From the NCBI GenBank assembly GCA_937995735.1, contig CALKIZ010000033.1:1-40158 (forward strand): a stretch of 40,158 nucleotides of DNA, written 5' to 3'. A model generated the notes under the pieces. The model made no database searches. It saw nothing but the letters and a program-made list of their open reading frames with translations, and was not told the origin of the DNA. Made by a program: the position numbers and the translations under genes. The stretch comes from an uncultured Neomegalonema sp. GTDB lineage: Bacteria > Pseudomonadota > Alphaproteobacteria > Rhodobacterales > Rhodobacteraceae. Below, piece by piece: positions 1-40,158 of the stretch (positions are counted from its first letter, which is position 1; each line of letters opens with the position of its first letter).

Positions 1-2878
1 GGAAGGCCGGACCCAGATTGCCCGCTGCGCTGAGATCATCGCTGATCTGCAGGTTATCAATATCAACATCGCCCGTGTTCTCGACAGAGATCGTCACCGG
101 AACCGAGAATGTCCCGTCCGCATTCAGAACCGGCGTGCCGAAGGACTTCGCCGTCGCGACTTCCGGACCCGTTACCGGAGGTGTGATCACTGTTGGCACG
201 CCTGTGCCTTCACCGCCCGCATTCGCCGTGCCATCCGCCGTGCCATCAGGAGCCGTATCTGTGTCAGACGCATCCGTGACGGTCGTGCCTAGAGGATCTT
301 CGCCGCCCGCCGTTGCTGAGTTCTGTAATGTCGCTGGAGCACCCGCCGCATTCGGATTGACATTGATCGTGAAGGTCACCTCATAAACATCACCCGGCGC
401 AAGGTCACCGTCACTGCCTGTGATCAGACCATTTGTACCGTCATAAGCTGCACCTGCACTCGTCGGCAGAGTCGAGGCCGCCGTGAATGGCGTACCTGCA
501 GCAACAACAGGGGCTGTGACAACACCGTTGAACGCCGAACCAAGTTGGTTCGTAGTCGTCAGGTCATCAACCAGAGTCAACGTGTCCATTGCGATGTTGC
601 CGCTGTTCTCAACCGTAATCGTGTAGGTGACATCAAACGTGCCATCCGCCTGTATCGGCGCAACAACTGCACTCTTACCAGTATTCAATTCAGGAACAGG
701 ACATTCGTATCCGTCGAATGCTAACCCGCCAAAGCCTCCTGTTGGATCGAAGAGAGCAAAGTGCAGGATAGCAATGCCATCAGTGGGATATGTAACATCA
801 ATCGTGTACGACGTGCCATCAGCACCGGGAAATGTTGTTGCCGCCCCGAAAAGCCAACCATCATCATTTCCGGCAGTCGACCCTGAATTGGTGTTGATAA
901 TTGCGCCGTTTACATCGGTTTGCCAGAAGGCGGAATGTTCCTGTGCAGGGAAGTTTTGAATGGTAATCGTTTCGGTCGTTCCGGGCGCTCCCTCAATACG
1001 CGCTGCAACACGCCAGACCTCTGACATCGGGCTTGGATCGTTTGCTAAGGTGGAGGTAAGTCCATTGACCGGATTCGAAAGAATAATGCCATTGGACGGG
1101 AATATACCGCTCGAAGAAGCGGTTGGAGACGAATGGAAAAACTCCACAACGCCTGTCGAGGAATTCCGTGCGAGCAGCGGATCCAACACATACGGATCAA
1201 ATGCAGGGAATCCTGGCAAGCCCGACCCAAAGTCTGCAGACGGCTCGGTGGCTTGCGCACCCGGGTTAATCAGAAAACCTTCATTGATAAAGCCGGCACA
1301 TACGCCTGGAATGAGCGCCGGACGCGATGTACCCGCCAGCGTAACACTCTCACTTGCAGTCGGATCGGTTAATGTTCCCGATGCCGGATTACCTGTAGCC
1401 GTTGCGGTATTCGTAATCGGCCCACCCGCAAGAAGGTCTGTCGCTGTGACGACATAAGTCGCCGTAAAAGTTACGCTATCGCCCGGAGCCAGAACGTCAA
1501 TATCATTGTCGGCGGAGTCATCAGCACTATTACCGCTGGTATTCGTCAGCGCATTAATCGAGACCGGACTGAGCGGTGCAAAACCATTATGACTATCTGA
1601 CACGGTAACATCATCGATGTTGACGTCCCCGGTGTTTACGACAGTGTAGGTATAAGTGATCGTCTCGCCGGGCGCGACATTCGTGTCGTCATCAGCCACT
1701 TTCGTAAGGGTAATCTGCGGGTTACCTACCGGAGGTGTTAAGGTCGTAGGATCATTGTCGTCTTCGATATTGGTGTCGAAAATATCGTTACCGGATGTCG
1801 TTGCTGTATTTGCCAGACCAACAGGTGCGCCCGGCGCATTTGGATCGACTAAAATCGTGAATGTTGCCGTCAGGCTATCTCCCGGTCCCAGCACACCATC
1901 GGTGCCGGAGAGGATCAAAGGTTGGCCCGCCCCGTCAAAGGCTGCACTATTCGCACTTGGCGCAACAGCCGTCGTTGCCGTGCCATCATCGGTAATCGTA
2001 ATACTTGGCGCGACAGTGATCGACTGGAAGGCTGTTCCAAGATTTGACGGATCACTCAGGTCATCCAGAATTTGTAAGTTGTCGATATCAACATCACCTG
2101 TATTCTCTGTGGTGATGGTGACGGGAATAGTAAAGGTTCCGTCGGGATTCGGAATTGATGTGCCAAAGCTTTTCGTTGCTTCCAATCTTGGGTTAAAGAC
2201 CGCAACGTCAAACTGGGAAAAACTGAATTGAGCACGTGCGCCGCGTGTACCTTGAACATCATCAAAAAAGATCGAAAATGTTGTTGCCGGTGTATCAAGC
2301 GTGAATGTCGCTGACTCATTAACAGGGTTGTTTCCGGAAGCATTCGCCAAGAACGTCCCAACCGCTCCGACGTTCGTGAACCGGCTTGTCATGTCTGCAA
2401 AAGCCGGAGGATTTGAGAAGGGAAAAACCTCAATTGTTGGGGATGTCCACGTTCCGGGCACATTCGCCGCAAAAGAATCCCGTGGTGCTGTGCCGTCTAT
2501 GTCATCAATATCAAGGAATGGTATTTCATCTATCAGGAAGCCACTGGTTGTGAACCTCATCTCGATAGGGCGATCACACACCGCCGGATTAGCTCTTGCG
2601 AAAAGTGTCCACCGGCCGCTGCCATCGACTGCGGCACAAGTAGTATCTTGCGGTTCACCTGTGACGGTAATCGTGTCACCTTGAGGATTAGAATAAATCG
2701 CGGTGAATGAATCCGGCGCTGATGTAAACGTAAACGTCGATATCGTCTGCGCATTTGCAGCTAACGCAAACGGCAAATTTGCGGCCATAAATGTCGCGAG
2801 TGCAATGCCATAACGCTTACACGGCGCTGGAAGTTTTCTCAGGAAATCGCGTGTGGGGATAAATTTTGACATGTTCAT
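1..2878 (-). CDS. Secreted DUF11-repeat surface protein (C-terminus beyond window)
   Basis: The minus strand is open without a stop from an ATG at 2878 (a second in-frame ATG is at 2872) to the window edge, giving about 959 residues with the C-terminus missing. Residues 1-43 form an export signal: a basic start, then a hydrophobic stretch ending in ALAANAQ. Mature sequence is rich in Thr, Gly, Asp and Asn and very poor in Lys. Several DUF11/conserved-repeat-like units are visible. Two near-identical ones contain the core ATKSFGT...ENTGDVDIDNLQI, at about residues 230-268 and 906-945. Diverged ones lie near 386-425 (LTKVADDDTNVAPGETITYT) and 730-768. A different segment with several Cys, about 510-725, interrupts the repeats. 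Such proteins are exported and thought to act at the cell surface, but no specific function can be assigned. A sortase, PEP-CTERM or autotransporter anchor cannot be checked because the end is outside. No strong ribosome-binding site precedes either ATG. Confidence 0.85.
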   Translation of the reverse strand, partial: MNMSKFIPTRDFLRKLPAPCKRYGIALATFMAANLPFALAANAQTISTFTFTSAPDSFTAIYSNPQGDTITVTGEPQDTTCAAVDGSGRWTLFARANPAVCDRPIEMRFTTSGFLIDEIPFLDIDDIDGTAPRDSFAANVPGTWTSPTIEVFPFSNPPAFADMTSRFTNVGAVGTFLANASGNNPVNESATFTLDTPATTFSIFFDDVQGTRGARAQFSFSQFDVAVFNPRLEATKSFGTSIPNPDGTFTIPVTITTENTGDVDIDNLQILDDLSDPSNLGTAFQSITVAPSITITDDGTATTAVAPSANSAAFDGAGQPLILSGTDGVLGPGDSLTATFTILVDPNAPGAPVGLANTATTSGNDIFDTNIEDDNDPTTLTPPVGNPQITLTKVADDDTNVAPGETITYTYTVVNTGDVNIDDVTVSDSHNGFAPLSPVSINALTNTSGNSADDSADNDIDVLAPGDSVTFTATYVVTATDLLAGGPITNTATATGNPASGTLTDPTASESVTLAGTSRPALIPGVCAGFINEGFLINPGAQATEPSADFGSGLPGFPAFDPYVLDPLLARNSSTGVVEFFHSSPTASSSGIFPSNGIILSNPVNGLTSTLANDPSPMSEVWRVAARIEGAPGTTETITIQNFPAQEHSAFWQTDVNGAIINTNSGSTAGNDDGWLFGAATTFPGADGTSYTIDVTYPTDGIAILHFALFDPTGGFGGLAFDGYECPVPELNTGKSAVVAPIQADGTFDVTYTITVENSGNIAMDTLTLVDDLTTTNQLGSAFNGVVTAPVVAAGTPFTAASTLPTSAGAAYDGTNGLITGSDGDLAPGDVYEVTFTINVNPNAAGAPATLQNSATAGGEDPLGTTVTDASDTDTAPDGTADGTANAGGEGTGVPTVITPPVTGPEVATAKSFGTPVLNADGTFSVPVTISVENTGDVDIDNLQISDDLSAAGNLGPAF

Positions 2879-3318
2879 CAGATCGCCGATTCATGATTTA
2901 CCGATCCTGACAAACTGGTTGTATGAAATTATTTTAAGGATAATTTATATACGCAATATAGCGATATAGAACTAGTTCCGTTAATTATTCATAAGTATTA
3001 TTATGCGTTGTAAATTTTACAATCAGACAATCGATGCGATTGTCCAGATCGGGCGTGGCCCGGAGAAAACGCTTCGACGCTGCCTTCACCCACCGTTGAT
3101 TTGTCGCGATAGAACGCACCTCGGGGTATGCTCATGACTTGGCAATCTTTCGAGATGCGACTCATTCTGCAGGCCATTACCGTCTATGTTCACGGCGCGG
3201 CTGTCTGACCTAACAGTGTCAGCATTCACAAAACGTCCGCTTGAATGATCGGCTTAACCAAAATGGACGCGGTTATTGGTTCCCGGAATTTCGAGTTAAG
3301 GGAAAAGGTTAGCGAGGA
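2879..3318. other. Non-coding, AT-rich region upstream of the surface protein
   Basis: No convincing gene is visible here. The part at 2900-3020 is markedly AT-rich and probably holds the promoter of the minus-strand surface-protein gene. A perfect 8 bp inverted repeat with a 3-base loop lies at 3026-3044 (GACAATCG / CGATTGTC) and could be an operator or a small hairpin. The right part, up to 3318, adjoins the transposase remnant and may be scar DNA. Confidence 0.5.
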
Positions 3319-3636
3319 TCAAGCGGCGGATGAAACTTCACTCTCAAGACCAACGGCAAAAGTGACGCCGGTTTCTGATTTGAGTAAGAGGTGTTTTGTA
3401 TCAGTAGCCCGCGATCGCTTTTTAGCCGCCATAATGAGCTTGAACGCTGTAGGCAACGCGGTCTTTCGTGAAAGACAACTCTTGGAGCGCTTGGTTTGAT
3501 GGCGCATGGTGGCGAATGTGAAATCAAACGGATTTACTGTGCGCAAGTGCTGCCAGTGTTCGACAGGAAATTTTGGAAAGCCAGGAGTTCGCCCTGATTT
3601 ATTGACAGGGAGAGACGCTTTTAGGCGTCTCGCCAT
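3319..3636 (-). pseudogene. IS256-family (mutator-type) transposase, C-terminal remnant
   Basis: The 105-residue minus-strand frame contains, from about residue 20 on, the conserved tail of IS256-type transposases: FPVEHWQHLRT, NPFDFTFATMRHQT, SCLSRKTAL and FKLIMAAKKR. In the family the central motif is normally NP-I-E-S-T-FATVR, whose Glu is the third catalytic DDE residue. Here the triplet reads FDF, so the Glu is replaced by Asp. Only about a quarter of a normal ~400-residue transposase is left, and the first ~20 residues do not look like transposase. No terminal inverted repeats were seen. This is an inactive scar of an old insertion. The plus-strand frame at 3245-3499 is its shadow. Confidence 0.8.
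3612..3631. terminator. Hairpin downstream of the cyclase gene (possible terminator)
   Basis: A perfect 7 bp stem, GAGACGC / GCGTCTC, with a 6-base loop lies 27 bases beyond the stop codon of the minus-strand cyclase gene. No clear T-run follows on either strand, so it is at best a weak intrinsic terminator. Confidence 0.4.
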
Positions 3637-3657
3637 TTTATGCTGACCGTAAGTGCT

Positions 3658-4482
3658 TTAAACCAAAGCCATAATCCGGCAATTACCGCCGGTTCCACCT
3701 GCGATTTTAGGGGCGGCAACGACGATGGTTGCACCAGCGGGCGGTACATCATCAAGACCGGCGATACACTCGATCCCCCAACGTCCCGAAGGCAGCCAAG
3801 CATAGTGCGTGTCGAATGTGCTGGACGCTCCGTGGTCGAGTGACAACGTGTCCGACGCCATACCGATTGCCGCGCGATCATCCATCAGCATTTTTGTTGC
3901 TTCGACGTGGAAGCCGGGAAAGTGCATCACGCCTTCATCATCGCGATTGGCAAAACCTTCGCTGGGGGCTTTGCCCGCCCAACCGGAATTCATGGCGATA
4001 CAAGCGCCCTCAGGGATCGTACCGAATTTGCTTTCCCAATCGGCCAGATCATCCGGGGTGAGTTGGTAATCAGGGTTTTCTGCTGCTTGTGCGCGCACAT
4101 CAATGACCACCAAGGGAAGGACCAGATCATCAAGCGGGATTTCATCTGCCGTCATGCCATCCGCGCTAAAGTGAATCGGCGCGTCGATATGTGTGCCGCA
4201 ATGTTCAACCATCGTATAACGGCGCGCGTTAAAACCGTTCTCCGCAAAATTTGTGAGCTGTTCAATCTGCAAAGCCCAATCAGGAATGTAAGTCGGAAAA
4301 TCCGGTGTCAGCGTTTGGCTGAGATCAACAACCCTGTGAAAGACGTTCGCCGATCTCGCGGCTGCTTCGCGTGTGGTTGTCGTTGCCGCTGCTGCGGTAA
4401 CCGCAAGTGCAGCGCTTCCCTTAAAGAAGCTACGGCGATTGAGTCGTTCATGAAGGACGGCGTGGCAACCCGGTACACACAT
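3658..4482 (-). CDS. TAT-exported cyclase-family metal-dependent hydrolase
   Basis: 274 residues. The motif H-C-G-T-H-I-D-A-P-I-H at residues 94-104 is the metal-binding signature (HxGTHxDxPxH) of the cyclase/kynurenine-formamidase family (PF04199), whose characterised members hydrolyse N-formylkynurenine or isatin. The fold spans about residues 50-270, the usual size. The N-terminus carries a twin-arginine signal (NRRSFFKG at 15-22, then an Ala-rich hydrophobic run to about 45), so the enzyme is probably exported folded with its metal. The ATG at 4482 is preceded by CAGGGAG at a good distance. It lies 84 bases downstream of the DUF3228 gene on the same strand, and dadA is upstream of that, so co-transcription under the glycine riboswitch is possible but unproven. 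The true substrate is unknown; arylformamidase is only one option. Confidence 0.85.
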   Translation of the reverse strand: MCVPGCHAVLHERLNRRSFFKGSAALAVTAAAATTTTREAAARSANVFHRVVDLSQTLTPDFPTYIPDWALQIEQLTNFAENGFNARRYTMVEHCGTHIDAPIHFSADGMTADEIPLDDLVLPLVVIDVRAQAAENPDYQLTPDDLADWESKFGTIPEGACIAMNSGWAGKAPSEGFANRDDEGVMHFPGFHVEATKMLMDDRAAIGMASDTLSLDHGASSTFDTHYAWLPSGRWGIECIAGLDDVPPAGATIVVAAPKIAGGTGGNCRIMALV

Positions 4483-4566
4483 GATTTTTCTCCCTGTAAA
4501 TGATCCTCAATACCATGGATCAATTTAGCAGGAGTTCAACAGGTCGAGATCACGATTGAGCGAATT

Positions 4567-5169
4567 TCAGCTTTGTTCCGCGCGCCGCACGGCTGCATGG
4601 TTTTCCCAAAACGCGACGGCTTTTTCGTAAGCCTTTTTATCAATCGCAACCCCTGATCCACCTTCGCTTGGACCTAACGCATTACGAAGTTGAGTAATAG
4701 GCGGCATCGGCGGTTCTGTCGGTGACAAAGTGCCCAGTGTGCTGACGATACCCCAGTCGCAATCGGGAACGTCTTCAGGAAAGGCATCGGCTTCGATGAG
4801 CAGCTGCGCGTGACTATAGAGGATGACATCTAAATGCGTGGCAACAGGCGCTTCGAAATCTTCAAACCAGCGTTCGAGAACCGCAAGCTCTCCTTCACGG
4901 CGCGCGATATAGCCGGATTTCAGGAATGGTCGGTTTTCATCCGTAATCGGCGCAAACCCGCATCGCGTTTGTGACGGATTTTCCAAAAACAAATGCTTGC
5001 AGAAGGATGCATACCCCTCAACCAGAGGCGCGCCGCTCGCAACCGCTTCATTGCATAGCGCGACCAAAGCATCCGGTTCGACTCCAACGATCCGAGTCCC
5101 GCTCGCCCCCGGTTCCCAGTTGCGACGGGCAAAAGATGTGAGAGCGATTACTGGTGTGGTGCGGGTCAT
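4567..5169 (-). CDS. DUF3228 family protein
   Basis: 200 residues matching what I recall of the DUF3228 family along its whole length: GVEPDALVAL near 30, YASFCKHLF near 53, RCGFAPITDEN near 69, SGYIARREGELAVL near 85, LDVILYSHAQL near 113 and RNALGPSEGGSG near 162. The family is found in bacteria and some eukaryotes and has no established biochemical role. There is no signal peptide or membrane segment, so it should be cytoplasmic. It lies between dadA (89 bases upstream) and the exported cyclase (84 bases downstream) on one strand, which suggests a shared transcript. The ATG at 5169 has only a weak ribosome-binding site. Confidence 0.8.
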   Translation of the reverse strand: MTRTTPVIALTSFARRNWEPGASGTRIVGVEPDALVALCNEAVASGAPLVEGYASFCKHLFLENPSQTRCGFAPITDENRPFLKSGYIARREGELAVLERWFEDFEAPVATHLDVILYSHAQLLIEADAFPEDVPDCDWGIVSTLGTLSPTEPPMPPITQLRNALGPSEGGSGVAIDKKAYEKAVAFWENHAAVRRAEQS

Positions 5170-5199
5170 AGCTTACGTCATTCTTTCGAGATGAAAGCC

Positions 5200-5240
5200 C
5201 TGAGGCAACGAAACTCTATCTTATGAGATCGAAGCCTCAG
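5200..5240 (-). terminator. Hairpin between dadA and the DUF3228 gene
   Basis: CTGAGGC (5200-5206) pairs with GCCTCAG (5234-5240). On the minus strand it follows the dadA stop codon by about 20 bases. It is not followed by a real T-run, so it may be a partial terminator, an mRNA-stability element, or nothing. Confidence 0.3.
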
Positions 5241-5258
5241 AGTGAACCCGCCACGTGC

Positions 5259-6518
5259 TTAGGCGGCTTTAGGAACCTCCACGGATATAAAGCTGTTCGA
5301 GTCCGATGCGCTAAGGACATTATCCGCAACAATTTCAGCGGTGGCAGCTGAGAGAGTCCAACCGAGATGACCGTGGCCTGTATTATAGAACACACCGGAT
5401 TTTCTGCCCGCGCCAACTTTAGGCATCATATTCGGCATCATCGGGCGCAGGCCGGCCCAAGGCACAGCATGTTCGGTTCGCACGTTAGGGAATAAATCTT
5501 CAACCCATTTTACCAAGGGGGCAATCCGGTCGTTGCGAATGTCTTTGTTGTATCCGTTGAACTCTGCCGTCCCTGCAACGCGAAAACGATCCGGCCCGAG
5601 GCGGCTCGTGACGACTTTTGCTTTATCGTCCAGCAAGCTAACCCACGGCGCTGCGGCGCGGCTTTCATCATCGTTCAGGTTTACAGTGATCGAATAGCCT
5701 TTCACCGGATAAGTATTTACCCGGTCGCCGAGCTTGGCCGCCAGATCGCGTGATCCGACACCGGCACATAGTACGATAGCATCGAACAGCGCATCTTGCT
5801 GAGCCTCGCCTGAGGTCCAACCAATCCGAACGCCTTCACCAGAGTGTTTCAGCGTCTCAACCTGCGCGCCGTATTCAAATGTGACGCCTCGGCGCTGGCA
5901 GGCTTTGCCTAACTCGCGGCTGTAATTATGAATATCGCCCGTGAAATCACTTTTGGTGTAATAGCCGCCATAGAGGTTGGCGGGCAGGGCAGGGTCAATC
6001 GCCTGCATCGCGGCGGCATCGACTGCCTCGCGCGACAAGCCGCCTTCCGCGAGCAGAGCGTTCACCTTCGTCGCGTGGTCATAGTCTTTTTTGTTGTCAT
6101 AGACATGCAAGATGCCGCGTTCTTCGCAATCGAACGAGAAACCCTCTCGGGCAGCGTGTTCTTTAAGGTGTTCACGCGCCGCAATCGCCAGCCGGACGGT
6201 TTCAACCGTGTTGTTCCGGTATTGCGGGATTGAGGCCATAAATTCGGCCATCCACGAATATTTGTGCCAGCTCGGTTTCGGGTTAACCAATAGCGGAGCA
6301 TCGGGGCTGAACATCCACTTGATGCCTTTGAAGATCGTGGACCATTGGGTCCAGACTTCTGCATTAGAGGCAGAAAGCTGACCACCATTCGCGAACGACG
6401 TTTCCATTGCTGCATAGCGGTTGCGATCAAATACAGTGACCTCAAACCCACGGTTGAGCAGCGCATAAGCAGTGGTAATGCCGGTAATACCAGCACCAAT
6501 AACAGCAATTTTCCGCAT
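5259..6518 (-). CDS. dadA: D-amino acid dehydrogenase (FAD-dependent, DadA-type)
   Basis: 419 residues from the ATG at 6518, the usual DadA length. The frame is open 18 codons further upstream, but AGAAGG at 6528-6533 sits at the right distance before 6518, and the protein then starts directly with the FAD-binding MRKIAVIGAGITGITTAYAL (GxGxxG). SxANGGQLS near residue 45 and GHGHLGWTLS near 393 are typical of the DadA branch of glycine/D-amino-acid oxidases. These enzymes deaminate D-amino acids oxidatively and pass electrons to the quinone pool at the membrane. The leader carries a tandem glycine riboswitch, so glycine should control the gene; the enzyme may act on glycine or a glycine-linked substrate rather than only D-alanine. 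The DUF3228 and cyclase genes follow on the same strand. Confidence 0.88.
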   Translation of the reverse strand: MRKIAVIGAGITGITTAYALLNRGFEVTVFDRNRYAAMETSFANGGQLSASNAEVWTQWSTIFKGIKWMFSPDAPLLVNPKPSWHKYSWMAEFMASIPQYRNNTVETVRLAIAAREHLKEHAAREGFSFDCEERGILHVYDNKKDYDHATKVNALLAEGGLSREAVDAAAMQAIDPALPANLYGGYYTKSDFTGDIHNYSRELGKACQRRGVTFEYGAQVETLKHSGEGVRIGWTSGEAQQDALFDAIVLCAGVGSRDLAAKLGDRVNTYPVKGYSITVNLNDDESRAAAPWVSLLDDKAKVVTSRLGPDRFRVAGTAEFNGYNKDIRNDRIAPLVKWVEDLFPNVRTEHAVPWAGLRPMMPNMMPKVGAGRKSGVFYNTGHGHLGWTLSAATAEIVADNVLSASDSNSFISVEVPKAA

Positions 6519-6547
6519 AATACGGTTCCTTCTCGCAAACAGGTTAT

Positions 6548-6561
6548 GCCGGTGAACCGGC
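6548..6561 (-). promoter_or_regulatory. Hairpin in the riboswitch expression platform
   Basis: GCCGG-ttca-CCGGC on the minus strand lies between the second glycine aptamer and the dadA ribosome-binding site. It has no T-run, so it is more likely part of a translational switch or a spacer than a terminator. Confidence 0.4.
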
Positions 6562-6572
6562 CCAATTCCCAT

Positions 6573-6746
6573 CTGTCGCGGAACCTGAGAGTTTTGCCCG
6601 AGATAGTGGCCTCAGACGTCTCCTTCGGTGGGTGATCTTTGAATCACCACTCTCCAGATTGCTGTCATCATGCGGTCCGTTTGCCTGAGAGTTTCCGGGA
6701 AGTTGCTCCTTCGGCGCCGGACAATGTGTCCGATCTCTCCCGCATG
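6573..6746 (-). promoter_or_regulatory. Tandem glycine riboswitch upstream of dadA
   Basis: Read on the minus strand, two consecutive glycine-aptamer cores are visible. Aptamer 1 (about 6746-6668) has GGGAGAGA, CCGAAGGAGCAA and AACTCTCAGGCAAA followed by GGACCG; its P1 stem is closed by TCATGCGG pairing with CCGCATGA. Aptamer 2 (about 6657-6573) has TGGAGAGTGG, CACCGAAGGAG and AAACTCTCAGG, with ATCTG/CAGAT closing P1. The short linker between them is typical of the tandem class. A leader of about 50 bases with a small hairpin then leads to the dadA ribosome-binding site. These motifs are the hallmark of the family, which usually activates glycine-catabolism genes when glycine is high. Divergent murI begins about 90 bases to the right, so the promoter must lie in that short gap. 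Confidence 0.93.
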
Positions 6747-6835
6747 ACAATATATCAGCACCTTGAACATGACAGATTTGCCCCTATCAAGCAAGCTGAT
6801 TGCGCTTGTTGGCTCATCAAGTTACTGCGGCTGGC

Positions 6836-7657
6836 ATGAATGAAAAACGTGCAGTGATTGGTGTATTCGACTCTGGTTTGGGCGGGTTAACCGTGTTGGC
6901 CGCGCTGCGCCGTGCCATGCCGCAGCAGGATTTCGTGTATCTCGGGGATAACGCCAATGCGCCTTACGGCGTTCGCACACCCGTAGAGGTCACGGCATTA
7001 ACCAAATCTGCTGTTGAGCGTCTTTTTGCGGAAGGGTGCGGGTTGGTCCTTATCGCTTGTAATACGGCGTCCGCCCTTGCTTTGCGGACGTTGCAACAGG
7101 AATGGCTACCGACAGTGGCTCCGGATCGCAGGCTGCTCGGAGTGTTTGTTCCCTTGATCGAGGCATTGACTGGGCGGGGCTGGCGGGATCAACCGGGCGC
7201 AGCTCCTCTTCAGAAAGCTGCGTTTTTCGCAACGCCTGCCACGGTTAAAAGCGGTGCGTTCACCGCAGACGCTCAACGCCTTGCACCTGATCTGACGATT
7301 ATCGAGCAAGACTGCCCCGGTTTGGTCGATGCCATTGAGACGGGAAACCCCGTCGATGACATTGTGAATCGGGCGGTTGCCACAGCTTTAAAAGGCGGTA
7401 AGCCCGATGCCGCATTACTGGGCTGCACACATTATCCTCATGCCGAAGCCGCGTTTCGCGCTGCCCTTCCGGTCGGCACGCCGATTATGTCTCAGCCACA
7501 AGTGGTCGCAGAAAGCCTCGCCTCTTATCTCACGCGCCATCCCCAGTTTCGGGGAGGCACGGGTTGGCTCGATTGCCTGACAACCGGCGACCCTGCTCAT
7601 GTCAGCGCCCGTGCGGAAGCCTTGTTTCAACGCGCCCTTCCGTTTGATGCGGCTTGA
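6836..7657 (+). CDS. murI: Glutamate racemase
   Basis: 273 residues. It interconverts L- and D-glutamate in the cytoplasm to supply D-Glu for peptidoglycan. The catalytic elements are present: FDSGLGG with D12-S13, the first catalytic Cys at 75 in ACNTAS, and the second at 197 in GCTHYPH with H199. The frame is open 12 codons upstream to 6800, but the ATG at 6836 gives the usual length and starts three residues before the conserved core. The site before it is weak (GGCTGG). It is divergent from the riboswitch-controlled dadA and is followed 70 bases later by the ATC-hydrolase-family gene on the same strand. Confidence 0.93.
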   Translation: MNEKRAVIGVFDSGLGGLTVLAALRRAMPQQDFVYLGDNANAPYGVRTPVEVTALTKSAVERLFAEGCGLVLIACNTASALALRTLQQEWLPTVAPDRRLLGVFVPLIEALTGRGWRDQPGAAPLQKAAFFATPATVKSGAFTADAQRLAPDLTIIEQDCPGLVDAIETGNPVDDIVNRAVATALKGGKPDAALLGCTHYPHAEAAFRAALPVGTPIMSQPQVVAESLASYLTRHPQFRGGTGWLDCLTTGDPAHVSARAEALFQRALPFDAA

Positions 7658-7727
7658 CGGCTATCTAAACCCTTTGCGTCGCCGATTACCTTGTTACGAT
7701 AGGCGTGTGCCCAAGCCGGAGAAACCA

Positions 7728-8207
7728 ATGTCCAAAACCGATCTGCCAATTCTCGAACAACGCCGCATTGAAGCGAATATCATCAAGCCGATTTATGATG
7801 AAATGGTCGCAGAGCTTGGCGAGGAACAAGCCAAAAAGATTGTTGGCAATGCAATTATCAAAAATTCCATCGAACAGGGCCGCGCCTATGCCGAAAGCGA
7901 AGACGGCGAAGCAAACCTAGAGAGTTTCCACGCACTCCTGCCGCAATGGAAAGCAAACGGGGCATTGGAACTTGATATGTTGAAGGAAACGAAAACCGAA
8001 GTGCATTACAATGTGACGCGGTGTCGATACGCTGAGATGTATCGCGATATGGGCATAGGCGATATTGGCCATCTGTTATCTTGCAACCGCGATGGCACGT
8101 TTTGCACCGGCTATAGTCCAGACATCACCCTTGTACGCACCCAGACAATCATGGAAGGCGCAAGTCACTGCGATTTCCGGTATCGGATAAACACCGGCAA
8201 GGCTTAA
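7728..8207 (+). CDS. L-2-amino-thiazoline-4-carboxylic acid hydrolase family protein
   Basis: 159 residues from the ATG at 7728, which has GGAG at a good distance. The frame is open upstream into murI, but that part overlaps another gene and is not conserved-looking. The C-terminal half carries the family signature: YNVTRCRYAEMYR near 91, IGHLLSCNRDGTFCTGY near 112 and LVRTQTIMEGASHCDFRY near 134. In Pseudomonas the founding enzyme opens the thiazoline ring of ATC on the way to L-cysteine; most genomic members lack a tested substrate. Conserved Cys residues lie in RCRY, LSCNRD and SHCDF. No signal peptide is visible. It may share a transcript with murI. Confidence 0.8.
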   Translation: MSKTDLPILEQRRIEANIIKPIYDEMVAELGEEQAKKIVGNAIIKNSIEQGRAYAESEDGEANLESFHALLPQWKANGALELDMLKETKTEVHYNVTRCRYAEMYRDMGIGDIGHLLSCNRDGTFCTGYSPDITLVRTQTIMEGASHCDFRYRINTGKA

Positions 8208-8256
8208 CAGCCCCCGACGAACAACACTGCGCGAGGGTGGCAATCTTCAGAACGGA

Positions 8257-9072
8257 TCAGCAATCAGATTGACGGACTTCCAAATCTGACAGCGTTGCTT
8301 TAAGTGCAAAATCTACATAGTCGAGTTTAAGATCAGTCAGAACACCATTCTCAAACAGAACAGCTTCAAACAAAAATTTAGGAATCGCGCCGTCGCCTTC
8401 TCCCTCTCCCTCGCCTCCGGTTTCGGGAGGATAATAGACGGTATCAACTTTCCATCGCGCTAACCCTTTCAGCGCATTATCTTTATCGCCCTCGGTTTTA
8501 TCCTTGTCCTCAGCCGGTAGAATCCGTGTCACAGCATAGAATGTTGGCGCGTCTACATCGCCGTCAAAGATCATCGCAGCGTGGCGATCTTCTCCGGCTC
8601 GGGCGGCATTCAACAGCTCGCGGATATGGGCAACAGGCGTCAATAAGGCATCGTCATATGATTGATCTTCAGCTTCTTTATAATCGACATGCGCACTGCT
8701 TTTTTCCGCATCAACGATCAATTCGCCGCTTGCTTTCTGACCTGTTTCTCCATTCAACTCGATGGTGCGGGTGAAGCGGTATTTTCCGCCATCTGCGGCT
8801 TCGAAGGCCGTCAAACGGTAGTCTTGCACGATTGGGGATTCATTTCGGGCCAAGCGCACCACGAAGCGCTCGTTAGTCGCATAACCTTGGCAAGCATCAT
8901 CAAGATCAAAAACGTAGCGACCCTCAGCGCCGACAATGCCGGAATTCGTACCAGAAGACTCGAATGAAATTTCGTAGACAGCCCGATAACTGGCGAGATC
9001 AATCTCTTGATTTTCTGCGAGCGCGGGCATCACAAACATCAAAGAAAGTGCAAGGGCGATTTTTTGTTTCAT
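8257..9072 (-). CDS. eipB: EipB-type envelope integrity protein (DUF1849)
   Basis: 271 residues with a clear signal peptide (MKQKIALALSLMFVMPALA, cut near 19), so the protein is periplasmic. The DUF1849 pattern is recognisable: YRAVYEISF near 29, a Cys at 61 in DDACQGYATNERF, and a last-residue Cys at 271 in RQSDC. In Brucella EipB these two positions form a disulfide in a beta-spiral protein that supports the envelope under stress. An acidic, Gly-rich loop (GGEGEGEGDG) near 218-228 looks lineage-specific. GAAGG precedes the ATG at 9072. It is convergent with the ATC-hydrolase gene and downstream of mazG on the same strand, with a 54-base gap. Confidence 0.88.
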   Translation of the reverse strand: MKQKIALALSLMFVMPALAENQEIDLASYRAVYEISFESSGTNSGIVGAEGRYVFDLDDACQGYATNERFVVRLARNESPIVQDYRLTAFEAADGGKYRFTRTIELNGETGQKASGELIVDAEKSSAHVDYKEAEDQSYDDALLTPVAHIRELLNAARAGEDRHAAMIFDGDVDAPTFYAVTRILPAEDKDKTEGDKDNALKGLARWKVDTVYYPPETGGEGEGEGDGAIPKFLFEAVLFENGVLTDLKLDYVDFALKATLSDLEVRQSDC

Positions 9073-9126
9073 GACAAAGCCTTCATTAAGTTAGCTCATA
9101 TTCTACTTTGTATGTAGAACGTCAAG

Positions 9127-9927
9127 TCACGATCCGGTTTTCTCCGCGTGTTTTATCTCATCCCAGAGAGCATCCATCTCGCCTAAAGTAGATTGAGCAG
9201 GGGTCCGCCCCTTCGCTTCGAGGGCAGCTTCGACACCCCGAAACCTACGCTCAAATTTCTTGTTCGTTGCGATAAGTGCTTGTTCTGCATCAACTCCAAG
9301 ATGCTGGCCCAACACTGCAACGGTAAAAAGTAGATCGCCATATTCCTCAGCGATTTTTTCTTGATCCCCCGCTGCAATCTCATCGGCGAGTTCAATCGCT
9401 TCTTCTGCGATTTTTTCTGTTACACCAGAGGAATCCGGCCAATCAAATCCGACCCGAGCTGCGCGCTTTTGGAGTTTTTGTGCCCGGACGAGAGCCGGTA
9501 GCGCAAGAGCGACGCCATCCAAGGCGCTTTTGCCCGTGCCCCCTGCCTTTGCGCGTTCGGCGGCTTTTACCTCTTCCCAATGTTTGGTTTGGGCTTCGGC
9601 GCTTTCTACGACAGCATCTCCAAAAACATGCGGGTGGCGCTGGATCATTTTTTCAGTAATGGTACGGGCCACATCGTCGAAAGCAAACGCGCCTTCTTCT
9701 TCAGCTATTCTGCTGTGATAGACGACCTGTAACAACAAATCGCCTAACTCGCCTTTGAGGTCTTCGCGCGATCCTGAGGCGATGGCTTCGGCAACCTCGT
9801 AGGCTTCTTCGATGGTATAGGGCGCGATGGTTTCGAAGGTTTGCTCAATATCCCAAGGACATCCCGATTGCGGGTCGCGTAAACTGCGCATTACGTCGAT
9901 CAGTTCGTCAATCGGCTTGTTCGTCAT
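9127..9927 (-). CDS. mazG: Nucleoside triphosphate pyrophosphohydrolase
   Basis: 266 residues with two MazG domains, about 12-120 and 150-250, the normal architecture of housekeeping MazG. The first has CPWDIEQT, IEEAYEVAEAI and GELGDLLLQVVYHS; the second has EEAIELADEI and EEYGDLLFTVAVLGQH. These EExxE...D helices bind Mg2+ and hydrolyse (d)NTPs to NMP plus pyrophosphate, which cleans the nucleotide pool and, in E. coli, affects ppGpp under starvation. The frame begins with a TTG at 9930, but the ATG directly after it at 9927 has GGGGGA at better spacing, so I prefer 9927. Confidence 0.93.
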   Translation of the reverse strand: MTNKPIDELIDVMRSLRDPQSGCPWDIEQTFETIAPYTIEEAYEVAEAIASGSREDLKGELGDLLLQVVYHSRIAEEEGAFAFDDVARTITEKMIQRHPHVFGDAVVESAEAQTKHWEEVKAAERAKAGGTGKSALDGVALALPALVRAQKLQKRAARVGFDWPDSSGVTEKIAEEAIELADEIAAGDQEKIAEEYGDLLFTVAVLGQHLGVDAEQALIATNKKFERRFRGVEAALEAKGRTPAQSTLGEMDALWDEIKHAEKTGS

Positions 9928-10210
9928 CAAGAATCCCCCAGCAATATTGCCGGCACGCTAACGGATTTGATCTGTCGAGTCAGTCGTGAGTATGGGATTA
10001 TTACGCGGCCTTTAGAGTGTGATTGATCGTTGCGAAACGCAGCTTATGCGGTTTTCGATACTCTGATTTTCGTGGTGTACGAAATACGTCTAACGATCCT
10101 GTGATCCCACATGCCTCACTGATGCCCCGTTCAGCTGATTGTGAAGTAACATATGCACGACAGGCTGTGGGCGAAGCTATATTGTGCCACGAATTAAAGT
10201 GAGGTCTTTT

Positions 10211-10798
10211 ATGTTTAAACACTTGATCGCAGGGGTATTTTTTGCCCTCACGTCTTTTGCGGTGAGCGCGCCGTTGCACGCCGCCGGAACCGAGACGATT
10301 GAAAGTCAGATCATTACCGGATTTCCGCCCTTTGCTCCACCCACCGGAGATATTGTATTTGAAGACGGGACGGTTAAGACGCTTGCGGATTATCCCGGCG
10401 AACTTGTCCTCGCAACGGTTTGGTTTACTACCTGCCCAAATTGCCAGATCGAAATGCCCGAACTGAGCAAGCTGTCAAAACTGCTCAAGGATAAAGGTCT
10501 TGATAAAATTCGCGTGCTGCCGATTTCGATTGATGAAATCGTATTCCGCGAGCCGCCGGAAGATGCGATGGCGCGCGTCAGGCGCTATTACGACCGCCGC
10601 AAGCTGGATCATTTGCCCGTCGCTCTCGACTTGAGCGCCCGCAATGCCGGTCATCTTTTTAGTCCTGATCCGGTTGGCACGCCTACGACCTTTATTATTG
10701 CTCCAACGGGGGATGTCATTGGGGTTCTGCAAGGCTGGAAAGTCAATTGGACCTCTGATGAGAGCATTGCTTATCTTCGTTCATTGGCAGGTGTATAA
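10211..10798 (+). CDS. Secreted TlpA-like thioredoxin-fold protein (first of three)
   Basis: 195 residues. The N-terminal signal peptide runs to about residue 25 (MFKHLIAGVFFALTSF...APLHAAG), so the protein acts in the periplasm. The redoxin domain covers about 45-195, with the CPNC active site at 75-78 in WFTTCPNCQIEMPEL and the cis-proline loop in GTPTTFII. Length and order match TlpA/ResA-like disulfide reductases. The ATG at 10211 follows GTGAGG; a longer start at 10184 would disrupt the signal peptide. The stop overlaps the next start by one base (TAATG), so genes one and two are coupled. The partner or substrate is unknown. Confidence 0.82.
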   Translation: MFKHLIAGVFFALTSFAVSAPLHAAGTETIESQIITGFPPFAPPTGDIVFEDGTVKTLADYPGELVLATVWFTTCPNCQIEMPELSKLSKLLKDKGLDKIRVLPISIDEIVFREPPEDAMARVRRYYDRRKLDHLPVALDLSARNAGHLFSPDPVGTPTTFIIAPTGDVIGVLQGWKVNWTSDESIAYLRSLAGV

Positions 10799-11352
10799 TG
10801 AGAGCGTTTATCCTTGGTTTTATGCTGTCGTTGATGGGTGTATCCGTTGCAGCAGCTTGCGCAAATCCGATGCGCAGCGATATTTTCATTTATCCCGGCT
10901 TCAAAAAGTTTCCTGCACCTGAGACGCCGCCGGATGTGGCCTGGAAACGTCCTGATGGCAGTGAAGGCAAACTTGCAGACTTGCGCGGTAAGCCATCATT
11001 GGTGACATTCTGGTTTCCGAGATGTCCGGGATGTCAGTTCGAAGGGCCGTCTTTGAATGCGATGCTTGATCGGGTGAAACCTGAAGGTCAAATCAATTTC
11101 CTCGCATTGTCTGTGCAAGGAGAGCGGGAAGAGGTTGTCCAATACCTCGCGCAGCGCGGTTATAAATCAATGGACCCAAATATTGATGAGGGCGCGACGC
11201 TCTTTAGCGAGTTATGCTTTCGTGCAACGCCGGTGCATTTGATACTGGATACCAACGCAGAGATGGTCGCCGTCCTTGTTGGGCCGCAAGATTGGGAAGG
11301 CCCGAAAGCAACGTCTTTGATCAATGCTCTTATTGCTGATGGTGGCGTCTAA
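10798..11352 (+). CDS. Secreted TlpA-like thioredoxin-fold protein (second of three)
   Basis: 184 residues with a short signal peptide to about residue 20, followed by Cys21 in VAAAC-AN. This could be an atypical lipobox, so a lipoprotein is possible. The active site is CPGC at 76-79 in WFPRCPGCQFEGPSL, and the cis-Pro is in RATPVHLILD. A further Cys lies at FSELCFRATP. The gene is translationally coupled to the previous one. It has diverged most of the three: the Glu-Met-Pro after the active site, present in its neighbours, is replaced by Glu-Gly-Pro. It is probably a thiol-disulfide oxidoreductase or a redoxin, target unknown. Confidence 0.8.
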   Translation: MRAFILGFMLSLMGVSVAAACANPMRSDIFIYPGFKKFPAPETPPDVAWKRPDGSEGKLADLRGKPSLVTFWFPRCPGCQFEGPSLNAMLDRVKPEGQINFLALSVQGEREEVVQYLAQRGYKSMDPNIDEGATLFSELCFRATPVHLILDTNAEMVAVLVGPQDWEGPKATSLINALIADGGV

Positions 11353-11409
11353 CGGCGTCTGGTTATTCATATTAGCGCATCGCGCGCGTTTAATAAGAAA
11401 GGTCGCCTT

Positions 11410-11952
11410 ATGCGTCTCTTAGCTCTTATCACTGCCTTTGTGGTGGCGTTCAGCGTTCCCGTCTTTGCACAGCCGGGATTTGCGTCAAATGTGACACTGA
11501 CCGACGGAACGAAGACTGTTCCGGATAATGCGATTGTCTTTGCGGATGGACGACAGGGAAGTCTAGCGGATTATCGCGGTGAGGTGCTTGTCGTGACGAT
11601 GTGGCAAGTTCATTGCCCGTTTTGCCGCCGGGAAATGCCCGTTTTAGATCGTCTCGCCGCCGATATGAAAGCGGAGGGTGTTCGTGTTGTGCCGCTTGGT
11701 CTTGATCAAGATATGGGCGCTATCACGGCCCATTTGGATCGGATGAATTGGCCTAACCTTCCGGCAATTCAGGATATCGACATGCTCAATGGCTTGATCA
11801 TGAGCGTCGAACATTTTGGCCGTTTGGGGGTGGCCACGCCAACAACGTTCATTGTTGATAAAAACGGTAAGGTTGCTGCATCCGTCCTGGGACTGGTGGA
11901 CTGGGATGGCGAAGCCGCGCGTGGATATTTACGTTCCCTAGCGGCGGGATAG
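11410..11952 (+). CDS. Secreted TlpA-like thioredoxin-fold protein (third of three)
   Basis: 180 residues with a signal peptide ending near VFAQP (residue 20). The active site is CPFC at 69-72 in WQVHCPFCRREMPVL and the cis-Pro is in VATPTTFIVDKNG. It resembles the first protein of the set most closely, sharing the xxDGxxxSLADYxGE approach to the active site and the ending YLRSLAAG. AAAGG precedes the ATG, and a 57-base spacer separates it from the second gene. A strong terminator lies 33 bases after the stop and closes the cassette. Confidence 0.82.
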   Translation: MRLLALITAFVVAFSVPVFAQPGFASNVTLTDGTKTVPDNAIVFADGRQGSLADYRGEVLVVTMWQVHCPFCRREMPVLDRLAADMKAEGVRVVPLGLDQDMGAITAHLDRMNWPNLPAIQDIDMLNGLIMSVEHFGRLGVATPTTFIVDKNGKVAASVLGLVDWDGEAARGYLRSLAAG

Positions 11953-11985
11953 ATTTCCCTTAAGCGGAATACGTGAAATAATTTC

Positions 11986-12021
11986 GGGGAGCCGTGCAAA
12001 TCTAACGCGGCTTCCCTTTTT
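11986..12021 (+). terminator. Intrinsic terminator after the TlpA-like cassette
   Basis: GGGGAGCCG pairs with CGGCTTCCC (one G-T pair) around a 13-base loop and is followed by TTTTT. It ends the plus-strand cassette just before convergent lpxC. Confidence 0.85.
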
Positions 12022-12073
12022 GTGTGTCTCAAGTCGGCTGTTTGTATATCACTTTATGACTATTTGTCTTGAT

Positions 12074-12997
12074 TTACGCGACAACAGCTCTTTGATAAAC
12101 AGGGGCATCAGCCGCGTAATCCGGCGATATTTCAGCGCGATCTCTTACGATTTCAAAGCGCCATGCCCCCTCGGTGCTGAACAATTTGTGCAAGAGACGA
12201 TTGGTCATGTCGTGACCGGATTTTACACCGCAATACTTGCCAACCACCGGTGCGCCTGCCAGTGCCAAGTCTCCAACGGCGTCAAGCATTTTATGGCGCA
12301 CAAACTCGTCGTGATGGCGAAGGCCGCCTTCATTCAAAATTTTGGACCCGCTTACAACAACCGCGTTATCCAGTGAGCCACCGCGCGCAAATCCGAGCGC
12401 ACGAAGTTTTTCAATATCTTCAAGACGACCAAAGGTACGGGAGTCCGCATAGTCCTCGATGAAACAATCGCCGTTGAAGCGGTCGGAGCGGGATTGGACA
12501 CCAATCGCTTCGTCATTGAAGTCGATCTTAAAATCAATCTCGAATGTATCCGATGGGTGAAGCGCAGCAAAACGCCCGTCATGTTCGACCGAGACAGACG
12601 ATAGAATGCGCAAAACGCGAAGAGGTTCGTTCTGTTCTACGATTCCGGCTTTCAAAATCTCTCTTACGAATGGTTCTGCGCTGCCATCCATGATGGGAAT
12701 TTCCGGGCCGTCAAGTTCGACAAGGGCATTATCCACGCCGCATCCGGCAAACGCCGCCATCAGATGTTCAATGGTGGAAACAGAAACACCATCAGCATTT
12801 CCGATGCGCGTACACAAAGCCGTATCGATCACAGCATCGTACCGCGCGGGTACTACCTGATCCAGACTTACAACATCGGTACGTTGAAACCTGATGCCAT
12901 ATCCGCACGGGGCAGAAAGAATTCGTATAGTCGCTGTTTCGCCCTTGTGAACGCCAATTCCCGTCATGTGGACAGTGCGTGCTAATGTTCTCTGCAT
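12074..12997 (-). CDS. lpxC: UDP-3-O-acyl-N-acetylglucosamine deacetylase
   Basis: 307 residues, normal for LpxC. It removes the acetyl group from UDP-3-O-acyl-GlcNAc, the committed step of lipid A synthesis, in the cytoplasm. The zinc ligands are visible: H78 in STIEHLMAA, and H235 with D239 in FVRHKMLDAVGD. The catalytic His is H262 in KSGHDMTNRLL. The N-terminus shows the usual GxGVHKG. GAGG stands at good spacing before the ATG at 12997. It is monocistronic here, facing the TlpA-like cassette. A CtrA-like double TTAA site lies about 110 bases upstream. Confidence 0.95.
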   Translation of the reverse strand: MQRTLARTVHMTGIGVHKGETATIRILSAPCGYGIRFQRTDVVSLDQVVPARYDAVIDTALCTRIGNADGVSVSTIEHLMAAFAGCGVDNALVELDGPEIPIMDGSAEPFVREILKAGIVEQNEPLRVLRILSSVSVEHDGRFAALHPSDTFEIDFKIDFNDEAIGVQSRSDRFNGDCFIEDYADSRTFGRLEDIEKLRALGFARGGSLDNAVVVSGSKILNEGGLRHHDEFVRHKMLDAVGDLALAGAPVVGKYCGVKSGHDMTNRLLHKLFSTEGAWRFEIVRDRAEISPDYAADAPVYQRAVVA

Positions 12998-13096
12998 CGA
13001 AACCTCGACATTTTTATTGTTGTACAGGTGATAGCAGTTGAAGAATTTGTAACCAAATCAATGATTATTGCAGTTTGCTACATATGCGACATCATA

Positions 13097-13121
13097 TTAA
13101 CTAATCTTAATAAAGCGTTAA
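13097..13121. promoter_or_regulatory. CtrA-like box upstream of lpxC
   Basis: TTAA-TAAAGCG-TTAA at 13107-13121 fits the TTAA-N7-TTAA consensus bound by CtrA in Caulobacter and relatives. A third TTAA lies at 13097-13100. The site is about 110 bases before the lpxC start. AT-rich sequence yields such matches by chance, so this is tentative. Confidence 0.35.
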
Positions 13122-13249
13122 TCAGAGTTTGATCACTGAGTGATTGAAGTTTTTCCCCGCTTGAAGCGTGTTGAAATTTGATCCGATCTTGAAATTTGAC
13201 TCCTCTCTCGCTGTTGCTGATCGTCGGCGTTTGTAGGGTCTTTCTATCT

Positions 13250-13960
13250 TTAAATTGCGAGGTATCTTTCGCTCGGAATTTTTACAAATCCAACAATTCC
13301 CAAAGCCTGCTGAATGGCTACATCAAGATCATCGATAGCTTTTGCTGTTGCCTCGGCAATAAGAACTGGGTCCTGAGTTTGAGACGTAATAAAGGGAAGT
13401 CCCGGCGTCGGTATTGTTCTTTTTAAGATCCGCAAATGAACTGCTTCAGGTTGATATTGTTGCGCTAATTGCCATGTGACCGCATCAATTGCGGCGATGT
13501 CCGCACTGCCGTTTGCGACTTGAGAAATGGATTGCGCATGTGACCCGGTTTCTTTCCAATGGGCAAATTGAGTGGTTTGCCATACCGCGAATCCGGATTG
13601 AGAATTTCGAGCGTTAAAAGCACAAGTGGCCAAAGCAAACTCGTCAAGCGTTGTCCTTTGGTCGTCCTTCCGCACAACAATCATGCTGCGATAAAATCCG
13701 GGTGGACAGCCTTCGACACCATAGTCCGGCGTACCTACCAGTTGGGCGTGATGATGTAATGCCAACCGCCATGGCATACCGCATGTTTGGCTCAAAATAA
13801 GGGTTGGATCGGTCCATGTCTGCTCACAGGTGATGTCACGATTTAGTGTATCTGGAGCATATCCGCCGCTGTTGCGGATGTTATCGCGAATAGAAGCCCA
13901 CAGCGCATCTGTCTCGAAGCGTAATTCGGGGACATCATACATGGGCAAAGACGCGATCAT
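13250..13960 (-). CDS. PhnD-like (phosphate/phosphonate-type) binding protein
   Basis: 236 residues from the ATG at 13960, which follows GGAG; the frame extends 12 codons further up without a good site. The pattern is that of PF12974 periplasmic-binding-protein-like proteins: MIASLPMYDVPE at the start, LILSQTCGMPWR near 56, LVGTPDYGVEGCPPGFYRSMIVV near 74, and a second lobe with FNARNSQSGF and DIAAIDAVTW. It has no signal peptide and no transporter genes nearby, so it is unlikely to feed an ABC importer in the usual way. This cytoplasmic-looking branch is common in Alphaproteobacteria and its role is unknown. Confidence 0.72.
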   Translation of the reverse strand: MIASLPMYDVPELRFETDALWASIRDNIRNSGGYAPDTLNRDITCEQTWTDPTLILSQTCGMPWRLALHHHAQLVGTPDYGVEGCPPGFYRSMIVVRKDDQRTTLDEFALATCAFNARNSQSGFAVWQTTQFAHWKETGSHAQSISQVANGSADIAAIDAVTWQLAQQYQPEAVHLRILKRTIPTPGLPFITSQTQDPVLIAEATAKAIDDLDVAIQQALGIVGFVKIPSERYLAI

Positions 13961-14165
13961 TCGGACTCCATGAAAATTAGCATTAAAAAAGGGCAAAGTT
14001 TCTTCATTGCGATAACGGAACCGTAAAGTCTTTACCTATCGCATATTTTTCAGGTTGCAGACGTTCTGGTACAGTTGCCATTTTACAAATTTTTACCTTG
14101 TCAATTATCATTCCGTTTTCCGCTTTCTGCCATACTGCCCCTAGGTAATAACTCAGGGCGGCAAC

Positions 14166-14516
14166 ATGGCTGAAGTTTTTTTGATGGAAGATTCTGAGCC
14201 TTTAAGGCGGGTGCTCGTGGAAGAACTCCGCGAAGCAGGTCACAATGTTACAGCCTTTCCGGACGGGTCTGAATCTCAGGATGCGCCGTTTTTTGGCGCG
14301 GCAGATATTTTTATTACTGACCTAATGATGCCAAATGTCACTGGAATAGAAGCAATAAAAAATGTGCGTAATGAGTATCCTGATTTACCGATTATCGTGA
14401 TCACAGGAAAGCCGCCGGAAGCCGTCGAAGAATTGCCGGTGAATGACATCCTGCACAAACCATTGATTGGCGGGCAACTCATAGACTTGGTGAACAGCTT
14501 ATCGGACGCCGCGTAG
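14166..14516 (+). CDS. Single-domain response regulator
   Basis: 116 residues, one receiver domain only. The acidic pocket (MEDSEP, residues 7-12), the phospho-acceptor D52 in FITDLMMPNVTG, the Thr in VITGK near 80 and K98 in LHKPL are all present, so it should be phosphorylatable. No output domain or nearby histidine kinase gene is visible, so it is an orphan. It may signal by protein contact in the manner of DivK or CheY, or act as a phosphate sink. It is convergent with the P450 gene, 20 bases away. Confidence 0.85.
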   Translation: MAEVFLMEDSEPLRRVLVEELREAGHNVTAFPDGSESQDAPFFGAADIFITDLMMPNVTGIEAIKNVRNEYPDLPIIVITGKPPEAVEELPVNDILHKPLIGGQLIDLVNSLSDAA

Positions 14517-14536
14517 AATTCGGATAATAGGAACCT

Positions 14537-15748
14537 TCATTGTTTTTTGGACTGAGCGGTCGCGTCCGAAAGCGTATAGCGAATGGGAAGCCGTACAGGG
14601 CTGGTGTTTCCACTATCCGGTAGCCACTTTGCTCCTTTGTCCAATTCAATATGTTGGAAAGTCTTGGCAAGCGCTCGCAATGCACAGGCTATGTCTGTTC
14701 TCGCAATCAGGTGGCCAATGCAATGATGTGCGCCGCCGCCGAAACCGAAATGTTTTTTGCGCCGGATTGTTATATCGAAATCGCCTGTTTCGCTAATATC
14801 TGGATCGCGGGCTGATGCATGAACCAATAGGTGAAGCGTCGTGCCTTGGGGGATGCTCACATCGCCATAGCGAAAGTTTTCAACGGCTTCGCGGGTGACC
14901 CAAGTCGTTGTTGGTCTTGCGCGGATCATTTCTTCCACGGCGCGATGTGCCAGTGATACGTCATTGCGCAGAGCTGCCCATTGGCTCGGGTTGTCGATGA
15001 ACAGTGACAAGCCGAGGCCAAGTTGTGATCGGGTTGTATCGACACCGCCAAAGATCGAGATCACAATCATATCGAGCAAGTCGATTTCTTCCAGATCTGA
15101 CCCTTCGAAACGTTTAACCAACCCGGCGATATAGCTGGTTTGGTCAGCGCCGCTGCGCGCTCGTGCAACGAGGGTGCGTGATAGATCGGTGAGGCGCTCA
15201 CAAGCCGCGTTTACCGTCGATTCATGCTGTTTGCATTCCACTCCCATTGCCAACCCAAGATCAGAAGCGTCGTGCGATATTGTTCGCCATTGATCGGTAT
15301 TCATGCCGAGCAGGGCACAAATGGCTTGGCCCGCGAAAGGGATTGCAAAATCCTCCATGAACTCGGCCTTTTGTTTCTCCGCCAGCGTCTTGCAGAGATC
15401 AGCGGCGATTCTATCAAATGCCGGAACAAGGCTTTCAACAAAATTTTCTGAAAGGACCGGGACGCATAGGTCACGCAGTCGGCGATGAGAGACACCTTCG
15501 CGGCTGATAACACTGCGTTTCCAGAATTCGGCGAAGGGGCCTTGCAAACCGTGCTTGTCCGGCCACGCATGGCTGCCTTGCCTCAACCGACGGTCCCGCA
15601 ACAGCGAACCAACATCGCGATATCGCAGCACAGCCAACCCGTAAGGGGTTCGCGCGCACCAATTTTGCGCCCTTGCATCAGCAACTTCCGCAGAGCGGGT
15701 AGAGAATGTCGGGTCGGCAAAATCGAGATATGGCAGGTCTGCATTCAT
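14537..15748 (-). CDS. Cytochrome P450
   Basis: 403 residues, typical of soluble bacterial P450s. The heme-binding loop is FGFGGGAHHCIGH with the axial Cys at 343, the I-helix motif is GGVDTTRS near 235, and the ExxR of the K-helix is in VEEMIRARP near 272. It is cytoplasmic and probably a monooxygenase that needs a ferredoxin and reductase, neither of which is encoded nearby. The substrate is not predictable; bacterial relatives act on terpenes, fatty acids or polyketides. It is divergent from the CitE-like gene, so the ~100 bases between them hold both promoters. Confidence 0.9.
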   Translation of the reverse strand: MNADLPYLDFADPTFSTRSAEVADARAQNWCARTPYGLAVLRYRDVGSLLRDRRLRQGSHAWPDKHGLQGPFAEFWKRSVISREGVSHRRLRDLCVPVLSENFVESLVPAFDRIAADLCKTLAEKQKAEFMEDFAIPFAGQAICALLGMNTDQWRTISHDASDLGLAMGVECKQHESTVNAACERLTDLSRTLVARARSGADQTSYIAGLVKRFEGSDLEEIDLLDMIVISIFGGVDTTRSQLGLGLSLFIDNPSQWAALRNDVSLAHRAVEEMIRARPTTTWVTREAVENFRYGDVSIPQGTTLHLLVHASARDPDISETGDFDITIRRKKHFGFGGGAHHCIGHLIARTDIACALRALAKTFQHIELDKGAKWLPDSGNTSPVRLPIRYTLSDATAQSKKQ

Positions 15749-15850
15749 TCCAGCACCCTGTCGGTGACGGTCGAAGAGGTCAAGAAGTCGCCATGTGCCT
15801 TTCCTGAACCCTTTAAAACAGGTAAGGGACCGCGAGTCTTATTTAATGAA

Positions 15851-16738
15851 ATGCCGATCATGATCGACCTCAACCGCCCCCGCCGCTCTGTTCTCTATAT
15901 GCCCGGTTCAAAAGAACGCGCCTTGGAGAAAGCAAAAACCTTATCCGCAGATGCTCTAATCCTTGATCTCGAGGATGCCGTGGCCCCAGATGAGAAGGTG
16001 AAGGCGCGGGATTTGGTATGCGCAGCAGTTCGTGACGGCGGGTATGGCGCGCGAGAGCTTGTTATTCGTATCAACGGGCTGGACACGGAATGGGGACAGG
16101 ATGATTTGGTTGCGGCAAGCGCTGTTGCGCCGCACGCGATCCTTATCCCTAAAGTGGATTCGGCGGAAATGCTGCTGAGCATCGAAAACGTGATGAATGC
16201 GAGTGGCGCGCCTGTAGAGACTTTGATTTGGGCGATGATGGAAACGCCTCTCGGAATGTTGAATGCGGCTGAGATTGCAGCGGCAACACCAAGGCTTGGA
16301 TGTTTTATCCTCGGTACGAACGATCTAGTGAAAGACCTCAACGCTGAACATACCCCCGCACGCGAGCCGATTGTGACGGCGCTGGGCCTTTGTATGCTGG
16401 CGGCGAAGGCGCATGGTTTAGCGATTGTAGATGGCGTCTATAATGCCTTTAAGGACGAGGAAGGCTTGCGCACTTCGTGTGTTCAGGGACGGGCGATGGG
16501 CTTTGATGGCAAAACCTTGATCCATCCTGCTCAGATTGATGTCTGTAACAGTGTTTTCTCACCGGATGAGGCGGCGCTTGATCTGGCGCGACGGCAAGTA
16601 GAGGCCTTCGCTGAGGCAACAGCAAAAGGCGAAGGCGTTGCCGTTGTTGATGGGAAAATCGTTGAAAACTTGCATGTAGAAACCGCCAACCGGTTGCTGG
16701 CCAAAGCCGAAGCGATCCGCAAGATGGAGGCTTCGTGA
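15851..16738 (+). CDS. HpcH/HpaI-family CoA lyase (CitE / malyl-CoA lyase-like)
   Basis: 295 residues. Features of the CitE-like family are present: RPRRSVLYMPGS at the start, ALILDLEDAVAPDEK near 36 with the acidic metal site, VIRIN near 75, and IWAMMETPLGMLNA near 127, where Glu binds Mg2+. GFDGKTLIHPAQI near 220 is typical of malyl/citramalyl-CoA lyases. Such enzymes cleave or form 3-hydroxyacyl-CoA thioesters such as malyl-CoA or citramalyl-CoA. ATGs at 15851 and 15860 are both possible and neither has a good site; the frame is open much further up into the P450 gene but that part is a shadow. The next gene overlaps its stop by one base. Confidence 0.82.
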   Translation: MPIMIDLNRPRRSVLYMPGSKERALEKAKTLSADALILDLEDAVAPDEKVKARDLVCAAVRDGGYGARELVIRINGLDTEWGQDDLVAASAVAPHAILIPKVDSAEMLLSIENVMNASGAPVETLIWAMMETPLGMLNAAEIAAATPRLGCFILGTNDLVKDLNAEHTPAREPIVTALGLCMLAAKAHGLAIVDGVYNAFKDEEGLRTSCVQGRAMGFDGKTLIHPAQIDVCNSVFSPDEAALDLARRQVEAFAEATAKGEGVAVVDGKIVENLHVETANRLLAKAEAIRKMEAS

Positions 16739-17244
16739 TGCCTGCGTCTCCTGAGGATCTGTTCGCATTTCTTGATGAGTTGACTATCTCAACAACGACA
16801 GTGACGCATCCTCCGCTACACACTGTTGAGGAAAGCAAAGCGCTGCGCGGGGACCTTCCGGGAGCGCATATCAAGAATCTTTTCTTAAAAGATAAAAAAG
16901 GCCGTTTGTTTTTGCTGACCTGTTTGGAGAACCGGACAGTTGACATGAAGTCCATGCATAAAGTTCTTAGCTCGGCTCGCTTGAGCTTTGGAAAACCTGA
17001 TCTTTTATGGGAAACGCTGGGCGTGCGGCCAGGTGCAGTGACACCGTTTTCACTGATTAATGACCGCGAAAATGAGAAAAAAGTGACCTTCGCTTTGGAT
17101 GCCGCCTTGAAGGAATCTGACGTGATTCACGCTCACCCCCTTCACAATGAAGCAACGACTGCTATCTCGTCAGATGATCTGATGAAATTTATCGCCGCGT
17201 GTGGGCATTCCGCTTTGATGATGGATTTCGATACGCCGGGCTAA
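16738..17244 (+). CDS. ProXp/YbaK-type aminoacyl-tRNA deacylase
   Basis: 168 residues from the ATG at 16738, which overlaps the previous stop (TGATG); a GTG one codon earlier is an alternative. The YbaK/EbsC fold is clear: HPPLHTVEES near 24, GAHIKNLFLKDKKG near 42 and GVRPGAVTPFSLIND near 95. Free-standing members hydrolyse mischarged Ala-tRNAPro or similar and so guard translation accuracy. The length suits the ProXp-ala (PrdX) group rather than the Cys-specific YbaK. It sits between a CoA lyase and protein-quality-control genes, 25 bases before the thioredoxin gene. Confidence 0.85.
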   Translation: MPASPEDLFAFLDELTISTTTVTHPPLHTVEESKALRGDLPGAHIKNLFLKDKKGRLFLLTCLENRTVDMKSMHKVLSSARLSFGKPDLLWETLGVRPGAVTPFSLINDRENEKKVTFALDAALKESDVIHAHPLHNEATTAISSDDLMKFIAACGHSALMMDFDTPG

Positions 17245-17269
17245 AATGCTATAATTACGAGGAAGATTA

Positions 17270-18193
17270 ATGTTGGAATTGGACGGAACGGCCTCAGCAC
17301 CCGGTGGAGGTGATGTTGTAGTAGACGGTACAGACGCGGGGTTCATGACCGACGTGATTGATGCGTCGCAGGCGGGACCAGTCATCGTTCAATTTACTGC
17401 GCCCTGGTGTGGCCCGTGCCGGACTTTGGGACCACAGCTGGAAGCTGCTGTTCGCAAAACCGCCGGTAAAGTCCGGATGGTGCGGATCAACATTGACGAA
17501 AACCCTCAAATAGCGGGTCAGTTGCGCGTTCAGTCTATCCCGGCGGTCTTCGGTTTTGCCGGAGGCCAGCCTATTGACGGCTTTATGGGAGCGCAAACAC
17601 CGAGTCAGATTGACGCTTTTCTTGAAAAGCTGATGGCAGCGGGCGGCGGTGCAGGCGGCGAGGAAGAACAAATCGAAGCGATGCTCGATGCTGCGGATGA
17701 AGCGGTCGGGCAGGGCGGGGCAGGAGAGGCGGCACAGGTTTACGCTCAAATTCTTGGCGTTAAGCCTGAAAATTTGCGGGCTATCACCGGACTGGCACGA
17801 TGCTACGCCGCGAGCGATGATCTGGAGCGCGCACGTGAGACGTTAGAGATGGTCCCCGCTGACAAGACCGATGATCCTATGGTTCAGCAAGTTCGCTCAA
17901 TGATCGAGCTATCCGAAACCGCCGGTGATGCAGGCGAGGCCGCAGCATTGGCAGCGGCGGTGGAGGCTAATCCGGATGATCATCAAGCGAGAATGGATTA
18001 TGCGCTTGCATTGGTCGGAAGCGGAGAGAACGAGCAAGCAATTGATGAGCTGTTGAACCTCTTTACCCGCGACCGTGAATGGAATGAGGGTGCGGCAAGG
18101 GAGCAACTTTTCAAAATCTTCGATGCATTGGGACCAACGGACCCCCTGACATTGAAGGGACGTCGCCGTCTGTCTTCGTTGATGTTTGCATGA
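17270..18193 (+). CDS. CnoX-like thioredoxin with TPR domain (YbbN family)
   Basis: 307 residues. A thioredoxin domain covers about 25-125 with an intact CGPC at 47-50 (APWCGPC) and the cis-Pro in QSIPAV. A Gly/Glu linker follows, then TPR-like helices from about 135 to the end (LARCYAASDDLERARETL, DYALALVGSGENEQAIDELL). This layout is that of CnoX/YbbN, which in E. coli and Caulobacter protects proteins against oxidation and hands them to GroEL or DnaK. Alphaproteobacterial members often keep the redox CxxC, as here. GAGGA precedes the ATG. The stop overlaps the next start by four bases (ATGA). Confidence 0.88.
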   Translation: MLELDGTASAPGGGDVVVDGTDAGFMTDVIDASQAGPVIVQFTAPWCGPCRTLGPQLEAAVRKTAGKVRMVRINIDENPQIAGQLRVQSIPAVFGFAGGQPIDGFMGAQTPSQIDAFLEKLMAAGGGAGGEEEQIEAMLDAADEAVGQGGAGEAAQVYAQILGVKPENLRAITGLARCYAASDDLERARETLEMVPADKTDDPMVQQVRSMIELSETAGDAGEAAALAAAVEANPDDHQARMDYALALVGSGENEQAIDELLNLFTRDREWNEGAAREQLFKIFDALGPTDPLTLKGRRRLSSLMFA

Positions 18194-18858
18194 GTTCGGT
18201 GAAACCCCGGTTTACACTACAAAATGCACCGGAAGTTATTCCGGTGTTTCCTCTGCCCGGCGCTTTATTATTGCCGCGCGGAAGATTGCCGCTCAATATT
18301 TTTGAACCGCGTTATCTCGCGATGATTGATGATGCACTGAAGACAGAGCATCGCTTGATTGGCATGATCCAGCCCAAGTGCTGCGATACATCTAAGGTTG
18401 GTAAAGAACTCTATGATGTTGGTTGCGCGGGAAGGATCGTTACGTTTTCAGAAACCGATGATGGGCGTTACATTATTGCTCTGACCGGTATCTCGCGGTT
18501 CCAGATTGAAAGTGAAATCGAAGGATTTCAGCCCTATCGCCGAGTTTCGGCGCATTGGGATACTTTCGAAATGGACGCAAAGAAACCGCAACAGGATGAT
18601 CCTGATTTCAATAAGGATGAGTTTCTGGAACTGGTGAATGCGTATTTTCGGGCCAAAAGCCTTGATACGGATTGGGAAGCCTTGGGGCAGGCGGATGAAG
18701 AAACGATCGTGAATGCACTCAGCATGATGTGCCCGTTTGCAACGGGTGAAAAGCAAGCTTTGCTTGAAGCGGAAGATTTACAAGCACGGCGGGAAACATT
18801 GGCCGCTTTGCTGCGAATTGATGCCGCCGGTGATGACTCTCAAGGCAGATTGCAATGA
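18190..18858 (+). CDS. Lon substrate-binding (N-terminal) domain protein
   Basis: 222 residues. The start of the fold, [30 protein letters not shown] at about 16-45, is the hallmark of LON_substr_bdg (PF02190) proteins that lack the ATPase and protease of Lon. A further typical piece is [23 protein letters not shown] near 78. The role is not settled; in Alphaproteobacteria these genes commonly follow a CnoX gene. Four-base overlaps on both sides show tight translational coupling, which supports a joint role in protein quality control. Confidence 0.88.
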
Positions 18859-19061
18859 CCGATATTGATGAAGACCCCGCCGCTGAACCGCGCCTCGTTG
18901 ATCCTAAACTATTGGAAGCGTTGGTGTGCCCGGTTTCTCGCGGTCCTTTAAGTTATGACCGTGCGGCACAGGAGCTTGTCAGCGAGCGCGCGAAATTAGC
19001 CTATCCAATTCGGGACGGAATACCGATAATGCTGTCGGACGAGGCGCGCCAACTCGACTAA
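18855..19061 (+). CDS. Trm112-family small protein
   Basis: 68 residues. [20 protein letters not shown] and the ending [17 protein letters not shown] match the Trm112/YcaR family (PF03966). Only one Cys of the possible zinc pair remains (CPVS), as in many bacterial members. Eukaryotic Trm112 activates methyltransferases; the bacterial role is mostly unknown. It overlaps the Lon-domain gene by four bases and closes the tight run that starts at 15851. Confidence 0.88.
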
Positions 19062-19116
19062 AGACGGATGGCGATCCAGAATATTTTAGAACAAAAACAT
19101 TTTTGAGAACGTCGCG

Positions 19117-20151
19117 ATGTCCGATACTGACATGCCGCTTGAACGGTTGCTGGAACATCTTCAGCGCCTTGCCATGAAATCATTGTCCCTCTGGGATATT
19201 CCCGACGGTGCGCGGGTTCGGCTTATTAATGTCTCCGAGAATGCCACTTACCTCGTAGAAGCGAACGGCGGCTTTAAAGCCATTCTCCGCGTACACCGCG
19301 AAAATTATCATTCCCAGCGCGCAATTGAGTGTGAGCTGGCTTGGTTGGAGGCTATTGACCGTGACAGCGTAGTGGATACCCACCGTGCGCAACGTGGATG
19401 CAATGGCTCGGTGATCCAGCGTTGCGGCATAGAAGGGCTGGAGGCTGAACGGTATCTCGTTCTTTTCTCGTTTCTGGATGGTGATGCGCCGGATGAGGCC
19501 GGGGATATGACACGCGGCTTCGAAGAACTCGGACGCATAGCTGCGCGGTGTCATGATCATGTTTTGGCGTGGAGAAAACCGGATGATTTTGAACGTCTGA
19601 TTTGGGATGCTGATGCCGTATTTGGGGCGACTCCAACATGGGGTAACTGGCGTGATGGTCCGGGGGTCACCGCCCAAATGCTTGCTGTGTTGGAGCGTGT
19701 TGAGCGCAAAGTTTGCGAGCGGCTTGATGCTTTCGGCAAAGTGCCTGAGCGATTCAATTTGATCCATGCGGATATGCGGCTCGCGAATTTATTGGTTGGG
19801 CAGGGCAAAACCCGCCTGATTGATTTTGATGATTGCGGGTATGGTTGGTTTCTCTACGACTTTGCTGCTGCGATTAGCTTTATCGAGGACGATCCGCGTA
19901 TCCCTCAGCTTAAAGCCGCTTGGTTGCGGGGCTATCGAAGTGTCCGGACATTAAGCGCTGATGAAGAAGCCGAGCTGGATACTTTTGTTATGCTGCGCCG
20001 GATGGCGTTACTTGCATGGATCGGAAGCCATATCGAAGCGCCCGAGCCGGAAGCACTCGCCCCGGATTTCGCAGCGAACACCGCAAAGCTCGGGCGGACG
20101 TATCTGGAGCGCATGGATGAGTGCGCGCCTGCAAGCTCTGCGGCCTCTTAA
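19117..20151 (+). CDS. Aminoglycoside phosphotransferase-fold small-molecule kinase
   Basis: 344 residues of the APH/choline-kinase fold (PF01636). The nucleotide-binding lobe has NVSENATYLVEA and AILRVHRENYH; the catalytic loop is LIHADMRLANLL near 215-226 and the metal-binding loop is RLIDFDDCGYGWFLYD near 233-248. The arrangement resembles SrkA/YihE and homoserine-kinase-type relatives, so the substrate may be a protein or a small alcohol; I cannot choose. It begins 55 bases after the Trm112 gene and may belong to the same transcript. It is convergent with ubiA, four bases away. Confidence 0.8.
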   Translation: MSDTDMPLERLLEHLQRLAMKSLSLWDIPDGARVRLINVSENATYLVEANGGFKAILRVHRENYHSQRAIECELAWLEAIDRDSVVDTHRAQRGCNGSVIQRCGIEGLEAERYLVLFSFLDGDAPDEAGDMTRGFEELGRIAARCHDHVLAWRKPDDFERLIWDADAVFGATPTWGNWRDGPGVTAQMLAVLERVERKVCERLDAFGKVPERFNLIHADMRLANLLVGQGKTRLIDFDDCGYGWFLYDFAAAISFIEDDPRIPQLKAAWLRGYRSVRTLSADEEAELDTFVMLRRMALLAWIGSHIEAPEPEALAPDFAANTAKLGRTYLERMDECAPASSAAS

Positions 20152-20155
20152 CGCC

Positions 20156-21070
20156 TCAGAAAATTGAGCCTAGAATGATCGCTGCCAATAAGATCAATCC
20201 CGCATCGCGGTTCGATCTAAACAAGCGAAGGCAGTTATCCGGGTCGTCAATATCGAGTTTGAGCAATTGCCAAATGAAGTGGCCGAAATAAGCAACTAGA
20301 CCGACCCAGAACCAGCCTCCCAATCCTGCGGTTGCGCCAGCCATGCCCGCCAGAAATGTTGCTAAACCGAAGAAGCAGCTCAACCATGAGGGTGTTGCCT
20401 GACCGAATTGCAATGCGGTCGATTTAATGCCGATCATCACATCGTCTTCTTTGTCTTGATGGGCATAAATCGTGTCGTAGCCGATGGTCCATGCGATACC
20501 GCCGAAATATAGCAGGATAGCAGGCGTGCCGACATATCCTGTATGCGCGGTCCATCCGACCAAGGCTCCCCAGTTAAATGCCAGCCCTAGAACGAGTTGA
20601 GGCCAGTTTGTGACCCGCTTTGCAAAGGGGTATACGGCAACGATGGCGAGCGACAGCAGGGCAAGGATAATGGTCGCTTTGTTCATCGTCAGCAAAATGA
20701 TCAGGCTTAAAAAGCATAGTGCAGCCATGAACAGAGTGGCTTGTTTGACGGAGACTTCGCCGGAAGGCAGGGGGCGGGAACGGGTGCGGTCAACTTGGGC
20801 GTCGAATTTCCGGTCAATAATATCGTTGAGGGTACATCCAGCCCCTCGCATCGCGACGGCTCCGATAAAAAAAGCAACCGGTAGCCACAAATCAATCCAG
20901 CGAAACCCCGTTGATCCAATCGCCAGTGCAAGCGATTGCCAACAGGGTAAAAGGAGAAGCCACCAGCCAATCGGACGATCTGCGCGCATTAATCTGAGAT
21001 AAGGTCGCCAGTGCATTGGCGCGTCGGTATCGACCCAGTGCCCGGAAACAGCATCAGCTACGCGGCCCAT
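20156..21070 (-). CDS. ubiA: 4-hydroxybenzoate polyprenyltransferase
   Basis: 304 residues, an integral membrane prenyltransferase with about eight hydrophobic helices. The first Asp-rich motif is NDIIDRKFD at 82-90 and the second is YDTIYAHQDKEDD near 205-217, both binding Mg2+-diphosphate. Followed by RTRSRPLPSG, this pattern marks the UbiA branch that attaches the polyprenyl tail to 4-hydroxybenzoate in ubiquinone synthesis. AGGAGG stands before the ATG at 21070. It is divergent from rsmE. Ubiquinone also serves the ETF-QO and DadA enzymes encoded in this window. Confidence 0.93.
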   Translation of the reverse strand: MGRVADAVSGHWVDTDAPMHWRPYLRLMRADRPIGWWLLLLPCWQSLALAIGSTGFRWIDLWLPVAFFIGAVAMRGAGCTLNDIIDRKFDAQVDRTRSRPLPSGEVSVKQATLFMAALCFLSLIILLTMNKATIILALLSLAIVAVYPFAKRVTNWPQLVLGLAFNWGALVGWTAHTGYVGTPAILLYFGGIAWTIGYDTIYAHQDKEDDVMIGIKSTALQFGQATPSWLSCFFGLATFLAGMAGATAGLGGWFWVGLVAYFGHFIWQLLKLDIDDPDNCLRLFRSNRDAGLILLAAIILGSIF

Positions 21071-21154
21071 CAGATTGCCTCCTGTCGAAAAAATTATGTT
21101 GTCCGGTAATTAACCTAATAAAGTGTGTGCGTGAAACCTTGTTTGGGCAGATAA

Positions 21155-21877
21155 ATGAGTACAGTACGGCTCTTTCTCGATATACCACTTGCCGCAGATC
21201 GCGCCGTTCCACTGGAGCGGGATCATGCTCATTACCTGTTTAACGTCATGCGCTTGGGGCAGGGCGACGAGATTTTGGTATTTAACGGCCAGGATGGTGA
21301 ATGGGCCGCCGTTGTTGCCGAGACGGCCAAAAAGCGGGGGGTGCTTGCCTTATCAAAGCAAACGCGCGCTCAAACCGAACTGCCGGATATCGAGCTTTTG
21401 TTCGCGCCGATTAAAAAAGCACGAACAGATTTTATCGTCGAAAAAGCCTGTGAATTGGGGTGTCGCCGCTTGCGGCCTGTTTTTACGCAGCACACCAATT
21501 CCGAGCGGCTCAACCTACCCCGTTTACGCGCCCATATGATCGAAGCGGCTGAACAATGCGACGGGTTGAGCGTTCCCGTATTGGAGGAACCTCTTAAATT
21601 GCGCGATGTCTTGGCCGGATGGAAAGACAGAATGCTGATTTTTTGTAACGAAGCCAGAAGCGCGCCGGAGATTTCGGCGGCGCTTGCGTCTTTTCCGCGC
21701 GGAAAGGCAGCCTCGATTCTGATCGGTCCCGAGGGCGGGTTTTCACCGACTGAGATGGAGGCCATTGGCTCTCTTGATGCGGCGGTTCCTGTGAGCCTTG
21801 GCCCGCGTGTTCTGCGCGCGGATACCGCTGCTGTTGCCGCTCTTGCGGTGGTTCAATCGCGCCTTGGTGATTGGTGA
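21155..21877 (+). CDS. rsmE: 16S rRNA m3U1498 methyltransferase
   Basis: 240 residues of the SPOUT class. The SAM-binding knot is visible: LIGPEGGFSPTE from about 190 and LGPRVLRADTA near 216. The N-terminal PUA-like part has DHAHYLFNVMRLGQGDE near 23. RsmE methylates U1498 in the decoding region of the small subunit. It is monocistronic or co-transcribed with aroA, which begins 69 bases later. Confidence 0.93.
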   Translation: MSTVRLFLDIPLAADRAVPLERDHAHYLFNVMRLGQGDEILVFNGQDGEWAAVVAETAKKRGVLALSKQTRAQTELPDIELLFAPIKKARTDFIVEKACELGCRRLRPVFTQHTNSERLNLPRLRAHMIEAAEQCDGLSVPVLEEPLKLRDVLAGWKDRMLIFCNEARSAPEISAALASFPRGKAASILIGPEGGFSPTEMEAIGSLDAAVPVSLGPRVLRADTAAVAALAVVQSRLGDW

Positions 21878-23284
<1,407 letters not shown>

Positions 23285-23523
23285 ACTTGCGCCTGAGTCA
23301 ATACGCCGCACAAAAAGTAAGTTGACGCAACTGATGACTTTTGATTCTTTGCGTTAACCAAATGCCAGAAAATATCACGCGGGGAGGCAGGTTACAGGTC
23401 CCGTAAGTGAAAGCGAGGCTGCGGTGGTAACAACAATAAGAAACGAAATCTTGGCGAAAATTCCGGGAGCGACTGTTGTAGTTCTGAGATTTAGTTGAAT
23501 ATGATTCATCACAGAACGCTTTG
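23285..23523 (+). other. Intergenic region that may hold a non-coding transcript
   Basis: No gene is visible between aroA and the hairpin at 23524. A TTGACG hexamer lies at about 23322. The following ~200 bases carry local inverted segments (for example GTTAC ... GTAAC around 23390-23430) and end in a T-rich hairpin. That layout fits a small RNA, but I recognise no known family and the -10 box is poor. Confidence 0.25.
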
Positions 23524-23556
23524 AACGAGCGGGAACACCAACCGCTCGTTTTCATT
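23524..23556 (+). terminator. Intrinsic terminator between aroA and dinB-like gene
   Basis: AACGAGCGG (23524-23532) pairs perfectly with CCGCTCGTT (23542-23550), followed by a T-rich stretch on the plus strand. It separates convergent aroA and the DinB-like gene. Confidence 0.75.
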
Positions 23557-23559
23557 CTT

Positions 23560-24063
23560 TCATTCAGGTATCAAAAACAGATCCGTATCCGCCGGTTTTG
23601 CTCCGGCGGCGGTCAGCATAGCGTGGACTTGTCCACGGTGGTGCGTAGCGTGATTGAAAAAATGCATTACGAGCATTGCTTTCGGTTTTGTCACATCTCG
23701 TTTTGCTGCCCCTGAAAACCAGCTTAGGTTTCCATCGAACCAAGTGCTGTCGAGGTCTGACGTCCAACTCGAAATTGCTTGATCCATTTCAGAGCGAGCG
23801 CGCTTGTAAGCGGTCCAGCTTTCGGTTTCGTGGATTGATTCCGGAATTGAGGGCATCTTAGGCAATGTGGTTTCCGCAAACCGGTTCATCCAAATCCGAT
23901 CTCCCCAGAGCAAGTGATTGAGCGTACCGGAGATTGACCCGAAGAACGCGCCCCGGTCCAAGTGTCGCTCTTCATCGCTCAACGGGTCTGCGGCGATGCA
24001 AAGGCTCTCATTCTGCCAAACACCATAACGCGCCATCGTCTGCACATAGCCTGTGTCGATCAT
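23560..24063 (-). CDS. DinB-family protein
   Basis: 167 residues forming a four-helix DinB bundle. Putative metal ligands are H50 (TLNHLLWGD), H138 and H142 (HFFNHATHHRGQ), the usual three-His pattern. Members are thiol transferases or metal-dependent enzymes of varied, often unknown role; the name comes from a DNA-damage-inducible Bacillus gene and does not mean DNA polymerase IV. It lies opposite to its neighbours, between aroA and the SAF-domain oxidoreductase. Confidence 0.82.
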   Translation of the reverse strand: MIDTGYVQTMARYGVWQNESLCIAADPLSDEERHLDRGAFFGSISGTLNHLLWGDRIWMNRFAETTLPKMPSIPESIHETESWTAYKRARSEMDQAISSWTSDLDSTWFDGNLSWFSGAAKRDVTKPKAMLVMHFFNHATHHRGQVHAMLTAAGAKPADTDLFLIPE

Positions 24064-24181
24064 TGCATTGTCCTATCGCGGTTTTTGGAGGCGTTCAGCT
24101 TTGTATAAATTGCATCGCCGGCGGGTGTGGCGCAATCTGATCGTCGATGAATACGGGTGATGCTATCAACGACGGAGGCTG

Positions 24182-25486
24182 ATGATGTACCTGCATAATG
24201 CTCTGATGGCGCGTGCGGATAGGGACAATCCGGTGCGGGTATGTCTCATCGGAGCAGGCAAGTTTGGCTCTATGTTTCTGAGCCAAGTGCCTAGTACGCT
24301 TGGCCTTACGGTAAGTGTGATCGCCGATCTAAAGCCCGATGCTGCACGTGATGCCTGTCGCAAGGTCGGTTGGACCGAAGAGCGGATTGCGGCAACTGAT
24401 TTTACCGACGATGTGGGTGTTGCGGTATCTCGTGATGATGTGGATGTGGTCATTGAAGCGACGGGCAATCCGGTTGCTGGCTTGCTTCATGCCAATACTG
24501 CCATCTCCGCAGGCAAACATATTGTTATGGTCAATGTCGAGGCGGATGCGTTGGCCGGTCCTTTGTTGGCGGCTAAAGCGCGCGCGGCGGGTGTCGTGTA
24601 CTCGCTTGCTTATGGCGATCAGCCCGCGCTCATTGCGGAAATGGTTGATTGGGCGCGCTGTACGGGATTTTCGGTCACCGCCGCCGGTAAAGGCACAAAA
24701 TATATGCCTCATTACCATGCCTCCACGCCCGACACGATCTGGGATCATTATGGTCTGACCGCTCAACAAGCAGCGGCAGCAGGTATGAACCCGAAAATGT
24801 TCAATTCGTTTCTTGATGGAACGAAATCCGCCTTGGAGATGGCCGCTGTTGCGAATGCCTGTGATCTCGATGTTCCGGTGAACGGCCTTTCCTTCCCGCC
24901 TTGTGGGATGGATGATCTCGCGCATGTTTTGCGGCCCCGTGATCAGGGTGGCGTCTTGGACCGCACTGGGATGGTTGAAGTCGTTTCCTCAATGGAGCGG
25001 GATGGCCGCGAGGTTGCACGTGATTTACGTTGGGGTGTCTATGTCGTGATCGAAGCTCCAAATGACTACGCCGCTGCTTGTTTTCGCCAATATGGGATGA
25101 ATACCGATGTCAGCGGGCGCTTTTCGGCCATGTATAAGCCGTTTCATCTGATTGGCTTAGAGTTGAATATATCGGTTCTCAGTGCGGCTTTACTCGGTCA
25201 ACCGACCGGCGCGACAAAGGCATTTAAAGGGGATGTTGTTGCAACCGCTAAACGTCATTTGAAAGCCGGAGAGCGGCTGGATGGGGAAGGGGGCGAAACT
25301 GTCTGGGGTAAGCTGATGCCGGCAAGCGACAGTCTTGCAACAAGCGCCTTACCTATCGGATTAGCGGATGGAGAACTGACCCGCGATATTGCTATGGGCG
25401 AGGTCATCAGATGGTCAGATGTGAAAATCGACCAAACCTCAGAAGCAGTCGTGATGAGGCGTGAGATGGAAACTGTTAACAGATGA
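24182..25486 (+). CDS. NAD(P)-dependent oxidoreductase with C-terminal SAF domain
   Basis: 434 residues. A Rossmann domain begins with RVCLIGAGKFGSMFL near 19 (GxGxxG), with IEATGNP near 90 and a homoserine-dehydrogenase-like middle part. The C-terminus, about 350-425, looks like a SAF domain (AKRHLKAGERLDGEGGETVWG and ALPIGLADGELTRDIAMGEVIRWSDV). Relatives are often named 'homoserine dehydrogenase-like' or, wrongly, 'flagellar FlgA-like' because of the SAF part. The substrate is probably a sugar or hydroxy acid, but nothing in the sequence decides it. GGAGG directly precedes the ATG at 24182. Confidence 0.78.
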   Translation: MMYLHNALMARADRDNPVRVCLIGAGKFGSMFLSQVPSTLGLTVSVIADLKPDAARDACRKVGWTEERIAATDFTDDVGVAVSRDDVDVVIEATGNPVAGLLHANTAISAGKHIVMVNVEADALAGPLLAAKARAAGVVYSLAYGDQPALIAEMVDWARCTGFSVTAAGKGTKYMPHYHASTPDTIWDHYGLTAQQAAAAGMNPKMFNSFLDGTKSALEMAAVANACDLDVPVNGLSFPPCGMDDLAHVLRPRDQGGVLDRTGMVEVVSSMERDGREVARDLRWGVYVVIEAPNDYAAACFRQYGMNTDVSGRFSAMYKPFHLIGLELNISVLSAALLGQPTGATKAFKGDVVATAKRHLKAGERLDGEGGETVWGKLMPASDSLATSALPIGLADGELTRDIAMGEVIRWSDVKIDQTSEAVVMRREMETVNR

Positions 25487-25490
25487 GACA

Positions 25491-25522
25491 AAATCGCCAA
25501 ATCGCCAAATCGCCAAATCGCC
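25491..25522. repeat. Short tandem repeat, four copies of AAATCGCC
   Basis: Four perfect, uninterrupted 8-base units lie five bases after the stop codon of the SAF-domain gene. The unit is not a multiple of three and no frame uses it. It is a probable slippage site; variable copy number is to be expected. Confidence 0.9.
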
Positions 25523-25586
25523 ATTAACTTATGGTAAATCGAAGATGGTTAATAAACATCGTTCTTCGCTCGCCTAACGAGGTTCT

Positions 25587-26225
25587 ATGACTGACACGCT
25601 CACAATCGCAATCGACGGACCCGCTGCGTCCGGCAAAGGTACGATTGCACGGCAAATAGCCGGGCACTTTGGTTTACGTCATCTCGATACCGGCTCGCTT
25701 TATCGGGGTGTGGCCGCGATGGTGCGGGATCAGGGTATCTTTCCGACCGATGGTGATGCTGTCGCGCGGATTGCGGATGCTCTTACCATTGATGTGCTGG
25801 AGCGGGATGATTTGCGCGACGCCGGAATTGGAAATCTCGCCTCAATTGTGGCGGCTCATCCGCAGGTGCGGGAGTCATTGATGCAGTGGCAACGCAACTT
25901 TGCAATAGTCGGTGCTGTGCTTGATGGCCGCGATATCGGAACGGTTGTTCTGCCAAATGCAACAGCAAAGCTGTTTGTTACGGCGGAAATTGATGTTCGC
26001 GCGGCGAGGCGCTGGAGAGAATTGTCGGCGCAGGAAGACATTGCTTACCGGACTGTTCTCGAATCTATAGAAGAACGGGATCGACGCGATGCCGAGCGGT
26101 CCGCCGCTCCGATGGTCCATGCGCAAGACGCGGACTTGCTCGATACCACCGAAATGAGTATAGAGCAGGCCGTCGCAGAGGCTCTTCGTCTCGTGAACAA
26201 GCAAATTAAAGCGGCTCAGGGCTAA
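25587..26225 (+). CDS. cmk: Cytidylate kinase
   Basis: 212 residues. The P-loop is GPAASGKGT at 10-18, and LDTGSLYRG near 35 together with LDGRDIGTVVLPNA near 112 are diagnostic of Cmk. It phosphorylates CMP and dCMP in the cytoplasm. The order aroA ... cmk, rpsA is a common proteobacterial arrangement; here a DinB gene and a SAF-domain oxidoreductase are placed between aroA and cmk. The ATG at 25587 follows CGAGG. Confidence 0.95.
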   Translation: MTDTLTIAIDGPAASGKGTIARQIAGHFGLRHLDTGSLYRGVAAMVRDQGIFPTDGDAVARIADALTIDVLERDDLRDAGIGNLASIVAAHPQVRESLMQWQRNFAIVGAVLDGRDIGTVVLPNATAKLFVTAEIDVRAARRWRELSAQEDIAYRTVLESIEERDRRDAERSAAPMVHAQDADLLDTTEMSIEQAVAEALRLVNKQIKAAQG

Positions 26226-26360
26226 GTCTCTGGGGCGAATATGCTTTTTCTTAATCGAAGGTCCGAATCGGCATTCGAGCAAACGTCTCGTTAATTTTAG
26301 GAAAGACCGCCGGAGACAACCGGCTGGCCAGAAAACATCGACGTATAGGAGCTAATCTGA
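26226..26360 (+). promoter_or_regulatory. Leader of rpsA with a hairpin
   Basis: The 135 bases before rpsA contain GCCGG-agacaa-CCGGC near 26310-26325, then TAGGAG as the ribosome-binding site. In E. coli, S1 represses its own translation through leader structure; whether this leader does so is unknown. Confidence 0.4.
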
Positions 26361-28070
26361 ATGGCAAATGCCGCAACCGCAACGGAATCGATGCAACCAA
26401 GCATGGACGATTTCGAAGCAATGTTAAACGAATCCCTTGAAAATAATGACCTTATTGAAGGTTCTGTTGTTAAGGGCAAAGTGATCGCGATCGAAAACGG
26501 TCAAGCGATCGTCGACGTAGGCTTCAAAATGGAAGGCCGCATCGACATTAAAGAATTCGCCGCACCCGGCAAACCCGCCGACCTTGAGGTCGGTGACGAA
26601 GTTGAAGTCTATCTCGACCGCACCGAAAACGCCAAAGGCGAGTCGGTTCTTTCCCGCGATAAAGCGCGCCGCGAAGAGGCCTGGGATCGTCTTGAGAAAG
26701 CATTCGACAAGAACGAGCGCGTCGAAGGCGCAATCTTTGGCCGCGTCAAAGGCGGCTTTACGGTTGATCTCGGCGGCGCTGTGGCCTTCTTGCCCGGCAG
26801 CCAGGTTGACGTGCGTCCTGTGCGCGATGTCGGCCCGTTGATGAACACGCCTCAGCCGTTCCAAATCCTGAAAATGGACCGCCGCCGTGGTAACATTGTT
26901 GTATCGCGCCGCGCGATCCTCGAAGAAACCCGTGCAGAGCAGCGTTCGGAAATCGTTGGCAAGCTGAATGAAGGTGATGTCGTCGAAGGTGTCGTGAAAA
27001 ACATCACCGATTACGGTGCATTCGTCGACCTCGGCGGTGTTGATGGCCTGTTACACGTCACCGACATGGCTTGGCGCCGCGTGAACCATCCTACGGAAAT
27101 CCTCAATATCGGTCAGACGTTGCAGGTGCAGGTTGTTAAGGTCAACAAAGATACGCAACGTATCTCACTTGGCATGAAACAGCTTCAATCCGACCCCTGG
27201 GAAGATGTTGACGGCAAGTACCCACTCGAAGGCCGCCACAAAGGGCGCGTGACCAATATCACCGATTATGGTGCATTTGTTGAGTTGGAGCCGGGTGTTG
27301 AAGGTCTTGTCCATGTCTCTGAAATGAGCTGGACCAAAAAGAACGTGCATCCCGGCAAAATCGTTTCGACGAGCCAGGAAGTCGAAGTCATGGTTCTCGA
27401 CGTGGACGCCTCCAAGCGCCGCATCTCCCTTGGCCTGAAACAATGCATGGACAACCCGTGGGAGGCTTTCGTGGCCAACCACCCGCGCGGAACCGAAGTC
27501 GAAGGCGACGTCAAGAACATCACCGAATTCGGTCTGTTTATCGGCCTCGACGACGACATCGACGGTATGGTCCATCTGTCGGATCTCGACTGGAACAAGT
27601 CGGGCGAAGAAGCTATCGACGACTACAAAAAGGGCGACGTTATCAAAGCGGTTGTTCTCGATGTAGATGTCGAGAAAGAACGTATCTCGCTCGGTGTTAA
27701 GCAAGTCGGCGGCGAGAGCTTTGACGATGCGACGGGCGGCCTGAAGCGTGGCTCGAAAGTCGAAGCTGAGGTTGTTGCGGTCACTGATAACGGCCTCGAA
27801 GTAAAGGTTGAAGGCCAAGATGCCTTTATCCGTCGCGGCGATCTTGCGCGTGAGCGTGACGACCAGAAGCCTGAAAACTTCAAGGTCGGCGATAAAGTTG
27901 AGGCTCGGGTAACTGCACTTGATGCGAAAACCCGCAAAATCGGATTGTCGATCAAAGCACTCGAAGTTGCCGAAGAAAAAGAAGCTGTGGAGCAGTTCGG
28001 TTCAAGCGATGCCGGTGCATCCCTTGGCGACATCCTCGGCGCGGCGCTGAAGCAACGCGAAGAAGACTAA
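26361..28070 (+). CDS. rpsA: 30S ribosomal protein S1
   Basis: 569 residues with six S1 (OB-fold) domains in a row. The repeated signatures are plain: GFKMEGRIDIKEF, KGGFTVDLGGAVAFLPGS, KNITDYGAFVDLGGVDGLLHVTDMAW, TNITDYGAFVELEPGVEGLVHVSEMSW, KNITEFGLFIGLDDDIDGMVHL and VTDNGLEVKVEGQDAFIRRGDL. It binds mRNA and helps load structured messages on the ribosome. The codon use is noticeably more GC- and C-ending than in neighbours, as expected for a highly expressed gene. Two hairpins follow the stop. Confidence 0.97.
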   Translation: MANAATATESMQPSMDDFEAMLNESLENNDLIEGSVVKGKVIAIENGQAIVDVGFKMEGRIDIKEFAAPGKPADLEVGDEVEVYLDRTENAKGESVLSRDKARREEAWDRLEKAFDKNERVEGAIFGRVKGGFTVDLGGAVAFLPGSQVDVRPVRDVGPLMNTPQPFQILKMDRRRGNIVVSRRAILEETRAEQRSEIVGKLNEGDVVEGVVKNITDYGAFVDLGGVDGLLHVTDMAWRRVNHPTEILNIGQTLQVQVVKVNKDTQRISLGMKQLQSDPWEDVDGKYPLEGRHKGRVTNITDYGAFVELEPGVEGLVHVSEMSWTKKNVHPGKIVSTSQEVEVMVLDVDASKRRISLGLKQCMDNPWEAFVANHPRGTEVEGDVKNITEFGLFIGLDDDIDGMVHLSDLDWNKSGEEAIDDYKKGDVIKAVVLDVDVEKERISLGVKQVGGESFDDATGGLKRGSKVEAEVVAVTDNGLEVKVEGQDAFIRRGDLARERDDQKPENFKVGDKVEARVTALDAKTRKIGLSIKALEVAEEKEAVEQFGSSDAGASLGDILGAALKQREED

Positions 28071-28074
28071 CTGC

Positions 28075-28114
28075 CTATCGCCTGCCGCCGGAAAGACCGC
28101 ACGGCAGGCGATAG
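28075..28114. terminator. Long perfect hairpin directly after rpsA
   Basis: A 13-base perfect stem (CTATCGCCTGCCG / CGGCAGGCGATAG) starts four bases after the rpsA stop. It lacks a T-run, so it may protect the 3' end or support the terminator that follows. Confidence 0.65.
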
Positions 28115-28131
28115 AAGAGCTAAGAATAATA

Positions 28132-28168
28132 AACGCGCCTTTGTACATCGGGGGCGCGTTTTTTTTGG
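28132..28168 (+). terminator. Intrinsic terminator of rpsA
   Basis: AACGCGCC (28132-28139) pairs with GGCGCGTT (28153-28160), followed directly by eight Ts. A classic strong terminator. Confidence 0.93.
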
Positions 28169-28366
28169 CTTAAGGTCGCTTGTGGTTCCTACCTTATAAG
28201 GCTTGACCTTTGGAATGGTGAATAAGCGGGGGTAATCCCCTTCTGTCTATCCGCACGCGCTGTCTCTATGGCTCCAAATACAATGGAATTTTGGGGATAG
28301 GGAAGAGTTGTTTCAGTTCAATAATATACCGCAACGTAAGCGTTTGGTGAACATGCTCTTGCATGA
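28169..28366. other. Non-coding stretch at the left edge of the RHS island
   Basis: About 200 bases between the rpsA terminator and the RHS fragment with no supported gene. A short GGGG-taat-CCCC hairpin lies near 28230. This is presumably the left junction of the island. Confidence 0.5.
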
Positions 28367-28543
28367 ATAACCCGGCTTGGTACGGCCAGAGGTGCGGCTG
28401 TCGTCGATCAGCCTTACGGGTTTACGGGCCGCGAGTATGATGCCGAGAGCGGTCTCTACTATTACCGCGCCCGCCATTACGATCCGGCCACAGGACGGTT
28501 CCTGCAGGAAGACCCGTTGGATCACGCAACCTGTTGCACCTGA
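28367..28543 (+). pseudogene. RHS-repeat protein, fragment of the core's C-terminal end
   Basis: The frame beginning after a TGA at 28364 translates to GTARGAAVVDQPYGFTGREY followed by DAESGLYYYRARHYDPATGR and FLQEDPLD. The YGFTGxExDxESGLYYYRARxYDPxxGRFLxxDP sequence is the conserved closing motif of RHS/YD-repeat shells that encase polymorphic toxins. Only about 50 residues are left, with no start, and a TGA stops it at 28541. The toxin tip that should continue it is in a different frame, so a deletion or frameshift joins the two. It is a decayed effector remnant. Confidence 0.88.
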
Positions 28544-29106
28544 CCAGCACAGACACAGGTGTTCCGCCTTCATCAGAAGGGCATCACTATGATGGAGAGA
28601 TCGAGAACGGCTATTGGGTCGACGCCGCCAACCTTCAACCCGGCTATCGCCTGCTCAACGCAGATGAGACCTTCGCCGAAGTCACCCGAGTCCGCATTGC
28701 CGACGCCCCGCTCAAAGCCTACAATATCAGCGTCGAAGACTTCGAAACCTTCTTCGTCAGTGCCGAACCCGGCGATGAACCCGTCTGGGTGCATAATAAT
28801 TGTGATGGAGAATTTTCGATCATTGACTGGTCCGGTTACCCGGTAGGATTGCCACGGCCCACAGGACCAATACGGCTTATCTCCGGGGGAGAATACAAGA
28901 ATGCGGTAAGAGCAAAACAGGCGGCTAACGCTAGAATCCGAAGAGAACAGGGATTGAGAGGAGATCCACGTGAGGTGCACGAACTAAAACCTGTAAAATT
29001 TGGTGGTAGCCCCACCTCTCCGGATAATAAAGTGATCATTGGCCCAGAATTACACAAAAGAGCCTCGGCTTTCTGGAGTAAATTCAAAAGCGACATCGGG
29101 GGTTAA
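28534..29106 (+). pseudogene. Orphan Hint-type pretoxin end plus HNH-like toxin tip
   Basis: The frame gives up to 190 residues, starting at a TTG and containing no methionine. About residues 20-90 look like the C-terminal half of a Hint (intein-like) pretoxin domain: GYWVDAANLQPGYRLLN, VSVED-like NISVEDFETFFVS, and the closing VWVHNN. The rest is a different module with REVHELKPVKFGGSPTSPDN and LHKRASAFWSKFKSDI, which I read as an HNH-superfamily nuclease tip (His in VHELKP, DN, and the later His). Compared with a working effector, the shell, the first half of Hint and a proper start are missing. It ends one base before the TTG start of the immunity gene. It is probably not expressed as a delivered toxin, but could be a recombination donor. 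Confidence 0.72.
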
Positions 29107-29107
29107 G

Positions 29108-29503
29108 TTGATCGATATAAATGACTTAAAGAATTTTTTACCCAATCGAACCGGAACGGAACGGTATAATTGTGATATATTGAAATCTATAAGTTTTAAT
29201 TTTCCGCAAGATTATATCCATTTTATGGAGCTTCATAATGGAGGTGAGATAGAAATTGGTGAGTTCATATTCATTTTTTGGCCAGTAGAGCTGCTAAATA
29301 AAAATAATGAAGATTACGAAATATTTGATAAATTTTCAAATATTTTTCTTTTTGGCGGTGATGGTGGGGGAAGTGGTTTTGGATTCAATATAGATTCTGG
29401 AAAATTTGAAATAATTTCAATTGAATTGATTGGTAGCGGACCCGAAGATATTCAAATATTTTCTAATTCTTTTATGGATTTATTAAAAGGAAATTTTATT
29501 TAA
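29108..29503 (+). CDS. SUKH (SMI1/KNR4) family immunity protein
   Basis: 131 residues from a TTG at 29108. GGGGG at 29098-29102 is at the right distance, and the toxin-tip stop is one base upstream. FNFPQDYIHFMELHNGGEI near 30-50 and the later FIFWPVELLN and FGGDGGGSGFGFN match the SMI1/KNR4 superfamily, a frequent immunity fold next to nuclease toxins. The gene is strikingly AT-rich, with Asn, Ile, Phe and Glu dominating, in contrast to the core genes on each side, which points to recent transfer. It looks intact, so it may still protect against related toxins from other cells. An RHS-toxin immunity role is inferred from context. Confidence 0.82.
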   Translation: MIDINDLKNFLPNRTGTERYNCDILKSISFNFPQDYIHFMELHNGGEIEIGEFIFIFWPVELLNKNNEDYEIFDKFSNIFLFGGDGGGSGFGFNIDSGKFEIISIELIGSGPEDIQIFSNSFMDLLKGNFI

Positions 29504-29602
29504 CACAAATCGTTATTATATGTATAATATTATTAGTAAATCAGCACTGTAGGGATGTTTTTAGGTGAAATAATAATCAAACAGGTTGATTTTTGCTTGC
29601 CC

Positions 29603-29684
29603 TATCATTGCCTGCGGCAATGGGGAGTGCAAAAATACATCTGCCGCTGCCGGTTTTGCGCTCGCGTCGAGGTCGGACGAATTT
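29603..29684. repeat. Dispersed-repeat copy 1 with hairpin CATTGCC-tgc-GGCAATG
   Basis: It starts with a perfect 7 bp hairpin (29606-29622) and goes on with GCTGCCGGTTTTGCG ... GCGTCGAGGT ... GAATTTGC. The same order of elements recurs at 29732-29813, offset by 129 bases. Confidence 0.7.
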
Positions 29685-29731
29685 GCCTTCCTGTGGCAAA
29701 GATTGCTCTTGGCTCTCAGTGATTTTTCTCC

Positions 29732-29813
29732 GGTCATTGCCTACGGCAATGTTGAGAAAAATGCACTTGTGGCTGCCGGTTTTGCGTTGGCGTCGAGGTT
29801 GTATGAATTTGCT
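29732..29813. repeat. Dispersed-repeat copy 2 with hairpin CATTGCC-tac-GGCAATG
   Basis: It begins with the hairpin at 29735-29751 and repeats GCTGCCGGTTTTGCG, GCGTCGAGGT and GAATTTGC of copy 1 with scattered changes. It may be a genome-wide repetitive element. Confidence 0.7.
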
Positions 29814-29891
29814 TTTGCAAATTCATCTTGACAAATGTTCATATTTAGTTCTTTTTGTTGCTGTTGATTCAAACGAGAGGCAAAAGACGGC

Positions 29892-30524
29892 GTGGACTTT
29901 GAGCGGGCAATAGAAACTCAGCGGCTCAAGCTGCTCCGCCTTGTCGCGGGGCTGGTCGTTTTGGTTGGGGTGTTGTCCCTCGGTCCAATCTCGCGCGGCT
30001 TCTCAATCTCAGTCTGTGGTTTTCTTGGCGCGATGCTGTCCCGCGCTGAAACTGCTGCGCAGTATCTGGTGATTGCACAGGCCCGCTTGATGGACTCCCG
30101 CAGCGGCCCGGCTATCGGCCAAAGCCGATTGTCAGAGTCTCTCGCCCATGCGTTTCCGGCAGAAGAAAAGGATGTCTCCCTGTCTGACTGCCGCGAACGG
30201 CTTAAGGCCTTGCTTGCGGTGCTGACGCATTTACCGCGCCATGCCGCGCGCCTGATACGCCGGATCGAAAAGCAAATGCGGGGTATAATCCCCCCGCGTC
30301 GGCTTTCGCCCCGCCTTGAAAAACATCCGTCACCAGCGCTTCGCGACCGGCAATTGTCCGGCCCCCGCATTGAGCGCCCACCCGATAAGAGCTTGCCCGT
30401 GTCACCGTTCCCTCACCTCCCCCCGAATTCCGGACGGGAGGCGCAGGCGGTTGGGCCATCGCTCGTGAATCTGCCGCCATCAATTTTCAGGCGCGGTTCA
30501 TGCGGCGGCTTCTTCAGCTCCTGA
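29892..30524 (+). CDS. Small membrane-anchored hypothetical protein
   Basis: 210 residues from a GTG. One or two hydrophobic segments lie at about 16-50 (LLRLVAGLVVLVGVLSLG, then ISVCGFLGAML). The rest is basic, rich in Arg and Pro, with no catalytic motif; the last third (about 130-200) looks disordered. I have the impression that short proteins of this shape occur in related Alphaproteobacteria, but I know no function. The 3' end overlaps convergent pleD by 27 bases. It is the first plausible core gene after the accessory island. Confidence 0.55.
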   Translation: MDFERAIETQRLKLLRLVAGLVVLVGVLSLGPISRGFSISVCGFLGAMLSRAETAAQYLVIAQARLMDSRSGPAIGQSRLSESLAHAFPAEEKDVSLSDCRERLKALLAVLTHLPRHAARLIRRIEKQMRGIIPPRRLSPRLEKHPSPALRDRQLSGPRIERPPDKSLPVSPFPHLPPNSGREAQAVGPSLVNLPPSIFRRGSCGGFFSS

Positions 30525-31889
30525 CAGAGTGACCCGGTTGCGGCCCGTGTTTTTCGAGCGGTAAAGGGCAACATCTGCGCGTTCGAGCAGCGCTTCAGGC
30601 TGTTCTTCGGGGTCCGTGCCGGTCGAAATACCAATGCTGACTGTCACATCAATCGCGCCAACCTCGTGTGATACGTTGAAAGGTTTTGCCGCTATGCTGG
30701 CGCGTAGCCGCTCTGCAACCACAGAAGCTGCTGTTTGAGAAGTCTCCGGCATCACGACCAGAAATTCTTCACCGCCAATACGCGCGGTTAGATCAACACC
30801 ACGAACACTTTGGCGAATGCGGTTTGCGAACTCTTTCAACACTTCGTCCCCGACGCCGTGTCCGTAATTATCGTTGATCAGTTTGAAGTGATCGATATCC
30901 AGCAAGCCAACAGAAATCGGGTTCTTTTCCGCGTCCGACCGCTCGATCAGCGTTTGCATATGCGGCACGGCATAACGGCGGTTATAGAGGCCGGTTAGAG
31001 GATCGGTTACTGCCATTTTCAGGCTGTTGTGAACATTATCCCGCAGTTGATCGGCATAGCACTTACGTCTCATTTGACTGCGCATCCGGGCAATCAACTC
31101 GTTTTCATCAAGGGGGCGCATGACATAATCGTTCGCGCCAAGATCAAGAGCAGCGGCAATCGTGCGGTAATCACCATGATCAACCATCAGGATTACAGAT
31201 GAGTGACGCGCCTGAGGACTGGAACGAATTTCCGAGCAGAGCCTCAAGCCGTCATAACTTTCCATCCCGGCGTTGATCAGCATTAAATCCAACTTGTCGA
31301 AGCGTACCGAATTCATTGCGGCCTCGCGAGACGTTGCGATAATGCATTCGCTGTACAGCTTTTCGTTGATGATTGTTTTGATGCTGTTCGCCGCATTTGG
31401 ACGATCATCCACGAGCAGCACTTTTCCGCTTAGATCCTCATCTGCAATCGCTGAGAAAGCGGAGTCAAAGCCCAGTTCTTTACAAGTTTCATCACGTAAG
31501 CGCAGCTCGTCAATCATCATTTTGACGCGCACAAGGCTTCTGACACGTGCAAATAATGCGAGGTCGTTTGCGGGTTTCGTTAAGAAATCATCGGCTCCGG
31601 CTTCCAGACCACGGATCCGGTCAGAGGCTTGATCGAGCGCAGTAATCATCACGACAGGTATGTGCGCAAGGGCAGGGTCCGCTTTCAAGCGCTTACAGGC
31701 TTCAAAGCCATCCATCTTGGGCATCATAACATCGAGCAAAATCAAATCCGGTTGTTCTGCCCGCGCGACTTCCAAGGCTTCAAAGCCATTGCTCGCTGTC
31801 AGAACAATATAATATTCTGCAGAAAGTTTTGCTTCGAGAAGTTTTACGTTAGCGGCGATGTCATCGACGACAAGAATTCGGGCAGACAT
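30498..31889 (-). CDS. pleD: Diguanylate cyclase response regulator PleD
   Basis: 463 residues in the order REC-REC-GGDEF. REC1 has D53 in LLDVMMP; the second receiver (from about 155) has lost the Asp (LMLINAGM), as in Caulobacter PleD, where it serves dimerisation. The GGDEF domain carries GGEEF at 372-376, an active form, with an RxxD inhibitory site (RGVD) five residues before. It makes c-di-GMP upon phosphorylation and drives the swarmer-to-stalked programme in Caulobacter. The divK gene lies just upstream on the same strand (48 bases), the known alphaproteobacterial pair. Confidence 0.93.
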   Translation of the reverse strand: MSARILVVDDIAANVKLLEAKLSAEYYIVLTASNGFEALEVARAEQPDLILLDVMMPKMDGFEACKRLKADPALAHIPVVMITALDQASDRIRGLEAGADDFLTKPANDLALFARVRSLVRVKMMIDELRLRDETCKELGFDSAFSAIADEDLSGKVLLVDDRPNAANSIKTIINEKLYSECIIATSREAAMNSVRFDKLDLMLINAGMESYDGLRLCSEIRSSPQARHSSVILMVDHGDYRTIAAALDLGANDYVMRPLDENELIARMRSQMRRKCYADQLRDNVHNSLKMAVTDPLTGLYNRRYAVPHMQTLIERSDAEKNPISVGLLDIDHFKLINDNYGHGVGDEVLKEFANRIRQSVRGVDLTARIGGEEFLVVMPETSQTAASVVAERLRASIAAKPFNVSHEVGAIDVTVSIGISTGTDPEEQPEALLERADVALYRSKNTGRNRVTLSGAEEAAA

Positions 31890-31937
31890 TTATTCAGCGC
31901 TCCTGCGGCTCGATAGCGGGTCAGTTCGTCGATATTC

Positions 31938-32306
31938 TTAATCGTCCAGAAACCGTTTAATGGTCGCCAGAAAATCAACAACTGATATCGGTTTAGCAAT
32001 ATAATCCTCACAACCGCCGTCCCGGATTTTTTCCTCGTCACCCTTCATTGCAAAGGCGGTTACAGCGATGACCGGAATATGACGTAGGTCGTCTTCCTCT
32101 TTGAGCCATTTCGTAACTTCGAGTCCGGAAACTTCAGGAAGTTGGATATCCATAAGGATAAGATCGGGCATCTCTTTGCGCGCGATTTCAAGTGCATTCA
32201 TCCCATCTTGCGTTTGCAAAGTGCGATAACCCTGAGCATATAGCAAATCATTGAAGAGCTTCATGTTTAGCTCGTTGTCTTCAACGATGAGGACGGTCTT
32301 CGACAT
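31938..32306 (-). CDS. divK: Single-domain cell-cycle response regulator DivK
   Basis: 122 residues, nearly collinear with Caulobacter Div[19 protein letters not shown] at the start, the phospho-acceptor D53 in [16 protein letters not shown], then [18 protein letters not shown] and K105 in YIAKPISV. It passes on the state of the histidine kinases PleC and DivJ and controls CtrA through DivL and CckA. It is transcribed with pleD. This is one of the strongest taxonomic markers in the window. Confidence 0.95.
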
Positions 32307-32509
32307 AATAGTTGCGGCTCCCGCGCTCTTCCCTAAGTTTCATATGCCAAGAAGCGGCGCAAAAACTTCCGTATATGGTTAAAGGAGAAAGGTTAATTTT
32401 ATCTTTCTTCATTCGTCTCAGAAGGTTAATTCGTTCGTACTTAAAACTACTTTCGACGTCTTTGTGATATTTTGCATCCTACGGGTTTTAAAATGATGAA
32501 CTGGACGTG

Positions 32510-32794
32510 ATGAGAAAGCAGAAAATCGATGCAAAAACTATAGGATTGCGCGCATTAACGTTTTTGGCCGCTGATCCTGAGGCGATGGGCGTCTTTCTTG
32601 GGCAATGCGGTGCAGATATCGAAACGGTTAGACATCGAGCGAATGATCCTGAATTTTTAGGATTCGTTCTTGACCATCTTATGACCGAAGATGAGTCCGT
32701 TATTGCTTTTGCTTCAGCCGAGGGCATTGACCCTAGTGAAGTGAGTCAAGCGCGTGCAATGCTGCCGGGGGGCGACACCCCAGATTGGACGTAA
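32510..32794 (+). CDS. DUF3572 family protein
   Basis: 94 residues from the ATG at 32510 (a GTG directly before it is also in frame). IGLRALTFLAADPEAMGVFL near 9-28 and FLGFVLDHLMTEDESVIAFA near 46-65 match DUF3572, a small helical family confined largely to Alphaproteobacteria. Function unknown. The gene is followed seven bases later by a HAD-like gene and divergent from divK, a neighbourhood found in related genomes. Confidence 0.82.
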   Translation: MRKQKIDAKTIGLRALTFLAADPEAMGVFLGQCGADIETVRHRANDPEFLGFVLDHLMTEDESVIAFASAEGIDPSEVSQARAMLPGGDTPDWT

Positions 32795-32801
32795 GAAAAA
32801 C

Positions 32802-33476
32802 GTGGTTTTTGAGAAAGTATTGGCTGACCTGGAGGCATTAAACATTAATCGACATCGCCCAATGTTGGTGGTGGATGTCGATGAAGTTATCGTAGGGCTT
32901 GCAGCGCATTTGGGTGAATTCGCGAAGACGCGGGGGTTTGTGTTGCGTTTGACCGGCTATCAACTTGACGGCGCTTTGAAGCACAAAGATGGCTCAACTG
33001 CTTCTACAGAAGAATTCAGAGCGGTTTTTACGGAGTTTTTTGAAAAAGAGACTGTCCGGCAGCGTGCTTACCCGGATGCTCCGGAAGTTTTACGTCGCCT
33101 TGCGAACCATGTTCAAATTGTCATCCTTACGAATGTTCCTCCTTATGCGAAAGCGGCCCGGGCCGAGAATCTGCGCAGTTATGGGATCGATTATCCGTTG
33201 GTGGTTAATCATGGCGGAAAAGGTAAGGCTTTGGCATGGTTAGCCGGGCAAACCTCAAAACCCGTTGCATTCATTGACGATTCCCCCACCCAGATTTCTT
33301 CTGCCGCCAAACATGCACCCGATGTTTGCCGGCTTCATTACGTTGGCGATTGTGACTTGCGGGGATTGCTTGGTCCGTTGCCTGATGCTGACCATGCGCC
33401 GGAAAATTGGCTGGAGATCGAAGGTATTATTCATCAGGTTTTCGGGTTGAAAGCCGCAGAACCCGTTAAAGATTAA
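32802..33476 (+). CDS. HAD-like hydrolase domain protein
   Basis: About 224 residues from a GTG at 32802; the frame is open from 32754 but that part overlaps the DUF3572 gene and is not convincing. VVDVDEVIVGL near 21 is a HAD motif I (DxDxV), ILTNVPP near 107 motif II (Thr), K near 130 (GKGKAL) motif III, and FIDDSPTQISSA near 147 motif IV (DD). It should be a Mg-dependent phosphohydrolase of unknown substrate. The site before the GTG is weak, so the start is uncertain. Confidence 0.75.
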   Translation: MVFEKVLADLEALNINRHRPMLVVDVDEVIVGLAAHLGEFAKTRGFVLRLTGYQLDGALKHKDGSTASTEEFRAVFTEFFEKETVRQRAYPDAPEVLRRLANHVQIVILTNVPPYAKAARAENLRSYGIDYPLVVNHGGKGKALAWLAGQTSKPVAFIDDSPTQISSAAKHAPDVCRLHYVGDCDLRGLLGPLPDADHAPENWLEIEGIIHQVFGLKAAEPVKD

Positions 33477-33539
33477 ACTTTCTCGTTGGTTGCGGTTGAG
33501 ACACCAGCGGGCGTGAATAACAACTTAACGTGAAAAATT

Positions 33540-33557
33540 CTACCTATTGATAGGTAG
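33540..33557. promoter_or_regulatory. Perfect palindrome (probable repressor operator) upstream of the VOC gene
   Basis: CTACCTAT-TG-ATAGGTAG is an exact 8+8 inverted repeat about 70-85 bases before the VOC start. The short spacer and TACCTA...TAGGTA arms are in the style of TetR-family operators. No regulator gene is nearby. Confidence 0.6.
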
Positions 33558-33625
33558 ATATTGATGGTGCCGGTTTTTCCGGTTAGCGTTTGACGCTCTA
33601 TTAGGAAATTAATCAGGAAGTCAGC

Positions 33626-34015
33626 ATGTCAATATTCACACACGCCACCGTCGGGACCAATGATCGCGCGAAATCAAAGGCATTCTACGAGCCGGTACTA
33701 AAGACACTTGGCGTTGATTATATCGGCGAGTTGGGTGAGGCAGCGTCGATGTACGGTGCGAACGGCGCACCTGCTTTTATCGTCTTCACACCGGGTAACG
33801 GTGAGCCAGCTTGTCTCGGAAATGGCTGTACAGTTGGTTTTGCAGCGGAGTCGCGTGAAGCGGTCCGTCAGTTCCATGCGGCAGGACTTGCCAATGGCGG
33901 CACTGACGAAGGTGAGCCTGGTCCACGTAGCTTCACACCAACAGCGTATGCATCGTATCTGCGTGACCCTGACGGAAACAAGATCACGGCTTATTGCTTC
34001 AAAGACGGCGAATAA
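33626..34015 (+). CDS. VOC (glyoxalase/bleomycin-resistance fold) protein
   Basis: 129 residues, one vicinal-oxygen-chelate domain: FTHATVGTNDRAKSKAFYEP at the start, HAAGLANGG in the middle, and the closing YASYLRDPDGNKITAYC. Members are metal-dependent isomerases, dioxygenases or drug-binding proteins; the role here is open. AGGAAG lies at good spacing before the ATG. The gene is alone between a HAD-like gene and convergent rpoD and has a palindromic operator upstream, so it is probably induced by a specific compound. Confidence 0.85.
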   Translation: MSIFTHATVGTNDRAKSKAFYEPVLKTLGVDYIGELGEAASMYGANGAPAFIVFTPGNGEPACLGNGCTVGFAAESREAVRQFHAAGLANGGTDEGEPGPRSFTPTAYASYLRDPDGNKITAYCFKDGE

Positions 34016-34030
34016 TCTTTGCGTCAAATA

Positions 34031-34059
34031 AGTAAGGCGGGGTCATGCCCCGCCTTACT
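34031..34059. terminator. Strong hairpin between VOC and rpoD genes
   Basis: AGTAAGGCGGGG (34031-34042) pairs perfectly with CCCCGCCTTACT (34048-34059) around TCATG. It lies between convergent VOC and rpoD and can end transcription from both sides, though T-runs are weak. Confidence 0.75.
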
Positions 34060-34100
34060 GACTCTTCTAAAGTCTTAATTACGGTCTCAGCTTTGTGAAA

Positions 34101-36101
34101 TTAGTTATCCAAGAAACTCCGCAGCTTACGTGACCGGCTTGGGTGTTTCAGTTTACGCAGAGCTTTTGCTTCAATTTGGCGGATACGTTCGCGGGTTACG
34201 CTGAATTGCTGGCCAACTTCTTCCAGCGTGTGGTCTGTATTCATACCAATACCAAAGCGCATCCGCAGAACACGTTCCTCACGCGGCGTCAGCGATGACA
34301 ACACGCGGGTCGTGGTTTCTTTGAGGTTCGACTGAATGGCGCTGTCGAGGGGCAGAACCGCGTTCTTATCCTCGATGAAATCGCCGAGTTGCGAGTCTTC
34401 CTCGTCACCAATCGGTGTTTCGAGTGAAATTGGCTCTTTGGCGATCTTCATGACCTTGCGGACTTTTTCCAAAGGCATTTGCAGTTTATGTGCAAGTTCC
34501 TCAGGGGTCGGTTCACGCCCGATCTCGTGCAACATCTGACGGCCTGTGCGGACCAGCTTGTTGATCGTCTCGATCATATGCACAGGAATACGGATCGTAC
34601 GGGCTTGGTCGGCAATCGAGCGCGTAATCGCTTGTCTGATCCACCAAGTCGCATAGGTCGAAAATTTATAGCCGCGCCGGTATTCAAACTTATCGACCGC
34701 TTTCATCAGGCCGATATTACCCTCTTGAATTAGATCGAGGAACTGCAGACCACGGTTTGTATATTTCTTCGCAATCGAGATAACGAGGCGCAAGTTGGCT
34801 TCGACCATCTCCTGTTTGGCTTGGCGCGCTTCCTTTTCGCCTTTTTGGACTTGCTGGACGATGCGGCGGTATTCGGAGATATCGACGCCAACCAGCTTGC
34901 CGATCTCAGCAATCTGATCGCGCAACTCGGTGAGGCGCACACCATCTTTCTCGACGAGGCTCGCCCAGCCCTTAGTTTTTAGCGCCCCGACGCGCTCAAC
35001 CCAACTCGGATCAAGTTCAGCGCCGGTATATTCTGCAATAAATTCCGTACGTTTGATCTTGTGGTCGTTAGCAAGGCGCGCAATTTGCGACTCCAACCCC
35101 ATCAGGCGGCGGTTGATGCCGTAGATTTGGTCAATCAGGGTTTCAATACGATTGTTATTGAGCTTAAGCGCGTTGACGTTCTCGACCATTTGAGAGCGCA
35201 GGGTTTGATAGCTGCGTTCCTGTTTGAGTGAGAAGGTCGCTTTTTCCGATGTTGCGGCATTCATGCGCGCGGATTGAAGCGCACGCAGTTTTTCATAATC
35301 TTTGGCGATTTGACCGAGAGCTTCCAGCGCAGCGGGTTTTAGCTGAGCTTCCATCGCGGATAATGACAATGCGTTGTCATCATCATCGTCTTCATCATCG
35401 TCGTCAGATTTGCCTTCGCCTTCTTCGTCGTCTTCGAGTTCATCCTCAACTTCGGCGACCTCTGGTTCGTCCTCTTCCTCTTCTTCCTCCTCACCGGGTT
35501 TGGGTGGGGGAACCGATCCAGCAGCGTTTGCGGCGTTCGGATCGTCAAAGGTTTTGCCGAAAGTCGCATCGAGATCGATAACGTCACGTAGTAGGATGGT
35601 TTCTTCGAGCAGTTCCTCGCGCCATACCGTGATAGCGGCAAAGGTCAGCGGGCTTTCGCACAGCCCCCCGATCATCGTATTGCGGCCCGCCTCGATGCGC
35701 TTGGCAATCGCAATCTCGCCTTCACGCGAAAGCAATTCTACCGAACCCATTTCGCGCAGGTACATGCGAACGGGATCATCGGTACGGTCAACTTCGGTGG
35801 AGGTGGAGGCCGCTTTGACAACCTCAGTCGATTTGCTTTCTTCTTCGGGCTTTTCTTCTTCTGCGGTTTCTTCGTCTACGACGTTCACGCCCATTTCGGA
35901 GAGCATGGCCATAACATCCTCGATTTGGTCGGGGGAGACCTTATCCGAGGGCAGAACGCGATTAAGCTCGTCGTAAGTGATCGTACCGCGCGCTTTTGCA
36001 GCGGCGATCATCTTTTTAACAGAGGTCTGGCTGACATCGAGAGCAGCACCTTCGCCAGAGGCGGGTGGTTCTGCAGTCGCTGTATTGTCTTTTGCGGCCA
36101 T
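34101..36101 (-). CDS. rpoD: RNA polymerase sigma factor RpoD (sigma-70)
   Basis: 666 residues. Region 1.1 is at about 20-75, region 1.2 at [23 protein letters not shown] long, very acidic non-conserved region runs at about 195-245. Region 2 has [24 protein letters not shown] and the -10-reading [20 protein letters not shown]. Region 3 has [10 protein letters not shown], and region 4.2 ends in the helix-turn-helix ...[19 protein letters not shown]. The -35/-10 specificity should be standard. It follows dnaG on the same strand (48 bases apart), the core of the macromolecular synthesis operon without rpsU. Confidence 0.97.
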
Positions 36102-36149
36102 CTGGTCTCTCTCAATGTATCGCCAAGGGCGTGATCAGAATCGAATCAC

Positions 36150-38075
36150 TTACTGCCGACGCTTACTTGGTGTCTTTATCCATATCTTTTGGTCAATGAA
36201 GTCTTGCACACTGACATTTTCGTCTTCATCCGCCGGGTAAAGGTTGGTTTGACGGGCATTTTCCGTCGCTTTTTGTGCTTCCAATACCCGTTTGTAGGCT
36301 AAATCGTCACTAGATTCCGTAAAATTCAAATCGCGATCAGGTTGTTCACTTTCAACCGCTACAATACAGCGATACCGCTCTACCGCTGCCTCCAGAGCAG
36401 TTCCGGTACATGTGCCATCAACACCTGATGCAATGAATTCAAGGCGCTCTTTGTCATGAGGGGCACAGCCCATGCGGGACATCTCTATGAGTGCAGTTGG
36501 TGTCAAAGGGGCATCCGTTGCAGAAAGGTCCAGATAAGCAGATATGAGGCGTCCACGAATCATGTCAAGTGAGTGATTCGCAAAGGTAACATCTGAAAGC
36601 GAATCAATCGCCGTTTCTAACTTGTCCGGCGCTCCTAAAATGAGTCGTAATATTTCGGCTTCAAGAGCTTGGCGGGCCTGATGTGTGCCTTCTGCGGCCA
36701 ATCTGGATCGTCGTGTTTCATTCGTAGGACCGATAGGGCGGATCTGACCCGACCAAGTTGTGTTGTGGCGGAATGTCGCACTCTCTTTTTTCGCCGGAGC
36801 AAAAAGAATGGACCGTTTCTCTTTGAAATGATCTGCGTAGAAATTGCGAATCTCGATATTTTCGATGGTCCCAAGCACAGATCGGATACTGTCATTGAGC
36901 TTTGCGCGGCGTTCAGGCTGATCGAAGCTCTGACCTTCTGTTTCGCTACGCCAGATCATTTCGGACAGAGGTTCAGCGCGATCAAGTAGGGGTTGCATTG
37001 CTGTTGCCCCGGCGGATCGAACGATGTCATCGGGGTCTTTCCCGTCCGGCATCAACGCAAAGCGCAAAGTTTTTCCGGGCGATAGCTTCGGAAGGGCAAG
37101 CCGCGCTACGCGGTCTGCGGCGCGCAGTCCTGCTTTGTCGCCATCCATTGCCAAGATTGGTTCGTCGCTCATCCGCCAGCAAAGGTCGAGTTGATCTTCG
37201 GTCAGCGCAGTGCCAAGCGGCGCAACGGCGCAAGAAAAGCCAGCCTGTGCAAGGGCAATCACATCCATATAGCCTTCGCAGACGATCAAGGGTTGACCTT
37301 TACCTGCTTCTGAGCGTGCAGCTCCGTGATTGTAAAGCACACGCCCTTTGGAAAAGAGCGGCGTTTCCGAGGAATTGAGGTACTTGGCTTGTGCGTCCTC
37401 GCGCATCGCCCGCCCGCCAAAAGCAATAACTTGGCCTTGCGGGTTACGGATCGGAAACATAATGCGCTCACGAAAGCGGTCATAGGTCGATCCATCATCA
37501 CGCAGACCCACAAGACCGGCTTCAACGAGTTCTTCTTGTTTTGCTCCGGCCTGTTTTAGAGTCTCGCCAAGTGTATTGGGGCCGCGTGGGGCAAAACCAA
37601 TGCCGAATTTTTCAAGTGTTTCGGCCCGCAATCCGCGTCGGTCTAGGTATTCCCGAGCATCTCGTGCCGCTGCGCTGTTTAGTTGGGCGCGATAGAAACG
37701 CTGCGCCGCCTCCATATGGTCGATCAGACCATTGCGTTGCTCGCGCTTTTGCGCGGCGTGGGCATCACGTTCGGGCAGCGGCATTCCGGCAACGCCCGCC
37801 AGCATTTCGACGGCTTCATGAAAGGCCAGATTGTCCATTTTCATAGTGAAGCCGATAGAATCGCCTTTCTCATGACACCCGAAGCAGTAGAAAAAGCCTT
37901 TGCGGTCTTCGACGTGAAAGCTTGGCGATTTTTCACCATGAAACGGGCAGCACGCCCAGTAATCCCCTTTTGCGCCATTGGTTTTGCGCTTATCCCATTC
38001 CACGCGGCGGCCAATAACATCGGCGATCGAGAGCCGGGATTTCAGCTCTTCAAGATATTGCGGCGTGATAGACAT
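36150..38075 (-). CDS. dnaG: DNA primase
   Basis: 641 residues. The N-terminal CHC2 zinc finger is intact: C43-x2-H46 ... C64-x2-C67 (CPFHGEKSPSFHV ... FFYCFGC). The catalytic core has the TOPRIM domain with VCEGYMDVIALAQAGF (Glu) and AMDGDKAG (DxD) near 265-325. The C-terminal helicase-interacting part, about 460-640, is weakly conserved as usual. It makes RNA primers at the replication fork with DnaB. It is divergent from the ETF-QO gene and upstream of rpoD. Confidence 0.96.
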   Translation of the reverse strand: MSITPQYLEELKSRLSIADVIGRRVEWDKRKTNGAKGDYWACCPFHGEKSPSFHVEDRKGFFYCFGCHEKGDSIGFTMKMDNLAFHEAVEMLAGVAGMPLPERDAHAAQKREQRNGLIDHMEAAQRFYRAQLNSAAARDAREYLDRRGLRAETLEKFGIGFAPRGPNTLGETLKQAGAKQEELVEAGLVGLRDDGSTYDRFRERIMFPIRNPQGQVIAFGGRAMREDAQAKYLNSSETPLFSKGRVLYNHGAARSEAGKGQPLIVCEGYMDVIALAQAGFSCAVAPLGTALTEDQLDLCWRMSDEPILAMDGDKAGLRAADRVARLALPKLSPGKTLRFALMPDGKDPDDIVRSAGATAMQPLLDRAEPLSEMIWRSETEGQSFDQPERRAKLNDSIRSVLGTIENIEIRNFYADHFKEKRSILFAPAKKESATFRHNTTWSGQIRPIGPTNETRRSRLAAEGTHQARQALEAEILRLILGAPDKLETAIDSLSDVTFANHSLDMIRGRLISAYLDLSATDAPLTPTALIEMSRMGCAPHDKERLEFIASGVDGTCTGTALEAAVERYRCIVAVESEQPDRDLNFTESSDDLAYKRVLEAQKATENARQTNLYPADEDENVSVQDFIDQKIWIKTPSKRRQ

Positions 38076-38251
38076 TAACTCTATCTGGCGATGCTGACTG
38101 ATTCGGGCAATGGGTTACAGGTTTTGACCCGAAAGAAAATTTTCATTGTTTATCGGTTCGATGCTCCTACACGGACCAAAACGGCGGATTGACCCCAGCG
38201 AAATCCCCTGCATAACGTCTGCTAAGAACGGTATTTTCGAGGACAAAGATT

Positions 38252-39904
38252 ATGAGCGACGCCCCAGAGCGCGAAAGCATGGAATTCGATGTGGTGATCG
38301 TGGGGGCTGGACCTGCGGGTCTTTCTACTGCCATCCGCTTGAAACAGCTCAACGAAGACATGAATGTCGTTGTCTTAGAAAAAGGGTCTGAGGTCGGCGC
38401 GCATATCCTCTCAGGGGCGGTTTTAGACCCGTGCGGCCTCAATGATTTAATTCCTGATTGGAAAGAAAAGGGCGCACCGCTCAATACGCCCGTCACCGAT
38501 GATCGGTTTTATGTGCTCGGCGAAGAGGGCGAGATGCGCTTGCCTAACTTCGCCATGCCGAAGTTGATGAATAACCACGGCAATTACATCGTTTCGATGG
38601 GGAACGTCTGCCGCTGGATGGCTGAACAAGCCGAGACAATGGGCGTGGAGGTCTTTCCCGGTTTTGCTGCGTCTGAGCTGATCTATGACGATAAAGGCGC
38701 TGTGAAGGGTGTCGTTGCTGGCGAAATGGGGCTTGCTAAAGATGGCACGCCGGGACCGAATTACGAACCGGGTATGGAGTTGCTCGGCAAATACGTCGTG
38801 ATCGCCGAGGGCGTACGCGGCAGCCTTGCTAAGCAACTGATTTTAAAATTTGATTTGGACAAAGACTCCGATCCGCAAAAATATGGCATCGGCATGAAAG
38901 AGCTTTGGGAAGTTGATCCAAAGCACCATCAGCCGGGTTTGGTCATGCACTCAATGGGCTGGCCTCTTGGCGGGAATGCCGGTGGCGGGTCGTTCGTCTA
39001 CCATCTTGAAAACAATCAGGTCTATGTCGGGTTTGTCGTTCACTTGAACTACAAGAACCCGCACCTGTTCCCTTACATGGAATTTCAGCGTTTCAAGCAC
39101 CACGACCTTGTGCGGCCAATGCTCGAGGGCGGAAAGCGCATTGCTTACGGCGCGCGGGCAATTGTCGAGGGTGGATGGCAATCTCTGCCGAAGATGAGCT
39201 TTCCCGGTGGATTGATTGTGGGCTGCTCGGCTGGTCTGGTGAACGTGCCCCGGATCAAAGGCAATCATAACGCGATGATTTCCGGTAAACTCGCGGCTGA
39301 AGAAATTTACGGTGCGATTGAAGCGGGCCGTCAATCGGACGATCTCATCGAGTTCAAGAAAACCGTCGACGAAAGCGCCATCAAGAAAGACCTCTACCCC
39401 GTGCGCAACGTTAAAGCGATGTGGTCGAAATACGGTCTGATTGGTGGGCTTGCCCTTGGCGGCGCTTCGATGTGGATGAATGCGATCTTTGGTCGGTCGT
39501 TCGGGACGATGCCGCATGGCAAATCCGATGCGGAAAGCACTGAACCGGCAAGCCAGCATAAGGAAATTGAATACCCTAAACCGGATGGAAAAATCAGCTT
39601 TGATCGTCTGGAGAATGTCGCTTATTCGTTTACCAACCATGACGAGAACGAACCTGCACATTTGAAGCTGAAAGACGAAAGTATTCCTGTTGATGTGAAC
39701 CTTGCGAGATATGCCGGTCCATCAGCGCGTTATTGTCCTGCGGGTGTCTATGAGTTCGTCAAAGACGATGCGGGCAAAGATAAGTTCCAAATCAATTATC
39801 AAAACTGCGTCCACTGCAAGACCTGCGATATCAAAGACCCCTCGCAGAATATTACATGGACAACCCCGCAAGGCGGCGAGGGACCGAACTATCCGAATAT
39901 GTAA
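38252..39904 (+). CDS. Electron-transfer flavoprotein:ubiquinone oxidoreductase
   Basis: 550 residues. The FAD site is VVIVGAGPAGLSTAIRL at 15-31. The C-terminal [4Fe-4S] ligands are C495 (ARYCPAGVYEF) and C519, C522, C525 (NCVHCKTCDIKDP). The ubiquinone-binding and membrane-association part lies in the middle (PGLVMHSMGWPLGG). It passes electrons from ETF, fed by acyl-CoA and amine dehydrogenases, to ubiquinone at the cytoplasmic membrane. GAGGA precedes the ATG at 38252. A short ORF follows that an IS5 element appears to have cut. Confidence 0.96.
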   Translation: MSDAPERESMEFDVVIVGAGPAGLSTAIRLKQLNEDMNVVVLEKGSEVGAHILSGAVLDPCGLNDLIPDWKEKGAPLNTPVTDDRFYVLGEEGEMRLPNFAMPKLMNNHGNYIVSMGNVCRWMAEQAETMGVEVFPGFAASELIYDDKGAVKGVVAGEMGLAKDGTPGPNYEPGMELLGKYVVIAEGVRGSLAKQLILKFDLDKDSDPQKYGIGMKELWEVDPKHHQPGLVMHSMGWPLGGNAGGGSFVYHLENNQVYVGFVVHLNYKNPHLFPYMEFQRFKHHDLVRPMLEGGKRIAYGARAIVEGGWQSLPKMSFPGGLIVGCSAGLVNVPRIKGNHNAMISGKLAAEEIYGAIEAGRQSDDLIEFKKTVDESAIKKDLYPVRNVKAMWSKYGLIGGLALGGASMWMNAIFGRSFGTMPHGKSDAESTEPASQHKEIEYPKPDGKISFDRLENVAYSFTNHDENEPAHLKLKDESIPVDVNLARYAGPSARYCPAGVYEFVKDDAGKDKFQINYQNCVHCKTCDIKDPSQNITWTTPQGGEGPNYPNM

Positions 39905-39914
39905 GGATTGGAAC

Positions 39915-40046
39915 GTGCAAGTAGTTGAACTTCTTTGGAATACCGTACAAGGCGAACTGGGTGATCAGGATGTTCAGTCAGAACTTTATCAAGGTATTTC
40001 TGGTCTCGAAGAACCTTTAGGCTCAGGACTCATAACCAAAAAATAA
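39915..40046 (+). pseudogene. Short ORF apparently truncated by the IS5-family element
   Basis: A GTG at 39915 with AAGGA seven bases before it opens a 43-residue frame (VQVVELLWNTVQGELGDQDV at the start). The last ~9 residues (LGSGLITKK) are read from sequence that seems to belong to the IS end, and the stop at 40044 lies inside the transposase frame on the other strand. The natural reading is a gene placed directly behind the ETF-QO gene whose remainder was displaced by the insertion. The family is not recognisable from so short a piece. Confidence 0.45.
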
Positions 40047-40158
40047 CAAGGGCAGCGAGTGCGATAGCTGAGCGGTAGACGGTCGGGCTTCTGTCGTATC
40101 GTGTAGCGACGCGCCGCCAATCCTTGAGCCTGCCGAACATGATCTCGACCTTGTGTCG
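40018..40158 (-). mobile_element. IS5-family insertion sequence, one end (continues beyond window)
   Basis: The element comprises the transposase tail at 40030-40158 and a short terminal segment (TTATGAGTCCTGAGCC on the minus strand) like the ends of IS427-group elements. I place the boundary near 40018 from this resemblance. The other end is outside the window. Confidence 0.6.
40030..40158 (-). CDS. IS5-family transposase, C-terminal part (start beyond window)
   Basis: The minus strand reads in from the window edge as RHKVEIMFGRLKDWRRVATR, then YDRSPTVYRSAIALAALVIFWL and a TGA at 40030-40032. VEIMFGRLK holds the last catalytic Glu of the DDE triad and the E-x6-K typical of IS5-type (IS427-like) transposases. 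The ending IFWL-stop is common in this group. Only 42 residues are inside the window, so activity cannot be judged. Confidence 0.85.
   Translation of the reverse strand, partial: RHKVEIMFGRLKDWRRVATRYDRSPTVYRSAIALAALVIFWL

Follow-up and report, generated by a model that had tools for sequence, protein, structure and literature searches.

A Tandem Glycine Riboswitch before a DadA-Type Flavoenzyme Gene of Probable Glycine-Oxidizing Function in an Uncultured Neomegalonema

Introduction

The glycine riboswitch (RF00504) and the DadA6-like glycine oxidase are each of a known kind. The tandem riboswitch that controls gcvTHP is built like the element found in the window (the whole stretch of 40,158 nucleotides that was analysed, from contig CALKIZ010000033.1 of an uncultured Neomegalonema sp.): both consist of two tandem aptamers with the same core. 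The difference lies in the controlled gene, which in the window encodes a DadA-type flavoenzyme. The window's own genome also carries a second tandem pair of glycine aptamers, before gcvTHP. In aptamer 2, the window has a variable anti-Shine-Dalgarno sequence between CAGG and GAC, whereas the gcv copy reads CAACAG there. Single-aptamer glycine riboswitches offer a further comparison: aptamer 1 only was recognized, by the CTCTCAGG motif, at 7 of 80 named dadA loci, whereas the window holds the full tandem.

Among the proteins, canonical DadA (NF001933) is a flavoprotein homologous to the DadA of the window, but is set apart from it in the tree, in its residues and in the lack of a riboswitch at the sampled loci. 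ThiO, a glycine oxidase with a role in thiamine synthesis, has the FAD fold in common with the window's DadA, and glycine oxidases are its closest solved structures. A further relative is DadA6 of Cupriavidus necator, which probably shares its subfamily and locus type with the window's dadA. In the available part of the report on this organism (PMC11879842), dadA6 is termed a glycine oxidase, a name also used in other work on C. necator. It was tested there as a possible wasteful glycine sink in engineered strains that use the reductive glycine pathway, and its deletion improved neither growth rate nor yield any further. That part of the report mentions no glycine riboswitch for DadA6.

A glycine riboswitch linked to dadA or to a D-amino acid dehydrogenase was not found in the open literature; the supplementary regulon list of PMC3766115 lay outside the scope of that search, and an earlier listing is possible there.

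The dadA Locus and Its Riboswitch

The initial annotation had placed a tandem glycine riboswitch on the minus strand directly before dadA. This is confirmed by two matches to RF00504 (Table 1), both of which score over the gathering score of 32 in Infernal. The search of the whole window at the gathering threshold returned aptamer 1 only, and aptamer 2 was added in E-value mode on positions 6480-6800; in the search of the own genome, aptamer 2 reached 53.3 bits at 6563-6667. The two aptamers lie back to back, 49 nt from the start of dadA at 6518, and the GGAGAG / CCGAAGG / CTCTCAGG core is present in both. According to the RF00504 alignment, two of the eight pairs in P1 of aptamer 2 are non-standard. 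Nothing like a sigma-70 promoter was seen ahead of aptamer 1 in a simple scan of positions 4400-6950.

Table 1. Coordinates of the features around dadA in the window.
Feature	Position	Strand	Evidence
Glycine aptamer 1	6663..6752	-	RF00504, 72.6 bits, E 1.9e-13, full model 1-94
Glycine aptamer 2	6568..6662	-	RF00504, 37.4 bits, E 3e-6, model 6-89
Switching strand, 3' part of aptamer 2	6568..6585	-	P1 3' strand 6575-6568 and anti-Shine-Dalgarno GGTTCC 6585-6580
Inner hairpin GCCGG-TTCA-CCGGC, tip of sequestering hairpin	6548..6561	-	Read in sequence, and fold
Sequestering strand with ribosome-binding site	6524..6543	-	Fold and pair list, hairpin -27.5 kcal/mol
Shine-Dalgarno AAGGA, 8 nt before ATG	6527..6531	-	Read from sequence
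dadA, DadA-type flavoprotein, PRK12409 subfamily, 419 aa	5259..6518	-	NF009074 704.5 bits; PF01266 230.4 bits
DUF3228 protein, downstream, lineage-specific neighbour	4567..5169	-	PF11539 204 bits
Putative cyclase (PF04199), weak TAT signal, lineage-specific neighbour	3658..4482	-	Family search
Glutamate racemase-like gene, divergent, then L-2-amino-thiazoline-4-carboxylic acid hydrolase-family gene	6833-8207	+	Family searches

Read from the ATG at 6518, the protein exceeds the curated cut-off of NF009074 (PRK12409), with 704.5 against 494 bits; an alternative start at 6572 in the list of open reading frames lies inside aptamer 2. The protein does not reach the cut-off of canonical DadA (NF001933 / PRK00711; 346.8 against 383 bits) or that of ThiO (TIGR02352; 127.6 against 250.8 bits).

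The genes that follow dadA had also been read as members of the same system. Their order, DUF3228 and then the cyclase, is as first described, while the export of the cyclase is backed by a TAT-signal match of 20.5 bits that falls just under the Pfam cut-off of 22.7. Their part in a glycine system was not supported, and the two were rejected as conserved partners of dadA: in eight regions from relatives, DUF3228 comes after dadA twice (one of these two contigs ends there) and the cyclase once, and no copy of either was detected in 80 wider dadA loci, 17 of which do not extend over the full 4 kb on both sides. Both look like riders on the transcript, outside the conserved unit. Further along the plus strand, at 10184-11952, three successive thioredoxin-like exported proteins are encoded, which were named by the CxxC pattern in their translations.

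Co-Occurrence of the Riboswitch and dadA

The possibility that the link is local to the genome of the window was rejected, as it recurs across the sampled genomes and the named loci. Sampling of 61 genomes from the own genus, family and class gave 15 genes that pass the NF009074 cut-off. Every one of these immediately follows a glycine aptamer, as established by reading the loci in 13 cases and by coordinates in two (G021 and G031). Among 385 genomes sampled across the class, 7 of 8 NF009074 genes have an upstream aptamer, and among 398 sampled across the phylum, 24 of 25 do. The one missing from the former is L042, which scores 490.9 bits for NF009074 and has a stop in the match; the one missing from the latter is L066. 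Counted without duplication and with the own genome included, 43 of the 45 genomes with an NF009074 gene have the glycine aptamer upstream.

The named loci extend this picture: of the best 80, 79 carry the element ahead of dadA; L134 is the exception, and two loci are cut by a contig end. The aptamer model used for these loci was built from 25 other aptamers. Since the 80 are the top of at least 589 tblastn matches (E up to 1e-3), they are the nearest relatives rather than a random draw; subfamily membership of all 589 is not implied, and some of the 80 are possibly of the same species as the sampled genomes. They come from Rhodobacteraceae, Rhizobiales, Burkholderiales, relatives of Halomonas, Marinobacter and Granulosicoccus. 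L134 and L066 belong to the riboswitch clade and have no detectable glycine aptamer; the genome of L066 is small, at 2.1 Mb.

Comparison with Canonical DadA

At canonical DadA (NF001933) loci, searched with 1.5 kb flanks, the custom aptamer model found no glycine aptamer in any of the 30 best-scoring, and Rfam found no RF00504 in a subset of 20 of these. The idea of an element common to all dadA genes was rejected on its absence from the sampled canonical loci. The same division appears in a tree built from 65 proteins (below 76% identity after thinning, six of them included irrespective of it), where a branch with a support of 100/100 parts canonical DadA from all riboswitch-linked genes and from four element-less ones. 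Two of the four, L042 and L043, are distant long branches; L066 and L134 lie inside the group and look like losses of the riboswitch. Three changes of the riboswitch label suffice on this tree, against a mean of 18.4 for shuffled labels. The groups are also parted at 37 positions, one of them a gap, when 119 proteins are compared with 31 at thresholds of more than 90% and more than 85%; for example, the riboswitch group and the window have N52 and H384 where canonical DadA has Y52 and T384.

These results bear on an alternative already raised by the initial annotation, namely that D-amino-acid breakdown is sensed through glycine. In that case glycine would be no more than a proxy for amino-acid or cell-wall turnover, and the enzyme would be a genuine D-amino acid dehydrogenase. 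The NCBIfam name of NF009074 speaks for it, as do the fold and FAD domain held in common with D-amino acid oxidizing enzymes and the glutamate racemase-like gene that diverges from dadA. However, this gene scores 136.9 bits for TIGR00067, just under the cut-off of 146.65, and among the eight relatives' regions and the 80 wider loci it adjoins dadA only in the two nearest relatives. The separating residues and the naming of C. necator DadA6 as a glycine oxidase, in the available part of PMC11879842, also count against a D-amino acid substrate. This alternative became less likely because the sampled canonical loci are without the element, whereas the PRK12409 subfamily almost always has it, and we now consider it unlikely. 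The label "D-amino acid dehydrogenase" of the NF009074/PRK12409 family is probably wrong.

Probable Substrate of the Enzyme

When the window's DadA was compared with sequences in the PDB, seven of the eight matches were named glycine oxidase, the best being 7cyx (E 2.8e-11). An AlphaFold2 model (pLDDT 83.8) gave the glycine oxidase 4ysh as the best fold match, with a TM-score of 0.72 by query length. The next fold matches were sarcosine, iminodiacetate and dimethylglycine oxidases, and D-arginine dehydrogenase ranked lower. Since these oxidases of small amines stand near in the fold ranking and the best TM-score is only 0.72, another small amine is possible as the substrate. One such proposal has a glycine derivative, for example sarcosine or iminodiacetate, as the substrate, with the glycine released feeding back via the switch. 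While the fold matches just named would fit this proposal, the sequence matches favour glycine oxidases, and an ON switch that responds to the product would amplify itself; we hold it to be very unlikely.

The comparison with Cupriavidus leads back to glycine as the substrate. For the dadA6-rev primer given in PMC11879842, two of three Cupriavidus loci have a matching site some 1.2 kb upstream of the riboswitch-linked dadA, with one mismatch in C. lacunae (L145) and two in C. neocaledonicus (L155; 0 of 200 shuffles). No match to it was found in the third locus, L154. The dadA6-for primer from the same source matched at chance level at best in the three loci, of which L145 ends 0.3 kb behind the gene; across 60 Cupriavidus genomes, it gave one exact match, with no dadA within the 9 kb fetched. 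As one of the two primers matches, the link between DadA6 and the riboswitch-linked dadA is good, but not complete.

The pairing of riboswitch and gene is so widespread in relatives that the enzyme is more likely to be glycine-oxidizing. Taken together with the structural matches, this makes the DadA of the window a probable glycine oxidase or dehydrogenase. A route for the breakdown of glycine itself, one of the readings first offered for this locus, is thus supported at the predicted level.

Expression Platform

The control of dadA was proposed to be translational, on the basis of the hairpin at 6548-6561 and the position of the ribosome-binding site. The hairpin is present (Table 1), and translational control is supported by an alternative pairing that sequesters the ribosome-binding site, by the preference of leaders for their own pairing partner and by the absence of any terminator-like site between aptamer 2 and dadA in the simple scan of 4400-6950. 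Two pairings are open to the switching strand. It can pair with 6662-6655, which gives P1 of aptamer 2 in the RF00504 alignment, or with 6543-6524, where the fold joins GGTTCC (6585-6580) to GGAACC (6529-6524). In the minimum-energy fold, P1 of aptamer 1 is intact, P1 of aptamer 2 is lost to the pairing of 6585-6568 with 6543-6524, and the ribosome-binding site is hidden. Barring the ribosome-binding stretch from pairing costs 4.1 kcal/mol (from -52.6 to -48.5). Judged by folding and own-partner preference, the platform and the ligand-bound aptamer 2 are mutually exclusive. Since P1 of aptamer 2 and the sequestering hairpin share 6575-6568, the two states exclude each other and glycine should free the ribosome-binding site. 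The folding model predicts a translational ON switch for the dadA leader of the window, with the direction of switching inferred from this sharing.

The own-partner preference was seen across relatives. Over 108 leaders, aptamer-2 strands pair better, on average, with the ribosome-binding region of their own leader than with the regions of others. For the leaders below 70% protein identity (n = 25), the mean is -16.0 kcal/mol with the own partner and -13.8 kcal/mol with permuted ones, a result reached in 1 of 50,000 permutations. At below 65% protein identity (n = 11) the count was 8 of 50,000, and a first test on 17 leaders had given 64 of 20,000. A control segment just upstream showed no significant preference, with 4,250 (n = 25), 2,221 (n = 35) and 13,590 (n = 57) of 20,000. 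In 91 of 108 leaders, the minimum-energy fold has the Shine-Dalgarno core base-paired, a count made without a shuffle control. Pairing is weak in L039, L040, L061 and L063, at -7.5 to -8.3 kcal/mol.

Of the 118 leaders with a motif that formed the starting set for these tests, 108 were used in the main one. Left out were eight one-motif loci, L045 (in-frame stop in the gene) and L039 (leader under 55 nt). The one-motif loci dropped include L099, which is probably a tandem missed by the motif pattern. L041 and L059 were dropped earlier, at the 39-leader set, and L066, L134, L042 and L043 are without the motif. L045 was part of the 39-leader set and is absent from the 17-leader test, the 108-leader test and the comparison of residue positions. 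This locus (G489) has retained its riboswitch while its dadA is broken by the in-frame stop, and is a possible pseudogene.

Some dadA leaders depart from the tandem layout. In L100, L101, L102, L107, L108, L109 and L114, and also in L059, aptamer 1 alone is recognizable, and aptamer 2 is without the CTCTCAGG core; a strand able to pair with the ribosome-binding site remains in the same leaders, as judged by eye. From these sequences, the second aptamer may have decayed while the platform was retained.

The other possible arrangement is that the dadA riboswitch is a transcriptional or an OFF switch. Some glycine riboswitches act on terminators, according to the available part of PMC2258182. However, dadA is preceded by no terminator-like site, and glycine binding should open the sequestering hairpin, since P1 of aptamer 2 uses one of its strands; such an arrangement is quite improbable, and the translational ON switch is the reading that we carry forward.

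Glycine Cleavage and the Fate of Glyoxylate

In 25 genomes of the window's family, four have both dadA and gcvP, 10 have dadA only, nine have gcvP only (one a fragment) and two have neither. This either/or pattern has a Fisher p of 0.015 with kinship ignored; 14 of the 25 genomes belong to one genus and seven are less than 90% complete. For dadA and gcvT, the corresponding counts are 3, 11, 8 and 3 (p = 0.017, kinship again ignored), at a self-set gcvT threshold of 280 bits that excludes longer paralogues. One such paralogue is that of G009, which scores 236.2 bits, just over the curated 235.85, in a frame of 844 aa. The window's own genome has both dadA and gcvP, against the pattern.

Glyoxylate carboligase was tried as the next step and dropped, as none of the 25 genomes has a gene over the TIGR01504 cut-off. 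The own genome has malate synthase G, as do 18 of the 31 genomes searched in all, so that the enzyme is not specific. Given this enzyme and the lack of a carboligase over the cut-off in the 25 genomes, glyoxylate may be passed on to malate.

Implications

The joint reading, which we consider quite probable, is that of a glycine-driven translational ON switch of a PRK12409 flavoenzyme that oxidizes glycine. At low glycine, the 3' strand of aptamer 2 would pair with the stretch around the dadA ribosome-binding site and thereby hide this site. When glycine rises, P1 of aptamer 2 would close with the same 3' strand, and the ribosome-binding site would be freed. The enzyme made in this way would most likely convert glycine to glyoxylate and ammonia. 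Since glycine is its most likely substrate, the switch would open a glycine sink that is independent of the glycine cleavage system.

Towards a broader proposal we lean only slightly. The whole PRK12409 family would be glycine-oxidizing and marked by the riboswitch, and would provide many Pseudomonadota with a glycine sink that works without the glycine cleavage system and replaces it in some of the lineages near the window. A co-evolving anti-Shine-Dalgarno strand would have been made, in its riboswitch, from the variable part of aptamer 2.

A metabolite sensor that is conserved before a gene tells what the gene handles, a clue to function that protein annotation missed here. If the reading holds, the label would be corrected for a family present in probably hundreds of genomes (at least 589 tblastn relatives, of which the best 80 were examined), and glycine oxidation would join the glycine-riboswitch regulon. 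It would also be relevant to engineered strains that use the reductive glycine pathway, in which, according to the available part of PMC11879842, DadA6 was tested as a glycine sink.
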